From Kordia zhangzhouensis (GTDB taxonomy: Bacteria; Bacteroidota; Bacteroidia; Flavobacteriales; Flavobacteriaceae): a DNA stretch of 64,000 bases. The stretch spans positions 1 through 64,000 of the forward strand of contig NZ_LBMH01000007.1 of NCBI RefSeq assembly GCF_001005305.1, given 5' to 3'. Position numbers and translations under genes: made by a program. Below, one piece after another: positions 1 to 64,000 of this stretch (within the stretch, counting starts at the first letter, position 1; every line of letters begins with the position of its first letter). A model generated the notes under the pieces. The model did not search any database. It saw only the letters and a program-made list of their open reading frames with translations, and was not told where the DNA came from.

Positions 1-2364
1 TGTAGCGCCTGCTTCTACATAAATATCTCCCACATTTAGATTAATGATTGTGTCTCCATTTAAAGTGATTGTAGGAGGAACATCATCAACAGGAATAACT
101 ACATGAACTGTTCGAGTTACCTCGTTGGCTTCATTTCCAGCCGCATCAGAGACATTATAGAATAGTGTGTAAGTCCCTGCTGTTGTTGCATCTACCGATC
201 CAGTTACCTGAATGGCATTTGTGATATCTCCATCTATATTATCAAATGCTGTTGCCCCTGCATCTGTATATGTTGTGTTTATAGGTAATGTTATTGGATT
301 ATCTCCAAGTAAGGTAATAACTGGTTTTAATGTATCTGGTTCTGCTGAAACAATTCGCACAGTATAATCTTCTACTTCCCCATAAGTAAATGTTTCGCAG
401 GGCAATGGAATTTCGTTGTATTTCATAGAAACTCGCATTCGAGTAACTCCATTAGGGATTGCCGTTGGAATTGTAAATGTACCACTAACAGGAGTCGTCT
501 GTGTTGCTGATTGCGTCCATACCTGCTCTCCAGGATCGTCAAAATCTCCATCTTTATTGTAATCAATCCAAGCTGCATAAGCTTCATCGTATGCTGAACC
601 TGTCCAAGTTGGTGTTACGGTTATTGTATATTGTGCATTTTTCGTCAAATCGGTTGTTATATTTGTAAAATCAGAATAAAATTGAGCATCTGAAGCATTG
701 TTAATATCTCCAATTTGAACATTGCTAATGTATTCGTCTGTCACATTAGAACTTACTGAGTTACAATAAATCAATACGAGGTCTTGACCAGTTGTTATTG
801 TTACCTCATTACTCATTGCTGATTCGTTTCCGGCAGCATCTACAGCAGTGATACTAAATGTATAAGTTGTATTGGGAGATAAGCCTGAAACTACATACGC
901 CATCGATTCTGGTAAAGATTCTCTTAAATTTCCATTTTGATATAAATTATATCCAATAACGTCTACATTGTCTGTAGAAGCTGTCCATGAAAGGTCTGTT
1001 GAACTCTCTGAGGTATTATTTGCAACCAAATCTAAAGGAACTGTTGGCGCTTCGGTATCTTGAGAAATATCATTAACAATTTTGATAGTTTGTGATGTTT
1101 TAAAGTAACCACATGTACCTACAGCATAAGTAACTTCATATGTTCCTGAAATAGAATTTGCCACATCAATTTCTCCTGTTGTAGGATTGAGTGCTATTCC
1201 TGAAGGAGCTGAAAATAAACCATTGCTTACGCCAATAACAACTGGTGTTGGATTTGATCCATTGATGGCATAAGTACTTGCCATATATGAGAATTTGGCA
1301 AAATCATTGTAGTGTGTGTTGATAAAGTTGAGTACAACTGCGGCATAATCTTTTGCAAAAGGCACTAGAGTTTGCGGTCTGTTGTCATACACTTGTCCAT
1401 TATACGTACCTAAATCGCGTACACGGCGGTTTACTTCTGTCATAATTCCATCGATTCTTCCTGCACCACCACGTCCGTCATTGGCTCCATTTCCAGAACC
1501 ATGGCGTCTGTTGTTGTAATAATCTCCATCAAAATAAGCATTATTGTTAGGTTTTGTATCATCGCAACTTCCATCTCCATTATTGGTTGCACTAGGAACT
1601 GCCCTATATCCACTTGTACTATTGCAACCAGGATACCCCAAACTAGCATAAAACGTACCTGAAGCAGATTGAAACATTTCTCCAAGACTTGTATTTCCTC
1701 TAATGAGCTCTTCGTGTGTTAAATTGTTTAAATTACTACTAACTAAATGTCTGATTGTCGATTTGTTAATAATATTCGAGGCGTTTAAGTCTGCCACATT
1801 CAACTCATTTGCTGTTATATTGTATCCTGCTTCAATCCGAGGAATAGAGTGGCTTTGCCCGTGAAGATCAATGTACAATCCTTTTCCCCAATTGGCTTCA
1901 ACAGAGGCACTTGCTTGATCTATAAAATTATGGAATGCATTCCAATGGTCTGCTGCATTTGCGTTTCCACAGGTAGCTTCATTTATCTCTCTATTAGGAT
2001 CTAGTTTGGATCGATGCAAATTGTTTATGATTACATGAGCATAACAACCCGTAAGTTGAAATATTTCTTTTTGTATTTCACGAACTAGAATTTCTGTATT
2101 ATCATCTCGCTCGTTTGTACCGCAATTTCTATCAGGTAATGAACTATCATTGTCTGGATAAAAAATTCCTCCTATTGTTTGTCCTGATTGTAATACACCT
2201 CCATGCGGAGCGGAAATGATAATTGGTAAATTTCCTGGTATGTATTCAATGTAATTTCTAGTGTCGCCTGTAGTTTGTTGGTAGTACATAGACACGCCTG
2301 GTGTTTGTGCTTGTAAATAAGACGCAAGAAAGCATAGCACAAAGAATTGTAAAGTTTTCTTCAT
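1..2364 (-). CDS. Secreted N-formylglutamate amidohydrolase-like protein with FN3, GEVED and DUF5011 modules (3' end missing)
   Basis: The gene runs off the left edge; 788 codons are open from the ATG at 2362-2364. Residues 1-20 form a signal peptide (MKKTLQFFVL..., ending LQAQ). Residues about 45-330 resemble the N-formylglutamate amidohydrolase fold: SAPHGG (51-56), NLHRS (115-119) and DLHGQSH (166-172) match the His/Asp metal-site motifs of that family. After a probable Ig-like stretch (about 365-435) come an FN3 domain (about 440-523), a GEVED domain (about 530-670, with GEVEDYT near its end) and one full plus one partial DUF5011-type Ig module (from about 673). Such tails are typical of exported Bacteroidota proteins; a type IX sorting domain may follow beyond the edge. 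Substrate is unknown: the fold is known for amide hydrolysis, but the motif match was made by eye. A possible far-upstream promoter is TACATTTG on the minus strand at 2595-2602. Confidence 0.8.
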   Translation of the reverse strand, partial: MKKTLQFFVLCFLASYLQAQTPGVSMYYQQTTGDTRNYIEYIPGNLPIIISAPHGGVLQSGQTIGGIFYPDNDSSLPDRNCGTNERDDNTEILVREIQKEIFQLTGCYAHVIINNLHRSKLDPNREINEATCGNANAADHWNAFHNFIDQASASVEANWGKGLYIDLHGQSHSIPRIEAGYNITANELNVADLNASNIINKSTIRHLVSSNLNNLTHEELIRGNTSLGEMFQSASGTFYASLGYPGCNSTSGYRAVPSATNNGDGSCDDTKPNNNAYFDGDYYNNRRHGSGNGANDGRGGAGRIDGIMTEVNRRVRDLGTYNGQVYDNRPQTLVPFAKDYAAVVLNFINTHYNDFAKFSYMASTYAINGSNPTPVVIGVSNGLFSAPSGIALNPTTGEIDVANSISGTYEVTYAVGTCGYFKTSQTIKIVNDISQDTEAPTVPLDLVANNTSESSTDLSWTASTDNVDVIGYNLYQNGNLRESLPESMAYVVSGLSPNTTYTFSITAVDAAGNESAMSNEVTITTGQDLVLIYCNSVSSNVTDEYISNVQIGDINNASDAQFYSDFTNITTDLTKNAQYTITVTPTWTGSAYDEAYAAWIDYNKDGDFDDPGEQVWTQSATQTTPVSGTFTIPTAIPNGVTRMRVSMKYNEIPLPCETFTYGEVEDYTVRIVSAEPDTLKPVITLLGDNPITLPINTTYTDAGATAFDNIDGDITNAIQVTGSVDATTAGTYTLFYNVSDAAGNEANEVTRTVHVVIPVDDVPPTITLNGDTIINLNVGDIYVEAGAT

Positions 2365-2857
2365 TTTTTTAATAATTAGGTTAAGTTCATAGATTATTTT
2401 GGGAAGAATAATCCGAAAAACAGTTTTATTTTTTTTGAAACACACATTTGGGGCAAAATGTATATTCCAGAGGCTATAAATTGATTAAAAAATCACCCGA
2501 TTTTTTGGGGCAATGCTATATATAATTTGTTAAATCCGTATATCTATTTGTTATATAATTGCATTAGATCGGGTAAAATTTGAATCATTTATAACAAATG
2601 TAGCTGACTCTTTTTGGAAAACTTTATGATTTTACCTTACAATAGTTAAGTGATTCACTTAAATCACCTCTCTTTTACATTTTTTTAAAATATTTATATA
2701 AAAAAAGATTGTCTTTACAGCTTTATGATTGTGTAGTCGTGAACTTAGTTTAAAACTCAAAGCATTGATTTGAAGTACTATGAGAATCTTGTTAAGTTAG
2801 AGTATGACAGTCACAAGTTGTATAGACAACCTTATTTGTGTCTTTTGTACGTATTTA
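2365..2857. other. AT-rich intergenic region with several inverted and direct repeats
   Basis: No coding sequence is supported here. The stretch separates two minus-strand genes and so should hold the promoter of the secreted amidohydrolase-like gene. It contains a perfect 7-base inverted repeat with a 3-base spacer (2646-2662, TTAAGTG ATT CACTTAA), a perfect 8-base stem with a 4-base loop (2487-2506), the decamer TTTGGGGCAA twice in the same orientation (2447-2456 and 2504-2513), and a Bacteroidota -7-like TACATTTG on the minus strand (2595-2602). These are candidate regulatory sites. None is matched to a known regulator. Confidence 0.5.
2646..2662. promoter_or_regulatory. Palindromic operator candidate
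   Basis: TTAAGTG and CACTTAA form a perfect inverted repeat around ATT. The size and symmetry suit a dimeric DNA-binding protein. It lies about 280 bases upstream of the gene ending at the left edge and about 200 bases past the patatin stop codon. Function is inferred only from symmetry. Confidence 0.3.
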
Positions 2858-4555
2858 TTATGCTTTTTTCAATGTTTCTACATAAAATAACGGATTTTCA
2901 TTGAACGCTTTCCAATCTTCTAATAATGCATCATATAATGCATCTATTGCAGTAGTTTGCTCTTCAGAAAGTTTTATTTTTTTGTTTTTCTTTAGTTTTA
3001 ATATATAATCCATCAATTTATAGCATGAGGTAAATTGACCACAGGCAATGAGTGTATCCATTCGGTCTTTTTGAATGTCGGTTTCATCCCACCATAGTGT
3101 TGTAGGTGTTTCTGAAGCTGTAAGCCCTACATTTTTTAGGATTGTACTTGGTGCAGGCTTGATATTTCTGTTATAGCTAAAAGATTTACTATAAGCTGTT
3201 TTTTCACCATTTAGTTCATATACTGTTGCTGTAATGACTTTGTGTCGTAGTTCTGAATTTGAATACAGTAACTTATAATTTAAACGTCTTACTTGTTTTA
3301 AAAAAATATCATTCACCATGATTACCGTAGAAGAGATACGTTCTGTAAGCATTCGTTGAACAAGTCCAATACTTAATTTCCCAAAGCTTAATACATCATC
3401 TACCAATGGCGGCGGAACATTTTTGGTAAATAGTGACTTGATTGAGCGTATGCCAAATCCTTTGGCTACCGTTGCGAGTAACCCAAGTACCGTAAGTAAC
3501 AGTCCAATACCAGTTATAATTCCTCCTAAAATATATAAAGCAGTCCAAGATTTGCCTTTAACTATTTCCATAGAATTGAGAACCATCAACAAAATACCTA
3601 CCACAAGAACGATGATATATAGCGGTTTTATTTTGACAAAACTCATGATTTTAGAAATTGTACTTTTGATACTTGCACTTTCGTTTTTGGCTTTTGCTTC
3701 TGGTTGCCACGGGTTCATTTTAAAACTTCCTACATCATTTACTACTATCAAGTCTAGTTCTTTTTTTAGTTCATCATCACGCTTACGAGCTTCACTAATA
3801 TTAATCATACTTCCAATTCCTTGATTGTCAGCAATTCCTCCATCCATAATTCCAACTCCATCAGCAAAACGTTCTAAACTTTTAACAGATTTGTACGCCG
3901 TTGTTTGTTGGTTTTTAATATAATCATCAGGAAAAGTTAAGGGCTCAAATCCCAATGGAAAACAAGAAGAGGAAGCTACTATATCGCCTAGCTGCAATTG
4001 CCCTTCTAAATCGTTTAAATGTTTACTACTTAACGGTTTGTTTCCAAATAATCCACAATTTTGAAAACGAAAAGCTAAACCAAACGAAAATTCAGTAGAG
4101 TTAAAACATACATATTTCAAATTCTTTAACTTCTCTTTGTCTAAAAACATATCAAAGCTTCCTTTGTAGATTTCCATATCTGCATAGGTAAGCGCAAAAG
4201 CATTGATTAATGAACGCTTTTTATGTGGATTTTCTTTCCAGACTTTATCATTCCCTAATTTTTCAATTGCTGTCGACAATAACATGTCATAAGTAGGTTT
4301 GAAATCATTATAGAATTGTGTAAAAAATTCTTGAAAGTTAAAATTTTCTTGTTGAGAAGCTTTTGCAAATGCAACTCCAAATAAAGTTCCACCACTTACG
4401 GTACTAATAGCTTCAACATTTTCTAGTAATGGTTTTCCTAAATAGTGAATCTTATCATAATAAGAAACCACTCCTAGAGAAAAAAAGGTAGCACGATAAC
4501 CGCCACCACTAAAACATAACCCTATGTTTTGAAACGGAATAAAATCTTCTTGCAT
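2858..4555 (-). CDS. Patatin-like phospholipase with two membrane segments
   Basis: The 565-residue protein has the patatin pattern: an oxyanion-hole glycine loop SGGGYRA (16-22), a nucleophile elbow TVSGG (Ser54; the first Gly of GxSxG is Thr) and a DGG triad (Asp238) as the second half of the Ser-Asp dyad. Patatin-family enzymes hydrolyse acyl chains from phospholipids or other esters. Residues about 311-328 and 338-364 are strongly hydrophobic and should anchor the protein in a membrane, with about 200 further residues behind them. No signal peptide is seen, so the catalytic part is probably cytoplasmic. The gene stands alone between intergenic regions. All catalytic residues appear present; substrate is unknown. 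Confidence 0.85.
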   Translation of the reverse strand: MQEDFIPFQNIGLCFSGGGYRATFFSLGVVSYYDKIHYLGKPLLENVEAISTVSGGTLFGVAFAKASQQENFNFQEFFTQFYNDFKPTYDMLLSTAIEKLGNDKVWKENPHKKRSLINAFALTYADMEIYKGSFDMFLDKEKLKNLKYVCFNSTEFSFGLAFRFQNCGLFGNKPLSSKHLNDLEGQLQLGDIVASSSCFPLGFEPLTFPDDYIKNQQTTAYKSVKSLERFADGVGIMDGGIADNQGIGSMINISEARKRDDELKKELDLIVVNDVGSFKMNPWQPEAKAKNESASIKSTISKIMSFVKIKPLYIIVLVVGILLMVLNSMEIVKGKSWTALYILGGIITGIGLLLTVLGLLATVAKGFGIRSIKSLFTKNVPPPLVDDVLSFGKLSIGLVQRMLTERISSTVIMVNDIFLKQVRRLNYKLLYSNSELRHKVITATVYELNGEKTAYSKSFSYNRNIKPAPSTILKNVGLTASETPTTLWWDETDIQKDRMDTLIACGQFTSCYKLMDYILKLKKNKKIKLSEEQTTAIDALYDALLEDWKAFNENPLFYVETLKKA

Positions 4556-4646
4556 GATGTGTAGTTTATATGGTTCGTTAGTATTAATTGGCTATTAATG
4601 AGTAAGGGAAGTTTCTCAAATATAATCATTTAGGTATGTAAAAACC

Positions 4647-4676
4647 AAAAGGAAAGTCGTAAAAGACCTTCCTTTT
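4647..4676 (-). terminator. Terminator-like hairpin after the amine oxidase gene
   Basis: A 12-base stem with one mismatch (4647-4658 with 4665-4676) and a 6-base loop, beginning and ending in A4/T4 tracts, lies about 40 bases past the stop codon of the minus-strand amine oxidase gene. The A/T tracts would let it act in both directions. Confidence 0.65.
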
Positions 4677-4717
4677 GTAAAGAAAATATATAGTTGTTAG
4701 TAGTACTGATATATATG

Positions 4718-6826
4718 TCATTTTTTTACGGCAACATCGGGAGCTGTTAACACACCCCATGTCGCTTTCATTTTAACAATGTGTTTTGTTGCGTTCATCT
4801 GCTCTAAAATATTATTGACCGCATTATACGCAGAATCTAAAGCTCCTACAATCCATCCATGATGAACAGAGCAACACTCTCCTGCTATATTTAATGCTCC
4901 ATCAAATTCAGGAGTTAGCAATGTTGGATATAGATTTTTAAATTGTCCTGGGTTGAATAATGCAAAAGCACCACCACCCGCATGATTGTCCCAATACCAT
5001 GTTTTTGTGGTTACACCATTAGTATATCCTGCAAAATGTTCATAAATATCTATTTCAGGGTACATAAATTGAATTCCTTTCAAGCATTCATTAACACGCT
5101 CTTCATCAGTCAATGTTCCCATACGCTCGGCATCTTGAGCCCAGCAATAAATTTGTAATACACCTTTTTCTGCATCATATCCATACGAAGGATATACAAT
5201 TTGTCTATTAGCGCGATCACTTGCAGAAACACCCAACCCTGTTTCGTATTGACGTTCTCCTAAATTTTTCCAAAATTGTTTATTGAATGTTATGAACGCT
5301 TTAAAAGCTGGCATATAGTTACATTCGCGTAAAGCCCGTGTTTTAGCAAATGATAGGTTTTCAAAAAAGTTAGCATGTTTTTGTCCGTTAAGATAGGCTC
5401 CGTTTGGCAATGTACTGATTACATATGCGTATTCTCGTGTCAATTCATTAACCGTTCCATCTTCTTTTTGATGCTCAATTGTTAATCGCATTCCGCCTTT
5501 ATTATCAAATAATGATGCGTCATATACAGCTTGTGAGACTTTATGATTCATATGAACACGTTTCTTTTCTTCGGAAGGATCATAAGAAGTATTCGCTTCA
5601 TGTTTTGGTTCTGCTTTTGGAACAGATGTTGGCGGTTCTGCGTCTTTCGTTAAGTTTGGTGGAGAATACCCATAGGCATCATTTTTGCCTTTTTCCATTC
5701 CAATAAGCTCTTGCGCAACTTGTCCGTCGTTCATCGTAACTCCTTTTTTAAGATTGAGTACGGTACGACAAGTATCTGGAAAATGCTGCATTCCTTTATC
5801 CATCGTAATCATATAAATGTTTGGATCGGAATAATCATACGAATTTTTACTACCATCCCAGTCATATACCGCAATTACCATTTCAACAAAAGAAACACTG
5901 TACATTCCAGTTCCAACATTCACAGTTTCTAAATAACTTGCTACATTATACGAAAGGTTTTCACAAGGCGCGCCCATCTTAGGGTCGTAATATTCTTCCA
6001 AGTCTGCCAACGTAAATACATTGGTCAAATAGGCCCACATAGAGTAGTTATCATAACGCATCAGCTTCGCAAAACCTGTTTCAAACGATTTGTCAATCGC
6101 CTCCAAAAAAGGACCATTAACTTTGTCTAAAATTACATTGATAGGCAAATATTTATTTCCGTTTTTATCAACCTTTTCTGTTACCCAAACTTCCGGTAAA
6201 TCACCTCCTTGTTGAACTCCAAAGTTTAGCGAGTTCGTAGAAGCATCTTTTGCTAAAATGGGTGCTTTCATATTGTTATATCGTAAGCGTTGATATTCAG
6301 AGTTGTAATAGAATTTTCGCCATCTGAGTAATTGATCTTTCAATCCATTACGTTCTAATACATAATTTAATGATAATGCTAAATGCTGTACAGGCAACAT
6401 ATCGTCTGAGAATTGCGGAATGCGCATACCTCCTACTTCCCCATACAATCCTTTGTTTTCTTTACTTTCTGCATCATACTTAGGAGAATACCAAGTATCA
6501 ATACGGCCTCCTACACGATTTGAAGCTTCAAAAATTTCAAATTCTATACCAAGTGATTGCAAAATTAGTCCAGCATACATCCCTGCAAATCCGCCTCCAA
6601 TAATACCCACTAATGGTTTTGGTTCTTCTGTTGTTGAAACGTCTACTATACGTTCTTTAAGCAATCCGATGCTTTCTGTTTTTCTGCGTTGTTTTTGAAG
6701 TGTTTCTTTATAATCTTCACCATAATTTTCAATAATCCAATCAGAAAAAGCGCGACGAACTGAACTTTTCACTTTTTTGCCTTTGTCGGACGAACGATTT
6801 CCTGGATGAAATGATAAGTAACTCAT
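4718..6826 (-). CDS. Flavin-containing amine oxidase family protein
   Basis: The 702-residue protein has an FAD-binding beta-alpha-beta motif GIIGGGFAG (74-82), the acidic ribose-binding residue Glu100, and the RVGGR motif (104-108) typical of monoamine / L-amino-acid oxidases. The C-terminus has the usual second flavin motif region (IAGECCSVHHGWIVGALDSA). The first 70 residues are a basic, non-hydrophobic extension without a signal peptide, so the enzyme is probably cytoplasmic. The family oxidises amines or amino acids to imines with release of H2O2. The substrate cannot be told from sequence. A long insert around residues 380-440 is rich in Pro, Glu and Lys. The gene is monocistronic, with a clear promoter at 6861-6891 and a terminator at 4647-4676. 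Confidence 0.85.
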   Translation of the reverse strand: MSYLSFHPGNRSSDKGKKVKSSVRRAFSDWIIENYGEDYKETLQKQRRKTESIGLLKERIVDVSTTEEPKPLVGIIGGGFAGMYAGLILQSLGIEFEIFEASNRVGGRIDTWYSPKYDAESKENKGLYGEVGGMRIPQFSDDMLPVQHLALSLNYVLERNGLKDQLLRWRKFYYNSEYQRLRYNNMKAPILAKDASTNSLNFGVQQGGDLPEVWVTEKVDKNGNKYLPINVILDKVNGPFLEAIDKSFETGFAKLMRYDNYSMWAYLTNVFTLADLEEYYDPKMGAPCENLSYNVASYLETVNVGTGMYSVSFVEMVIAVYDWDGSKNSYDYSDPNIYMITMDKGMQHFPDTCRTVLNLKKGVTMNDGQVAQELIGMEKGKNDAYGYSPPNLTKDAEPPTSVPKAEPKHEANTSYDPSEEKKRVHMNHKVSQAVYDASLFDNKGGMRLTIEHQKEDGTVNELTREYAYVISTLPNGAYLNGQKHANFFENLSFAKTRALRECNYMPAFKAFITFNKQFWKNLGERQYETGLGVSASDRANRQIVYPSYGYDAEKGVLQIYCWAQDAERMGTLTDEERVNECLKGIQFMYPEIDIYEHFAGYTNGVTTKTWYWDNHAGGGAFALFNPGQFKNLYPTLLTPEFDGALNIAGECCSVHHGWIVGALDSAYNAVNNILEQMNATKHIVKMKATWGVLTAPDVAVKK

Positions 6827-6860
6827 ACGAATTGTATTTTGGGTTGGTTAAGGTTTAAGA

Positions 6861-6891
6861 CAAAGCTACTAATCTCACTATGGAAAGACAA
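6861..6891 (-). promoter_or_regulatory. Bacteroidota-type promoter of the amine oxidase gene
   Basis: On the minus strand TTG (6889-6891) is followed after 20 bases by TAGCTTTG (6861-6868), matching the -33 TTG / -7 TAnnTTTG consensus of Bacteroidota sigma-A promoters. The -7 element is about 35 bases upstream of the ATG at 6826. Confidence 0.6.
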
Positions 6892-6943
6892 TAGGGATTT
6901 CTACGTGGTTTTTTGATATATAATAACTGAATAATATAATTAA

Positions 6944-6975
6944 AAAAGCGCCAATTCAACCAAATTGACGCTTTT
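6944..6975 (-). terminator. Terminator of the Gly-Gly leader peptide gene (copy A of a repeated hairpin)
   Basis: A 13-base stem with one mismatch (6944-6956 with 6963-6975) and a 6-base loop lies 25 bases past the peptide stop codon. Read on the minus strand it ends in a run of T. A copy with one base difference lies 468 bases away at 7410-7440. Confidence 0.75.
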
Positions 6976-7000
6976 AAAATCCTAAAACTATTTACAGTGT

Positions 7001-7162
7001 TTAGTAATGATCTGGACAACAGAATCCTGCGGCACTACAAGCCCAATTTGGAGGACAATCTGAATCTCTATCACAATAGATCATCACGCCTCCATTGATT
7101 TTTGCTTGTGTTTCTTTAGATAACATTTCTGCATTCTTGATTGTTGAAATTTTGTGTAACAT
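7001..7162 (-). CDS. Cys-rich peptide precursor with Gly-Gly leader (RiPP/bacteriocin-like)
   Basis: A 53-residue reading frame, MLHKISTIKNAEMLSKETQAKINGG followed by a 28-residue core. The leader has the amphipathic, Leu/Ile/Lys-rich shape and the ...ING-G ending of double-glycine leaders cut by C39-peptidase ABC exporters. Bacteroidota natural-product precursors often look like this. The core carries five cysteines at 30, 36, 42, 48 and 49, that is C-x5-C-x5-C-x5-CC, plus two Pro and two aromatic residues near the middle, suggesting disulfides or modified cysteines. The gene has its own terminator (6944-6975), a candidate promoter (7234-7268) and a direct-repeat operator candidate (7266-7296). 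No modifying enzyme or exporter lies in the window, so processing would have to act in trans. The frame and leader are seen directly; the role is inferred. Confidence 0.75.
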   Translation of the reverse strand: MLHKISTIKNAEMLSKETQAKINGGVMIYCDRDSDCPPNWACSAAGFCCPDHY

Positions 7163-7233
7163 ACTGTTTGTTTTTTGATAATTCCTACTCTATTAAAGGC
7201 TTTTCAGATTCCGCCGATTATGAGTCAATGTAG

Positions 7234-7268
7234 GAAATGTATTGTAAGCATTTGCAAGTCCCGACAAA
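7234..7268 (-). promoter_or_regulatory. Candidate promoter of the peptide gene
   Basis: On the minus strand TTTG (7265-7268) is followed after 23 bases by TACATTTC (7234-7241), which differs from TAnnTTTG in the last base only. The spacing is at the long end of the usual range. A weak promoter helped by an activator would fit the direct repeat directly upstream. Confidence 0.35.
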
Positions 7269-7296
7269 GGTTAACACATTTTAGTAAAGGTTGACA
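7266..7296. repeat. Direct repeat AAAGGTTRACA, operator candidate
   Basis: AAAGGTTAACA (7266-7276) and AAAGGTTGACA (7286-7296) are repeated in the same orientation exactly 20 bases apart, about two helical turns. LytTR-family regulators are known to bind direct repeats spaced this way. The proximal copy overlaps the -33 element of the peptide promoter candidate. Confidence 0.45.
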
Positions 7297-7407
7297 TTTT
7301 TTTTAATGCATTGACGGTGAGTTAATTTACTTTTTTGAATTGATTATTTGTTATCCTAAAAATGCTTAGTTTTTCGTTGTGAGCTTCTGTTTTAAACGTA
7401 GAATTAC

Positions 7408-7440
7408 AAAAAAAAGCGCCAATTCAACCGAATTGACGCT
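7408..7440 (-). terminator. Terminator of the topoisomerase IV operon (copy B of the repeated hairpin)
   Basis: A perfect stem (7415-7424 with 7431-7440, one internal mismatch) with a 6-base loop, followed on the minus strand by eight T. It lies about 60 bases beyond the parC stop codon. Confidence 0.75.
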
Positions 7441-7501
7441 ATCTTTTTATACTCTAGTTTGTATTTTTTATATACTTACACTTGTGTTAAAGTATTGTTT
7501 A

Positions 7502-10132
7502 TTATTCCTCATTAAACAAGCCCATTTGTCCATTATTGGATGTCTCATTCTCTTTTTTAACATCGATGGTTTCCTCATCTACAACTTCCATATCTTCTGC
7601 AGGAACTTCTTTTTCTTCTTCGTAAGGTAATGATTCTAAAATATTAATTTGGCGAACTTTATCTGTTGTTAATTGGTTTCCAAGTGCTTTGATTCCTTTC
7701 ACTGCAATAAATTCTTCCAAGTTAACTTCTAAGTTTGGTTTTTGATCTTTTCCGCGTTGTTTGTAAAAGACCACTTCTGCCATCGGACGCCAATCAGTCA
7801 TAGCCAATTCCAGATGCGATTTTGGATGATCTGTAATAAATTGTTCAACTTTTGAAGGGCTTTCTACCAAGAAACGTTTTACATAGTAGCGTTCTTTTTC
7901 GCCATCATAATAAATTGCAGAAATTGGTTTTTTTGGATTCCATTTTTCCAAAATAATCATGTCATCATCAAAATGAGTCGTTAGTTCAGGAAGAATCGTT
8001 TTCACTTCTCCTTTTTGATTGATTATCAACAATCGGTCTTCGCCTTTAAACGCTCCTAAAAGCTCGCCTCTACCATCAGTATTTAAACGTTGTACAGTAT
8101 CATCAAACCATATTTTTCGTGGTTTGAGTGTAGATATTCCTTTTTCTTTTAATTCTATACGTTTAACAGCATACTTGGTTACTATGTTTCCTTTTACTGC
8201 CCGACCTTTGATTGCCAAATCTGCAAAATCTAAATCCCATTTTAGTTTTTTAATACTTCCTGCTTGGCGTAGTAAAATGGTAACAACTTCTGCTTCTCCA
8301 TTCGGATTGGCCGAAAAGTAGGTAATCATTGATCCTTTTTTTTCTTGAGTTAAATCATATTCTTTGTCACGAGTTACACTTGTTACGGCAAAACGCTTCA
8401 TGTAGCTCGCACCACCTTTTCCGTCACGATAAATCATGTTGTAAATGGTACGCTTGTCTTTTTTCTTGAAAATGGCTACATGAATGATGTTTTTTCCAAT
8501 GAATGTTTTTGCATCTACACGTGTTACTTGCATTTTTCCTTCACGAGTAAATACAATAATATCGTCAATGTCTGAACAATCAGTAACGTATTCATCTTTT
8601 CTAAGAGAAGTTCCAACAAAACCTTCTTCTCTATTTACATAGAGTTTGGTGTTGCGAATGACCACTTTTTTCGCATCTACATCGTCAAAGATTCTAATTT
8701 CTGTATTGCGCTCTTTTCCTGGTCCATATTGTGTTTTAAGACGTGTAAAATAAGAAATTGCATATTCAATAAGATTGTCTAGATGATGATTTACTTCTGC
8801 TATACTGTCTTCTAAAGCTTCAATTTTTTGTTGAGCTTTGTCAATATCAAATTTAGAGATACGTTTAATACGTATTTCCGTTAGTCGTGTAATATCTTCA
8901 ACCGTTACTTCTCGTTTTAGATGCGTAATATGTGGTTTTAGGCCTTCATCAATAGCATTGATAACACCTTCCCAAGTTTCTTCTTCCTCTATTTCGCGAT
9001 AGATTCTATTTTCAATGAAAATTCGTTCCAATGAAGCAAAGTGCCACTGCTCTTGTAATTCAGCTAATTGAATTTCTAACTCTGCTTTTAAAAGATCTAC
9101 GGTATGATCTGTTGAACGGCGCAACATTTCAGAAACACCAATAAAGAGTGGTTTGTTATCATAAATGATACATCCTAAAGGCGAAATAGAACTTTCACAA
9201 TTGGTAAATGCATATAGTGCGTCAATCGTTTTATCAGGAGATATATTGTTTGGTAAATGCACTAAAATTTCAACATCTGCAGCCGTATTGTCTTCAATTT
9301 TTTTGATTTTAATCTTTCCTTTGTCATTTGCTTTAAGGATTGATTCAATCAACGTTGTTGTATTGGTTCCATAAGGAATTTCAGTAATGACTAGCGTATT
9401 TTTGTCTAATTGCGATATTTTTGCTCGAACACGTACTTTTCCACCACGGAGTCCATCATTGTAATTGCTAACATCCATAATTCCTGCAGTAGGAAAGTCA
9501 GGATAAATTTGAAAACGCTTCCCTTGCAGGTGTTTGATTGATGCATCAATCAATTCAATAAAGTTATGAGGCAAAATTTTTGTAGAAAGTCCTACTGCGA
9601 TTCCTTCAGCTCCTTGGGCTAATAATAATGGAAATTTAACAGGAAGATTTACAGGTTCGTTTTTACGACCATCATATGATAGTTGCCATTCTGTAATTTT
9701 AGGACTGTACACAACATCTAGCGCAAACTTTGATAAACGAGCTTCAATATAACGTGAAGCTGCGGCTCTATCACCGGTAAGAATGTTTCCCCAGTTTCCT
9801 TGCGTATCAATCAATAAGTCTTTTTGCCCAATTTGTACCATTGCATCTGCAATACTTGCATCTCCGTGCGGATGGTATTGCATGGTATGTCCTACAATGT
9901 TAGCCACTTTGTTATAACGACCATCATCTAGGTCTTTCATAGAGTGCATGATACGACGTTGAACAGGCTTAAAGCCATCTTCAATAGCAGGGACAGCTCT
10001 CTCTAAAATTACATAAGAGGCATAATCCAAAAACCAGTCTTTGTACATGCCTGTAACTTTAGTTATAGTATCTTGTGTCGTATGTTCTTCTTGCTGATCG
10101 TTTGCGTGCAAATCTTCGTTATGTTCTTCCAT
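7502..10132 (-). CDS. parC: DNA topoisomerase IV subunit A
   Basis: An 876-residue type IIA topoisomerase A subunit. The N-terminal breakage-reunion domain starts with YKDWFLDYASYVILERA and contains the catalytic tyrosine in AAASRYIEARL (Tyr128). An HPHGD segment (88-91 region) lies in the winged-helix domain. The C-terminal part (about 500-850) is a beta-pinwheel-like domain, lacking the canonical GyrA box QRRGGKG, which favours topoisomerase IV over gyrase. The last 30 residues are acidic and low-complexity. It decatenates daughter chromosomes as an A2B2 complex with ParE. The start codon overlaps the stop of the upstream small membrane protein by one base (TAATG), and parE lies just beyond, so the three genes form one operon. 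Confidence 0.93.
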   Translation of the reverse strand: MEEHNEDLHANDQQEEHTTQDTITKVTGMYKDWFLDYASYVILERAVPAIEDGFKPVQRRIMHSMKDLDDGRYNKVANIVGHTMQYHPHGDASIADAMVQIGQKDLLIDTQGNWGNILTGDRAAASRYIEARLSKFALDVVYSPKITEWQLSYDGRKNEPVNLPVKFPLLLAQGAEGIAVGLSTKILPHNFIELIDASIKHLQGKRFQIYPDFPTAGIMDVSNYNDGLRGGKVRVRAKISQLDKNTLVITEIPYGTNTTTLIESILKANDKGKIKIKKIEDNTAADVEILVHLPNNISPDKTIDALYAFTNCESSISPLGCIIYDNKPLFIGVSEMLRRSTDHTVDLLKAELEIQLAELQEQWHFASLERIFIENRIYREIEEEETWEGVINAIDEGLKPHITHLKREVTVEDITRLTEIRIKRISKFDIDKAQQKIEALEDSIAEVNHHLDNLIEYAISYFTRLKTQYGPGKERNTEIRIFDDVDAKKVVIRNTKLYVNREEGFVGTSLRKDEYVTDCSDIDDIIVFTREGKMQVTRVDAKTFIGKNIIHVAIFKKKDKRTIYNMIYRDGKGGASYMKRFAVTSVTRDKEYDLTQEKKGSMITYFSANPNGEAEVVTILLRQAGSIKKLKWDLDFADLAIKGRAVKGNIVTKYAVKRIELKEKGISTLKPRKIWFDDTVQRLNTDGRGELLGAFKGEDRLLIINQKGEVKTILPELTTHFDDDMIILEKWNPKKPISAIYYDGEKERYYVKRFLVESPSKVEQFITDHPKSHLELAMTDWRPMAEVVFYKQRGKDQKPNLEVNLEEFIAVKGIKALGNQLTTDKVRQINILESLPYEEEKEVPAEDMEVVDEETIDVKKENETSNNGQMGLFNEE

Positions 10133-10608
10133 TAAGAAATTTCGTTGTTATGCTTTATGACTTTTTCAAGTGATCGTTTTAAAATTCTTGTTTTATTTCT
10201 GCTTAGCAGAGAAATGTTGAATCGTACTCTTTTTATGTGATTTGTTTTGGACTTGACATAAATGTATAAAAAACTTAAAAATACATAGTTTTTAACACGG
10301 AATCGATGCAGTTTTTCTTTAGGAAATTCTGCTCTATGCTCACGATAATTGATAAAATGAGACACAAATAGTCCTTTATTTATAAAAGTAAGCACGTTTC
10401 CGTCACTGTCAAATTCAAAATATTTTGCCGTACTATAAAAAATCAACATCAAAGACAATAAAAGTATAGGGATACTATACCATAAATGTTTTTGATTTGA
10501 ATCTTCTTGAAAAAGAAATAAGTAAAGTATGACTAACAGACTACTTATTCCTAAAAAAAAGTAGAAGAACGGCACCCACTTTTTTGATTTTGAGTTGCTA
10601 AACCGCAT
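10132..10608 (-). CDS. Small two-helix membrane protein between parE and parC
   Basis: 158 residues, not assigned to a named family. Two hydrophobic segments (about 11-33 and 42-59) are followed by a basic, beta-rich cytosolic part (about 65-158, ending in a Lys/Arg-rich helix). The layout resembles small PH-like membrane-associated proteins, but that is a guess. It starts 8 bases after the parE stop codon and its own stop overlaps the parC start by one base, so it is translationally coupled to the topoisomerase genes. Confidence 0.8.
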   Translation of the reverse strand: MRFSNSKSKKWVPFFYFFLGISSLLVILYLFLFQEDSNQKHLWYSIPILLLSLMLIFYSTAKYFEFDSDGNVLTFINKGLFVSHFINYREHRAEFPKEKLHRFRVKNYVFLSFLYIYVKSKTNHIKRVRFNISLLSRNKTRILKRSLEKVIKHNNEIS

Positions 10609-10616
10609 ATTGTAAC

Positions 10617-12473
10617 CTATTTATCTTCCACCAAATCAAGTTCAACTTTAAGATTGTTAATAATAAAGTCTTGCCGGTCAGGTGTGTTTTTCCCCATATA
10701 GAATTGCAATAATTCTTCTATGGACGTTTCTCTGTCAAGCATTACAGGATCTAAACGGATGTCGTCTCCAATAAAATGTTTGAATTCGTCAGGAGAAATT
10801 TCTCCTAATCCTTTGAATCGTGTAATTTCAGGCTTTCCAGATAACTTTTGTATGGCGGCTAGTTTTTCTGCTTCGCTGTAGCAGTATATAGTTTCTTTTT
10901 TGTTTCGAACTCTAAATAATGGTGTTTGCAATATATATAAATGTCCTTCTTTAATTAATTCTGGGAAAAATTGTAAGAAGAATGTGATGAGTAATAAACG
11001 AATATGCATTCCATCTACATCGGCATCTGTTGCAATTACAATATTGTTATAGCGCAAATCTTCCATAGATTCTTCTATGTTTAATGCGGCTTGTAATAGA
11101 TTGAATTCTTCATTTTCGTACACAATTTTCTTAGACATTGAATACGAGTTTAGTGGCTTTCCTCGCAAGCTGAATACCGCTTGAGTGTTTACATCACGAG
11201 ATTTTGTAATTGATCCCGAAGCGGAATCTCCCTCAGTAATAAATAGCGTCGTTTCGAGTCGTCTGTCTTTTTTAACATCTCCTAAATGAATACGACAATC
11301 GCGGAGTTTTTTATTGTGCAAACTTGCTTTTTTAGCACGCTCTTTAGCTAATTTACGAATTCCAGATAATTCTTTACGTTCGCGCTCCGCTTGCAAAATT
11401 TTACGTTGCAATTTTTCTGCGGTGTCAGGATTTTTATGAAGATAGTTATCTAAATACTTTCCTATAAAATCATTAACATACGTACGTACTGTTGGCAAAT
11501 CGCCTCCCATTTCTGTTGAACCTAATTTGGTTTTGGTTTGTGACTCAAACACAGGTTCCATTACTTTGATACTGATTGCAGAAATGATTGATTTACGAAT
11601 ATCTGATGCCTCGTAACCTTTTCCATAAAAGTCACGAATAGTTTTTACGATAGCTTCACGAAACGCAGCTTGATGTGTTCCTCCTTGCGTAGTATGTTGT
11701 CCGTTAACAAACGAATGATACTCTTCGCTATACTGAGTTTTACTGTGTGTGAGTGCTATTTCAATATCATCTCCTTTAAGGTGAATGATAGGATATAGCA
11801 TATCTTCTTGATTGTTATTGTCCTCTAAGAGATCTTTAAGACCATTTTCTGAGAAGAATTTTTCTCCATTAAAAATAATCGTTAGTCCTGGATTCAGATA
11901 TACATAGTTGCGTAACATTTTTGCAACATATTCTGTTCTGAATTTATAGTTTTTAAAGATGGTTTCGTCAGGAATGAAGGTAACTTTGGTTCCGCGTCGA
12001 CGTGAGGTTTCTTCCAAAAATTCTTTCCCTGTTAGTTCTCCAGATTCAAATTCTGCTGAACTTGATTTTCCATCACGAGTTGATTCTACTCTAAAATATG
12101 TAGAAAGTGCATTTACGGCTTTTGTACCAACTCCATTTAATCCCACAGATTTTTTAAAAGCTCTTGAGTCATACTTTCCACCAGTATTCATTTTAGAAAC
12201 GACGTCAACTACTTTTCCTAGTGGAATTCCACGACCGTAATCGCGTACAATTACTTTTGTTCCTTGAATGGATACTTCAATTGTTTTTCCTGCGCCCATC
12301 ACATATTCGTCAATAGAGTTATCTAAAACTTCTTTTAACAGAATATAGATTCCATCATCTGCGGATGAGCCATCTCCCAATTTTCCGATATACATTCCAG
12401 GTCGCATACGGATGTGTTCGCGCCAGTCGAGTGAACGTATATTTTCTTCGGTATATTGTGAGTCTTGTGTCAT
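10617..12473 (-). CDS. parE: DNA topoisomerase IV subunit B
   Basis: 618 residues, the normal length for ParE/short GyrB. It has the GHKL ATPase motifs [10 protein letters not shown] (with Glu/Asn for ATP and Mg) and DYGRGIP, a transducer domain with the QTKTKLG Lys loop, and a TOPRIM domain with ITEGDSASG and DADVDG metal-binding aspartates. It supplies ATP hydrolysis and part of the DNA cleavage site to topoisomerase IV. No promoter consensus is obvious in the 142-base gap upstream, but it is the first gene of the operon. Confidence 0.94.
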
Positions 12474-12556
12474 TGATTGAAGTGCTATTAGGGTTGGATG
12501 CTAATATACTATTTACATTCAAAAAATAAAACCCGAACCGTTGAAAATAATCAACA

Positions 12557-12590
12557 AAAAGCGCAATATCTGTATAAATATTGCGCTTTT
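12557..12590 (-). terminator. Terminator after the 266-residue secreted protein
   Basis: A perfect 13-base stem (12557-12569 with 12578-12590) with A4 and T4 flanks and an 8-base loop, about 25 bases past the stop codon at 12617. Confidence 0.75.
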
Positions 12591-12616
12591 CTTGTTAGGT
12601 ATATTTTTAGATTCAC

Positions 12617-13417
12617 TTATTCTGACCAATAACGTAACGTTACAACGATAAATCCATCGTTTCCAACTAAACTTTGATCTAAAGTTACTATTGCGCTTGA
12701 TGCGCCATCAAAATAACCATCATAGGCATCAAAACGATACGTTCCTACTGGTAAGTTTAAAAATGTATCATAGTTGTAATAGTCTGTGTAAAAGATTTCT
12801 CCCGTATCTTGATTGCTTGCTGCATATCCTGGTAGCGTTCCTGCTGGAACAGAAGCGCCAGAACGCTCATCTACTAATTCAATACGTACATTGTATGTTA
12901 CTGCTAAAGATTTTAAATTGGTTGCTTCTATTTTTATTTCTTTCGCTAAAGCAATTTGCGTATTTAATAAACCTCGAATTTCACTGATAAGCCCACGAGC
13001 TTGGTTTGTATTTCCTTGTTCTATAGCCGTTTTTAATGCAGCACTTTTGATTCGTACATAGTCTTCATTTCCTTCTATTGTAGAAGCTTTACTTTGAATA
13101 CTACTCGGATCAATGTTGCTATTTCCTTGTGCTGCTCGTCCGATGTAATAGTTTACTTCATCACTATATTCTTCAACAACTTCCATACTTACATCCATAA
13201 GTTGTAAATAGGTAGTTACATCTGGATTGGGATTGTTATTTACTAAATAATCAACGGTTAATGTTTTTAAAGCAGCTTTCGTTCTTTTTGCTTCTATACG
13301 AATTACTTCCGCCGAATCAAAAACTTCGTCTAAATCATTAATAACAGATTGCTGTGCGCTTATATTTGATATGAAAAGAAATACAAATGCACTTACTACT
13401 AGAGTAATTTTTTTCAT
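12617..13417 (-). CDS. Secreted protein, helical N-terminal half and beta-rich C-terminal domain shared with its neighbour
   Basis: 266 residues, family not recognised. Residues 1-21 are a signal peptide ending SAQQS. Residues about 25-170 are predicted helical and charged, without a known motif. Residues 177-266 (VRIELVDERSG ... TLRYWSE) form a domain found in the next upstream gene with about 64 of 90 identical positions; its alternating hydrophobics, Gly-Thr-Tyr-Arg-Phe-Asp core and YDGYFDG segment suggest a beta-sandwich like transthyretin/carboxypeptidase-regulatory domains. The protein should be periplasmic or surface-located. The gene has its own terminator, and another hairpin separates it from the paralogue, so the two are probably transcribed separately. 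Confidence 0.75.
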   Translation of the reverse strand: MKKITLVVSAFVFLFISNISAQQSVINDLDEVFDSAEVIRIEAKRTKAALKTLTVDYLVNNNPNPDVTTYLQLMDVSMEVVEEYSDEVNYYIGRAAQGNSNIDPSSIQSKASTIEGNEDYVRIKSAALKTAIEQGNTNQARGLISEIRGLLNTQIALAKEIKIEATNLKSLAVTYNVRIELVDERSGASVPAGTLPGYAASNQDTGEIFYTDYYNYDTFLNLPVGTYRFDAYDGYFDGASSAIVTLDQSLVGNDGFIVVTLRYWSE

Positions 13418-13461
13418 GATAGTGGTAATTTTATTGGTTGTAAGAAATATTTGAATATTAA

Positions 13462-13491
13462 AAAAGGCGTATTCTTATAAATACGCCTTTT
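13462..13491 (-). terminator. Terminator after the 146-residue paralogue
   Basis: A 12-base stem (13462-13473 with 13480-13491) with a 6-base loop and terminal A/T tracts begins 8 bases past the stop codon at 13500. Confidence 0.75.
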
Positions 13492-13499
13492 GCAATGTT

Positions 13500-13940
13500 T
13501 TATTCAGACCAGTAACGAAGTGTTACGACAATGAAACCGTCGTTTCCTTCTAAACTTGAACTTAGTGTAACAACTTCACTTGAAGAGCCATCAAAGTACC
13601 CATCGTACGAATCGAAACGATACGTTCCTGCTGGCAAATCATAAAATTCATTATAATCGTAATAGCCAGGATAATACAATTGGTTAGTATCTAAGTTTCT
13701 AGCTGCATATCCCGGTAATGTTCTAGGATCTACAGGTTGTCCAGAACGCTCATCCACTAGTTCAATACGAACATCAAATGTTTGTGTAACTTTCTTTGCG
13801 CTAACAGCTTCTGATAACATTTCTGAAGCTACAGCAACATCAGTAGTGTTTTGTAGGTTGTTTTTTTGTAACTCTTGTGCTTTTACATTTGCAGTAAATA
13901 CAAATAGTACAGCAATTAGTACATACGATAGTTTTTTCAT
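13500..13940 (-). CDS. Small secreted paralogue of the neighbouring 266-residue protein
   Basis: 146 residues: a signal peptide (1-21, ending VKAQ), a short polar linker (22-55), then the same 90-residue C-terminal domain as the next gene (57-146), ending in the identical TLRYWSE. It lacks the 150-residue helical half of its paralogue. The pair probably arose by tandem duplication followed by loss or gain of the helical part. No enzyme motif is visible. The conserved end is intact and at the very C-terminus, unlike a type IX sorting domain, which has other motifs. Function unknown. Confidence 0.75.
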   Translation of the reverse strand: MKKLSYVLIAVLFVFTANVKAQELQKNNLQNTTDVAVASEMLSEAVSAKKVTQTFDVRIELVDERSGQPVDPRTLPGYAARNLDTNQLYYPGYYDYNEFYDLPAGTYRFDSYDGYFDGSSSEVVTLSSSLEGNDGFIVVTLRYWSE

Positions 13941-14041
13941 GGTAATAATATTTTTTTGATTACCATGCTAAATTACAAACAGAATGTAGCTAAATCGTTA
14001 CTGTTATATTATAAAAATCTTAATGTTTTATCGTAACTTTT

Positions 14042-15133
14042 TTAAACATTAAATAGGAAATGCATTACATCACCATCGTTTACAATATAGGTTTTTCCTT
14101 CAACTGACAGTTTACCAGCTTCTTTTACTTTATTCTCTGTACCATATTGAACATAATCATTGTATCTGATTACTTCTGCACGAATAAATCCTTTTTCAAA
14201 GTCTGTATGAATTACTCCTGCTGCCTGAGGTGCCGTAGCTCCAATAGGAATAGTCCAAGCTCGTACTTCTTTTTCTCCAGCAGTAAAATACGTTTGTAGT
14301 TCTAATAATTTGTATGCAGCACGAATTAATCGTGACACTCCAGGTTCTTCCAATCCGATATCTTCTAAGAATAGTTGACGTTCTTCATAATCTTCTAATT
14401 CTGCTATGTCTGCTTCTGTTCCTACTGCTAGTACAATAATTTCTGCATCTTCATCTTTTACTGCTTCGCGAACCTTTTCCACATAAGCGTTTCCTGTTTT
14501 AGCAGAAGCTTCATCTACATTACATACATAGAGAATTGGTTTTGCAGTGAGCAATTGAAAACCTTTCATTAATTCAACCTCGTCATCAGATATTTCAACT
14601 GCTCTCGCTGAAATTCCTTGTTCTAAAGCATTTTTAAACTTTTCAAGTGTAGCTTGCTCTTTTTGCGCTTCTTTGTTTCCTGTTTTGGCTGCTCTCTTAA
14701 CTTTTTCTAAACGTTTTTCTACCGTTTCCAAGTCTTTTAATTGCAACTCAATATCAATCGTTTCTTTATCACGAATTGGGTCTACACTTCCGTCTACGTG
14801 TACAATATTGTCATTATCAAAACAGCGTAACACATGCATAATAGCATGACACTCACGAATATTGCCTAAGAATTGATTTCCTAAACCTTCTCCTTTGCTA
14901 GCTCCTCGAACTAATCCTGCAATGTCAACAATTTCTACGGTAGCAGGAATTACTCTTTGTGGATTTACCAATTCTTCTAATTTTTCCAATCTTGGATCAG
15001 GTACATTTACAACACCCAAATTAGGCTCAATGGTACAAAAAGGAAAGTTTGCACTTTGCGCTTTCGCATTTGATAAACAGTTAAATAGAGTTGATTTTCC
15101 AACGTTTGGCAATCCTACAATTCCAGCTTTCAT
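14042..15133 (-). CDS. ychF: Redox-regulated ATPase / GTPase YchF (OBG family)
   Basis: 363 residues from the ATG at 15133, chosen because the family starts right at the P-loop ([15 protein letters not shown]). An in-frame ATG four codons upstream is less likely. Motifs: Walker [10 protein letters not shown] (5-13), switch region with [12 protein letters not shown], a helical insert (about 125-195), and a C-terminal TGS domain (about 280-363) ending in the family-typical VMHFLFNV. YchF binds ATP rather than GTP and associates with ribosomes. A minus-strand TATATTTG at 15158-15165 is a good -7 element 25 bases upstream. Confidence 0.93.
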
Positions 15134-15157
15134 GTGACAGTTCAAATTTTAGTGCTG

Positions 15158-15165
15158 CAAATATA
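15158..15165 (-). promoter_or_regulatory. -7 element of the ychF promoter
   Basis: TATATTTG on the minus strand matches TAnnTTTG and lies 25 bases before the ychF start codon. No clear TTG -33 partner is seen. Confidence 0.45.
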
Positions 15166-15225
15166 CTATAATCTCTATGTTTTCATAATTATAAAATTAA
15201 AAAGGAGACAATTCGTTTTACTTCT

Positions 15226-16359
15226 TTATAAATTATTATAAATGGTAGTTATACTCATCGCATCTTCTCCATGATTTATAAAAGTTATACGAACTCTAGA
15301 AAAATTTGATGTAAATTGACGATGTAGTGCTTGCCCTTGTAGTGGAGCACATTGCTCTATACTATTTCCGTATGGTGTACCATTAGAATCTACACGTTGT
15401 ATTTGTATTCTGTGCCAATCCATTCCATTATCATTAGTCATGGTAACATGAATTCCTTTAGTTCCTCTTCTTCTATCATAATTTCCTGATGTCACTGAAA
15501 GTGTTGGAAATTGATTTCCGAATGCTGGATAGAGTGCCCTAGCTGCTCTTTGGTCATTTGCATTGATATTTAATGTTCCTGCTCCATTAAAAGAAGCAAT
15601 CATTACCGAAGTAGGATCATTAAGATTAGTGTTACATAAAATGGTTGTAGTACTAGAATCTCCAATATGTGAATGATGAAATCCTAAACAATGCCCCAAT
15701 TCATGTCTAAGAATACTAATTCGACCATTCTGCGTAAGTGCATTGCTTGGAGGAACATCATTGATTGACATTACATTTCCTACATTTCCGTTAGCTGGAA
15801 AAGAAGCTCTTGCCCATACATTTGCAGGTAAGTTTCTATGGGTTGCTGGAGCTGCTGCAGAATTATCTCCATAGATAATTAACTCTGCTGCATTTTCATT
15901 AAAAACCTCTTGAAGATTGATTGTTGAATTTGCTATTCCTGTCCAATCAGCAGCCGCAGTTCTAATAGCAGTTTCCCAATTAGCTCCATTATTCATCGCA
16001 ACAACACTTGGATGAATGAAATAACTGATATTTGCTGAGTTTCCAATAGTTATAGTTAAGTTGGAAGCTACAGCTGTTTGCTTTCCGCAATCATTAGCAG
16101 CTACAGTTTCTTTGGTTACTACAATATCATCTTCAACTACATAATGATTTGCAAACACCCATACATTTTTAGATTGAAATCCCATACATTCAATAGCATC
16201 TTTTACTCCTTGATCTTTCAGTAGATAAGACGTTTGATCTTCAACAGAATTAGATTCTTCTGAGAATACTTCATCTTCCTTTGTACAACTTATAAAGCAA
16301 GTCCCAAACGCACTTATAAGTAGCACAATAACTACATAATTTATTTTACTTCTTTTCAT
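15226..16359 (-). CDS. M57-like zinc metalloprotease lipoprotein
   Basis: 377 residues. The N-terminus is a lipoprotein signal (hydrophobic stretch ending FISC, then acidic), so the protein should be anchored to the outer or inner membrane. Around residues 218-228 lies HELGHCLGFHH, the HExxHxxGxxH zinc motif of metzincin-like proteases; context and length match the dual-action HEIGH peptidase family (M57), common in Bacteroidota. The C-terminal 85 residues are beta-rich and may be a substrate-binding or prodomain-like part. Gene has its own promoter candidate (16395-16402) and is transcribed divergently from the M14 peptidase gene. Confidence 0.82.
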   Translation of the reverse strand: MKRSKINYVVIVLLISAFGTCFISCTKEDEVFSEESNSVEDQTSYLLKDQGVKDAIECMGFQSKNVWVFANHYVVEDDIVVTKETVAANDCGKQTAVASNLTITIGNSANISYFIHPSVVAMNNGANWETAIRTAAADWTGIANSTINLQEVFNENAAELIIYGDNSAAAPATHRNLPANVWARASFPANGNVGNVMSINDVPPSNALTQNGRISILRHELGHCLGFHHSHIGDSSTTTILCNTNLNDPTSVMIASFNGAGTLNINANDQRAARALYPAFGNQFPTLSVTSGNYDRRRGTKGIHVTMTNDNGMDWHRIQIQRVDSNGTPYGNSIEQCAPLQGQALHRQFTSNFSRVRITFINHGEDAMSITTIYNNL

Positions 16360-16394
16360 AATTATTATTTTTAAGATTATACCTCTAAACTTAA

Positions 16395-16402
16395 CAAATG
16401 TA
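16395..16402 (-). promoter_or_regulatory. -7 element of the M57 protease promoter
   Basis: TACATTTG on the minus strand matches TAnnTTTG exactly and lies 36 bases upstream of the ATG at 16359. Confidence 0.45.
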
Positions 16403-16525
16403 TATTAGGTTTTCTTACGGTTTAATCCTACATTTTTGGATGTATAATGGAAAATACGGTCTTAGCGTTTTGATTTACTATATAAAAAACTGATTTTTGT
16501 TTATATAATCAACAAACCTAGTATT

Positions 16526-19042
16526 ATGAAAAAGTATTTTTTTGTATGTTGTTTTCTAATCGCTTTTTTAAGTGCTGCGCAGGAAAAGGACATGTTTTCG
16601 TACTATTTACCTCAAAATGTAACATACAATAAAAATATTCCCACGCCTAAAAGTGTCATTGGTCATGAAGTTGGAAAATGGCACGTAACACATGATAAGT
16701 TAGTGATGTATATGAAAACACTCGCTGCGAGTTCAGATCGTATCACAATTCAAGATCGAGGAAAAACTTTTGAAGATAGACCATTACTATTACTTACTAT
16801 AACAGCTCCCGAGAATCATCAAAACATTGAGAAAATTCAGAAAGAACATGTATCGTTAACAGAGTCTAACGGACAAAATATAGATGTTTCTAATATGCCA
16901 ATTGTAGTATATCAAGGATTTTCTATTCATGGAAACGAAGCTAGCGGTAGTAATGCTGCTTTGCTTCTCGCCTATTATTTGGCTGCTGCAGAAGGATCAC
17001 AAATGGATAATTTATTGAATAATACAATCATTTTATTGGATCCTTCTTTTAATCCTGATGGGTTGCAACGATTTGCAAGTTGGGTTAATATGCATAAAAG
17101 TGAGCATTTAATCAGCGATCCGCAAGACAGAGAATATACTGAATCATGGCCACAAGGACGTACAAATCATTATTGGTTTGACATGAATAGAGATTGGCTC
17201 CCTGTACAATTACCTGAATCGAGAGCACGTATTAATACATTTCATCAATGGATGCCTAATATTTTGACCGATCATCATGAAATGGGCTCTAATTCTTCAT
17301 TCTTTTTTCAACCTGGTATTCCGTCACGTACACATCCTTTAACACCAAAAATGAACCAAGATTTGACAAAAGAAATTGCTACGTATCACGCAAAAGCTTT
17401 TGATAAACTAGGCTCTTTTTATTATACAGAGGAAAGTTTTGATGATTTTTATTATGGAAAAGGTTCTACGTTTCCCGATATTAATGGAAGTATAGGGATT
17501 TTATTTGAACAAGGAAGTGCTCGTGGGCATGTTCAGGAAACTGAAAATGGTTTGTTGACATTCCCTTTTGCTATTCGAAATCAATTCACAGCGGCATTGT
17601 CTACGCTAGAAGCTGCTAAAAATATGCGGACAGATATTTTACGATACCAACAACAATTCTACAGTAGTGCACAAAAAGAAGCTAACAATTCAAAAATACG
17701 TGCTATTGTTTTTGGTGACGAAAAAGATGCGGCAAAAACATATCATTTAGCTGAAATGCTACAACGACACAAAATTACTGTACATGCGTTGAAAAATGAT
17801 TTTACACAAAACGGAAAAACGTATGCAAAAGGAAGTAGTTATATTGTTCCTGTTGACCAGCGTCAAAGTAGGTTAATTACTGCCATTTTTGAGAAACGAA
17901 CAAAGTTTCAAGATAGCTTATTTTACGATATTTCTGCATGGACACTACCATTGGCGTTCAACCTTTCCTATGATAATTTAAGTTCTCTTTCTAATGCAGG
18001 CGATGTTATTACGGAATTAAAAATTCCTAGAGGAGATGTAATAGGTGCTGGAGATTATGCTTATTTATTTGAGTGGAATGAATATTACTCTCCCAAAGCG
18101 CTAGCCAAAATTAAAGCAAAAGGGTTGCGTGCTAAAGTGGCTATGAAACCGTTTACTTTGGAAGGAAAACGTTATGAGTATGGAACCATTATGATTCCAG
18201 TTCAAAATCAACAGTTGAATGCAAAAGAATTACGTACGTTTTTAACAGAAATTGCCAACGAAAGTCATATAACCATTACAAGTGTTAGTTCTGGCTTAAC
18301 AGAAGGTATAGACTTAGGAAGTAATAATTTTAAAGCTATTAAAAACAGCAAAGTAGCCATGCTAATTGGCGACAATATTACCTCATATGATGCGGGAGAA
18401 ATTTGGCATTTATTTGACCAACGTTATGAAATTTCACTTACAAAACTTGATACTCGTAATTTTGAAAGAAAAAATCTTTCAGCATATACACATATTATTA
18501 TCCCAAACACATATTCGTTGCCAAAAGATATTACAACAAAGCTGAAAGATTGGGTTAAAAATGGAGGAACTCTAATTGGATACAGAAATACTGTACGTTA
18601 TTTAACTAACAATAATTTTATTTCATTAGATATTAAGAAAACTGGAATTGAAGCAAAAAATGTTTCATTTGAACAGCGAAGAGATCATACTGGTGCACAA
18701 GTTATTGGTGGAGCTATTTTCAATACTAAGATTGATCGTTCACATCCTATAAATTTTGGATATTTAAATGATGAACTTCCAATGTTTCGAAATACTACGG
18801 TTTTTCTTAATCCTAATGATAAAAGCTATAACAATCCGATTCAGTACACCAACAATCCACTATTAAGTGGTTATATTTCAGAAGAAAACTTGGAGCTTCT
18901 TAAAAATAGTGTTCCTTTTCAAACAGCACAAATGGGTGGCGGACGTGTTATTGTTTTCACAGACAATACTAACTTCAGAGCCTTTTGGTACGGGACTAAT
19001 AAATTATTGATGAATGCAATTTTCTTTTCAAATATGATGTAA
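16526..19042 (+). CDS. Secreted M14 family zinc carboxypeptidase
   Basis: 838 residues with a signal peptide (1-18, ending LSAAQ). The M14 catalytic domain covers about 25-370: zinc ligands His135 and Glu138 in SIHGNEASG, and the third His in TDHHEMG (250-251). The DPSFNPDG and DMNRDW segments are family-typical. The remaining 450 residues include a region near 610-720 resembling a class I glutamine-amidotransferase-like fold (KVAMLIGD..., no catalytic Cys noticed), as in many long Bacteroidota M14 proteins. It should trim C-terminal residues from peptides in the periplasm or outside. It faces the tRNA-binding protein gene, with a 26-base gap between the stop codons. Confidence 0.88.
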   Translation: MKKYFFVCCFLIAFLSAAQEKDMFSYYLPQNVTYNKNIPTPKSVIGHEVGKWHVTHDKLVMYMKTLAASSDRITIQDRGKTFEDRPLLLLTITAPENHQNIEKIQKEHVSLTESNGQNIDVSNMPIVVYQGFSIHGNEASGSNAALLLAYYLAAAEGSQMDNLLNNTIILLDPSFNPDGLQRFASWVNMHKSEHLISDPQDREYTESWPQGRTNHYWFDMNRDWLPVQLPESRARINTFHQWMPNILTDHHEMGSNSSFFFQPGIPSRTHPLTPKMNQDLTKEIATYHAKAFDKLGSFYYTEESFDDFYYGKGSTFPDINGSIGILFEQGSARGHVQETENGLLTFPFAIRNQFTAALSTLEAAKNMRTDILRYQQQFYSSAQKEANNSKIRAIVFGDEKDAAKTYHLAEMLQRHKITVHALKNDFTQNGKTYAKGSSYIVPVDQRQSRLITAIFEKRTKFQDSLFYDISAWTLPLAFNLSYDNLSSLSNAGDVITELKIPRGDVIGAGDYAYLFEWNEYYSPKALAKIKAKGLRAKVAMKPFTLEGKRYEYGTIMIPVQNQQLNAKELRTFLTEIANESHITITSVSSGLTEGIDLGSNNFKAIKNSKVAMLIGDNITSYDAGEIWHLFDQRYEISLTKLDTRNFERKNLSAYTHIIIPNTYSLPKDITTKLKDWVKNGGTLIGYRNTVRYLTNNNFISLDIKKTGIEAKNVSFEQRRDHTGAQVIGGAIFNTKIDRSHPINFGYLNDELPMFRNTTVFLNPNDKSYNNPIQYTNNPLLSGYISEENLELLKNSVPFQTAQMGGGRVIVFTDNTNFRAFWYGTNKLLMNAIFFSNMM

Positions 19043-19068
19043 CTACTGCGCTATGTGTGATGTGTTTT

Positions 19069-19404
19069 TTATGAAATTTTTAAACCGTTTGGGATTGGGA
19101 CTGAAGGCTCCATTAAAATAACATCATCCCCATCAACAGCTCCCATGACTAAACACTCAGAGAAAAAATTAGCAATTTGCTTTTTAGGAAAATTCACAAC
19201 GGCCATTATTTGTTTGCCAACTAATTCTTCTTTTGAATAGCGTTTTGTAATTTGTGCAGATGATTTTCGAATTCCAATTTCTGAGCCAAAATCAATTGTA
19301 AGTTGATATGCTGGTTTTCTTGCTTTTGGAAAGTCATTGACTTCCATAATTGTTCCAATACGCATGTCTACTTTTGCAAAATCACTCCATAGTAAATCAC
19401 TCAT
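19069..19404 (-). CDS. csaA: CsaA-like tRNA-binding domain protein
   Basis: 111 residues from the ATG at 19404 (MSDLLWSDFAKVDMRIGTI); an in-frame start 15 codons earlier would overlap the divergent promoter and adds unlike residues. The OB-fold tRNA-binding domain fills the protein: DMRIGTI, the FPKARKPAYQL strand, ITKRY and the FPKKQIANFFSECLVMGA segment match CsaA, a small dimeric tRNA-binding/chaperone-like protein. Divergent to the thioredoxin-fold gene, with 45 bases between the starts. Confidence 0.88.
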   Translation of the reverse strand: MSDLLWSDFAKVDMRIGTIMEVNDFPKARKPAYQLTIDFGSEIGIRKSSAQITKRYSKEELVGKQIMAVVNFPKKQIANFFSECLVMGAVDGDDVILMEPSVPIPNGLKIS

Positions 19405-19449
19405 AGTATTTTTTTGAGTAAATTTATGGCTTAAAAAACAAACTATCAA

Positions 19450-20007
19450 ATGGCACTTACACCTTCAAATATGCTTTCTCTTGGAACCAAAGCTCCTGAT
19501 TTTTCTTTGCTAGATACCATTTCAAACGCTACGGTTTCTTTGCGTCAACATAGCGGAACAAACGGAACTATTATTATGTTTATTTGTAATCATTGTCCAT
19601 TTGTAAAACATGTGAATCAAGGAATTGTAAAATTGGCTAATGATTATATGTCAAAAGGAATACAATTTATTGCCATTTCTAGTAATGACATAGAAAATTA
19701 TCCAGAAGATGCGCCACATTTAATGAAGGAGAACGCTGCGCAGGAAGGCTTTCCTTTTCCATATTTGTACGATGAAACACAACAAGTTGCCAAAGCATAT
19801 GATGCTGCTTGTACTCCTGATTTTTATCTTTTTGATGAAGATTTATTACTTATATATCGTGGTCAATTAGATGATTCTCGTCCAAACAACGGAATACCCG
19901 TTACAGGAAACTCTATTCGGTACGCCTTAGATATGTTACTCTCTGGCAGACAAATGAGTAGAATTCAAAAACCTAGTATTGGTTGTAATATTAAATGGAA
20001 GAACTAA
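19450..20007 (+). CDS. Thioredoxin-fold peroxiredoxin-like (AhpC/TSA) protein
   Basis: 185 residues. APDFSLLDT opens an AhpC/TSA-type thioredoxin fold; the redox motif is CNHCPF (a C-x2-C active site), followed by FIAISSNDIENYPEDAP, the insert typical of this ResA/AhpC-related family. No signal peptide or membrane anchor, so cytoplasmic. It could act as a thiol-disulfide reductase or peroxidase; which one cannot be told. The stop codon (20005-20007) directly abuts the stop codon of the facing DinB-like gene at 20008. Confidence 0.82.
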   Translation: MALTPSNMLSLGTKAPDFSLLDTISNATVSLRQHSGTNGTIIMFICNHCPFVKHVNQGIVKLANDYMSKGIQFIAISSNDIENYPEDAPHLMKENAAQEGFPFPYLYDETQQVAKAYDAACTPDFYLFDEDLLLIYRGQLDDSRPNNGIPVTGNSIRYALDMLLSGRQMSRIQKPSIGCNIKWKN

Positions 20008-20562
20008 TTATTTCTTTACATTTTTATTAATCCAATTATTTCGCATCAATACATTTTCAATATGAGCATAATGATGGTTGCAATGCCAAGCATAAATAGC
20101 TATATTTTCTACCAAACAAACTTCTTTACTTCCTTCTGGATGAATAAATATTCTTTTCAATTGTGTTTCAGACAATCCTTTTAATAAATAAACCCATTTA
20201 GCATGCAAGGAATTAATTGTGGAAAGCGCAAGTGAAATTGGCGCAAACTTACTATCAAACATGTCTGCCCAACGATCTTCATAATATGCTTTTATAATAG
20301 GTTTCTCCTCTGTAAGTGTCCACTTAAAACGAATATAACTATTCAGATGACTATCGGCAATATGATGTACTACTTGCCTAATTGTCCAGCCACCTGGTCT
20401 ATATACTGTATCCAATTGAAACTCTGACAAATGAGAAACTAATTGTTGAAGACGATTAGGGAATTCTTCTATAGTTTGTATCCAATCAGCAATCATCTCC
20501 GTTGTAATATTTTCTGGAATGTCGGGTTTTCCTTTTGGATACTTGAGTGATTCTAAATTCAT
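20008..20562 (-). CDS. DinB/YfiT-like putative metal-dependent hydrolase or bacillithiol-type transferase
   Basis: 184 residues, the usual length for YfiT-type DinB proteins. The four-helix fold carries three expected metal-binding His sites: VVHHIADSHLN (middle) and HCNHHYAHI (near the C-terminus). RPGGWTIRQV is characteristic of this group. Members act as thiol transferases or hydrolases with a divalent metal; substrate unknown here. The start codon lies only 4-5 bases after the T-run of the terminator of the upstream immunophilin gene, leaving almost no room for a separate promoter. Confidence 0.82.
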   Translation of the reverse strand: MNLESLKYPKGKPDIPENITTEMIADWIQTIEEFPNRLQQLVSHLSEFQLDTVYRPGGWTIRQVVHHIADSHLNSYIRFKWTLTEEKPIIKAYYEDRWADMFDSKFAPISLALSTINSLHAKWVYLLKGLSETQLKRIFIHPEGSKEVCLVENIAIYAWHCNHHYAHIENVLMRNNWINKNVKK

Positions 20563-20566
20563 AATT

Positions 20567-20596
20567 AAAAAAAACGCTCTGAAATTTCAGAGCGTT
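20567..20596 (-). terminator. Terminator of the immunophilin gene, abutting the DinB start
   Basis: A perfect 12-base palindromic stem (20573-20584 with 20585-20596) followed on the minus strand by eight T. It fills the 41-base gap between the two genes. Confidence 0.8.
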
Positions 20597-20603
20597 CAAG
20601 ATA

Positions 20604-21536
20604 TTATTTTACATCCATTAATTCTACATCAAACATAAGCATTGCATTTGGAGGAATAACGCCTCCTGCTCCTCTAGCTCCGTATCCTAAATGTGGTGGA
20701 ATTACAAAGCGAGCTTTATCACCAACTTTCAACAATGCAATACCTTCATCCCAACCAGAAATTACATTTCCTTGTCCTAAAGGAAACTCAATAGGTTTGT
20801 TGGCTCTGTAAGAAGAATCAAAAACACGTCCATCAGGAAACATTCCTTTGTAGTGAACCGAAACAATTTTTCCTGCTTCAGCCGTTGGTCCATTTCCTTC
20901 TTGAATAATTTTATAACGCAATCCACTTTCTGTTTTATCAAAACCAGTAGCGATTTCTTCAATTTCTTTCTCCATTTTCTCTTTAGCTGCCTTTTCTCTT
21001 TCGGCCTTAGCTCCATTAAATAATCTGAATTGTTCAACAGCATTAAATGCTTCTGCTTCTGCTCCAATTCTTACGATCTCTACATTATCAATTTTATCTC
21101 CTTGAGAAATAGTATCTACAACTTCTTGTCCACTTTCTACATGTCCAAAAACAGTGTGTTTTCCATCCAACCATGGAGTTGGCACATGTGTAATAAAGAA
21201 CTGGCTTCCATTTGTCCCTGGTCCAGCATTTGCCATAGATAAAACTCCTGGAGCATCATGTTTGAGTGTTGGATGAATTTCATCATCAAAATTATATCCA
21301 GGACTTCCAGTACCTGTCCCTAAAGGACAACCACCTTGAATCATAAAATCAGGAATTACTCTATGAAAAGAAAGTCCATTATAATAAGGAGTTCCTTGTG
21401 GTTTTGCTTTATTTTCTAAATTTCCTTCAGCTAAAGCAACAAAGTTACCTACTGTTCCTGGCGTTCTTTTATAAGTTAAACTTAAAAGGATTTCACCTTT
21501 CGTTGTATGAAGTTTTGCGTATAATCCGTCTTTCAT
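20604..21536 (-). CDS. Dual-family immunophilin: cyclophilin fused to FKBP-type prolyl isomerase
   Basis: 310 residues from the ATG at 21536 ([16 protein letters not shown]); a longer in-frame start adds 25 residues with no homology. Residues about 5-165 are a cyclophilin domain with [15 protein letters not shown] and [15 protein letters not shown]; residues about 205-310 are an FKBP domain with [35 protein letters not shown] and [11 protein letters not shown] charged Glu/Lys helix links them. Both catalyse cis-trans isomerisation of peptidyl-prolyl bonds. No signal peptide, so cytoplasmic. Such fusions are known in Bacteroidota. Confidence 0.92.
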
Positions 21537-22013
21537 TATGATAAATTTTATTTGAAATGCGAAGATACGCATCCTAAAACAATTAGGAAATACACAGAAG
21601 AAAATAATCACCTTACCGATTGTACTGTATTACCGTACTTTTTTTACTTAAAAACCATACCTTCTTTTTTTAGTTTGGTTTTAACTTGATTTCTCGAAAT
21701 CAAGTTATAGAACCGAAAAATTAACATCTCTGATTTTCAGTTACTTAAATTTGATTTTACGCTCTTTAAAAAATAAAAAATATAGTATTTTTTTATGAAT
21801 CAGGAGTTCAAGTAGTGTTTTGAAACAAAACGAATAATAAATGTTTTTTTTATCTATAAAACATTTGTAAACACGAAAAAAAGTAAGGTAAAAACTTACA
21901 AAATGAGATTAAAAAAGTACTTTTTAAGGGCTGAAGAATAAAACGTTAGGAAAAAATGAGTAACAAAATAAAGAAACAATAACTAGTAAATAACTTAATT
22001 AAAATTAAAAAAA
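21537..22013. other. AT-rich intergenic region upstream of the small lipoprotein gene
   Basis: No coding sequence supported. Contains an 11-base perfect stem with a CTCG loop (21682-21707), a 14-base AT palindrome (21912-21925), and an approximate -7 element (AACATTTG, about 150 bases before the lipoprotein gene). It must hold the promoter of the signalling trio and the immunophilin promoter, but neither is clear. Confidence 0.4.
21682..21707. repeat. Perfect inverted repeat, hairpin or operator candidate
   Basis: TAACTTGATTT and its reverse complement flank CTCG. There is no T-run after it, so it does not look like a terminator. It is 146 bases upstream of the immunophilin start on one side and 307 bases upstream of the lipoprotein gene on the other, so it may be an operator. 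Confidence 0.35.
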
Positions 22014-22196
22014 ATGAAAAAAATATTCGGATTATTCGTATTATTATTAATAGTGAATTTAGGATTTATAGCATGTGAGCCAAACAGTATTTCAGATGCA
22101 GGAGACGATAATGTTTTTGAAAATGTAACAGGAACTGGTGGCGATGAAGAAGTTGTTGAAGGAGAAGGAAGTGATAGCCCATCTTCTACCAATTAA
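22014..22196 (+). CDS. Small acidic lipoprotein preceding the sensor kinase
   Basis: 60 residues. A signal peptide with a lipobox (VNLGFIAC, lipidated Cys21) is followed by 39 acidic, Gly/Ser/Asp/Glu-rich residues without aromatic or other structured content. A terminator (22225-22258) follows, so it is transcribed apart from, or partly read through into, the kinase gene. The position suggests a link to the sensor, for example as a surface or periplasmic partner, but this is inference. No family recognised. Confidence 0.6.
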   Translation: MKKIFGLFVLLLIVNLGFIACEPNSISDAGDDNVFENVTGTGGDEEVVEGEGSDSPSSTN

Positions 22197-22224
22197 ACTA
22201 TAAAATATCATATAAACTATAAAG

Positions 22225-22258
22225 AGCCTCTGATAAACTAATATTTGAGGCTTTTTTT
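22225..22258 (+). terminator. Terminator after the small lipoprotein gene
   Basis: AGCCTC (22225-22230) pairs with GAGGCT (22247-22252), followed by seven T. The loop is long (16 bases), so termination may be partial. Confidence 0.55.
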
Positions 22259-22262
22259 AAAA

Positions 22263-22286
22263 TTATTTATTTTTACAAATAAATAA
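22263..22286. promoter_or_regulatory. Perfect AT palindrome upstream of the sensor kinase
   Basis: TTATTTATTT and AAATAAATAA are perfect 10-base inverted arms around TTAC, ending 17 bases before the start codon at 22304. It could be an operator or an mRNA hairpin covering the ribosome-binding region. Low GC makes chance occurrence possible. Confidence 0.3.
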
Positions 22287-22303
22287 ATTATGCAGCATCA
22301 CTA

Positions 22304-24307
22304 ATGCTTATAAAAAAATATATATTATTACTATTAGCAATCGTTTCATTTACAAACTTGTATTCTCAAAATACTGCTATTAATGATTCTATTCAAGAGC
22401 TGATAAAAAAGTCTAATGACAAAACTTTAGAAACTTACCTACGTAGGAATTATTTAAAATTGGCGGTAGAGAAAAATTCGTTGATTGATTATGATTCTAT
22501 CAGAAGTAAAAATCTCTACAAAATTTCAAATAGTTTTTTAAAACTAAAAGATTCTGCAAACTTCAGAAAAATAAATGAGCTTGGTTTAAACTTCTCTCGC
22601 AAAATCAAAGACTCTGTTAACTTAGCAAAACACTATTGGGATTTAGCTACCTTTTATAAGTATCATAAAATAAATGACAGTGCATATATTTGTTATGAAA
22701 CTTCAAGAAAAATCAATCAAAAGTTAGGAAACTTACTTAATGTAGGTAAGTTACAGTATAACATTTCTGAAGTTCAGATTAAAGTTAAAGATTATACCGG
22801 AAGTGAACTCACAACTACCAAAGCAATCGAAATATTTAAAGAATTAAAATCTTACCGTAGTTTGTACAGTTGCTACAATAACTTAGGAATTATTCACAAC
22901 AACTTAGAAGAGTATGAAAAAGCGTTAGAATACCATAACGAAGCTTTGCTCTATTTAAAAAAATCTGGAGAAAAAAACATTAAAGAAGCTACAACATTAA
23001 ATAATATTGGAGTTGTACATCGTAATGAAGGCAATCACGAATTGGCCGTTAAAAATTATACAGAAGCATTGAAATATGACAGTTTATTTATAAAAAATAC
23101 CCGATTATATGCTACTTTAACAGATAACCTAGCCTATTCTAAGTTTAAATTAAATGACCTAACAGAGTTACCTGAACTATTTTACAAAGCTTTACGTATT
23201 CGAGACAGTCTTGATATTTCTGCAGGTATAATAATCAACAAATTACATTTAGCCGAATACTATTTATTTAAAAAAGATACATTAAAAGGACTTGAACTCA
23301 CTAATGAAGCAATGATTTTAGCTAAAAAAACAAATGCATTTAGAGACTTGCTAGTATCTTATAAATTACTTGCTGAAATTGAACCTGAAAATGCTTCTTC
23401 CCATTTAAATGAATATATAAGAGTAAATGATAGTTTGGTAAAATATGAACGAAGCATTCGAAATAAATTTGCTAGAATTAAGTTTGAAACCGAAGAAGTG
23501 AAAACTCAGAATGAAAGATTAAGTATCCAAAATACATGGATTGTAGCTGTTTCTACTGCAATTATATTTTTTGGTTTTCTTATTTATATCATCACGCAGC
23601 AGCGAACACGTAATAAAGAACTGGAAATGGAGCAACAGCAACAACGTGCCAATGAAGAGATCTATAACTTGATGATTGATCAACAAGATAAAATTGAAGA
23701 AGGGCGAAAACGTGAAAAAGAACGAATATCTTTAGAGCTTCATGATGGTATTTTAGGAAGGTTATTTGGAACGCGATTAAGTTTAGGAAGTTTGAATGGC
23801 AAGGATGATTCCAATTCCAAAAAAATAAGAGAGCAGTATATCAATGAGTTACAAAGCATTGAAGAAGAAGTAAGAAATATATCTCATGAGCTTGGATTGG
23901 ATAATTTCGACAAAACGACGAGTTATAGTACAATGATTGCAAATCTTTTGGAAGAACAATCTAAAATAACTAACTTTAAATACCAGATTGAAGATGATGA
24001 TAGAATTGTCTGGACAGACATTCCTGGGCATATCAAAATCAATATTTATCGTATTATTCAAGAGTCTGTTCAAAATATAAATAAGTATGCGCAAGCAGAA
24101 AATGTAATATTAGATTTTAAAAAACACGAAAATCGTATTCTTTTAACAATTAAAGATGATGGTATCGGTTTTGACCAAGAAAAAAGAAGTAACGGTATTG
24201 GATTAAAAAACATGAAATCACGCGTAACCTTACTTCACGGACAATTCACTATCAACTCAGTTCAAGGTAAAGGAACTTCAGTCACTATTGACGTTCCAAT
24301 GGCGTAG
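22304..24307 (+). CDS. TPR-containing sensor histidine kinase (HisKA_3 type)
   Basis: 667 residues. Signal peptide (1-21, ending LYSQ); periplasmic TPR repeats (about 60-390, with YNNLGIIHNNLEEYEKALEYHNEALLYL as a clear unit); a short coiled region; a membrane segment (about 412-432); a second coiled coil with RKREKERISLELHDG carrying the phospho-acceptor His480 of NarL-type kinases; and a HATPase_c domain with DDGIGFDQ and GIGLKNM to the C-terminus. It should sense a periplasmic cue by its TPRs and phosphorylate the response regulator encoded 16 bases downstream. Confidence 0.9.
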   Translation: MLIKKYILLLLAIVSFTNLYSQNTAINDSIQELIKKSNDKTLETYLRRNYLKLAVEKNSLIDYDSIRSKNLYKISNSFLKLKDSANFRKINELGLNFSRKIKDSVNLAKHYWDLATFYKYHKINDSAYICYETSRKINQKLGNLLNVGKLQYNISEVQIKVKDYTGSELTTTKAIEIFKELKSYRSLYSCYNNLGIIHNNLEEYEKALEYHNEALLYLKKSGEKNIKEATTLNNIGVVHRNEGNHELAVKNYTEALKYDSLFIKNTRLYATLTDNLAYSKFKLNDLTELPELFYKALRIRDSLDISAGIIINKLHLAEYYLFKKDTLKGLELTNEAMILAKKTNAFRDLLVSYKLLAEIEPENASSHLNEYIRVNDSLVKYERSIRNKFARIKFETEEVKTQNERLSIQNTWIVAVSTAIIFFGFLIYIITQQRTRNKELEMEQQQQRANEEIYNLMIDQQDKIEEGRKREKERISLELHDGILGRLFGTRLSLGSLNGKDDSNSKKIREQYINELQSIEEEVRNISHELGLDNFDKTTSYSTMIANLLEEQSKITNFKYQIEDDDRIVWTDIPGHIKINIYRIIQESVQNINKYAQAENVILDFKKHENRILLTIKDDGIGFDQEKRSNGIGLKNMKSRVTLLHGQFTINSVQGKGTSVTIDVPMA

Positions 24308-24323
24308 AACTTAACCTAACGAA

Positions 24324-24992
24324 ATGAAAGATATTAGAGTACTTATTGTAGATGATCATCCAATGATTATTGAAGGCTATAAAAATGCCTTGCTAGGAAT
24401 CAATTCAGACGAAATGAAACTCCGAATTGATACTTCAGATAGTTGTGATGGTGCATATGCAAAAATTAAAAATGCATCGACAGGCACACCTTACGATGTT
24501 GTTTTTTTAGATATAAAACTACCTCCTTCAAGTGATGGAAAAATTATTTCTGGAGAAGATTTAGGAATAAAAGTAAAAGAATTACTTCCCGACACTAAAG
24601 TAGTAATCTTGACAATGTTCAATAATAATTTTAGAATTCATAACATTCTTAAAAATATCAATCCTGATGGTTTTTTGGTTAAGAGTGATGTTACTTCTGA
24701 TGAATTAATGCGAGCTTTTCAAGTTGTTCTTACCGATCCGCCATATTACAGTCATACCGTAACTAAACTACTACGAACACGAATTATTAACGAAGTCGTT
24801 TTGGATGATATTGATAGAAATATTCTTTTCCATTTATCAAAAGGTATAAAAACAAAAAACTTAACAGAATACATTCCGCTCTCGCTTGCTGCAATTGAAA
24901 AACGCAAACGTCATTTGAAAGAGGTATTTGATGTAGAGAAAAAAGGAGATGAATCGTTATTAGAACAAGCTAGAAATACCGGTTTTCTATAA
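24324..24992 (+). CDS. Response regulator, NarL/FixJ-like with divergent LuxR HTH
   Basis: 222 residues. The receiver domain has the acidic pair Asp10-Asp11, the phospho-acceptor Asp63 (VVFLDIK), Thr97 and Lys120. The C-terminal about 65 residues resemble a LuxR-type HTH in spacing (IDRNILFHLSKGIKTKNL..., then LSLAAIEKRKRHLKEVF) but are clearly divergent. It is the likely partner of the upstream kinase, co-transcribed from the same promoter. Confidence 0.85.
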   Translation: MKDIRVLIVDDHPMIIEGYKNALLGINSDEMKLRIDTSDSCDGAYAKIKNASTGTPYDVVFLDIKLPPSSDGKIISGEDLGIKVKELLPDTKVVILTMFNNNFRIHNILKNINPDGFLVKSDVTSDELMRAFQVVLTDPPYYSHTVTKLLRTRIINEVVLDDIDRNILFHLSKGIKTKNLTEYIPLSLAAIEKRKRHLKEVFDVEKKGDESLLEQARNTGFL

Positions 24993-24997
24993 AAACT

Positions 24998-25034
24998 AAA
25001 AAGCTGTTTCCGAATTGGTAAACAGCTTTTTTTT
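24998..25034. terminator. Terminator between the response regulator and recQ
   Basis: A 12-base stem (A5GCTGTTT / AAACAGCT5) with a 10-base loop and a run of eight T on the plus strand. The A-run lets it also act on the minus strand, where recQ ends at 25042. Confidence 0.75.
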
Positions 25035-25041
25035 ATTCTTT

Positions 25042-27240
25042 TTAATTTGCGACTTCACTAATGAATTTGATTCGATACAAGCGTAACTCTTCGTCATCGT
25101 AGTCGCCATCAAACTCTTCCAAAGCATCTGAAATTTTGTCCGTTTCAGATTCTAAGAAATATTCATGAATTTCCTCTTGTTGGTCTTCATCCAAAATTTC
25201 ATCAATCCAATAACTGATGTTCAACTTTGTCCCACTATAAACTATCTGTTCCATTTCTTTGATAAAATCAGACATTTCCAGTCCTTTTGCAGAAGCAATA
25301 TCGTCTAATGGTAACTTTCTATCTACACTTTGGATAATGTAAAGCTTTAATCCTGAATTAACCCCTGTACTCTTTACGACCAAGTCATCAGGACGAACAA
25401 TATCATTCTCTTCTACATAGTTTTTGATAAATTCAATAAAATCTTTCCCATATTTTTTTGCTTTTCCATCACCTACTCCATGAATATTTTTCATTTCTTT
25501 TAAGGTGATTGGATACTTAAGTGCCATGTCTTCCAAAGAAGGATCTTGAAATACCACAAATGGAGGAACTCCTATGCGTTTGGCAACTTTTTTACGTAAA
25601 TCTTTTAGCATGGTCATCAATTGCTTATCCGCAACTGCATTATTACCTTTTGAAGCGGTAATTATACTATTGTCTGTAGATTCATCAAAATTATGATCTT
25701 CCGTCATCATAAATGACGTCGGATTTTTGATAAAAGATAATCCATCATCTGTCAGCTTAATTACACCATATGATTCAATATCTTTTCGCAAAAGACCTGC
25801 CACCAATGTTTGGCGTATCAATGCCATCCAAAACTTACTATTGCGTGAACTACCACTACCAAAAAAAGGTTGTAAATGCGTTTTATGCGACTTAATCAAA
25901 GCGTTTTCTTTTCCGACTAATACATTTACAATATTCTTGGCTTTGTAAGTTTGTTTCGTTTCTTGAATTGTAGTTAAAAGCTGTGACACTTCGTCTTTTG
26001 CTTCAACTTTTTTCTTAGGATTTCTGACATTATCATCCATATCAGCTCCTTCTCCATCATCAGGAAACTCTTCTCCAAAATAATGCAATATAAATTTACG
26101 TCGCGATATAGAAGTTTCTGCATACGCAACTACTTCTTGTAGCAAAGCATGCCCTATTTCTTGTTCTGCTACCGGCTTACCTGACATAAATTTTTCAAGC
26201 TTTTCGATATCTTTATACGAATAAAAAGCCAAACAGTGACCTTCACCACCATCGCGACCAGCTCTTCCCGTTTCTTGATAGTAACTTTCAATACTCTTAG
26301 GAATATCATGATGAATTACGAAACGAACGTCTGGTTTGTCAATACCCATTCCAAAGGCAATAGTTGCTACCACTACATCACATTCTTCCATTAGGAACAT
26401 ATCTTGATGTTTTGCTCTTTTTTTAGGATCTAAACCTGCATGATATGGAACTGCATTGATTCCGTTAACTTGAAGTACTTGCGCCAACTCTTCTACTCGT
26501 TTACGACTTAAACAGTATACAATACCACTCTTATTAGGGTTTTGTTTTATAAAACGTATGATGTCTGCGTCAACATTTTTTGTTTTCGGGCGAACTTCAT
26601 AAAATAAATTAGGTCTGTTGAAAGATGCTTTGAATGTGTTCGCATCAGTTATTCCTAAATTTTTAAGAATATCTTCCTGAACTTTGGGTGTCGCAGTAGC
26701 GGTTAATCCAATTATAGGAATCGCATCTCCAATTTTTTTAATAATATTTCTAAGGTTTCTATATTCTGGTCGGAAATCGTGTCCCCACTCAGAAATACAG
26801 TGTGCTTCATCAACTGCCATAAAAGAAATTTTTACCGTTCGTAAAAACTCTATATTTTCTTCTTTGGTCAATGATTCAGGTGCGACATACAATAATTTAG
26901 TTATTCCATTTGTAATGTCGTCTTTTACTTGTTTGGTCTCCGCTTTGGTTAGCGAAGAGTTCAATACATGTGCAATACCATCTTGGGAAGATATGCCACG
27001 TAAGGCATCTACTTGGTTCTTCATTAAGGCAATTAGGGGAGAAACAACGATTGCCGTACCATCTTTCATCAATGCTGGCAACTGGTAGCATAAGGATTTA
27101 CCACCACCCGTTGGCATTATAACAAAGGTATTTTGATCGCTGATAATGCTTTTGATAACTTCTTCCTGTAGTCCTTTAAATTGACCGAACCCGAAGTGCT
27201 TCTTTAGTTCCTTGTATAAGTCAATTTCTACTAAACTCAT
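25042..27240 (-). CDS. recQ: ATP-dependent DNA helicase RecQ
   Basis: 732 residues. Superfamily 2 helicase motifs: Q motif FGFGQFKGLQ, Walker A MPTGGGKS, DEAH box VDEAHCISEWGHD, motif VI QETGRAGRDG; then an RQC region and an HRDC domain (about 525-610). The C-terminal 100 residues beyond HRDC are acidic and specific to this branch. It unwinds DNA 3' to 5' in recombination repair. Divergent from the kdsD gene, 85 bases apart. Confidence 0.94.
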   Translation of the reverse strand: MSLVEIDLYKELKKHFGFGQFKGLQEEVIKSIISDQNTFVIMPTGGGKSLCYQLPALMKDGTAIVVSPLIALMKNQVDALRGISSQDGIAHVLNSSLTKAETKQVKDDITNGITKLLYVAPESLTKEENIEFLRTVKISFMAVDEAHCISEWGHDFRPEYRNLRNIIKKIGDAIPIIGLTATATPKVQEDILKNLGITDANTFKASFNRPNLFYEVRPKTKNVDADIIRFIKQNPNKSGIVYCLSRKRVEELAQVLQVNGINAVPYHAGLDPKKRAKHQDMFLMEECDVVVATIAFGMGIDKPDVRFVIHHDIPKSIESYYQETGRAGRDGGEGHCLAFYSYKDIEKLEKFMSGKPVAEQEIGHALLQEVVAYAETSISRRKFILHYFGEEFPDDGEGADMDDNVRNPKKKVEAKDEVSQLLTTIQETKQTYKAKNIVNVLVGKENALIKSHKTHLQPFFGSGSSRNSKFWMALIRQTLVAGLLRKDIESYGVIKLTDDGLSFIKNPTSFMMTEDHNFDESTDNSIITASKGNNAVADKQLMTMLKDLRKKVAKRIGVPPFVVFQDPSLEDMALKYPITLKEMKNIHGVGDGKAKKYGKDFIEFIKNYVEENDIVRPDDLVVKSTGVNSGLKLYIIQSVDRKLPLDDIASAKGLEMSDFIKEMEQIVYSGTKLNISYWIDEILDEDQQEEIHEYFLESETDKISDALEEFDGDYDDEELRLYRIKFISEVAN

Positions 27241-27262
27241 TCTATCTTTTTACTATTTTACA

Positions 27263-27270
27263 TACATTTG
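27263..27270 (+). promoter_or_regulatory. -7 element of the kdsD promoter
   Basis: TACATTTG matches TAnnTTTG exactly, 55 bases upstream of the TTG start at 27326 and within the recQ-kdsD divergent gap. Confidence 0.5.
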
Positions 27271-27325
27271 CATTCACTAAAGATACTATTTTCTTTAGGA
27301 ACCACAATTTTTAAATTTAATCATT

Positions 27326-28294
27326 TTGAAATATAAAGATACTATTATTAGTGTTGCTAAGCAAACCATTGAAACAGAATATAATGCGATAAAAAATTTA
27401 ATCCCTTTAATTGATGCTGAGTTTGCAGAAGCTGTTTCTTACATTTACCATTCACAAGGCAGAGTGGTTGTTACTGGAATCGGGAAAAGTGCTAACATCG
27501 CTACAAAGATTGTAGCAACCTTAAATTCTACAGGAACACCTGCTATTTTTATGCATGCTGCTGATGCTATTCATGGAGATTTAGGAATAATTCAAGAGCA
27601 TGACACTGTTATTTGTATTTCAAAAAGTGGAAACACTCCCGAAATCAAGGTTTTAGTTCCTTTAATAAAAAATAGTTCTAATAAATTAATTGCTATAACT
27701 GCCAACAGAGAATCCTTTTTAGGAACACAGGCAGACTTTGTGCTACATGCATATGTGGAAAAAGAAGCGTGTCCTAATGGCTTGGCACCAACCACAAGTA
27801 CAACAGCACAACTTGTTTTAGGTGATGCATTAGCGATTTGTTTGTTAGAATTAAGAGGGTTTTCTAGTAAAGATTTTGCAAAATACCATCCTGGTGGCGC
27901 CTTAGGAAAAAAATTATATTTACGAGTAAATGATTTGTCTTCAGTAAATCAAAAACCTAAAGTTTTCTCAACCAGTTCTGTTAAAGATGTTATTGTTGAA
28001 ATTTCTAAAGGAATGCTCGGAGCAACAGCTGTTATTAATGAAAAAGAAGAAATTATCGGCGTAATTACTGATGGAGATATCCGTAGAATGCTATCTAAGA
28101 ACGATTTTATTGGTGATTTGACAGCAGCAAACATCATGTCATCCAATCCGAAGCGTATTTCTAATGAAGCTATGGCGGTAGAAGCTTTGGAAATGATGGA
28201 AGATAATGGTATTTCTCAATTAATGGTTGAAGAAGACGGGAAATATGCTGGAATTGTACATTTACACGATTTGGTAAAAGAAGGAATATTATAA
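27326..28294 (+). CDS. kdsD: Arabinose-5-phosphate isomerase (KpsF/GutQ/KdsD)
   Basis: 322 residues, with a TTG start. An N-terminal SIS sugar-isomerase domain (about 35-165; GIGKSANIATKIVATLNSTGTP and SKSGNTPE are signature parts) and two CBS domains (about 205-322). It converts ribulose-5-phosphate to arabinose-5-phosphate, the first step to KDO for lipopolysaccharide. The stop overlaps the tatC start by one base. Confidence 0.9.
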   Translation: MKYKDTIISVAKQTIETEYNAIKNLIPLIDAEFAEAVSYIYHSQGRVVVTGIGKSANIATKIVATLNSTGTPAIFMHAADAIHGDLGIIQEHDTVICISKSGNTPEIKVLVPLIKNSSNKLIAITANRESFLGTQADFVLHAYVEKEACPNGLAPTTSTTAQLVLGDALAICLLELRGFSSKDFAKYHPGGALGKKLYLRVNDLSSVNQKPKVFSTSSVKDVIVEISKGMLGATAVINEKEEIIGVITDGDIRRMLSKNDFIGDLTAANIMSSNPKRISNEAMAVEALEMMEDNGISQLMVEEDGKYAGIVHLHDLVKEGIL

Positions 28295-29112
28295 TGGGGA
28301 AAAATAAAAACGAAATGTCGTTCTTAGATCACTTAGAAGAACTAAGATGGCACCTTATTCGAAGTTTTGCTGCAATTTTTATCATTGCTTGTGTTGTATT
28401 TGTATACATTCAGCCTATCTATAAGAATTTATTAATTGTTCATTTAGATGGAGACTTTGTAACCTATAAAGTGTTTTGTGATGCGTTTCAATTTTTTGGT
28501 GTAGAAAGTGATTTTTGTTCTTTAACTTTTGATGATCAACTCATTAATACAGATGCTACAGGACAATTTACCATGGCTATTTGGTCTGCTATCATTCTCG
28601 GATTTATTTTTGCATTTCCATACATTGTTTTTGAATTATGGAGATTTATAGCTCCAGGATTAAACCCTAAAGAACGTAGTAGATCTAGATGGTTCATTTT
28701 CTTTGCCTCTTTTCTATTTTTCATAGGATTGTTATTTAGCTATTATATTATTATGCCTATGTCTTCTTACTTTTTCTATAATTTTGAAATTGCTGAAGAG
28801 ATTAAAAACACCATTAAAATACAATCACATATCAGTCTTCTAACCAATACACTTATTGGTGTGTCATTGGTTTTCGAATTACCGTTAATTATTTACTTTT
28901 TGTCAAAAATTGGACTGGTTACACCGCGATTTTTACGAAAATATAGAAAACATGCACTTGTTGTTGTACTAATATTAGCGGCAATTATTACACCTCCTGA
29001 TGTTGGAAGTCAGATTGTCGTGGCAATTCCAATCATGATTTTATACCAAATAGGGATATTCATATCAAGTAGAGTTGAAAAAAATCAAAAAAAGAAATTA
29101 AAAAATGGCTAA
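28294..29112 (+). CDS. tatC: Sec-independent protein translocase TatC
   Basis: 272 residues. MSFLDHLEELRWHLIRS is the TatC signature; six hydrophobic segments follow, with FIAPGLNPKERS in the second periplasmic/cytosolic loop. It forms the receptor of the twin-arginine export pathway for folded proteins. TatA is not in the window. Overlaps the next gene by 8 bases. Confidence 0.93.
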   Translation: MGKNKNEMSFLDHLEELRWHLIRSFAAIFIIACVVFVYIQPIYKNLLIVHLDGDFVTYKVFCDAFQFFGVESDFCSLTFDDQLINTDATGQFTMAIWSAIILGFIFAFPYIVFELWRFIAPGLNPKERSRSRWFIFFASFLFFIGLLFSYYIIMPMSSYFFYNFEIAEEIKNTIKIQSHISLLTNTLIGVSLVFELPLIIYFLSKIGLVTPRFLRKYRKHALVVVLILAAIITPPDVGSQIVVAIPIMILYQIGIFISSRVEKNQKKKLKNG

Positions 29113-29452
29113 TCAAGTAGAAGAATTCAACGCATATCGTGCTGAAATGAATGAAAAAATTTTAGCAGATAACAACAAAATCATCAAGCGAATTTTCAAT
29201 TTAGACACTAATGCTTATATGGAAGGTGCGCTAGATGTAAAGACTAAAGAACTACTCGGATTGGTGGCTTCTGCGGTATTGCGTTGCGATGATTGTATTA
29301 AATATCATTTAGAAACAGCATATAAAGTTGGGCTCTCAAAAGAACAAGTAATGGAAGCTCTTGGAATTGCTACTTTAGTTGGTGGAACAATCGTAATTCC
29401 TCATTTACGTAGAGCATACGAATTTTGGGAAGCATTAGAAGCGCAGTCCTAA
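29105..29452 (+). CDS. Carboxymuconolactone decarboxylase family (AhpD-like) protein
   Basis: 115 residues. The CMD domain covers residues about 25-110, with CDDCIKYHLETAYKVG, the C-x2-C/His redox-type motif of AhpD-like proteins, at about 59-67. It could be a small peroxidase or thiol-reductase partner. Overlaps tatC by 8 bases, so part of the same operon. Confidence 0.85.
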   Translation: MANQVEEFNAYRAEMNEKILADNNKIIKRIFNLDTNAYMEGALDVKTKELLGLVASAVLRCDDCIKYHLETAYKVGLSKEQVMEALGIATLVGGTIVIPHLRRAYEFWEALEAQS

Positions 29453-29527
29453 TCACGTTAATTTCCTATTAAAAAACGTAAGCGTAGTATTGAAATTCGT
29501 ATTTTTACGCTTCATAATAATCAAAAT

Positions 29528-30277
29528 ATGATTTTAAGAGCCGATAGTATCATGAAGTCCTACAAAGGACGTAAAGTTGTAAAAGGAATTTCTTTAGAAG
29601 TAAATCAAGGAGAAATTGTAGGATTACTTGGTCCAAATGGAGCTGGAAAAACTACTTCTTTTTACATGATTGTAGGTTTGATAAAGCCGAACGGAGGAAA
29701 AATCTATTTGGATGATATGGAAATTACTAATTTTCCAATGTACAAACGCGCACAAAATGGAATTGGGTATTTGGCACAGGAAGCTTCTGTTTTTAGAAAA
29801 TTAAGTATTGAAGATAATATTTTAAGTGTATTACAACTCACTAAGCTCTCAAAAAAAGAACAGGAAATGAAGATGGAATCGTTGATTGAAGAGTTTGGTT
29901 TAGGACACATCCGCAAAAACCGTGGCGACTTATTATCGGGTGGTGAACGTAGACGTACTGAAATTGCACGAGCCTTGGCAACTGATCCAAAGTTTGTATT
30001 ATTGGATGAACCATTTGCAGGGGTTGACCCTGTGGCGGTAGAAGATATTCAGCGTATTATTGCGCACTTAAAGAATAAAAACATTGGAATTTTAATTACA
30101 GATCACAACGTACAGGAAACCTTGGCCATTACCGATAGAACGTATTTAATGTTTGAAGGAAACATTCTCAAAGCAGGAAAACCAAGAGAACTGGCCGAAG
30201 ATGAAATGGTGCGAAAAGTATATTTGGGACAAAACTTTGAGTTACGTGAAAAGAAATTAGACTTCGAAAAATCTTAG
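29528..30277 (+). CDS. lptB: LPS export ABC transporter ATP-binding protein LptB
   Basis: 249 residues. ABC ATPase: Walker [11 protein letters not shown]-loop YLAQEAS, signature [10 protein letters not shown], Walker [12 protein letters not shown] and H-loop ITDHNV. Sequence and length match LptB, which powers transport of lipopolysaccharide by LptFG from the inner membrane. Part of an envelope-biogenesis block with kdsD and tatC. Confidence 0.93.
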
Positions 30278-30339
30278 CAAAACTCCTTTTCGTATAGAAT
30301 AAATCAATAAAAGATATTTTTTTTAAGTAAACCATTTAG

Positions 30340-30347
30340 TACATTTG
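30340..30347 (+). promoter_or_regulatory. -7 element upstream of the Cys/His protein and TonB receptor genes
   Basis: TACATTTG matches TAnnTTTG exactly. It is followed by overlapping short inverted repeats (30351-30371: AAAAT/ATTTT and AAATCG/CGATTT), which could be an operator near the transcription start. Confidence 0.45.
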
Positions 30348-30390
30348 TGTAAAATCGTGTATTTTCGATTTACCAAATCTATACGCAACT

Positions 30391-30723
30391 GTGGAAATTA
30401 TCCAAAAAATAAAGGACATTTGCTTAGCCTGTTTGTTACTATTAACATTGGCTACTCCTTCTTTTATACAGTTTTCACACCAACTCATAGAAGAACACGA
30501 AACAAGAACGTGTCATGAACAAAAAGAGCACATTCATGAAAATAATGTGCATTGCGACTTGTGTACGTATCACTTTTCAAATTATTACTTTGAGTTCACA
30601 AGTCTTCCAAACTTATTAGTAGCTCCAATTATTTCTAACCCGGCTGAAGGCACTATAAAGTCTTTATGCCATTATTTACCGCTTACCAACAAGCGACTTC
30701 GTGCGCCTCCTTATAATTCTTAG
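30391..30723 (+). CDS. Small Cys/His-rich exported protein preceding a TonB receptor
   Basis: 110 residues from a GTG codon (30391). A hydrophobic N-terminal segment (about 11-28) probably directs export. Between about 40 and 62 lies a dense Cys/His cluster (TCHEQKEHIHENNVHCDLC), suited to metal binding. No named family recognised. It is followed after 40 bases by a TonB receptor gene, suggesting a joint role in metal uptake, such as zinc or copper. This is inference. Confidence 0.65.
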   Translation: MEIIQKIKDICLACLLLLTLATPSFIQFSHQLIEEHETRTCHEQKEHIHENNVHCDLCTYHFSNYYFEFTSLPNLLVAPIISNPAEGTIKSLCHYLPLTNKRLRAPPYNS

Positions 30724-30763
30724 AACATATAAACTTCATTATTTTTAAACTAAGAATTTTAAA

Positions 30764-33163
30764 ATGCGTACTTACATAATTATGTTATTGCTTTGCAGTA
30801 GCGTAGTTCTGCATGGTCAAAACTGCAACTACGAACTCACTGGTAAAGTGATTGACTTACATGATGAATCTGTACTTCCTGGTGCAACATTAATCATCGC
30901 TGGTCATGAAAAAGTTACTCAATCTGATTTGAATGGGAATTATACTTTTTCAAACCTTTGCGAAGGAAATTACACGATTCAAGTATCACATCCTAATTGT
31001 GCTACACAAGCTTTCAAAGTAAAAATTTCTAGCAATTTGAACCGAAACTTCAAGCTAGAACATCACTTAGAAGAATTAAATGCGATTACGCTACAAGCGT
31101 CCATTTACGGAAATAAAACAAAAACAAATTTTGAGCAAAAAATAGATCAACAACAATTAGATCGTTTCTCAAATGGTTCTTTAGGAGATGTTTTAAACAC
31201 TTTAAGTGGTGTTTCTTCACTTAACACAGGAAACGCTGTGGTAAAACCTATCATCAATGGTGTACATAGCAGTCGTGTAGTAGTGATGAATAACGGCGTC
31301 CGTATGGAAGATCAAGAATGGGGAGCAGAACATGCACCAAGTATTGATGTGAATACGGTTGGAAATATTACTGTTGTAAAAGGTGCTGGAGCCCTCAAAT
31401 ACAGTGGTGATGCGATAGGCGGAATTATTATCACTGAGGCTTCAAAAGTTCCTGTGAAAGATACTATATATGGAAAAACGTTGATGACTGCTGCTTCGAA
31501 TGGTCGTGGTGGGAGCATCACTTCTACCCTTACAAAAAGTTATCAAAATGGCTGGTATGGCTCCATACAAGGTACATTGAAACGTTTTGGCGATTTTGAA
31601 GCGCCCGATTATGTGCTGAGCAACACTGGTGTTTTTGAACGAAATATCGCTGCTCGAATTGGTTATAATCGTTTCAACTATGGTGTAGAAGCTTATTATT
31701 CTTATTTTAAAAATGATATTGGAATTTTGCGTGCCTCTCATGTAGGTGGAGCAAGCGATCAAGTGCGTACCATAAATAGCGGAGTTCCCTTAATCGTCAG
31801 AGATTTCACGTATGATATTAACGCTCCAAAACAAGAGGTGTCTCACCATTTGTTCAAAGTACGTGGATTTAAAGACCTTGAAAACTTAGGGAAAATTACG
31901 CTCCAATATGATTTTCAACGAAATCAACGCTTAGAATTTGATGTGCGTCGTGGAGACGATCTTGAAAGAGCTTCTTTAGATTTGGCACTCACCTCACAAA
32001 CACTTCGAGTTGATCTAGACACCAACAATCCAAAATTATTGAACTTGGAAACTGGTATATTAGCGCAGTTTCAGCAAAATGAAGCTGATCCTAGTACAGG
32101 CGTACGACGCTTAATTCCAGATTACAAACGTTATAGTTTCGGGATATATGGTACAGGGAATTATTCGATTACAGATAAATGGTTAATAGAGTTTGGTGCA
32201 CGATTGGATTATATACATATCAATGCTGATAAATTTTATCGCACTTCTTTTTGGGAAGATCGCAATTATGATGTTCTATTTGCCGATATTGTAGTGGGTG
32301 AATTTGGAAATCAAATTTTAACCAATCCTAAGTTAGATTTTGCGAATGCTTCTGCTACAGCAGGTACGCGCTATTCGTTGAATGACTCATATACAGTATT
32401 TGCAAATTATTCACTAGCTTCTCGTGCTCCTAACCCTTCTGAGTTATTTAGCGAAGGCTTACATCATTCTGCATCACGTATAGAGTTGGGCGACTTACGA
32501 TTTGATTCTGAAATTGCACATAAAATAGCCCTAACGCTCCAAAAAGAGGGAACTATTTTTGGATTTTCTGTTAATCCGTATATCAATTTCATTAATGATT
32601 TCATCATTATTGAACCAACTGAAATTCAACAAACAATCCGTGGAAATTTTCAAGTTTGGGAATATCGTCAAACCAATGCCACATTACTAGGTTTGGATAT
32701 TGACGCTTCGCTAACCTTATCTAAATATTTTAATTATTATCACCAATTTTCATTGGTAAAAGGATATGATGAGTCACGCAAATTACCATTGATAGATATG
32801 CCTCCTGTAAATACTGTTAACGGGTTAGTCTATCAAAACAAACACATACACAATCTCAGAATTGATTTACAAAGCGAATATACATTTAGACAAAATGAAT
32901 TTCCTAATAACAATTTTGAGGTATTTATCCCCGAAACAAACACTTTTGAGCTTGTAGATGTTAGTACGCCACCAAAAGCGTATCATTTACTGCACTTACA
33001 ATCGAGCGCAGATTTTACTTTAGGAAAAACATCAATGCTTGCTGTAGGGGTTTCTGTTTCTAATATTTTCGACACCAAGTATCGAAACTACCTGAATCGT
33101 TTGCGCTATTATGCAGATGATATGGGGAGAAACTTTTCAATTAATTTAAAAATAACTTATTAA
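30764..33163 (+). CDS. TonB-dependent receptor
   Basis: 799 residues. A signal peptide (1-18), a carboxypeptidase-regulatory-like domain (about 22-105; typical of Bacteroidota receptors), a plug domain (about 120-225, with GDVLNTLSGVSS and VVVMNNGVRMEDQEWG), and a beta-barrel ending in the aromatic-rich C-terminus. It should import a ligand across the outer membrane with energy from TonB. The ligand is unknown; flanking genes point to a metal. Confidence 0.9.
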   Translation: MRTYIIMLLLCSSVVLHGQNCNYELTGKVIDLHDESVLPGATLIIAGHEKVTQSDLNGNYTFSNLCEGNYTIQVSHPNCATQAFKVKISSNLNRNFKLEHHLEELNAITLQASIYGNKTKTNFEQKIDQQQLDRFSNGSLGDVLNTLSGVSSLNTGNAVVKPIINGVHSSRVVVMNNGVRMEDQEWGAEHAPSIDVNTVGNITVVKGAGALKYSGDAIGGIIITEASKVPVKDTIYGKTLMTAASNGRGGSITSTLTKSYQNGWYGSIQGTLKRFGDFEAPDYVLSNTGVFERNIAARIGYNRFNYGVEAYYSYFKNDIGILRASHVGGASDQVRTINSGVPLIVRDFTYDINAPKQEVSHHLFKVRGFKDLENLGKITLQYDFQRNQRLEFDVRRGDDLERASLDLALTSQTLRVDLDTNNPKLLNLETGILAQFQQNEADPSTGVRRLIPDYKRYSFGIYGTGNYSITDKWLIEFGARLDYIHINADKFYRTSFWEDRNYDVLFADIVVGEFGNQILTNPKLDFANASATAGTRYSLNDSYTVFANYSLASRAPNPSELFSEGLHHSASRIELGDLRFDSEIAHKIALTLQKEGTIFGFSVNPYINFINDFIIIEPTEIQQTIRGNFQVWEYRQTNATLLGLDIDASLTLSKYFNYYHQFSLVKGYDESRKLPLIDMPPVNTVNGLVYQNKHIHNLRIDLQSEYTFRQNEFPNNNFEVFIPETNTFELVDVSTPPKAYHLLHLQSSADFTLGKTSMLAVGVSVSNIFDTKYRNYLNRLRYYADDMGRNFSINLKITY

Positions 33164-33175
33164 AAAATTAAAAAA

Positions 33176-33733
33176 ATGAATACGATTAACTATAGACTTT
33201 TAACTTTAATTACCATCATCAGCACTTTATTTATTTCTTGTTCTAGTGATGATGATGCACCGATTCCTGTAAATGAAGAAGAGGTAATTACTACAGTTAC
33301 TGTAACGCTAACTCCTGTTGGTGGTGGAACTGCTGTAACTTTACAGTCCAGAGATTTAGACGGTGATGGTCCTGATGCTCCTGTAGTGACTGTTTCTGGA
33401 AATTTAGTTTCTTCTGCGTCTTATACGGGTACTGTGGTTTTATTGAATGAAACAGAAACTCCTGCAGAAAATATTACCAATGAAGTACAAGAAGAAGCCG
33501 AAGAGCATCAATTTTTCTATGTTGTTAACGGAGCAAACATTAGCACAACTTATACAAGTTTTGATGCGAATAACAATCCATTAGGTACTACATTCAACTT
33601 GAGTACAGGTGCTGCAAGTACTGGTACATTTACAGTAACTTTAGTACATGAACCGACCAAACCAAATACTGGATTGGCTAATGCTGGTGGAGAAACAGAT
33701 GTAGAAGTTACATTCAATGTAACTGTGCAATAG
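33176..33733 (+). CDS. Lipoprotein following the TonB receptor
   Basis: 185 residues. Lipobox LFISC (Cys22) then CSSDDD. The rest is beta-rich with many Thr, Gly and Val (VTVTLTPVGGGTAVTL..., ending ETDVEVTFNVTVQ). It starts 12 bases after the receptor stop and ends in a strong terminator, so it is part of the same operon and probably an extracellular or periplasmic partner of the receptor. Confidence 0.78.
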   Translation: MNTINYRLLTLITIISTLFISCSSDDDAPIPVNEEEVITTVTVTLTPVGGGTAVTLQSRDLDGDGPDAPVVTVSGNLVSSASYTGTVVLLNETETPAENITNEVQEEAEEHQFFYVVNGANISTTYTSFDANNNPLGTTFNLSTGAASTGTFTVTLVHEPTKPNTGLANAGGETDVEVTFNVTVQ

Positions 33734-33762
33734 ATTTTAGTAACGAAACTATTATAGCAACA

Positions 33763-33797
33763 AAAAAGCCGTTATTTAATTGTAATAACGGCTTTTT
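33763..33797. terminator. Bidirectional terminator between the lipoprotein and the beta-helix gene
   Basis: A 14-base perfect stem (33763-33776 with 33784-33797, A5GCCGTTATT / AATAACGGCT5). It closes the plus-strand receptor operon and the minus-strand pssA-beta-helix operon. Confidence 0.85.
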
Positions 33798-33807
33798 GTT
33801 ATCATAT

Positions 33808-35115
33808 TCATAAAATTTCTGTATCATCAGATTCATTGAAAACAGCACCAAATACTTGCCCTGAGCTAGTATTATTTACCACCTTAATTGCGCTAGGATA
33901 CTCTTTTATCCCTTTTTTATAGGTCGATTTAATAACTATTCCGTAGTGTTGTGTCAATTGTGCTTCGGTTGGCACTTGATAAAATTCATTATTCTCAATG
34001 GTAATATGATGACTTCCATATTCTATACGTATACCACCATAGGGATGATTTTGATAAATACGATCTCTCGTTTGTTCATTGCTTCCACATTTATTGTGCG
34101 TAAGCGAAAGGTAGGAACTTCCCAATACACTTATACCACAAGAATTGTTCTCTTCTGCAGTATTATTGCTAATTTCTCCTTGATGACAACGCTCAAAAGC
34201 AAACCCAAGATCACCTGAGCCAGTAGCTATATTATTTTTGCATACAAAGTTTTTAGTGTCCTTTATGCTGAACAAATCAGCAGAACCTCCACTAAAAAAA
34301 CCTAATTTTGGTCCTATAATGGTATTATTCATTAGTTGTACACTATCATGAAAATTAGAGTTTCCTGTATAATCTTTATCGCCACATGTTAAATATATAC
34401 CGCTAAAACTATCTGGTCTTCCTTTAGGTTTTCCATCAGGTTGAATGACGGATGCTACTGCTTTTATTCTAATTGAATTATTTTCTATACGTACTTTATC
34501 ACAAAATTCAGGGTTCTTCTTGTCCATATTTCCTGTGAAACGGATTGCTGTATTTGTCATTGAATCTGAAAAAGAATTGTTTTTTACTTCTATCTCAGAA
34601 TTTCGCTTCCATAAACCAATTCCTATATAACTATCTTCAAATGTGCAATTTTGAATCGTAACTCCTTTGGTTTTTTGAATTCGTATTGCACAACATCCGC
34701 TTTTGTTCATTCCTTTAAATTCACAATTGTCTACTAGTATATTTGAATTCTCCATAGGAACTTTTCCATAACTAGTGATAACTATAGCGCCTACGGACGG
34801 ACTTTGATGTTGTGTGTCAAATATGATATTTGAAAATGTTACATTTTGCACAGCATTCCCAAAAAAGAGATGTTTTGTTTCTATATTTTGAGAATGATAA
34901 TATTTTATGCGTGCTTTTCCACGTTCAGTAGTCATAACTACATTATCAGGAAGCGAAAGTGTTCTGGAAATACAAATAAATGCGTTTTCAGGAAACTGAA
35001 TCGTTCCTCCTCCACTATTCTTTATATCTTCAAGAGCTTTTTCCAATGCATCAGTCGCATCATGTGTGCCATCAATAGAGATATGATATGGAGCAGAAGT
35101 AATATCTAGTAACAT
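33808..35115 (-). CDS. Right-handed parallel beta-helix repeat protein without an export signal
   Basis: 435 residues from the ATG at 35115, two bases after the pssA stop codon; a longer in-frame start adds 30 residues that do not look like a signal peptide. Residues about 15-70 show the start of a pectate-lyase-like fold (DGTHDATDALEKALEDIKNSGGGTIQFP). The rest is a series of short coils with Asn-rich turns (NNIT, NNSF, NNTI). This fold is common in polysaccharide lyases, but no catalytic residue set is clear. Absence of a signal peptide is odd for a glycan-active beta-helix. Confidence 0.8.
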   Translation of the reverse strand: MLLDITSAPYHISIDGTHDATDALEKALEDIKNSGGGTIQFPENAFICISRTLSLPDNVVMTTERGKARIKYYHSQNIETKHLFFGNAVQNVTFSNIIFDTQHQSPSVGAIVITSYGKVPMENSNILVDNCEFKGMNKSGCCAIRIQKTKGVTIQNCTFEDSYIGIGLWKRNSEIEVKNNSFSDSMTNTAIRFTGNMDKKNPEFCDKVRIENNSIRIKAVASVIQPDGKPKGRPDSFSGIYLTCGDKDYTGNSNFHDSVQLMNNTIIGPKLGFFSGGSADLFSIKDTKNFVCKNNIATGSGDLGFAFERCHQGEISNNTAEENNSCGISVLGSSYLSLTHNKCGSNEQTRDRIYQNHPYGGIRIEYGSHHITIENNEFYQVPTEAQLTQHYGIVIKSTYKKGIKEYPSAIKVVNNTSSGQVFGAVFNESDDTEIL

Positions 35116-35117
35116 CG

Positions 35118-35858
35118 TTATTTTTTTAAAATGGAAAATAACACATATAATAGTATAATAATTGGTATCGCTATAAAGTGTAAAAATGCTAATAAAGCTA
35201 TACACAATAGCAAAAAGATATATTTCACACTATTATTAGCAAAACTCCAATCTTTAAATTTTAGAGCGAATAAAGGTATTTTGGCATTCAATAAATAGCA
35301 GCTTAACACCGTTACTGCCATTAAAAACCAAGTGTTGAGTAATAACGTATTGATAAACTCACTTCCTTGATAAGCCAATATCAATGGAAAAGAAATGATT
35401 AATAACGTATTTGCAGGTGTTGGCAAACCTATAAATGAAGACGTTTGATTTTCATCAATATTGAATTTTGCCAAACGATAGGCAGAAGCCAATGTAATCA
35501 ACAACCCAACCATTGGTAGGATATGAACTTCATTTTGAAACCAATGCCACGAATCTGACCAAGAATGACCATCATATACTTTCTCATGAATTTCTAATGA
35601 TCTGTTTAACAATTGATACATCACGATTCCTGGAACAAGTCCACTAGTCACAAGATCTGCTAAAGAATCTAACTGCAAGCCCAGTTCGCTTTGTACATTC
35701 AGCAATCTTGCCGCCAATCCATCAAAAAAATCAAAAAATATTCCTAAGAACACAAAAAAAGCAGCAATCTCCAACTGATTCTTAACGGCAAAAATTACTG
35801 CCAAACAACCACAAAATAGGTTTAAAAGTGTAATAAAATTAGGAATATGTCTCTTCAT
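35118..35858 (-). CDS. pssA: CDP-diacylglycerol--serine O-phosphatidyltransferase
   Basis: 246 residues, multi-span. The CDP-alcohol phosphatidyltransferase motif DxxDGxxARxxxxxSxxGxxxDxxxD is present in FFDFFDGLAARLL and QLDSLADLV. It makes phosphatidylserine, the precursor of phosphatidylethanolamine. Confidence 0.9.
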   Translation of the reverse strand: MKRHIPNFITLLNLFCGCLAVIFAVKNQLEIAAFFVFLGIFFDFFDGLAARLLNVQSELGLQLDSLADLVTSGLVPGIVMYQLLNRSLEIHEKVYDGHSWSDSWHWFQNEVHILPMVGLLITLASAYRLAKFNIDENQTSSFIGLPTPANTLLIISFPLILAYQGSEFINTLLLNTWFLMAVTVLSCYLLNAKIPLFALKFKDWSFANNSVKYIFLLLCIALLAFLHFIAIPIIILLYVLFSILKK

Positions 35859-35958
35859 ATGTTTGAATTGATTTTTTGTAAAAATAACTAAAGTTTACAA
35901 ACTCTATCTTGAAACAGGCGAAATGTTCTTTAATATCTATACAATATCTATATATTTT

Positions 35959-35991
35959 TTGAGTTTATTAGGGTAGAAAATTGCATATTTG
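35959..35991 (+). promoter_or_regulatory. Promoter candidate of the PorV-like gene
   Basis: TTG (35959-35961) and CATATTTG (35984-35991), a one-base variant of TAnnTTTG, are 22 bases apart. The -7 element is 15 bases upstream of the TTG start at 36007. Confidence 0.35.
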
Positions 35992-36006
35992 TAAAAATTT
36001 ACACTC

Positions 36007-37065
36007 TTGAAAAAGTTATTTGTTTTCCTCTTTATCAGTGTTGCCTACGTTGCGCATAGCCAGTCTGTTGCCAAATATTCGAACGAATTTATGAATATTG
36101 GTGTAGATGCTGCTGCTTTCGGAATGGGAAATGCAGTCGTAGCCAACATCAATGATGTCAATTCTGTATATTGGAATCCTGCTGGATTAGTACAACTAGA
36201 AGATAAACAAATTGCTTTGATGCACTCAAGCTATTTTGCAAACATAGCTTTATATGACTATGCAGCTTTTGCAATGCCTATTGATGATAGAAGTGCTTGG
36301 GGAATTTCGTTAATTCGCTTTGGAGTAGATGATATTTTAAATACTACACAACTTATCGATAGTCAAGGAAATATAGATTTTAATAGAATTAGTTTATTTT
36401 CTGCTGCCGATTATGGAATTACCTTTTCTTATGCTCGTAAGCTACCTGTACAGGGATTAAACTATGGTATAAACGCAAAAGTTATTCGTCGTGTAATTGG
36501 TGATTTTGCCTCTTCTTGGGGATTTGGATTTGATCTTGGAATTCAATTTAAGCACAAAGATTGGAAGTTCGGACTAATGGCTCGTGACATTACAACTACC
36601 TTTAATACATGGAGTATTGATGAAGATTTGTTTAATAATGTTAGTGACCAAATTCCAGAGCAAGATCTTCCTGAAACTACTGAAATTACTATTCCGAAAT
36701 TACAATTTGGAGTTGCACGTACGTTTACGTTCAATTACGATTATTCGCTTACCGCAGAAGTAGATTTGAATATGCGTTTTGCTGAAACCAACGATATTGT
36801 TTCTACTTCTTTTGCTAGTATTACACCTTCGGTTGGCTTGCAATTTGCGTATACAGACCTTGTCTTTTTACGTGCTGGTGTAGGAAACTTTCAGAATGAA
36901 AATAATTTTGGTTCTGAATCGCTTACCTTTCAACCTAATATCGGAATTGGATTTAAGTACAAAGGAATCCAAATTGATTATGCATTGACAGATATTGGAG
37001 ACCAAAGTGCGGCTGTGTATTCAAATGTGTTCTCCTTAAAAATCGATTGGAGCTTATTTCGATAA
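36007..37065 (+). CDS. PorV/PorQ-family outer-membrane protein
   Basis: 352 residues, with a TTG start and a signal peptide (1-18, ending AHSQ). It matches the PorV/PorQ (UPF0164-type) family: GVDAAAFGMGNA, NDVNSVYWNPAGLVQLEDKQ and a FadL-like beta-barrel. PorV-family proteins work with type IX secretion, as shuttle or scaffold proteins; whether this one does is not certain. Confidence 0.8.
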   Translation: MKKLFVFLFISVAYVAHSQSVAKYSNEFMNIGVDAAAFGMGNAVVANINDVNSVYWNPAGLVQLEDKQIALMHSSYFANIALYDYAAFAMPIDDRSAWGISLIRFGVDDILNTTQLIDSQGNIDFNRISLFSAADYGITFSYARKLPVQGLNYGINAKVIRRVIGDFASSWGFGFDLGIQFKHKDWKFGLMARDITTTFNTWSIDEDLFNNVSDQIPEQDLPETTEITIPKLQFGVARTFTFNYDYSLTAEVDLNMRFAETNDIVSTSFASITPSVGLQFAYTDLVFLRAGVGNFQNENNFGSESLTFQPNIGIGFKYKGIQIDYALTDIGDQSAAVYSNVFSLKIDWSLFR

Positions 37066-37127
37066 AATCAAATCGTTAAATTCTAATTAAACATTTGAAC
37101 ATAATTTCATCTGCACACAAAAAGTAA

Positions 37128-37135
37128 TACTTTTG
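37128..37135 (+). promoter_or_regulatory. -7 element candidate just before the DUF4105 gene
   Basis: TACTTTTG matches TAnnTTTG and lies 5 bases before the ATG at 37141, which would give a leaderless or near-leaderless transcript. An alternative AACATTTG (37090-37097) lies 43 bases upstream of the ATG and may be the true element. Confidence 0.3.
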
Positions 37136-37140
37136 ATTTG

Positions 37141-38328
37141 ATGAAAAAAATAGTAATTCTTCTTTTTCTATATGCTGGAATTGTTTTCGGGCAGACTTCT
37201 CAATCAATTAAGATTTCTCCCGAAGCCACATTCTCTGTAATTACCTGCGGAGCAGGAAACGAATTGTATTCGTCATTTGGCCACAGTGCATTCCGCTTCA
37301 AAGATCCTGTATACGGATATGACGTTGTATACAATTACGGTACTTTTGATTTTGACACTCCTCTTTTTTACGTCAAGTTTGCTCGTGGAAAACTTCCATA
37401 TCAATTAGGAAGAAGCAGTTTTAAGCGATTTGTTGCAGTTTATAAGTATGAAAAACGTTGGATAAAAGAACAGGTTTTACGGTTAACGCCCGATCAAACA
37501 GAACAACTTCTCGCCTTTTTAGAAACAAATTATGAACCCGAAAATAGAGATTATAAATACGATTTCTTTTTTAATAACTGTGCCACTAAAATTAGAGATG
37601 TAATTCGTGAAAATTTTGATAATCAGTTCATTTTCCATCAAGATCATTTACCTGAAAAGAAAACGTTTCGCGACTTAATTCATGATAATTTAGATTCTAA
37701 TTCCTGGTCTAGTTTTGGAATTGATATTGCTTTAGGTGCTGTTATTGACAAACCTGTGCATCCTGATGAATTTCAATTTTTACCTGAATATGTATTCAAA
37801 GCTTTTGAAAACGCTACACTTGTAGATGGTGTAACGCCTTTAGTAAGTGAAACAGAACTTATCCTAGCAGCTCCTGAGAATGCACATGTTAAAGGGAATT
37901 TTTTCTTAAGTCCATATTTCATTTTCTCCATAATAGCACTCCTCGTTTTTAGCGTTACTTATTTAGATTTTAAAAAAGGGAGACGCTCTCGATGGCTTGA
38001 TACTATTCTATTAACTGTAATTGGTATAGCCGGTATTGTTATTTTTCTACTTTGGTATGCTACTGACCATTCTGCTACAGCAACAAATATGAATATCTGG
38101 TGGTTATTTCCTTTAACTATTTATTGGGCCTACCAATTGTCAACAAAAAAACAGGAAAAAAGAAAACTATGGATTATTCCTGCAATATTACTTTTCTTGC
38201 TATTGCTTGTTTTGTGCATTTGGATAATTGATTTTCAGCAATTTGCTCTAGCAACAATTCCTTTGTTATTCGTATTGATAGTTCGTTACGTATATTTGTT
38301 GTATTACTTTAGAAAGTTAGCATCCTAA
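37141..38328 (+). CDS. DUF4105 membrane protein (probable Lnb-type lipoprotein N-acyltransferase)
   Basis: 395 residues from the ATG at 37141. Signal peptide (1-18), then a DUF4105 domain (about 25-180), with SSFGHSAFR (conserved His) and FFNNCATKIRD (Cys) fitting an NlpC/P60-like Cys-His pair. After about residue 255 come about five membrane segments to the C-terminus. From memory, DUF4105 proteins of Bacteroides (Lnb) N-acylate lipoproteins in place of Lnt. The family match is direct; the function is transferred. Confidence 0.8.
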   Translation: MKKIVILLFLYAGIVFGQTSQSIKISPEATFSVITCGAGNELYSSFGHSAFRFKDPVYGYDVVYNYGTFDFDTPLFYVKFARGKLPYQLGRSSFKRFVAVYKYEKRWIKEQVLRLTPDQTEQLLAFLETNYEPENRDYKYDFFFNNCATKIRDVIRENFDNQFIFHQDHLPEKKTFRDLIHDNLDSNSWSSFGIDIALGAVIDKPVHPDEFQFLPEYVFKAFENATLVDGVTPLVSETELILAAPENAHVKGNFFLSPYFIFSIIALLVFSVTYLDFKKGRRSRWLDTILLTVIGIAGIVIFLLWYATDHSATATNMNIWWLFPLTIYWAYQLSTKKQEKRKLWIIPAILLFLLLLVLCIWIIDFQQFALATIPLLFVLIVRYVYLLYYFRKLAS

Positions 38329-38383
38329 TTGAAAAGGATATGCGAATCTGAACTGTACCTATAAAACAATTACAATCTAAAAC

Positions 38384-39781
38384 TTATCTACCTCGGTAAA
38401 ACAAAACGGTACTAAGTGTTTTTACAATGATATTGATGTCTAAAAAGAAACTACGATGTTTTATATAATAAAGATCGTATTGTAATTTGCGTAAACTATC
38501 TTCAACCGAAGCCCCATAATCTGTTTTTACTTGTGCCCAACCCGTTACACCTGGTTTGACGACGTGACGAATTTCGTAAAAAGATAATTGTTCTGATAGT
38601 TCTTTTACAAATGAAGGACGTTCTGGTCGAGGACCAATCATGCTCATTTCTCCTTTCAAAACATTGATAAATTGTGGTACTTCATCTAAACGAGACCTTC
38701 GTAAAAAACGTCCAAATTTCGTTATTCGTGTGTCATTTTTGGTAGCCCAAACAGCACCGTTCTTTTCGGCATCTACTACCATACTTCGCAACTTATATAT
38801 CTTAAAAGGTCGCCCGTTTTTACCAACACGCTCTTGAGTATAAAATAAAGGGCCTCGATTTGCTATTGCATTTCCAATTAATACTAGAGGCAAAAAAATC
38901 AAGCTTATCAATAGTCCCAAAACAGAAAGAAGTACATCAAACAAACGATGAAAAAACAGGTACAATTTGTTTTGATTGCTTCGGCTAAACGGAAAATATT
39001 TATAAAAGTCTTTACCAATATACTGTACAGGTACACGGAATGTTAACTCTTCATATACTTGGATGTATTCTTTAATAGGCAATCCTGTTTCCAACAAACC
39101 AATCAAACTATCAAATAAAGGTTTGTGTAGTTCTTCTCTTTGATTACTCGCAATGATAATCTCAGAAACAGCTTTTGAACGAACAACTTCCTTTAAATTC
39201 AAGCTAGTAATTTCTTCATAGTTTGCTAGTTTGGGAGCTATCTCTTTTTGATTGTCACTAGAGTTAATATAACCTACTATTTTAAAATACTTAGTGTTAC
39301 TTTCAATAGCTTCTGACATAATTTTTATCTCTTCAAGAGTACCAATTATAAGAATGTTCTTGTAGAACCTCGGAGAAGAAATAAAGAAAATATATGCACA
39401 ACGCCATAAAAAAATAGCGACTGATATTGCCAAGAAAAAGTACAATATCTGCAAACGATTTTCAGGCAACTCAGGCGTAAAAAATGGAGTTAATAAATAA
39501 CACAATACGGTAATAGAAACAGACAATACAATTCCTTGGAAAGTAGTATCATATCGACTGGATTTTTGTAAATTATATAATTCTAAAATTGTCGAAAAAA
39601 GCATATAATATACAATCAACACCACACTCCAAAGCCAGCGTTCATGGGTCAGTCTAAAATAATCAAAATCAAAGGTGTTCGATACGATATACAAGCCAAC
39701 AAGCAAGGCAATCACATCAAAAACACGAAGTAGCAACTTTCGTTCCGATATTTCGAAATGTATGTTTGAGTTTGAGGCCAT
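38384..39781 (-). CDS. Undecaprenyl-phosphate sugar phosphotransferase (initiating, WcaJ/WbaP-like)
   Basis: 465 residues. Four to five N-terminal membrane segments, a Rossmann-like middle part (about 140-230), and a C-terminal bacterial sugar transferase domain with FKIYKLRSM, RLDEVPQFINVLKGEMSMIGPRPERP and GVTGWAQV. The family moves a sugar-1-phosphate from UDP-sugar to undecaprenyl phosphate, starting a polysaccharide repeat unit. It marks the left end of the polysaccharide locus. Confidence 0.92.
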   Translation of the reverse strand: MASNSNIHFEISERKLLLRVFDVIALLVGLYIVSNTFDFDYFRLTHERWLWSVVLIVYYMLFSTILELYNLQKSSRYDTTFQGIVLSVSITVLCYLLTPFFTPELPENRLQILYFFLAISVAIFLWRCAYIFFISSPRFYKNILIIGTLEEIKIMSEAIESNTKYFKIVGYINSSDNQKEIAPKLANYEEITSLNLKEVVRSKAVSEIIIASNQREELHKPLFDSLIGLLETGLPIKEYIQVYEELTFRVPVQYIGKDFYKYFPFSRSNQNKLYLFFHRLFDVLLSVLGLLISLIFLPLVLIGNAIANRGPLFYTQERVGKNGRPFKIYKLRSMVVDAEKNGAVWATKNDTRITKFGRFLRRSRLDEVPQFINVLKGEMSMIGPRPERPSFVKELSEQLSFYEIRHVVKPGVTGWAQVKTDYGASVEDSLRKLQYDLYYIKHRSFFLDINIIVKTLSTVLFYRGR

Positions 39782-39790
39782 AATGGTGTG

Positions 39791-41068
39791 CTAAATATAA
39801 GAGATAAAACTTTTAGTTTTCTCTTTGCCAAATTTTTTCTTCACATTTTGGTTTATTTTGTAGGTAATATCGTCGGAAAAATAATGGTGAATCTCTTTTT
39901 TTAGCAGCGCTAGTTCGTTATTAGTTAGGTTTTCTTCAAGGTTAAAGATAAGGATTCCTTTTTCTTTTTGGATAATTTGGTAGGTTAGTTTTAGATTATG
40001 TTTTTTTCCAAGGTTTTTAAAAATGTAGTAAAAGTACAAACTAGGATATATGTGTGCTTTTCCATATACGTTTTTCCCTATTCTTCCAGTTACTTCTTCT
40101 AAAATATAGTGAGCTTTTCCACACGAACAGGTCACTTCCTTAGGGGCTAATTTAATATAATCACCCAATTGATAACGGATTATAGGGAAAGCTTTCATTT
40201 GTAAATTGGTCACTACAATTTGCTGCGCTATTTCCTCTACAATGACGCCTTCCATATTGACATGCATTTTACCTTCAGTACATTCAAACGCAATGATTCC
40301 CGTTTCTGCAGCTCCATATTCACTTATTATAGGTACACCAAACGCGTCTTTAATTTCTGCTTTGTAGCTATCGTAAATTTTCTCTGAAGTCCCTTTTACC
40401 ATTTTAAGCTTTTTAGGTTTTGGGAGTTGCTGTTCATTAATAAGTTTGGCTGATTGATAAATCATTGAAGAATATCCATGAATGTATGTAGCCCGTCGTA
40501 ACTTATTAACGAATTTTTTAAATGATTGCTCTTTATAATCAAATACTCGAAAGCGATTTTGTAAACTATCTAAGAGCTGTACTTTTATTCGTTGTACCAG
40601 AGAGAAATCAAAACCCCAAAAATATCCGTTGCGCTCCCACGGCTCTACTTGATGCCAAGAATATCCTCTAAAAATGGAGGCGCGATTAAAGGAATCGGCA
40701 CTTTCTTCACGTTTATACACTAACGGATCTCCTGACGAACCTGAAGTTGTTGCTGTAAAAGTTTTTTTAAAGTTGTAGTGTGTGTGAATTTCATTGCTGT
40801 GTTCCAATACTTCTTTTTTAGATAGCATTGGCAATTGTTCAATGTCTTGTATTGATGTAAAAGAATCTACATCAATTTCAGCAAATTTTTCTCTGTAATA
40901 CGGAGCATTTTCTTTTGCAAAAGATACCAACTCTTTTAATTGTGCCAACTGATATGCTTCTAATTGTTCTCTAGACCAGATTTCAGATTGTTTTAAAAAC
41001 GCAAACCACTTTCTAATAGAAGGATTTCGTAAGCGTTCACCAACCTGAAATATAAACTTGAAAAACAT
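39791..41068 (-). CDS. PaaK/CapK-like adenylate-forming ligase
   Basis: 425 residues. ATTSGSSGDPLVYKR is the phosphate-binding loop and ISEYGAAETG the adenylation motif of the phenylacetate-CoA ligase family (CapK branch), often found in capsule loci. It ends 9 bases before the initiating transferase gene. The carboxylate substrate is unknown. Confidence 0.85.
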   Translation of the reverse strand: MFFKFIFQVGERLRNPSIRKWFAFLKQSEIWSREQLEAYQLAQLKELVSFAKENAPYYREKFAEIDVDSFTSIQDIEQLPMLSKKEVLEHSNEIHTHYNFKKTFTATTSGSSGDPLVYKREESADSFNRASIFRGYSWHQVEPWERNGYFWGFDFSLVQRIKVQLLDSLQNRFRVFDYKEQSFKKFVNKLRRATYIHGYSSMIYQSAKLINEQQLPKPKKLKMVKGTSEKIYDSYKAEIKDAFGVPIISEYGAAETGIIAFECTEGKMHVNMEGVIVEEIAQQIVVTNLQMKAFPIIRYQLGDYIKLAPKEVTCSCGKAHYILEEVTGRIGKNVYGKAHIYPSLYFYYIFKNLGKKHNLKLTYQIIQKEKGILIFNLEENLTNNELALLKKEIHHYFSDDITYKINQNVKKKFGKEKTKSFISYI

Positions 41069-41227
41069 ACAGGAGAATTATCTATAAGAATCGTTTAACT
41101 GTTTAAAAAGCGCCAATGCATCAGTTCAACATCAAATGAACCGTATCGTGCAAATCTAAAGTAATAAAATTTAACAGATGAAAATAATCATTTTTTATTT
41201 GTTATTTTGCAAGCGAATTTATCGTAT

Positions 41228-42106
41228 ATGAACCATAAAATAAAATCATTCATTTTTAAAACGCTAGATTTATTGCCAAGCAAATTGGGGTTTGGCATTT
41301 ATCATCAGCTTCAAAAATTTCTGAATAGAAATAGTGTTCATTACAAAATCAAAACTAATGACCGTTCTTTTAAAGAAGCTTTACAAATCTTAGCGGAAGC
41401 TGATATTGAGCTTAAGGATAAGACTGTGTTAGAATTAGGTTCGGGATGGGCTCCCATCATTCCTTATTTTTTCCTATATTTTGAAAATGCTAAAAATGTT
41501 GTAACATACGATATTAATGAGCATTATGATTCCAAAACTATTGTAAAATTAAACAACTACTTTAAGTCTACTTTCAACATTGAAGTCGCTACAGAAAAAG
41601 GAAATTATCCCCTGCCACATCCTATTAGCTATTATCCTAATAAGAACTTAGCCATTTCGAAAACATTATCAGATGAACCTGTTGACTTGATTTTTTCAAG
41701 ATTTGTTCTTGAACATATTCCTCCTAATGACTTAGAGAAGATTCATCAAAATTTTGCTCAAAGCCTGCTAAAGCCATTCTATATTTTACATATGATTTCG
41801 CCAAGTGATCACCGCGCGTATGACGATAAGACACTGTCGTATTACGACTTTTTAAAGTATAGCAAAGAACAATGGAAACAACAACATACAAAATTCGATT
41901 ATCACAATCGATTGCGTTTGCCTGATTACTTGCAAATTTTTGAAAAAACTGGATATGAAATAGTCTCTTTACACTATGATACATGTGATGTAAACTCCGA
42001 AAAATATCGTAAGTTCAAGGAGTTAACACTTCATGAAGATTATACACATTACACCGAAGAAGAATTATTGGCAGGTAGCATTAATGTACTGCTCAAGTTT
42101 GGCTAA
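41228..42106 (+). CDS. SAM-dependent methyltransferase-like protein
   Basis: 292 residues from the ATG at 41228; an in-frame TTG 7 codons upstream is less likely. VLELGSGWAPIIPYF is the SAM-binding motif I; LIFSRFVLEHIPPNDLEKIHQNFAQSLLKPFYILHMISP is the post-motif region of class I methyltransferases. It is the only plus-strand gene inside the polysaccharide locus. TTATTTTG (41202-41209) is a weak -7 element. Confidence 0.8.
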   Translation: MNHKIKSFIFKTLDLLPSKLGFGIYHQLQKFLNRNSVHYKIKTNDRSFKEALQILAEADIELKDKTVLELGSGWAPIIPYFFLYFENAKNVVTYDINEHYDSKTIVKLNNYFKSTFNIEVATEKGNYPLPHPISYYPNKNLAISKTLSDEPVDLIFSRFVLEHIPPNDLEKIHQNFAQSLLKPFYILHMISPSDHRAYDDKTLSYYDFLKYSKEQWKQQHTKFDYHNRLRLPDYLQIFEKTGYEIVSLHYDTCDVNSEKYRKFKELTLHEDYTHYTEEELLAGSINVLLKFG

Positions 42107-42250
42107 CAAACACAAGCGTTTACTCCCTAAAAAGCTTTCTATAACAACTTCTAAGTAATACTATATATAACTTTTTAATTATTGAGAATAAGGAATTTAA
42201 ATGTCCCGATTACAATAGAAAGAATAAAAAGGAAAAATTTTAAATGACTT

Positions 42251-43255
42251 CTACGCTAACAACTGCTTCCACTGTGCTTTGACAACGTTCCAATCAAAAG
42301 TTTCGGCTTTTTCTCGTGCGTTTTTGGTAAGCTTTTCCACCATTTCTGGAGAATTTAATAGCGTTTTAATGGCTGTACACATTTCTTGTACGTTTTCAGG
42401 CGCAACCAAAATTCCGTCTTCACCATCACTGAGTAAATACGGAATGCCTCCAACATTGGTTGAAACAACCGGTAATCCCAATGCCATGGCTTCTATCAAA
42501 CTTACAGGAGTATTGTCAAAATTGGTCGTATTGATAAAAATATCATAGTCTTTAGACAGTGAAATCCATTCGTGTTTGGATAGTTTTCCTGTAAAGGTAA
42601 CGTCTACATTTAATTGCTTTGCGAGCGTTTGTGTCTGTACAAACGAATCATCTTTTTTAGGCCCTACCATACACAATGAAACTTTTACACCACTTTCTTT
42701 CAATTGATGCGCCACGTTTACTGCCATTTGCGGATGATAAATTTCTGCAAACGAACGCACCCATAACAACTTCGCTCCTACTTTAGAACGTTTGGTGAAT
42801 GGATAGTTTTCAATTTCTACATTGTTCGGAATGTGTTGCACGTTTGTGTAGCCATACTTTTCAAATACACTTTTTAGAAATAATGAGGGCGACACGTTTA
42901 CATATGCATGTTGAAAGATTGCGTCACTTTTTGCCTTGCTGTGTTGCAAACGTTGCGCTAAGTTTCCGCCATGTAGGATGGGAATGTACTTGAGTTCAAA
43001 CTTTCTACACAGTTGACTAACATAATAGGCATACAAAAAGTTGGTTGTACTATATGTATCAATCAACACGTACTCTACCTGTTTTCGATATTTAAATACA
43101 TTCCAAAGCATGTCCAACAACCGTAAAAACTTGTTTTGTTTATTGGAAGTTAGCCGTATATCAAACCCTTCTTGTTGGAGTAATGCTCCCAAAGTTTCAA
43201 TTGTAGTAGCAGTTTTTCCATGACGAGACACAATATTTCCAACGTAAAGAATCAT
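42251..43255 (-). CDS. Glycosyltransferase family 4
   Basis: 334 residues. GT-B fold: N-terminal VGNIVSRHGKTATTIETLGALL, C-terminal nucleotide-sugar domain with EAMALGLPVVSTNVGGIPYLL, the E-x7-E-like motif of GT4. Last gene of the minus-strand run that starts beyond the right edge. Sugar unknown. Confidence 0.88.
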   Translation of the reverse strand: MILYVGNIVSRHGKTATTIETLGALLQQEGFDIRLTSNKQNKFLRLLDMLWNVFKYRKQVEYVLIDTYSTTNFLYAYYVSQLCRKFELKYIPILHGGNLAQRLQHSKAKSDAIFQHAYVNVSPSLFLKSVFEKYGYTNVQHIPNNVEIENYPFTKRSKVGAKLLWVRSFAEIYHPQMAVNVAHQLKESGVKVSLCMVGPKKDDSFVQTQTLAKQLNVDVTFTGKLSKHEWISLSKDYDIFINTTNFDNTPVSLIEAMALGLPVVSTNVGGIPYLLSDGEDGILVAPENVQEMCTAIKTLLNSPEMVEKLTKNAREKAETFDWNVVKAQWKQLLA

Positions 43256-43268
43256 CTATATAGGTTAA

Positions 43269-44234
43269 TCAGTTATTTGTTAGACTAAAGGTGATTTTTT
43301 CTTTTCCAAAGCCATAACCATCAAAAATTGCTTTGTAAGTTCCATCTGGCAATTCATGAATATCAATATGATGCATTCCATTTTTTGCCCACGTATCTCC
43401 TTGGTTTTTAAGAATTGGATTCGTAGATAATTCTGACTCTCGATAATAGGTTTTAGAGATTGAATCGATAGCAAAACCATATACTGCACGTCCATATCCT
43501 CCAAAGTGATCTTGTGCAAAGCGAATCCATTGTCCATTATACTCAAAAATTCTTCCTGCAGAGCGTGTGTAATTTCCATTTCGTAATGGCGATTGCGGAT
43601 GTTCTCGCCAATTTCCATACAAACTATCAGCTACATACAACCGTAAGTCCCAACCATCAGTAGCAAATAGATACGATGTTGCATCTTTTTCAAAATAGGA
43701 CGCATCAACCAAACGCGCATCATTGATTAGTACTTTTTCTACTTTCCATCCAAACGGAAAATTATCGGTTGTATACAATCGTACTTGGCCGTGACGTTTC
43801 GTTTCAGGAATCATATAAGTTTTCCCTTTTTTTTCAAATATATATGGATATGATAAATGTACCGTTTCGTCAAGAGCAATTCCTAAATACTTCCATTGTC
43901 CATTTTCTTCCACAGCTACGCCAATATCTGCATGAGTTTTACCCATGATTTCGAAGAATGCATACCATTTTCCATTTTTTTGTAATAAGAAAGGATCTGC
44001 CATCAGCAGTTTTTCTGGAATATCATTTTGTATTCGATTAAATACTGTAGCTTCTGAAACGTTCCACTGCAGTGGATTTGAGGAAGTAGTCGTAGCAATT
44101 GAATAGTAAGCACCTGTAATTTTACGTCCGAAAAAAGGAACAGGTTGTTTCGTTAAATAGCAATATACAATATAGCTTCCTGTAATGAATACCAAAGTTA
44201 TGAATATGAGTGCTATGCGTTTGATAAATTTCAT
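43269..44234 (-). CDS. GINT1-N-like five-bladed beta-propeller protein, membrane-anchored
   Basis: 321 residues. One N-terminal membrane segment (about 7-26), then a beta-propeller with ADPFLLQKNGKWYAFFEIM, a feature of the glucosamine inositolphosphorylceramide-transferase N-terminal (GH43-like) family. The transferase half of that family is absent. Could be a glycosidase-like or binding protein in the periplasm. It is separated by 1 base from the upstream gene. Confidence 0.7.
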   Translation of the reverse strand: MKFIKRIALIFITLVFITGSYIVYCYLTKQPVPFFGRKITGAYYSIATTTSSNPLQWNVSEATVFNRIQNDIPEKLLMADPFLLQKNGKWYAFFEIMGKTHADIGVAVEENGQWKYLGIALDETVHLSYPYIFEKKGKTYMIPETKRHGQVRLYTTDNFPFGWKVEKVLINDARLVDASYFEKDATSYLFATDGWDLRLYVADSLYGNWREHPQSPLRNGNYTRSAGRIFEYNGQWIRFAQDHFGGYGRAVYGFAIDSISKTYYRESELSTNPILKNQGDTWAKNGMHHIDIHELPDGTYKAIFDGYGFGKEKITFSLTNN

Positions 44235-44235
44235 A

Positions 44236-45840
44236 CTACTTATTTACTTTATATAATCTCCAATTATGAATTTGATGCACTAATTCCAATTCAGGCCAGT
44301 CAATATATACTAAAACATAATCAATTCCATAAGAGCGCATAAATGCATTTCCTTCAATTCGAGAAGGTTGACTGTTAAAAGTATTGTATGCTTTGTACCA
44401 TTGTATAAAACGCTCAGGATTACCTTCAATAATCATAGAAGCTCCTTTGGTGTCGAGATCTACAGAACGCTGTGCTCCTGACCTACAAATGGGCGGTGCA
44501 TAAAATAAAGCATCTTTAGGTGTATTGGCTTTGATGTATTGCAACATTTCATGAAGCCCATCATTGCCTGATGCAGCATTGGTAATGTGTCCTATAGATA
44601 GTGAATTTGGTAATACTCTTGTAAAAAACTCCTTTGATACTATTGGAATATGTGCAGTAGCTCCTGATTTTGCTCCAATAAGAATGCATATGTATACCAA
44701 TGTGAACCAAGGAATCCATTTTTCTTTTTGATACCTTTTTATGATATAATCCATCAAAAATAGAGCTGAAATAAAACTACTTATAATGGCTAGTTTTTGC
44801 ATTCGTATAAGCTGAAAAGACATTCGTATATTCAAATCAAAAACATGATTGATTGCTTTTTCTACATATACTGAGCTATTGGGTAAACCAAGTACCAATG
44901 CTGTTACAAAAAGTATAGTGTAACATTTTTTTCGTTCTTTTGAATCAAAATAAGCAATAATTGTATAGAGAAATAATGGAACAAAAAATACAAGAATACT
45001 TGGCGACAGCCACTTTTGAATGTATACTATCGGGTCGAGAAAATATGGAGGTATCCGACTGTAAAATGCAGCATTATAGTCTTCTAAATTATAATGCACA
45101 TCTACGTGTACACTTTTTATATAGGTCATGAAAAAAGGAAACATTCCCAGAGCAATCATCCCTAGTAAATATAGTGATCGAAGCGAAATAATCTTTTTAG
45201 TTCCCTTTTGAATGTATAGATACGCAACGTATACTGCCAAAAAGATGAGGATTCCGCCTAATCCACTGATTGGATGAAAGTTTAATATAAACCCAATTAG
45301 AAATCCAGCAATGTATAGTTTCTTTACAGATTGTATACTGAAAAATAGAAATGGTAAGGGTAATAACGCATAGTAAACTACGCGTGGTAAAAGCGACCAA
45401 ATATCTGAAATTCCCCAATATTCAGCACCAGGTAACCAAATAATTCCCCGCATTGCTATGGAAATTAATAATGCTAACCAAAAGTTTCCAGATAATCGAT
45501 ACAATAAGAAATACCAAGCTATTCCAAATAAAATATGACACAAAAATGTGAGAATGTTCATTGCTTGCACATAGTTTCCTCCTGTAAACTTGGCAATACC
45601 GCGAATTGTTTCAATATAAAAAGGAGTATAATATGCTACATTTTTCAAGTCGCTTGCAAATACATCTTTGGGAAATAATGTGGGATCATCTTTTTTGAGA
45701 CATACCGTAATGATATTATTTTGATCTGAACTGAAATGCGTTTCATTTGCATCTTTGTTTCCCAATACATATCCAAGCGCAATGATAAGATTGATTATTA
45801 CGACAAGTATTCGCTGATATTTAATGGAAATGGAACGCAT
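44236..45840 (-). CDS. Multi-span membrane protein, GT-C-like
   Basis: 534 residues, with about 10-12 hydrophobic segments and a C-terminal soluble part (about 430-534) with a short repeated Trp/Tyr-rich pattern. Layout resembles GT-C transferases that use polyprenyl-linked donors. No named family can be given. Overlaps the GT2 gene start by one base. Confidence 0.75.
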   Translation of the reverse strand: MRSISIKYQRILVVIINLIIALGYVLGNKDANETHFSSDQNNIITVCLKKDDPTLFPKDVFASDLKNVAYYTPFYIETIRGIAKFTGGNYVQAMNILTFLCHILFGIAWYFLLYRLSGNFWLALLISIAMRGIIWLPGAEYWGISDIWSLLPRVVYYALLPLPFLFFSIQSVKKLYIAGFLIGFILNFHPISGLGGILIFLAVYVAYLYIQKGTKKIISLRSLYLLGMIALGMFPFFMTYIKSVHVDVHYNLEDYNAAFYSRIPPYFLDPIVYIQKWLSPSILVFFVPLFLYTIIAYFDSKERKKCYTILFVTALVLGLPNSSVYVEKAINHVFDLNIRMSFQLIRMQKLAIISSFISALFLMDYIIKRYQKEKWIPWFTLVYICILIGAKSGATAHIPIVSKEFFTRVLPNSLSIGHITNAASGNDGLHEMLQYIKANTPKDALFYAPPICRSGAQRSVDLDTKGASMIIEGNPERFIQWYKAYNTFNSQPSRIEGNAFMRSYGIDYVLVYIDWPELELVHQIHNWRLYKVNK

Positions 45841-46793
45841 TAGTTACTTTTTGGAGCGCGTAATATATCGTATTGAATAGCTTGAAGCAATAATTGAAAT
45901 CCTAAGATAATACACAGAGTGATGAGCATAATTGTTCCTGTAGGAGTGAATTCGCCTAGATTGTGATAATATATCCAATTGTAAATTCCGTATACCACAC
46001 CAAATATAAACATTGGCAAACCAAATAATAAGTAAATTGACGCTATGTTAAAATCATAGATGAAATAGGTTTTTACCATTCGTTTTACGAAAGTTTTGGT
46101 AAGCTTTGGAATAAAGATAAAAGGTATTTTCCAGACTTTCATTGTTGATTTTTCATCTCCGTAATGTGCTGGCATAGGAACATCTTTGATTCGTGCATCG
46201 TGAAAGTACAGTTCGGCAATTAAGGATGACTCAAAATAGTAGTCACGATGAATATTTGTAAAGTCTAATTTTTTTAATAATGCTACTTCAATGGCAAAAA
46301 AACCATTTGTCGGATCAAAATTGTTCCAATAGCCTGAAGCGGCTTTGGTAAGAAACGATAAGCCTAAATTCCCTATTTTTCGTATAAATGGCATTTGTCG
46401 CAGTGCTTTGAAATCTTTGAAACGATTTCCTTTGGCATATTCCGCTTTTTTATCGATTAATGGCTGTAATAAATCTGGAATGAATTTACTGTCCATTTGG
46501 TCATCAGAATCCACCTTGATTACATAATCCAACTCCAGCTCTATCGCTTTTAGAAAGCCATTTTTTGTAGCACCACCAACTCCTGCATTTTTTTTGTTTT
46601 TAACAATGACCAATCGTTCTCCTACTTTGGCAAGTGATACTAAACTTTCTGGAATTGGTTCTCTTCCACAATCGTCTACAATAATGATTTTGTCAATATA
46701 ATCGGGCAATTTGCGAACCACATTTTCTATGTGCTGTGCCGCATTGTAATACGGAATCACAACTCCTATTTTATGTTCTTGAAAACTGGTCAT
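45840..46793 (-). CDS. Glycosyltransferase family 2 with two C-terminal membrane segments
   Basis: 317 residues. GT-A fold with VVIPYYNAAQHIENVV and KVDSDDQMD (DxD-like), then two membrane segments (about 245-267, 285-305), as in DPM/GtrB-type polyprenyl-phosphate sugar transferases. Confidence 0.88.
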   Translation of the reverse strand: MTSFQEHKIGVVIPYYNAAQHIENVVRKLPDYIDKIIIVDDCGREPIPESLVSLAKVGERLVIVKNKKNAGVGGATKNGFLKAIELELDYVIKVDSDDQMDSKFIPDLLQPLIDKKAEYAKGNRFKDFKALRQMPFIRKIGNLGLSFLTKAASGYWNNFDPTNGFFAIEVALLKKLDFTNIHRDYYFESSLIAELYFHDARIKDVPMPAHYGDEKSTMKVWKIPFIFIPKLTKTFVKRMVKTYFIYDFNIASIYLLFGLPMFIFGVVYGIYNWIYYHNLGEFTPTGTIMLITLCIILGFQLLLQAIQYDILRAPKSN

Positions 46794-46794
46794 T

Positions 46795-48114
46795 TTATTT
46801 AAGTTTATAGTATCTAGGGCTTATAAATATGGCAGTTGCAAACAAAAATAAACCTAAAATTGCAAAAATAGGTCTATATACATATAAATGTTCTCCAAAT
46901 AACAAAGTTACCATCATGGCTAGTACCATTCCTTTGAGAGACAAACTTAATGATGCATGTCTTGGCAGCTTCATTCTAAAATAGTTAACCAACCAACGCA
47001 CATAAAAAAATAATCCTAAAAGACCTACTTCATTAATCAATGTTAAGTATATATTGTGTGCAGAGTTTCCAACTAAAATAAAATTATTAAACCCTGAACC
47101 TAAAGGAATTACATACGGATTCGCTAATAAATAATCAACATACCGCAGGGACAAGTTTTTTCGCCCTGATCCTAAATCTTCATACAACTGATCTACATCT
47201 ACATTTCCTTGTTGTAACATTGACGGGTCGGAAATTTTGTTAACAACACGTCCTTCAAACACATCGGTAACCATGGTTAGTATTTCAGAATTATAGATAG
47301 ACAAAGCGATTACACCCAATCCTATAACCATTGACATGTATATGAATTTTCCCGTTCGCATTACAAAGAAATACAATGCAAAAATGGCAACTCCAGTGTA
47401 ACTCGTTCGAGAACCACTTATTCCGATGCAAAACAAGGCAATCAAAATTCCACTCATGAGAAGAATTTTATTAATCTTTATGTTCTTTTCTAAATAAATG
47501 CCAACAAAAGTGATTAGAGAGAGCATCATAACCATTCCTAATACAATTTTATTAGGGCCTAGTATCCCTGAATAGAAATTTCCATAGGCTTGTCTATCCA
47601 ATTCGCTCCACAAGTACGGTACGATTCCAATATTTTGTAAAATCACAACCATTCCTGCTACTAAAGTCATGATGAGATGCAGGTAAATGAACAGTTTTAG
47701 ATTTTTTTTTCGTTTCATTAAAATCATAAAGAATATTCCCGATAAAAAGAATACGACAAAATGATACATAAAAAGAATGGTACGAAGAATCCAAATATTT
47801 TTTCCATTTAAAAAGCTAATAATAAATGTCAATATCATGGTAATCATACACCATCTTATGAAAACTGCCAAGTAGTATAAATAGCTTCTCTTTTTTATAA
47901 AATAGTCAATAAGAGGCCTGTTATTGAAATAGTAATACAATACGGCTAATCCTAAAAAATCATACAATCGAAGCTCATTATTTCCGGTAAGACTGTAATT
48001 AAACACTGCTAAATTGTAGAAATAAGAAACTAGCATTCCTGCCAATAAAATTTTTAAATATTTAGTATCAGCCAATGCAAATAATTTCTTTTCTACCACT
48101 TCTTGCAATGTCAT
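46795..48114 (-). CDS. O-antigen polymerase/ligase-like membrane protein (Wzy/WaaL type)
   Basis: 439 residues, about ten membrane segments with a large loop (about 255-320) containing SLRYVDYLLANPYVIPLGSGFNNF, similar to the O-antigen ligase/polymerase group, and GISGSRTSY before it. Overlaps the GT4 gene by 4 bases (ATGA). Confidence 0.82.
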   Translation of the reverse strand: MTLQEVVEKKLFALADTKYLKILLAGMLVSYFYNLAVFNYSLTGNNELRLYDFLGLAVLYYYFNNRPLIDYFIKKRSYLYYLAVFIRWCMITMILTFIISFLNGKNIWILRTILFMYHFVVFFLSGIFFMILMKRKKNLKLFIYLHLIMTLVAGMVVILQNIGIVPYLWSELDRQAYGNFYSGILGPNKIVLGMVMMLSLITFVGIYLEKNIKINKILLMSGILIALFCIGISGSRTSYTGVAIFALYFFVMRTGKFIYMSMVIGLGVIALSIYNSEILTMVTDVFEGRVVNKISDPSMLQQGNVDVDQLYEDLGSGRKNLSLRYVDYLLANPYVIPLGSGFNNFILVGNSAHNIYLTLINEVGLLGLFFYVRWLVNYFRMKLPRHASLSLSLKGMVLAMMVTLLFGEHLYVYRPIFAILGLFLFATAIFISPRYYKLK

Positions 48115-49193
48115 GCTTTGTCTATTTCTGTATATAAATTGTGTATCTTATTAATGATCGCTTCTTTTGAATAGTTTTGTTCTATATGTTTTGTGAAATT
48201 TGACGCTATTCTCGCTCTTATTTCTTCATTTTGCATTAAAAGCTGTAGTTTTTCTGCAAGTGCTTCAGAGTTTTGCGCTGGTACAATGTACCCTACTTGT
48301 TCGTTATATACAACTTTTGAACATTCGCCCACATCCGTAACTACCACACTTACCCCATGTAAACCGTATTCTAAAAGGGCTATTGGTAAGCCTTCCGATT
48401 TAGAAGAAAGCACTCCGATGTCACACTGTGCTAATATATGCGAAATATCTTCTCTGCTTCCATACATATACAGTACTTTTTCCAATTTTTTATAGGAAAC
48501 ATATGCTTCTATTTCTTCAGCATATGCATCTTGAAAATTTTTACCTACTAGATGCAGTGTCCATTGCGGAAATTGCTCCGTACATTTTGCGAACGCATCA
48601 ATCAGATTTTTATGATCTTTTTGTGGACGCAAGTTTGCCAAACATACAATGCGTTTCCCTTCAATTCCCATTAGCTTTGTTTGTGGTACTTCATTCTCAT
48701 TTTTTACTGGGAAATTTGGGAAATACATAACTCGTTTCACATACAACTTCTTCACAGCCCATTCTTTAAGTAAATGATTCACAGAAATAACAGCACTCAT
48801 ACCAAAGGATGCGATGGTAATGGGCAATGACTTTCGTTGATGTAAAGCTTCACTATTGCCATAATGATCATGCCAAACAATTTTTATGTTTGAGTAATAC
48901 ATTTTGACCAAGAAAGCAAAGAAATACGAACTTGCATGTGCATGTATAATTGTGATTTGATGTGTTTTTACAAAATGTACCAGTCTTCGTATAGCTGCAA
49001 AGTCAAATGTTTTTGTTTTTTTTAGGAAGAGATACGTAACATTATTTGCAAGTTGATTTTTCAACATTCCTTCTTCACGTGTCGCACATAAAAACGAAGC
49101 CCCATATCGATCTGCAAGTACGTTTGCATAACTTATTGCTAGTTTTTCTGCGCCACCCGCATTTAAAGAATCTATAAGTTGTAAAACTCTCAT
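48111..49193 (-). CDS. Glycosyltransferase family 4
   Basis: 360 residues, starting MRVLQLIDSLNAGGAEKLA, the GT4 N-terminal pattern, with LSSKSEGLPIALLEYGLHGVSVV as the donor-site motif. Overlaps both neighbours by 4 bases. Confidence 0.9.
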   Translation of the reverse strand: MRVLQLIDSLNAGGAEKLAISYANVLADRYGASFLCATREEGMLKNQLANNVTYLFLKKTKTFDFAAIRRLVHFVKTHQITIIHAHASSYFFAFLVKMYYSNIKIVWHDHYGNSEALHQRKSLPITIASFGMSAVISVNHLLKEWAVKKLYVKRVMYFPNFPVKNENEVPQTKLMGIEGKRIVCLANLRPQKDHKNLIDAFAKCTEQFPQWTLHLVGKNFQDAYAEEIEAYVSYKKLEKVLYMYGSREDISHILAQCDIGVLSSKSEGLPIALLEYGLHGVSVVVTDVGECSKVVYNEQVGYIVPAQNSEALAEKLQLLMQNEEIRARIASNFTKHIEQNYSKEAIINKIHNLYTEIDKA

Positions 49194-50410
49194 AATCGCC
49201 CTCGTTTTGGCACATAATAATCACACACAAAAGCAATACTAATCATAAATAATCCCATAGATGGCAGCATGTATCGCAATAATGGAACGACCAATAAAGC
49301 CATTCCCCAAAAATAAAAAGTAATAAGAAAAACTGTAATTAACCACCATGAATAATGTCTTTGTTTCTGGCGAAATAGCACAATACTTCCAACCACAAAA
49401 AACAGTATATACACAATACTAATAATCTTAATAACACGTTCTTTTTTAGAGTTTTGACTATCCAAACCGTACCATACTCGCTGTGCTTTGTATGCATAAA
49501 AATTGAGTACTGCTCCTTTGTCTTCTTTCCATTTTTCCTTTAAAAAAGTGAGTACATCGCTTAGTGAATGTACTTCTTCTCTTTGCTGATAGAAAGAATT
49601 ACTAATCATTGCCACATCTTCCGATACAGGTATTTTTTCACGATAAAATTTATTGCTCAGATTAAATCCGTCAATAATTGAATTTACACCATGCGATGAT
49701 AGTACAACAAATTGATTGCTTTTTACGTAATTGTAAACTGACCAAGGAGCAATTGTGAGTGCAGTAACAGCCAAGCTTATAATTGCACTTAAAGCTGCTT
49801 TTTTCTTGTTCTTAAAAAGATAAACGATGCATACAAAAGCGTATATCAACGGGATTAAAATCCCTATAGGTCTTGTCAATAACGCCAATGCTAGTAAAAA
49901 ACTACTAATTATCAATTCTTTATAAGTAGTGTTTCTGTATAAAAATCGAAAAAAATAGAGTAATGACGCATACAAAAACACACAGAAAGGTACCAAACTC
50001 AACGGTTTATAAGTAGCGTATATAATAAACGGACAAGCTAAAAATAAACACATTGCAATACGTGCCAACCGTTCTTTTTCAGGAAATATAACCAATGAAA
50101 TTGAATGTATTAAATGTCCTGAAAATAGTGTCAATACAATAGAACACAATGAAGTAATAATCATTTGAGGAATCCCTGTGAATGCTGCCAATTGATATTG
50201 AAAGTAGAGCCATATTGGGAAAACAGGCGGAGTTTTGTTCCAAAAAAATCCTGTTTCATCCAAAAAACTTCCGTTATTAATTAAGCTTTGCACCGAAGCT
50301 GTATAATCTTGACTTTCAGAACTTAAAATACCTAATTTATAAAATACAATATGCGCTATACCGTATAGTATAAAAAAGATGAGATAATATGTTCTGTAAG
50401 ACATTTTCAT
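49190..50410 (-). CDS. ArnT/PMT-like membrane glycosyltransferase (GT39 group)
   Basis: 406 residues, about ten membrane segments; an acidic periplasmic-loop residue follows the first segment (SESQDYTASV), as in GT-C enzymes. The family transfers sugars from polyprenyl-phosphate carriers. Acceptor unknown. Confidence 0.78.
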   Translation of the reverse strand: MKMSYRTYYLIFFILYGIAHIVFYKLGILSSESQDYTASVQSLINNGSFLDETGFFWNKTPPVFPIWLYFQYQLAAFTGIPQMIITSLCSIVLTLFSGHLIHSISLVIFPEKERLARIAMCLFLACPFIIYATYKPLSLVPFCVFLYASLLYFFRFLYRNTTYKELIISSFLLALALLTRPIGILIPLIYAFVCIVYLFKNKKKAALSAIISLAVTALTIAPWSVYNYVKSNQFVVLSSHGVNSIIDGFNLSNKFYREKIPVSEDVAMISNSFYQQREEVHSLSDVLTFLKEKWKEDKGAVLNFYAYKAQRVWYGLDSQNSKKERVIKIISIVYILFFVVGSIVLFRQKQRHYSWWLITVFLITFYFWGMALLVVPLLRYMLPSMGLFMISIAFVCDYYVPKRGRL

Positions 50411-50417
50411 ACAATAA

Positions 50418-51539
50418 TTAATGTTTTAACAACTGAATAATTTCTTCTTCAAAGGTATCCAATGTATATTTTCGACTCCATTGAATTGCTTTTTCTACTT
50501 TTTCCTGATAGTTTTCAGGAGACAGTAATACATTCTCAATAGCAATCACTGCACTTGCAACCGAAGGCTCTATTAATATACCACGATTTCCATTATCTAA
50601 CATGTATGGAACGCACGAAATTTGCGTCACTATTGGTAAACTGCCCCAAAACATTGCTTCTGCTACAACTTTAGGCCAACCTTCAGATTTAGAAGGCAGC
50701 ATCATAAAATGTGCGCTTTTATGAACTTCTTTTATTTTATCTGCGGCTACGTTTCCGTGAAGCTGCACGTATGTTTGCAATTGATTTTTCGATACATACT
50801 CCTCTACTTCAGTTCGCCTTATTCCATCTCCATACAAATCTAAACGAACGTTGTGACCTTTTTTTTGGAGTTGTTCTATCACTTTGACCGCAAGCAACGG
50901 ACGCTTTCCTGGTGACAAAGAACCTATAAAACTAAAGTTAATTGTTTCGTTTAAATTACGACGCATTACGGCTTCTTTATCACTGTTTTTGTATGTTGCT
51001 GTAAAAAACGACTTAATGTTTTTGGTTTGGTTTTTCCAATCACCATATACCAAAACACTCATCTTTTTTGTTAACCAAGTATTGGAAAGAATTTTTTTCT
51101 GCAATCGGTAACTTAGAGGTTGTTTACTTTTAGGATCCCAATTTCCTGCATATTTTGCTGTTTTAATTTTGGATGGAAAGAAGATTTGTGCTACACAACC
51201 TATGAGTCCTATGTTTCCTGGACAACGCAAGTGTATATGATCTGCTTTTCGCATCGCCGAAATAATTTTAAAAAAAATAACCGGCAACACAAATAGCGCT
51301 TTGATGGCAGCCTTCGCATTGAGTAGATTGAAAGCAGGGATTTGCTTGAAATCAATATGTGCATGTTGATAAGAAATATCAATAGGCCGAATTTCTTTAT
51401 CTTCTAGGAATGGTGCTACAATCGTAACGGTATCTACATGTTTTAACCACAAATTCATCTCTTTTACATACGGTGCGTATGCATAGTACTCAGCTTCTTT
51501 TTGAGCGTGTAAAACGTGGGTAATTATTAGAAAATTCAT
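50418..51539 (-). CDS. Glycosyltransferase family 4
   Basis: 373 residues. C-terminal donor motif LPSKSEGWPKVVAEAMFWGSLPIV and an N-terminal GT-B acceptor domain. Neighbours lie 1 and 7 bases away. Confidence 0.9.
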   Translation of the reverse strand: MNFLIITHVLHAQKEAEYYAYAPYVKEMNLWLKHVDTVTIVAPFLEDKEIRPIDISYQHAHIDFKQIPAFNLLNAKAAIKALFVLPVIFFKIISAMRKADHIHLRCPGNIGLIGCVAQIFFPSKIKTAKYAGNWDPKSKQPLSYRLQKKILSNTWLTKKMSVLVYGDWKNQTKNIKSFFTATYKNSDKEAVMRRNLNETINFSFIGSLSPGKRPLLAVKVIEQLQKKGHNVRLDLYGDGIRRTEVEEYVSKNQLQTYVQLHGNVAADKIKEVHKSAHFMMLPSKSEGWPKVVAEAMFWGSLPIVTQISCVPYMLDNGNRGILIEPSVASAVIAIENVLLSPENYQEKVEKAIQWSRKYTLDTFEEEIIQLLKH

Positions 51540-51540
51540 A

Positions 51541-52320
51541 TCAAGCTACACTATTTCCTGCAAAAGTGATGATTTCTCCATCTTTATAAAAGACCGTTTT
51601 ATATGGATAGTTTATCGCTTTAAAGAAAGCTTCTACTTTTTTATAGGTTTGTTCATTATTTACCCAATGATAGCTAGCAATGGCAAAATTTGGTTGATGC
51701 TTTTTGATGGTTGTTTTTAAACCATCCATCGCTTCAATTTCTGCTCCTTCTATATCCATTTTAATGAAATCCAAGCGTTGCAGTTGAGCTGTTTGCTGAA
51801 AACTATCAATCGTAATCGCGTCTTTTAAAATAGTTTTGGCATTTGCAGGTTGATAGTGAATCGAGGAAGACACTGTTCCTGCTTCAAAAAACTCTAGTTG
51901 AGTGTTTTCATTCCAAATTAGTTCTTCTTTGATAGAAATATTGTTCACTTCTGGGTTCAAAGCAATGTTTGCCTGCATTTCTACAATGTTAATTTTGTCT
52001 GGCTCAAAAGCAAATACTTTTCCAGTATCTCCTACTTTTTTACTGTAGTAAATAGATAAATATCCATGATTAGCTCCAGCATCAATAACGACGTCACCTT
52101 TTTTGACTGTGTAAAATGTTTCGTATCGCTCAATATCTTTTACAATGTAATACATCGGAAGCTTAGTGATAACTTCTGTACAATCAGAAAAAACAGTTTT
52201 GTAATTTCCGTTGATGCGCTTAAATTGTTCTCTTCGTATTTTATTGAAATACAATTCTTTGAACAACTCTTTAGCTCCTTTAGATGGGAGTAGTTTATAT
52301 ATTTTTTTGAGAAAACTCAT
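51541..52320 (-). CDS. FkbM family methyltransferase
   Basis: 259 residues. VVIDAGANHGYLSIYYS (motif I, SAM), FAFEPDKINIVEM and IKMDIEGAEIEAMDGL (family-typical) place it in FkbM O-methyltransferases, which often methylate sugar residues. Overlaps the GT2 gene by 4 bases. Confidence 0.9.
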   Translation of the reverse strand: MSFLKKIYKLLPSKGAKELFKELYFNKIRREQFKRINGNYKTVFSDCTEVITKLPMYYIVKDIERYETFYTVKKGDVVIDAGANHGYLSIYYSKKVGDTGKVFAFEPDKINIVEMQANIALNPEVNNISIKEELIWNENTQLEFFEAGTVSSSIHYQPANAKTILKDAITIDSFQQTAQLQRLDFIKMDIEGAEIEAMDGLKTTIKKHQPNFAIASYHWVNNEQTYKKVEAFFKAINYPYKTVFYKDGEIITFAGNSVA

Positions 52321-53318
52321 CGTTCAATTCGGGGTTTTTGGAACCATAATGTGAACCAAGCGACTATTCTGCCAATCGATTCTGTGAATGCTTCTATTTT
52401 TTTAGGTTGGGTAAAGATATTTGTAAATCTGAGAATTGCCAAAAACAATGTCGTTGCATTCCACTGTAACCTAGCTTTTATTGACGGGTTTGCATATTTG
52501 ACACGCCAAACGTACCAACCGTTTTTTACGACCATTTTCCCATAAGCGTATTGATTTGGGCGACCTGCAGCATCATGATGATGTTCCAGTTGTGCAGCCG
52601 TATTGACATATAATTGTCCTATTTTGGATACCCGCAAAGTAAAATCGGTATCTTCATACAAACCATATCCATCAAAATAAGTTGAAAATTTAAGTTGTTG
52701 AAATACTTCTTTTTTGAAGGAAGAAACACCGCCCATAAAGACTTCTACAGGATAGGTATTTCCTGAAGGTGGTAAAAATCCAACAGCTCTTCCATGTGCA
52801 AATGTAGGCATTATACACGGTGGTGTAGCATCTAGCAGCCCTAGCTTTTTTCGCAATTGATTGCGTTGTGATTCATTTCTAAACCAGCCATCATATTCAA
52901 AAGATTTTTGAGAAGGTTGGTTATTTTCCGTAATTTTTGTCCAGTGTACTTCATTTGTGATATATCCGCCAACTCCCAAAGCGTTAGGATAGGTTTTGTA
53001 AGTTTCTAGTAAATGTTCAAAATAGTGAGCTTCTAAAATAGTATCATCATCTAAAAAACAAATAACGTTACTAGTTTCTGAAACGTTTTTGATTCCAAAA
53101 TTTCGTTGTTTTGTTAAACCTCGATCCGCTTCTGTTACTTTAAAATATATGAGATTTTTAAATGAATGATGATTCAACATCTTTTGCGTTTCCTCATTTC
53201 GAGATCCATCTATGATTAGTATTTCATTAGGATATAACGTTTGTGCTGCTACCGATTGCAATAAGGTAAGCAAAGGTTTGGGACGCATGTATGTACAAAT
53301 AATCAATGTAAATTTCAT
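52317..53318 (-). CDS. Glycosyltransferase family 2
   Basis: 333 residues. GT-A fold: LIICTYMRPKPLLTLLQSV and the metal motif FLDDDTILE. GGVSSFKKEVF lies near the acceptor-side loop. Overlaps both neighbours by 4 bases. Confidence 0.9.
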   Translation of the reverse strand: MKFTLIICTYMRPKPLLTLLQSVAAQTLYPNEILIIDGSRNEETQKMLNHHSFKNLIYFKVTEADRGLTKQRNFGIKNVSETSNVICFLDDDTILEAHYFEHLLETYKTYPNALGVGGYITNEVHWTKITENNQPSQKSFEYDGWFRNESQRNQLRKKLGLLDATPPCIMPTFAHGRAVGFLPPSGNTYPVEVFMGGVSSFKKEVFQQLKFSTYFDGYGLYEDTDFTLRVSKIGQLYVNTAAQLEHHHDAAGRPNQYAYGKMVVKNGWYVWRVKYANPSIKARLQWNATTLFLAILRFTNIFTQPKKIEAFTESIGRIVAWFTLWFQKPRIER

Positions 53319-54460
53319 GAGTGCTCATTCATTAAAGATGTGTAAACAGCAATATTTTGCGAGGCAATTTTAGTAATGTCAAATCGTTCAATCGCTTCTT
53401 TTCGTGCTTTTTTTGCCATTCTTCCAGCTAGTTCTCTATCGGTTACTAAGAGATTAATTTTTGCGGCAAATTCAGTATGGTTTGTTGGATCGACCATGAA
53501 ACCTGTTTCTCCATCCGTAATGATTTCAGTTGCCCAGGGATAGTTTGTATTTACCAATGGCTTTTCCATTGCCATAGCTTCGATAGTTACCATTCCAAAC
53601 GATTCTGCTAATGAAGGAAATACACATACAGCAGCTTTTTTGATATGTTTTTTCATTGTTTGGTACTCAACTTTTCCTAAGTAATTTACTTTAATCAAAG
53701 CTTCTTTGGATACTAATTCTTGAAATAACTCCCAAGTGGAGCGTTGTTCTTTCACATCAATCGCATCATTCCCCACTAGGATTAATTGGCAATTATCATT
53801 TTTTTGGATGAGTTGATTGAAAATGTATGCCAATTCAAAAATTCCTTTTTTACGAATAAGCGTTCCAAAGTACAGAATTGAACCATCAACTGTTTGTGTA
53901 GCATCAGGTGTAAAATCGTTGAGATATATTCCATTGGGAATGATTGTAATATTTTGAGTTGTATTGAATAATTCAGTAGTCTTTTCTGCAACAAATTTAC
54001 TAACAGCAATCACTTTATCAGCTTTTTTAAAAGCTTTTTGTTCACGTTGAAAGTTTGCTTTTTTAACCAATCGTTGTTCCAAGTGACAAAAAAATGTATC
54101 ACTCCCATGCAAACGCATGACAGTAGGAATGGAGAAATTCATATTTGCAGAAATTCCTGTCCAATCAACCACTTCCAAAATATCTATTTGTTCTTTTAGA
54201 ATTACTTTATTGATATACGCATTAATAATTCCTTCATTCAGTTTCCACGTAAATGCTGGAAATTTGCGAAGTTTTATTTTATGAATAGTTATACTACCTT
54301 CTTCAACTATTTCCTGTTTATCTTGAAAATAGGTAAAAATAGTAACACGTAATCCTTTATCAACTAATGCTTTGCATAAATTTTTCGTACTCGTCCCTAT
54401 TCCTGCAGCTTTAGGAAGTTTTTCATGAGGATATTCAGGAAGCAAAAAAGCAATATGCAT
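53315..54460 (-). CDS. Glycosyltransferase family 4
   Basis: 381 residues. Opens with MHIAFLLPEYPHEKLPKAAGIGT; donor motif LAESFGMVTIEAMAMEKPLV near residue 295. Typical GT-B. Confidence 0.92.
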   Translation of the reverse strand: MHIAFLLPEYPHEKLPKAAGIGTSTKNLCKALVDKGLRVTIFTYFQDKQEIVEEGSITIHKIKLRKFPAFTWKLNEGIINAYINKVILKEQIDILEVVDWTGISANMNFSIPTVMRLHGSDTFFCHLEQRLVKKANFQREQKAFKKADKVIAVSKFVAEKTTELFNTTQNITIIPNGIYLNDFTPDATQTVDGSILYFGTLIRKKGIFELAYIFNQLIQKNDNCQLILVGNDAIDVKEQRSTWELFQELVSKEALIKVNYLGKVEYQTMKKHIKKAAVCVFPSLAESFGMVTIEAMAMEKPLVNTNYPWATEIITDGETGFMVDPTNHTEFAAKINLLVTDRELAGRMAKKARKEAIERFDITKIASQNIAVYTSLMNEHS

Positions 54461-54472
54461 GTACAGTCGTTT

Positions 54473-55780
54473 TTAATACGTGGATGAAATAAAAAAGGTT
54501 TGTGCTATATTACATATGGCAACAAATAGTAAAGATATTGTGAATAGTACATCTAAAACAGTATTCTTGAACTTTTTACGCAATAACGGAATGCTTACTA
54601 AAATAGCCATAAGTAATAATATTTCATAGCCAATATACCATCGGTATTCCATCATTGTAAAACACAACATACAAATTAATAATGTATACGTAATGAACAG
54701 CCAAAACGCTATTTTTTGTGAACCAAACCATGGTTTTTGAAAGAAAATCAGTAATGGAAATACTAACATACAACCGTAATAACGAATAAATTTGGCAACA
54801 GAATACACTACATTGTACGCAACTACTTGGGCATATAATTTAGGATCTTTTTGAACAAATTTTAATGAAGAATTTGGTAACGAGTCTTCTCCATTTTCTT
54901 GAACATATGTCCGTACTTCACTAAATGGTGTTTTATTAAAGATAGCACTTTTATGCAATGGCTCCTTCCCTTCTTGAATTTTTTTTAGTCCTAGATAATT
55001 ACGTTGAATCCAATTGACGTCTTTTTCAAAGTTTTTATTGTAAAAACTCAATGTGCCTTTTTCTTTTAATGACGGATAGTGTATTAGAGAAATGATGGTT
55101 GCACACGAAACACCAATGATAAATCCCGCGCTGAGCAAGTTTTTGAATTGTAAGCTTTGAAAGAGGAATTTGATTCCAAAGAAAACTGCCACTATAACAA
55201 ACAGAAATAATGACGTTGGACGAATTGCAGTGCAAATTCCAAGCAATAATCCTATATAGATGTAATATAGATTTGTTTTTTGTGTAGTAGGGAGTTTTGC
55301 AAAAAGTATATAAAAAATAATAGCTATAAAAACGGCTAAAAATGTATCATTTGCAGTCCGAACGTATGAGTGAATGTTGAGTGTTATAAAAATATAGGTA
55401 GCTGCAATTGCGTAAAAATATATATGATCAACAATTCCTTTGATTTTTTTGAGTAATTGCAACCCAACAAACAATACAATGAGTTCTGATAAAATATTGA
55501 CTGTAATAATCGCTGCATCTACATTATTGAATAGTTTGTAAAACACCCAAATTGCTGAATTGTATAACAAACTTGTTCCATGAACACTTGCTTCGTAAAA
55601 GCCATTTTCGTTGAAAAAAGCAAAACTTTCCTTATATCGATCTGGATCTCCCAATTGATGACTTCCAAAAAAGATATGTTTCAAAATATACATAGCCCAC
55701 GTCACAACAAAGACAATCAACGAAAACCGCAAAAGCTTTCGTGATGTATTTTTTTGTGTTGTAAGTGTTTCGCTTGACAT
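54473..55780 (-). CDS. Multi-span membrane glycosyltransferase-like protein
   Basis: 435 residues, about ten membrane segments with an acidic residue pair after the first loop (HQLGDPDRYKE), as in GT-C (GT39-like) enzymes. Sugar and acceptor unknown. Confidence 0.72.
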   Translation of the reverse strand: MSSETLTTQKNTSRKLLRFSLIVFVVTWAMYILKHIFFGSHQLGDPDRYKESFAFFNENGFYEASVHGTSLLYNSAIWVFYKLFNNVDAAIITVNILSELIVLFVGLQLLKKIKGIVDHIYFYAIAATYIFITLNIHSYVRTANDTFLAVFIAIIFYILFAKLPTTQKTNLYYIYIGLLLGICTAIRPTSLFLFVIVAVFFGIKFLFQSLQFKNLLSAGFIIGVSCATIISLIHYPSLKEKGTLSFYNKNFEKDVNWIQRNYLGLKKIQEGKEPLHKSAIFNKTPFSEVRTYVQENGEDSLPNSSLKFVQKDPKLYAQVVAYNVVYSVAKFIRYYGCMLVFPLLIFFQKPWFGSQKIAFWLFITYTLLICMLCFTMMEYRWYIGYEILLLMAILVSIPLLRKKFKNTVLDVLFTISLLFVAICNIAQTFFISSTY

Positions 55781-55781
55781 T

Positions 55782-57188
55782 TTATAGATTCTTTAATAGT
55801 GTTTGAAAGGCATCATACATACGCTTAGAAACTTCATCTAACGGATGTTTTGCAATACTTTCTGCCCATTTACTACGCGATGAACGATTTTGCTGCTCTA
55901 ACGCTTCTAAATCGCTTAAAACATTCGTATATTTTGCTTTATCTTCTATTCTGTAAACAGCATTTTCATGTGTTTCAAATGTTTTAAAATGCACAAAATT
56001 GTACAAACGCCCAATATTAAAATCTTTATGTCCATTGGTTTGCGCATATGTGCAATAAAAAGCCGGTTTTCCCAATAAAATTGCATCTAAAGCCATTGTG
56101 GAACCAATATTGAACATCGCTTCGCTGTAAAACAATGTACTATATAATACACCCAAATTGGAGTTGACCATATAATTTTTTGGCAACGGAAAGACATCAT
56201 GATTCCAGGTAGGAATCACTTCTGTAAGTACTTCTTTGTATGTTTCTAAAACAGTCTTGAATCCTTCATTATAATCTGCTGGGTTAGCTCGTAAAATTAC
56301 ATGATATTGTTCTGAATTTGCTTGATTGTATATTGTAACGGCTTCTGCAAGATCTTTTAAATATAAAGGATCATCCATTCCAATAGACGTAAAATTCCCT
56401 GAAAAACACAAGAGCTTTCTATTCTCTGGCAAGTTATAAGCCTTGTAAAATAGATCTTTAGGGATTAAATATTCTGATTTTTTGTAAAATGTAAACTGCG
56501 GTGTCCCAGTAACGGTTATATTATTTCCTAAAACTTCCTGCGGATAATATGCTTCCATTTCTGCCTTCATATAGTCGCTCCACACAAAATAATGATCGGC
56601 TTTTAACATTTTATTCCCTTTCGGAAGATTATCCCATGAATGGATAAAGCTCACAACAGGAATATTTAAATCACGTGCAGCCAAAACAGGTGCAAGCGAA
56701 AAACTAGACACTTGGTGTGAACAATAGATAAGATCAGGAGTGTTTTCTTGTAAATATGTTATACAAGCCTTGTAATAACTCGAAGCTCTAGTGAGATTAA
56801 AAAACTGATCTTCTAATTGTTGAATTCCTTTTGGAGACGCGTAGAAATATGACAAAAAATTAATCAATCCGAATTTGAGCTGTTTCTTAAAACTGCTCTT
56901 TCCAGGCGCAACTCTGTATAATACATGGTTCTTGTTAACTTGTTTTTTATCATTAAAACGCAACGTTGCTTTAGCTTTTAAATAGCGTAAAAAATCAGTC
57001 TTTCCGTGATAATCAAATTCAGGCAATTGTTCCGTTTCAATATGAGAAGGTAATTTATCTAAAGCCGAAGAGGTAATGTTGTGCCAAACCAACATGTCAA
57101 TGTTTTCTGGAGTTGTAAAGAAATCACTGGCATAATGGTTTTCAAAACTTTGATATCCTACAAATATGGATATTATCTTTTTTCGCAT
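55782..57188 (-). CDS. GT-B-like protein of unknown specificity
   Basis: 468 residues without membrane segments. Layout of two Rossmann-like halves: LIYCSHQVSSFSLAPVLAARDLNIPVVSFIHSWDNLPKG and a C-terminal NIGSTMALDAILLGKPAFYC, resembling nucleotide-sugar sites of GT-B or CDP-glycerol-transferase-like proteins. The start overlaps the end of the asparagine-synthetase-like gene by 16 bases. Confidence 0.75.
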   Translation of the reverse strand: MRKKIISIFVGYQSFENHYASDFFTTPENIDMLVWHNITSSALDKLPSHIETEQLPEFDYHGKTDFLRYLKAKATLRFNDKKQVNKNHVLYRVAPGKSSFKKQLKFGLINFLSYFYASPKGIQQLEDQFFNLTRASSYYKACITYLQENTPDLIYCSHQVSSFSLAPVLAARDLNIPVVSFIHSWDNLPKGNKMLKADHYFVWSDYMKAEMEAYYPQEVLGNNITVTGTPQFTFYKKSEYLIPKDLFYKAYNLPENRKLLCFSGNFTSIGMDDPLYLKDLAEAVTIYNQANSEQYHVILRANPADYNEGFKTVLETYKEVLTEVIPTWNHDVFPLPKNYMVNSNLGVLYSTLFYSEAMFNIGSTMALDAILLGKPAFYCTYAQTNGHKDFNIGRLYNFVHFKTFETHENAVYRIEDKAKYTNVLSDLEALEQQNRSSRSKWAESIAKHPLDEVSKRMYDAFQTLLKNL

Positions 57189-58747
57189 GGGGCAACTGCG
57201 TTATTGATATTGTCGACAAATATAGCCATTGATAAGATTCTGAAAAGAAAATAAAGTCCTCTATTTGGATTTTTTTGTTGTTGTCGTGCCAATTCTAATA
57301 CTTTTTGCGTATCAAATACCTCTTTAAGCGAATGGATATGCTTTTGAAGCAATTTATACAGCACTACTCCTATTTCATTAGAAATACGATGATTCCAGTC
57401 TTGAACGGTTACATCCGACTGAATCGGGTTTCTGAAAAATGCTAACAAGTCTTGATTGGAAGTGTAAATAATTTCCTTGTGAATTTCATCGTTTTTGTAG
57501 CGATTCAAAGGCAGATGATGAGTTTGTTTGATGAAATCTTCGTGTAAAAACGGTGTAATTTTGTCCCGATATACAGATAGTAGTTTATGTCTGTTGCCAA
57601 AATTCCCCGGTAAACGTCCATTTCTATAAAAATTAATTAAAATTTCCGCATTCGAATTTCCTTGGTAATTTTTGATAATCGCTGCTGAAATATTCTCTGG
57701 ATATTTTTGTAGAAACGAATAGAAATCCTTCTGAAAAGTATCTACTAAAAACTCTTTGGGAGTCAAATAATTATGTAATGCTTTTACAAGATTTGTTTCT
57801 TCCGGAAAGAACATGCGTACACATTCGCCAGCTTCTCCCATTACATAACTATAATTTGGCGGAATTCCTTGATCAACAAATTTGAGCATATCTACATACG
57901 AAATTGTACCTAAACCACCTGAAATATTCGCTATTTCATAAGCATAGTGCATAAACTCTTCTTCATCACACAAAGTAGTATGTTGATACGCTACTTCCAA
58001 ATTTACAGCGATTTCTTTTCCTTGTACGACATCGGCAGAGTAAACTTTTCCGAAGTTTCCCGTTTTCACATTTGGAGCGTGTTTTTCTACCTGACTCAGT
58101 AATGCTAAGCTATCTTTTCCTGCAGTAGCACCAAAAAATAGTTGACTGGCAACATGTATTCCTTGTTTAAGCGAAAGAGAAGGTGTTTCTTCTGAAAATT
58201 GTATCGAAAGTTGTGTAGCATTGTATACTAAACTCGAATTGAATTCGTGTAGCGTACCTCCATGAAGTCGCACAATATTCTTATACGGGAGAGAGAAAGG
58301 CTTCACTTGATATCCAAATGCAAAATGTGCTTGCAATCCGTTGTAATCAAATTCTAATGGCACATTAAATACTTCAAAATTTTGAAAGTTTAGGAAGAAA
58401 TGAAGTGTATCGTTCAATCGTAAACTAAAACTTCCATTAACGCCATATAAGTCACTAATAACTATTAAGTTGTTTTTATTTTTATCATAAATAAATAATT
58501 CAAAAGCTCCTCCTAAAAGATTATATATATTGGCAAGTGTCTCTTCTTCATGATAGTGTAATTTTTCTAAGAAATTAAGGATTTTCTCTCTGCTATGATC
58601 TGAAGAATACCAAATGATTTCTCGCTGTGCATCTTCAAACCAATACAATGTACTTCCTTGTTTTTCTTTTTGAAAAAGTTGCACTTTAAAACTGTTTCCA
58701 TCAAAGGAAATATGAAAATTAGTGATGCTATGTTTTTCTAGTCTCAC
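57173..58747 (-). CDS. Asparagine synthetase-like protein with degenerate glutaminase half
   Basis: 524 residues. N-terminal half (about 1-185) resembles the Ntn amidotransferase domain of AsnB (LLGGAFELFIYDKNKNNLIVISDLYG), but the protein begins MRLEK and has no Cys2 nucleophile, so it cannot use glutamine as AsnB does. The C-terminal half has a PP-loop TAGKDSLALL (about 209-218; family SGGxDS changed to TAGKDS) for AMP activation of a carboxylate. It overlaps the CMP-sugar synthetase gene by 4 bases, suggesting an amide on the nonulosonic acid or another carboxylate. The function is inference. Confidence 0.78.
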   Translation of the reverse strand: MRLEKHSITNFHISFDGNSFKVQLFQKEKQGSTLYWFEDAQREIIWYSSDHSREKILNFLEKLHYHEEETLANIYNLLGGAFELFIYDKNKNNLIVISDLYGVNGSFSLRLNDTLHFFLNFQNFEVFNVPLEFDYNGLQAHFAFGYQVKPFSLPYKNIVRLHGGTLHEFNSSLVYNATQLSIQFSEETPSLSLKQGIHVASQLFFGATAGKDSLALLSQVEKHAPNVKTGNFGKVYSADVVQGKEIAVNLEVAYQHTTLCDEEEFMHYAYEIANISGGLGTISYVDMLKFVDQGIPPNYSYVMGEAGECVRMFFPEETNLVKALHNYLTPKEFLVDTFQKDFYSFLQKYPENISAAIIKNYQGNSNAEILINFYRNGRLPGNFGNRHKLLSVYRDKITPFLHEDFIKQTHHLPLNRYKNDEIHKEIIYTSNQDLLAFFRNPIQSDVTVQDWNHRISNEIGVVLYKLLQKHIHSLKEVFDTQKVLELARQQQKNPNRGLYFLFRILSMAIFVDNINNAVAPCEKR

Positions 58748-59442
58748 AAATGAAGTGTTTTAGCTAGTTTTTCGGCTTGCTGCCAATCTTCTAGGGTATC
58801 TATGTTTACATAATAAGCAATGTCAGATACAATATACGAAATCGATTGACCATATAAAGAATTTTGAGATTCAATTACATTTGTTTTTGTAATATAGATA
58901 CTTCCATCTCTATGGTATGCTTTTGGTAATTCTTGTCGTCTTGAGATAATTTGTTTTTCTCCTGTTGCAATATGTAATATCCCTTTTTCATTGGCTTCAA
59001 ATGTCCAATGAGGATTGTATTGATGTGGTACTTCTAACACTGAAACCAGCGAATCTGTCTGTTTTTCTTGAAATGTTTTCAAGGCTTTATCTAAAAAACC
59101 TTTGGGACGAAACGGACTAGTTGGTTGTAATAGACAAATAGCGTCAAACTCTTTTCCTTCTTCTTTTAAAAAAGCGATTGCATGTTGTAATACAGGCAAG
59201 GTAGGTGTGGTATCTTCTGCTAAATGTTCTGGTCTTTTAAAAGGAACATTGGCTCCCAATGATTTCGAAATTTTTATAATTTCATCATCATCTGTAGTTA
59301 CTAAAACTTCAGAAATATATTTGCATTGCAATGCAGCGTCAATACTATAGTGAATTAAAGGTTTTCCATTGAGTAATTTTTTGTTTTTCCCTGGAACACC
59401 TTTGCTTCCTCCTCTTGCTGGTATAACGGCTAGAATTTTCAT
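58744..59442 (-). CDS. neuA: CMP-nonulosonic acid (acylneuraminate) cytidylyltransferase
   Basis: 232 residues. N-terminal PARGGSKGVPGKNKK loop and LLQPTSPFR are the CTP-binding signatures of CMP-sialic / legionaminic / pseudaminic acid synthetases. It activates a nine-carbon sugar for transfer. The exact sugar (Neu, Leg or Pse) cannot be fixed from sequence. Confidence 0.88.
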   Translation of the reverse strand: MKILAVIPARGGSKGVPGKNKKLLNGKPLIHYSIDAALQCKYISEVLVTTDDDEIIKISKSLGANVPFKRPEHLAEDTTPTLPVLQHAIAFLKEEGKEFDAICLLQPTSPFRPKGFLDKALKTFQEKQTDSLVSVLEVPHQYNPHWTFEANEKGILHIATGEKQIISRRQELPKAYHRDGSIYITKTNVIESQNSLYGQSISYIVSDIAYYVNIDTLEDWQQAEKLAKTLHL

Positions 59443-60599
59443 TAATACATAATCGTTTTGTGTGCTATCAATTCTGTATTGGCTAGAGCTTCTGCAATTT
59501 GTTTTCCAGAATTTCCATTACCATAAATATGTTCCGAAAGCCTTCCTTTTTGAGTAATTCGCTCTTTAATTGCTAATTTGATAGCTTCCGTATTATATGG
59601 AACATCGACCACATTTTTTCCTCGCTGACGACGGTTTTGACGTGTTCCAATGTTTACTGTTGGTACTCCTATGAATGAACATTCGCGAATACCAACACTT
59701 GAATTTCCTACCAAACAATCACTATTTTTTAATAAATGTAAAAAGTCATTCGGCTCCATATTTTTAAAGAAGCGAATATTTGAAGGTGCAAAATTTTCTC
59801 TGTAATACCGTATTCCGTTAGATGTTCCGTCCGAACCTGCATCTACATTTGGCCAAAACCAAAATGTAGGGATATTCAATTCATGAACAGCTTTTAAAGT
59901 GCATAAAACATCTTCTCGTGCCGATTCATATCGATTGGTTTCTGGATGTTGCATTACAACTAAGTAACCGTTAGAGATATCTATATTTGCCCCAACACCA
60001 CCGTATTTTTTAATTGGATCAAATTGATATTCATTATTTTCTAAGACCTCTTTGGCGATATCGATTGATGGACACCCTGTATTGATTACATATTTCGGAT
60101 CTTCTCCCAATTTGATGACACGGTTTTTAGCATCTGCGGAAGCGACTAAGTGCAAATCTGCCAATTTTGTATTAGCATGACGTACTTTTTCGTCAATATT
60201 TCCGGTGACTTCACCGCCTTGAATGTGAACGAGTGGAATGTTTTGATATGCGGCAGCAATACTAGTTGCAATGGTTTCAAAACGATCTGCAATGGTAATT
60301 ACGGCATCTGGTTTTAGATTGTAAAATACGTTGGAAAGCTCCATCACGCCTAATCCTGTAGTTTTTGCCATTGCTGTTGGATTTTCACCTTCCAATACCA
60401 TAAATACCTTTTCATTGATTTTGAAACCATCTTTTTCAATGACATTCACAGCATTTCCATAACGACCTAACAACGCAGAACCTGCCACGACGAGTTGTAG
60501 CTCCAAGTTTGGATGTTCTTGAATGGCTTTGAGCGCAGTTTTAATTCTACTATAGGAAGGTCGTGCAGTAACAACAGCACATATTTTTCGTTTGTTCAT
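59442..60599 (-). CDS. neuC: UDP-N-acetylglucosamine 2-epimerase (hydrolysing)
   Basis: 385 residues. ADRFETIATSIAAAYQNIPLVHIQGGEVTGNIDEKVRHANTKLADLH and GNSSVGIRECSFIGVPTVNIG are the hallmark segments of hydrolysing UDP-GlcNAc 2-epimerases (NeuC/LegG). The product is free ManNAc or a relative, the usual precursor of nonulosonic acids. Overlaps the CMP-synthetase gene by one base. Confidence 0.9.
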   Translation of the reverse strand: MNKRKICAVVTARPSYSRIKTALKAIQEHPNLELQLVVAGSALLGRYGNAVNVIEKDGFKINEKVFMVLEGENPTAMAKTTGLGVMELSNVFYNLKPDAVITIADRFETIATSIAAAYQNIPLVHIQGGEVTGNIDEKVRHANTKLADLHLVASADAKNRVIKLGEDPKYVINTGCPSIDIAKEVLENNEYQFDPIKKYGGVGANIDISNGYLVVMQHPETNRYESAREDVLCTLKAVHELNIPTFWFWPNVDAGSDGTSNGIRYYRENFAPSNIRFFKNMEPNDFLHLLKNSDCLVGNSSVGIRECSFIGVPTVNIGTRQNRRQRGKNVVDVPYNTEAIKLAIKERITQKGRLSEHIYGNGNSGKQIAEALANTELIAHKTIMY

Positions 60600-60642
60600 T
60601 TTTTTTAATTCAATAGTTGAATGATTTCATGCACCATACGCA

Positions 60643-61782
60643 TTAATTTTCATAAAAATTCGTAATTATAGTACTTATTTTCTCTACTTCCTGCAATGAA
60701 AGTTCATAAAACAATGGCAATCGTAAAAGTCTATCTGAGAATTTTTCAACATTTTCCAATGTTCTTCCATCATGTTGATCCTTGAAATAGTTACTTTTAT
60801 GCAAGGATTGGTAGTGAAAAACCGCATGTACATTGTGTTCTCGTAAATGTTTGATGAGCTGCATACGCTCTTCTAAGCTTTTACAAACTATATAGAATAA
60901 ATGTCCATTGGAAGTAGTATTCTTTAGTTCGAACAATTGTATATATCCATTTGTTTCTAGTGATTGTAATTTTTTATAATAGGTATTCCAAATTGCTTTT
61001 CGCTTGTTTTGAATTTTTTCTAGATTTTCAAGTTGAGCAAACAGAAATGCTGCATTTAATTCTGACGGTAAAAATGAAGATCCAATATCTACCCAACCAT
61101 ATTTGTCAATTTCACCTCGAAAAAAAGCAGCTCTATTTGTTCCTTTTTCCCAGATTATTTCAGCGCGAGCTTTAAATTGTTCGTCATTAATGAGCAACAT
61201 ACCACCTTCTCCACATTGAATATTTTTTGTTTCATGAAAGGAATAAGTTCCTAAATGCCCAATACTTCCTAAAGCTTTGCCGTTATAAAACGAATCAATG
61301 GCTTGAGCCGCGTCTTCAATAACGTACAAATTATGCTTGGTTGCCAAGTTCATAATATAATCCATATTACATGGCATTCCTGCATAATGAACAACTACGA
61401 CAGCTTTGGTTTTTTTTGTGATTACGGCTTCAATTTTCGTTTCGTCTATGTTGGGATCATTGTCTTTACTATCAACAAATACAATTTTCGCTCCGCGTAA
61501 TATAAATGCATTTGCTGTTGACACAAATGTAAATGCAGGCATGATAACCTCATCCCCTGGTTGAATTTCTAAGAGAATTGCCGCCATTTCTAATGCATCC
61601 GTACACGAAGTTGTCATTAGACATTTTTTAAACCCGTATATTTTTTCTAAGAATTCTTGGCAGCGTTTGGTATATTTTCCATTTCCTGAAATTTTCCCAT
61701 ATTGAACTGCATCTGCTATATATGAAAGCTCATTTCCAATGATGTATGGCTTATTGAATGGTATTAGTTTATCTTGTTCCAA
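60643..61782 (-). CDS. wecE: DegT/WecE-like PLP-dependent sugar aminotransferase
   Basis: 379 residues. PLP lysine in SFHETKN (Lys186) and Asp157 in VIEDAAQ; opening IPFNKPYIIGNELSYI and MPAFTFVSTANAFILRGAKIVFVD closely match WecE/RffA (dTDP-4-dehydro-6-deoxyglucose transaminase making dTDP-4-amino-4,6-dideoxygalactose). The match was judged from memory, so the sugar is not certain. It shares 19 bases with the formyltransferase gene. Confidence 0.88.
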   Translation of the reverse strand: MEQDKLIPFNKPYIIGNELSYIADAVQYGKISGNGKYTKRCQEFLEKIYGFKKCLMTTSCTDALEMAAILLEIQPGDEVIMPAFTFVSTANAFILRGAKIVFVDSKDNDPNIDETKIEAVITKKTKAVVVVHYAGMPCNMDYIMNLATKHNLYVIEDAAQAIDSFYNGKALGSIGHLGTYSFHETKNIQCGEGGMLLINDEQFKARAEIIWEKGTNRAAFFRGEIDKYGWVDIGSSFLPSELNAAFLFAQLENLEKIQNKRKAIWNTYYKKLQSLETNGYIQLFELKNTTSNGHLFYIVCKSLEERMQLIKHLREHNVHAVFHYQSLHKSNYFKDQHDGRTLENVEKFSDRLLRLPLFYELSLQEVEKISTIITNFYEN

Positions 61783-62429
61783 AATACTGTATCGAATTTT
61801 TGAGCGTTATAGTGTAAAGCCGGATTATATAAGCATTCCGCCTTATTTTGATTAAAAAGAATCTCTTTTTCTTTAGAGTCTTCAGTGATAATGTATAGTG
61901 CATTTAATAGCGTTATACAAGCATTTTTAAATACTATATCATAAATTTCAGTGATTTCTTGTTTCCAATCAACAGGAAACACAAATTGCGATATTATTTT
62001 ACCAGCATCTACTTCTTCATTTACATAATGTGCTGTAGCACCAATAAGTTGAACGTGTTGTTTTTTTGCTTCTTGAACAGTCCGCATGCCAATGAGTCCT
62101 TTAAATGCTGGAAGCAACGAGTAATGTAAGTTTATGAACCCATTAGGGATTGTATCTAATATAAATTTTGGAATGATTTTATGAATGGTCGTTATGACAA
62201 TATCTGGCTTTTGATTTTGTAAAAGTTGATGTAAATCGTTCCAACCATCATTTTTTAAGTTTAAGATTGTTGTGTTTATTTTTTTAGACATTGCATAGGT
62301 AGCAGCACCACATTCTCTATCGGCTACCACAGCGATTACTTCAAAAGGTGCTTGTAATGTTTGAATCGCTTCTGCCATGAATTTGAGCGTTCCACCGTTC
62401 CCAGATACTAAAAAAACAATCTTTTTCAT
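61764..62429 (-). CDS. Formyltransferase (PurN-like fold), probable sugar N-formyltransferase
   Basis: 221 residues. Catalytic triad Asn100, His102 and Asp141 in FINLHYSLLP and VDAGKIIS; N-terminal VFLVSGNGGTLKFMAEA. The fold uses N10-formyltetrahydrofolate. Next to an amino-sugar aminotransferase it is likely to formylate a 4-amino sugar, rather than serving purine synthesis. Confidence 0.78.
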   Translation of the reverse strand: MKKIVFLVSGNGGTLKFMAEAIQTLQAPFEVIAVVADRECGAATYAMSKKINTTILNLKNDGWNDLHQLLQNQKPDIVITTIHKIIPKFILDTIPNGFINLHYSLLPAFKGLIGMRTVQEAKKQHVQLIGATAHYVNEEVDAGKIISQFVFPVDWKQEITEIYDIVFKNACITLLNALYIITEDSKEKEILFNQNKAECLYNPALHYNAQKFDTVFWNKIN

Positions 62430-62431
62430 CG

Positions 62432-63343
62432 CTATTTTTTTATGGTATAATTAGGTCGTTTTGTCGTTTTAAGATTGATTCTATATAGATATTCACCCAC
62501 AATACCTAAGCCAAGTAACAAGGCGCTCATTCCTAATCCTATTGCGATGATTAACGTTGGAAATCCCGCAATTAAATCATCATATAATAATTTTCTAACC
62601 ACAATGTATATGCTATATACAAGTGTTACGAGAAAAATAATAATCGATGAATATGATAGAATACGTATAGGAATGTTTGAAAATGTAAATAGAATATTGA
62701 TTGAATGTTCTATGAGTTTTTTCATTGTGTAAGAACTCTCTCCTGCAAAGCGCTCTTTGTGTTCTACCGTAGTACTTGACACATTATTTGTAATCCAGCT
62801 TAAGTATCCATCCAAAAAGGTGTATGAATTTCGCATCTCAATAAGTTGCAATGCAATATCTTTTTTAATTAGTCGAAACGCAGAATAATCTTTGTGCAGG
62901 TTTTCAATTGCGTACGAAAGAACTTTTTTCATGATTCGGGACGTAATATTCCGAAATTTAGAATGCTCCAATGTTGCATTGACTCCATACACTACATCAT
63001 AGTCTCCTTCTTGTTGTTTTTCTAATAGTTTTTGAATGTCTTTTGGTTGATGCTGTAAATCTTCATCCATTGTTACAATCAAGTCTCCTTCACATACTGA
63101 AAAACCAGCTATAATGGCATTGTGTTGCCCGTAATTACGTGTAAGTTCAATGAGTTTTATCTGCTCTGGAAACGATTTTTGTAACTTTTTTAAAACCGTT
63201 ATTGAATTATCTGGCCCGCAATCATTTACAAATACAATTTCGTATTTGAGTTGAGCTTCATTACAGTACGAAACAATTTCAGAGTGTAAGGCTTCTAAGG
63301 TTTTCTCACCATTATATACAGGTATGACAATCGATATGTCCAT
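62432..63343 (-). CDS. GT2 polyprenyl-phosphate sugar transferase (ArnC/GtrB/DPM-like)
   Basis: 303 residues. GT-A motifs VVIPVYNGEKTLEALH and MDEDLQHQPKDI, followed by two membrane segments (about 230-252, 265-290). The family loads a sugar onto undecaprenyl phosphate. It starts 1 base after the WbqC-like gene. Confidence 0.88.
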   Translation of the reverse strand: MDISIVIPVYNGEKTLEALHSEIVSYCNEAQLKYEIVFVNDCGPDNSITVLKKLQKSFPEQIKLIELTRNYGQHNAIIAGFSVCEGDLIVTMDEDLQHQPKDIQKLLEKQQEGDYDVVYGVNATLEHSKFRNITSRIMKKVLSYAIENLHKDYSAFRLIKKDIALQLIEMRNSYTFLDGYLSWITNNVSSTTVEHKERFAGESSYTMKKLIEHSINILFTFSNIPIRILSYSSIIIFLVTLVYSIYIVVRKLLYDDLIAGFPTLIIAIGLGMSALLLGLGIVGEYLYRINLKTTKRPNYTIKK

Positions 63344-63344
63344 A

Positions 63345-64000
63345 TTAGAAACTTTTCATGAATTTTGGGGCATTGGGACCTTCGTTAAAAAGTAAGTCCA
63401 ATATAGTTACACCATGTTCAAATGGCAAATATTTTTGCTGATATTCTGGGTATCCTGAATAATTTGCCCATTCTACCTCGATATTATTTTTTGAAAACAG
63501 GTGCATATCCATATAACTTTTTGCTGCAGGGCCTGATATATACGTTGTCGCTTTTAAGGTATTCAATATTTCTATCAATCGTTGATTTCGATCTCCTGCA
63601 AATGAAAGTTCCTTGCTCAAAATTATTTCGGTTTGAATCCCTAATAATTCATTAATAATTTTAATGAACTGTACATTTATGTGAGACAAATTGGTTTCAG
63701 TTGTTCCTAGATAAGCTTCTTCAAACACCTCTTTATACATAGGAAAGAAAGGTGTTTTACCATAATTTTGAACGATGGTTTTCCAATGTTTTTTTCGCCA
63801 AACATTTTTAAACGTTTCTGTCTCGTTAATTTTTTGTCCAAACTTACCACTTACAACTACAGGAATTGTAAGCCATTGTGTTCCGTTTGGAGTTTTTATG
63901 ATATTTCGATTGCGCCAATCATTTTTAGTATATTGCATTTCGTCATACACTACAAAAACGTCTGCGGCATTAATCATATCAAAGTAGCCTTTCCAAGGAA
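63345..64000 (-). CDS. WbqC-like protein (5' end missing)
   Basis: Runs off the right edge; about 218 codons are visible, the first in-frame codons reading PWKGYFDM. DVFVVYDEMQYTKNDWRNRNIIKTPNG is the hallmark of the WbqC family found in O-antigen loci. Biochemical role is not established. The true start lies beyond 64000. Confidence 0.85.
   Translation of the reverse strand, partial: PWKGYFDMINAADVFVVYDEMQYTKNDWRNRNIIKTPNGTQWLTIPVVVSGKFGQKINETETFKNVWRKKHWKTIVQNYGKTPFFPMYKEVFEEAYLGTTETNLSHINVQFIKIINELLGIQTEIILSKELSFAGDRNQRLIEILNTLKATTYISGPAAKSYMDMHLFSKNNIEVEWANYSGYPEYQQKYLPFEHGVTILDLLFNEGPNAPKFMKSF

Follow-up and report, generated by a model that had tools for sequence, protein, structure and literature searches.

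A conserved double-glycine-leader peptide gene of Kordia zhangzhouensis and candidate machinery for its export and oxidation in trans

The window analysed here is a stretch of 64,000 nucleotides from Kordia zhangzhouensis (Flavobacteriaceae), located on the contig labelled C41 of the 4.03 Mb genome. It harbors an unlisted peptide gene, whose features and neighbours are collected in Table 1. Translation of the ORF yields the leader MLHKISTIKNAEMLSKETQAKINGG followed by the core VMIYCDRDSDCPPNWACSAAGFCCPDHY, and so confirms the initial annotation, which had described a leader ending in Gly-Gly and a 28-residue core with the pattern C-x5-C-x5-C-x5-CC. The window holds 217 ATG ORFs with a length of 30-130 aa, and no other one shows either the Cys pattern or the leader pattern; neither occurred in 5159 ORFs from 20 windows shuffled in three-base units.

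Table 1. Features of the peptide locus (window positions) and dyad sites of the same genome.
Feature	Position	Strand	Evidence
Peptide gene, 53 aa + stop	7001..7162	(-)	Orthologues, purifying selection
25-residue leader MLHKISTIKNAEMLSKETQAKINGG, ending ...KINGG, predicted C39 cleavage after GG	7088..7162	(-)	Shared leader; cleavage predicted
28-residue core, C-x5-C-x5-C-x5-CC, predicted cystine-stabilised beta-sheet	7004..7087	(-)	Conserved Cys; model of moderate confidence
Intrinsic terminator of the peptide gene	6944..6975	(-)	14-bp stem; RNA fold z = -6.1
Second, near-identical terminator hairpin, following parC and setting it apart from the peptide gene	7415..7440	(-)	Scan, RNA fold, hairpin comparison
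Upstream region under conservation: GTCAACCTTTA block followed by a 5' leader resembling AATAGAGTAGGAATCATCAAAAAACAAA	about 7163..7295	(-)	Alignment, 9 Kordia orthologues
parC-like gene, topoisomerase IV subunit A; upstream neighbour	7502..10132	(-)	Identity by eye from sequence
Flavin amine oxidase (PF01593); downstream neighbour	4718..6826	(-)	PF01593 match
Dyad TACGGN5CCGTA sites with leader ORF	near middle of L144, L153, L154, L156, L157, L160, L162, L163, L164, L166, L223, L225, L226, L227		Own genome

A search with the window peptide matched all 11 Kordia genomes, paralogues being included among the matches. Intact orthologues were identified in nine of the 11, the own genome included, and all nine keep the leader, the GG and all five Cys. 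Their mean pN/pS is 0.29 (leader 0.31, core 0.28), a set that excludes the decayed copy of genome G008, which has lost the leader and carries Tyr in place of one core Cys. In G003, one of the 11 Kordia genomes searched, only paralogues were detected and an orthologue was not found; absence there and decay in G008 indicate that the gene is dispensable. The closest named records all belong to Kordia: peptide identity is 83% for both K. aestuariivivens and an uncultured Kordia, 79% for K. algicida, 74% for K. jejudonensis, 65% for Kordia sp. TARA_039_SRF and 63% for K. periserrulae. The window thus contains a real gene of 53 codons.

The terminator proposed earlier is also supported, as a hairpin stands at the equivalent place 3' of the gene in all nine intact orthologues, two of them with an altered, still pairing stem. 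The copies after the peptide gene and after parC (6942-6972 and 7410-7440) are 97% identical over 31 nt. Concerning the promoter/operator candidate of the initial annotation, the conservation of a block of approximately 130 bp upstream of all nine orthologues makes a promoter or a 5'-UTR plausible within this region, but a sigma-70 scan remained near chance (5 found against 3.4 expected, both strands) and the dyad of other peptide genes, described below, is missing. In front of the window gene stand two AACCTTT words at a distance of 20 bp, and the orthologues do not keep both. parC is found upstream of eight of the nine intact orthologues, own included (tblastn), the ninth lying near a contig end. 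The amine oxidase adjoins the peptide gene in only one of 12 loci searched with flanks of about 1.5 kb, namely our own.

The leader belongs to a peptide family. An aligned set of 19 orthologues and paralogues served as the query; near-duplicate or decayed peptides (L010, L012, L018) were left out of it, and one of its rows is itself a VKOR-side peptide. It gave 18 matches at E ≤ 0.001 in the own genome, window peptide included, a count that omits four matches above this threshold (22 at E ≤ 10). Similar leaders, which the initial annotation had suggested looking for, are therefore present, and their genes are dispersed in the genome. Over the 11 Kordia genomes the family amounts to 254 matches, with 9 to 36 per genome; the leaders agree, while the Cys-rich cores vary in length and Cys spacing. 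Additionally, 23 of 199 sampled Flavobacteriaceae genomes were peptide-positive, two of them Kordia, and since at most 33 candidates were scored per genome, the peptide counts of this draw are lower bounds. A phylum-wide draw gave 11 positives out of 198 genomes, eight of which fall in the Flavobacteriaceae. The leader is common to peptides encoded beside C39 exporters, as expected of a peptide exported by way of a double-glycine leader. No title on the peptide family, or on the C39-like/VKOR fusion presented below, appeared among the matches listed for the open-licence literature.

Several family genes share an upstream element. The dyad TACGGN5CCGTA occurs at 20 sites in the own genome (reversed-pattern control 1) and at 242 sites in the 11 Kordia genomes summed (control 15). 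In the own genome, 14 of the sites stand 47-61 bp before the start of an ORF with a GG leader (GK in one case); a random-position control gave 36/5000, its slightly different minus-side boundaries making it a rough guide only. Six of these 14 ORFs are of the window-gene leader type and eight are MKKRNLKSL-like, while the remaining six sites have no such ORF. From its placement, the dyad probably marks a regulon of secreted peptides in Kordia. As a shared operator for the window gene it was rejected, the best match within 318 bp upstream having four mismatches.

Profile searches of the own genome gave two matches for PF03412 (C39) and one for PF07884 (VKOR), none of them on contig C41, in agreement with the earlier statement that no exporter is near. 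A fusion of C39-like, VKOR and CxxC parts is encoded on contig C1 (L024 9163-10719), and a GG peptide (L024 8807-8968) ends 194 bp upstream of it. The C39-like part aligns only from profile position 41 and is followed by VKOR and then by a CGYC motif; it is without the N-terminal stretch on which members of the family carry the catalytic Cys. Six Cys are invariant in all 14 Kordia fusions (L024 9163-10719, L121-L133), and no column of their C39-like parts has Cys in 80% or more of the sequences. Three of the 14 are second copies, only about 27% identical. The fusion adjoins the same rodA-like gene in 11/11 Kordia genomes, with an ML-type peptide within 3 kb in nine of them, one of these peptides ending in GK and not in GG. 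Comparison of the fusion with PDB sequences produced nothing significant, the best match being a thioredoxin aligned over the CxxC (E 0.21), and Pfam detected no thioredoxin domain in it; we call it 'thioredoxin-type' on account of the CxxC motif, the position of that motif and this weak PDB match.

Across the sampled Flavobacteriaceae, peptides and machinery tend to go together. VKOR was detected in 32 of the 199 Flavobacteriaceae genomes (31 over the cut-off) and C39 in 64. Specifically, VKOR is present in 21 of the 23 peptide-positive genomes versus 11 of the 176 others (Fisher 2e-18; 198 genera, kinship ignored), and in 19/21 versus 11/176 when the two Kordia genomes are left out. C39 co-occurs likewise (21/23 versus 43/176 peptide-negative genomes), which is not independent evidence because the PF03412 model also matches VKOR fusions. 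Two of the 23 peptide genomes (G038, G079) have neither VKOR nor C39, and 11 VKOR genomes are without detected peptides. Linkage was counted for the 81 peptide matches of the 21 non-Kordia genomes, with C39 exporters taken from a list of frames of at least 700 aa. VKOR is encoded within 6 kb of 44 of these peptides and an exporter within 6 kb of 39; for 36 both are that close, and for 34 neither is. In 17 of the 21 genomes at least one peptide lies within 6 kb of VKOR or an exporter. The layout of L203, L204 and L213, for example, is fusion, peptides, C39 exporter and HlyD-like gene; others among the 17 non-Kordia stretches compared are ordered differently or show no exporter, and the ORF rule truncated the start of several exporters.

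The sole full C39 exporter of the own genome is located on contig C12 (L023 8058-10265) together with HlyD. The exporter that the initial annotation had proposed to look for therefore exists, and its view of an orphan precursor that could be served in trans stands. Exporter and HlyD are convergent to a LanB/LanC-like locus with Cys-rich precursors (L023 1-10265), whose LanB-type dehydratase parts match PF04738 and PF14028. Exporters of this type (93-97% identical) with HlyD occur in 11/11 Kordia genomes, and the stretches analysed around them contain LanB parts in seven of 11 and a lanthipeptide-type precursor in 10 of 11; the exporter may be devoted to this adjoining class I lanthipeptide-type locus. 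In sequence it stands closer to five exporters of VKOR operons (56-59% identity) than to three further C39 exporters from Kordia (26-27%). Service in trans is possible; yet the exporter is lanthipeptide-linked, the Kordia exporters of its type do not branch within the group of five, and the identity of its HlyD to three VKOR-operon HlyDs reaches only 34-36%, against 54-59% among those three. In two other Kordia genomes (L219, L220) a second C39 exporter type was observed beside ORFs of 970 aa and 421-422 aa.

Turning to the core, phmmer against PDB chains ranked squash inhibitors and their engineered relatives first (best E 0.01), pairing Cys30, 36, 42 and 48 with four squash Cys that we take to be Cys II, III, V and VI. 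Disulfides of squash inhibitors connect Cys I-IV, II-V and III-VI, and from this connectivity the pairs Cys30-Cys42 and Cys36-Cys48 are predicted for the window core. It resembles the squash knottins (PF00299) in the spacing of four Cys, the DSDCP motif and the predicted overlay, but has an extra Cys49 and lacks equivalents of Cys I and IV, and with them the inhibitory loop. Four of its five Cys occupy squash positions, short of a six-Cys knot, and the Pfam Squash model scores 20.4 bits against a gathering cut-off of 22. AlphaFold2 (7 sequences) gave a mean pLDDT of 62.8, with 80 for residues 31-40 and 78 for residues 41-50, and placed strands at 40-42 and 47-50. Of 51 Foldseek matches, the first 12 are without exception squash inhibitors or engineered peptides of squash type. 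Nine of these overlay the core at 0.6-0.8 A across 21-23 columns and three at about 2 A, with E-values from 0.18 to 0.44, none reaching 0.001. Min-23 is described as a designed N-terminal truncation of a squash inhibitor that has two disulfides and folds alone, and the cystine-stabilised beta-sheet as common among small disulfide-rich families (PMC6259850, PMC2659701). Convergence is therefore the sober and likely explanation of the squash likeness, the core being predicted to form a two-disulfide cystine-stabilised beta-sheet, as Min-23 does.

Known bacteriocins provide a further comparison. Bacteroidetocin regions, as described in PMC6671954, combine the gene for a GG-leader peptide with one for a peptidase-type ABC transporter and, in most cases, one for a thiol oxidoreductase; their products were proposed as class IIf bacteriocins, synthetic mature peptides kill, and the criteria given include a GG leader of 15-16 aa, a nearby gene for a TM protein, at least two disulfide-bonded Cys and killing of Bacteroidota. 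Set against that description, the Kordia peptide shares the GG leader, a small Cys-rich core, a peptidase-type ABC exporter and a thiol oxidoreductase, and its uneven number of Cys recurs in bacteroidetocin C (PMC6671954). Its leader is longer (25 residues versus 15-16), its core shorter and acidic (28 residues versus 42-48), its gene is unlinked to those of the exporter and the oxidase (contigs C12 and C1), and its candidate oxidase is a C39-like/VKOR/CxxC fusion, in all of which it differs from the bacteroidetocins as there portrayed. On our best reading it would work like a bacteroidetocin but falls outside the definition; as leader length and linked genes do not agree, we do not file it with them.

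We consider, with a probability of roughly 70%, that the window gene encodes a leader-cleaved, exported and disulfide-bonded mini-protein served in trans by the C39 exporter and the VKOR fusion. This reading builds on the gene and its conservation, on the leader family, on the presence of both machines in the genome and on the linkage of that family to both in other genera. The C39 peptidase ABC transporter with its HlyD-like partner would export the prepeptide and cut it after Gly-Gly, and the membrane VKOR/thioredoxin-type protein would oxidise it, while the N-terminal C39-like domain of the fusion, which has no conserved Cys, may hold the leader. The product would be a 28-residue mini-protein with two disulfides and a spare Cys49 that might serve dimer formation; once outside the cell, it would belong to the dispersed set of secreted peptides. 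Its role would most likely be competition with, or signalling to, neighbouring cells.

A bacteriocin proper, whose mature peptide would kill related Bacteroidota as bacteroidetocins do, is a serious candidate that we place somewhat short of an even chance. The logic of the machinery is that of the bacteroidetocins, whose synthetic peptides are described as killing, and NCBIfam model NF047792 (CCPGW putative bacteriocin), the sole NCBIfam match of the window peptide at E ≤ 10 with no lanthipeptide leader model beside it, spans leader and core (residues 9-49) and matches 7 of the 19 alignment members at E ≤ 0.1. However, this match is weak (19.8 bits against a curated cut-off of 80) and the window peptide is not a member; neither exporter nor oxidase adjoins the gene, no immunity gene was recognised by eye, and the core is acidic in all nine orthologues (K+R minus D+E of -1 to -3) and conserved as strongly as the leader. 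Membrane-active bacteriocins do not usually have a core that is acidic and so strongly conserved. The purifying selection on the core and the parC-side place of eight of the nine orthologues also suit an extracellular signal or developmental peptide, that is, a conserved GG-leader peptide of low diversity sensed by its own species, as do the conserved upstream region of its own and the lack of the dyad of other peptide genes. Such a peptide seems rather unlikely to us, given that no receptor or regulator was recognised by eye in the neighbouring ORFs and that the gene is missing or decayed in two of 11 Kordia genomes. The same losses, together with the unlinked position of the gene, would suit a vestigial orphan that is little expressed or not exported and kept by drift; the low pN/pS, the retention of all Cys and the GG across divergent species, and the conserved hairpin terminator and upstream block render this quite improbable.

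Enzymatic modification, raised by the initial annotation, fared worse than the rest of its proposal: the shape of a GG-leader, bacteriocin-like precursor stands, whereas export and disulfide oxidation fit the data better than a RiPP modification. We regard it as very improbable that the LanB/LanC-like locus on C12 acts in trans on the peptide to make it a lanthipeptide or another enzymatically modified RiPP. This locus does adjoin the C39 exporter and includes Cys-rich precursors, and the class I lanthipeptide precursors of Kordia have in common with the window peptide a GG leader, the genome and possibly the exporter. Their leader differs, however, being lant_leader_L1a-like (NF038153-like; 21.1 bits against a cut-off of 22), and the window core contains two Ser but lacks Thr. 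Four of the nine orthologues carry Ala or Gly at position 34, three of them with a Ser at position 33, and one orthologue has Val in place of Ser43; moreover, the machinery linked to the family in relatives includes VKOR. Radical SAM enzymes, also to be searched for, gave 22 matches (PF04055) in the own genome, and none was tied to the peptide, three matches on one stretch of contig C22 having been examined; methyltransferase-, glycosyltransferase- and deacetylase-like ORFs were seen by eye on the same stretch. The initial annotation had named the lack of a C39 exporter, or of homologues keeping both leader and Cys spacing, as grounds against it; an exporter is present and the homologues keep both, so neither ground applies.

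Extending the reading of an exported, disulfide-bonded mini-protein, we tentatively suggest, with the odds slightly against the complete picture, a system common to the genus Kordia. The 9 to 36 GG-leader genes that lie scattered in each genome would carry interchangeable Cys-rich cores and be served by an in-trans C39 exporter and a leader-reading C39-like/VKOR/thioredoxin-type oxidase, and the window peptide would be a natural bacterial Min-23-like two-disulfide cystine-stabilised beta-sheet. Kordia is a marine genus that includes algicidal members, and its secondary metabolites are described as hardly known (PMC10734526). If the mini-protein reading is right, Kordia carries a large set of secreted disulfide mini-proteins, which could escape cluster-based mining, since their precursors are small and often lie apart from the exporter gene. 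Leader, exporter and oxidase would then be testable together, the candidate TACGGN5CCGTA regulon would offer a search handle, and a possible bacterial route to knottin-like scaffolds would come into view.

Finally, apart from the peptide locus, two adjacent ORFs of the window (12617-13417 and 13500-13940) were seen by eye to have signal-like N-termini and a common C-terminal stretch (VRIELVDERSG...GNDGFIVVTLRYWSE), and are perhaps a tandem duplication.
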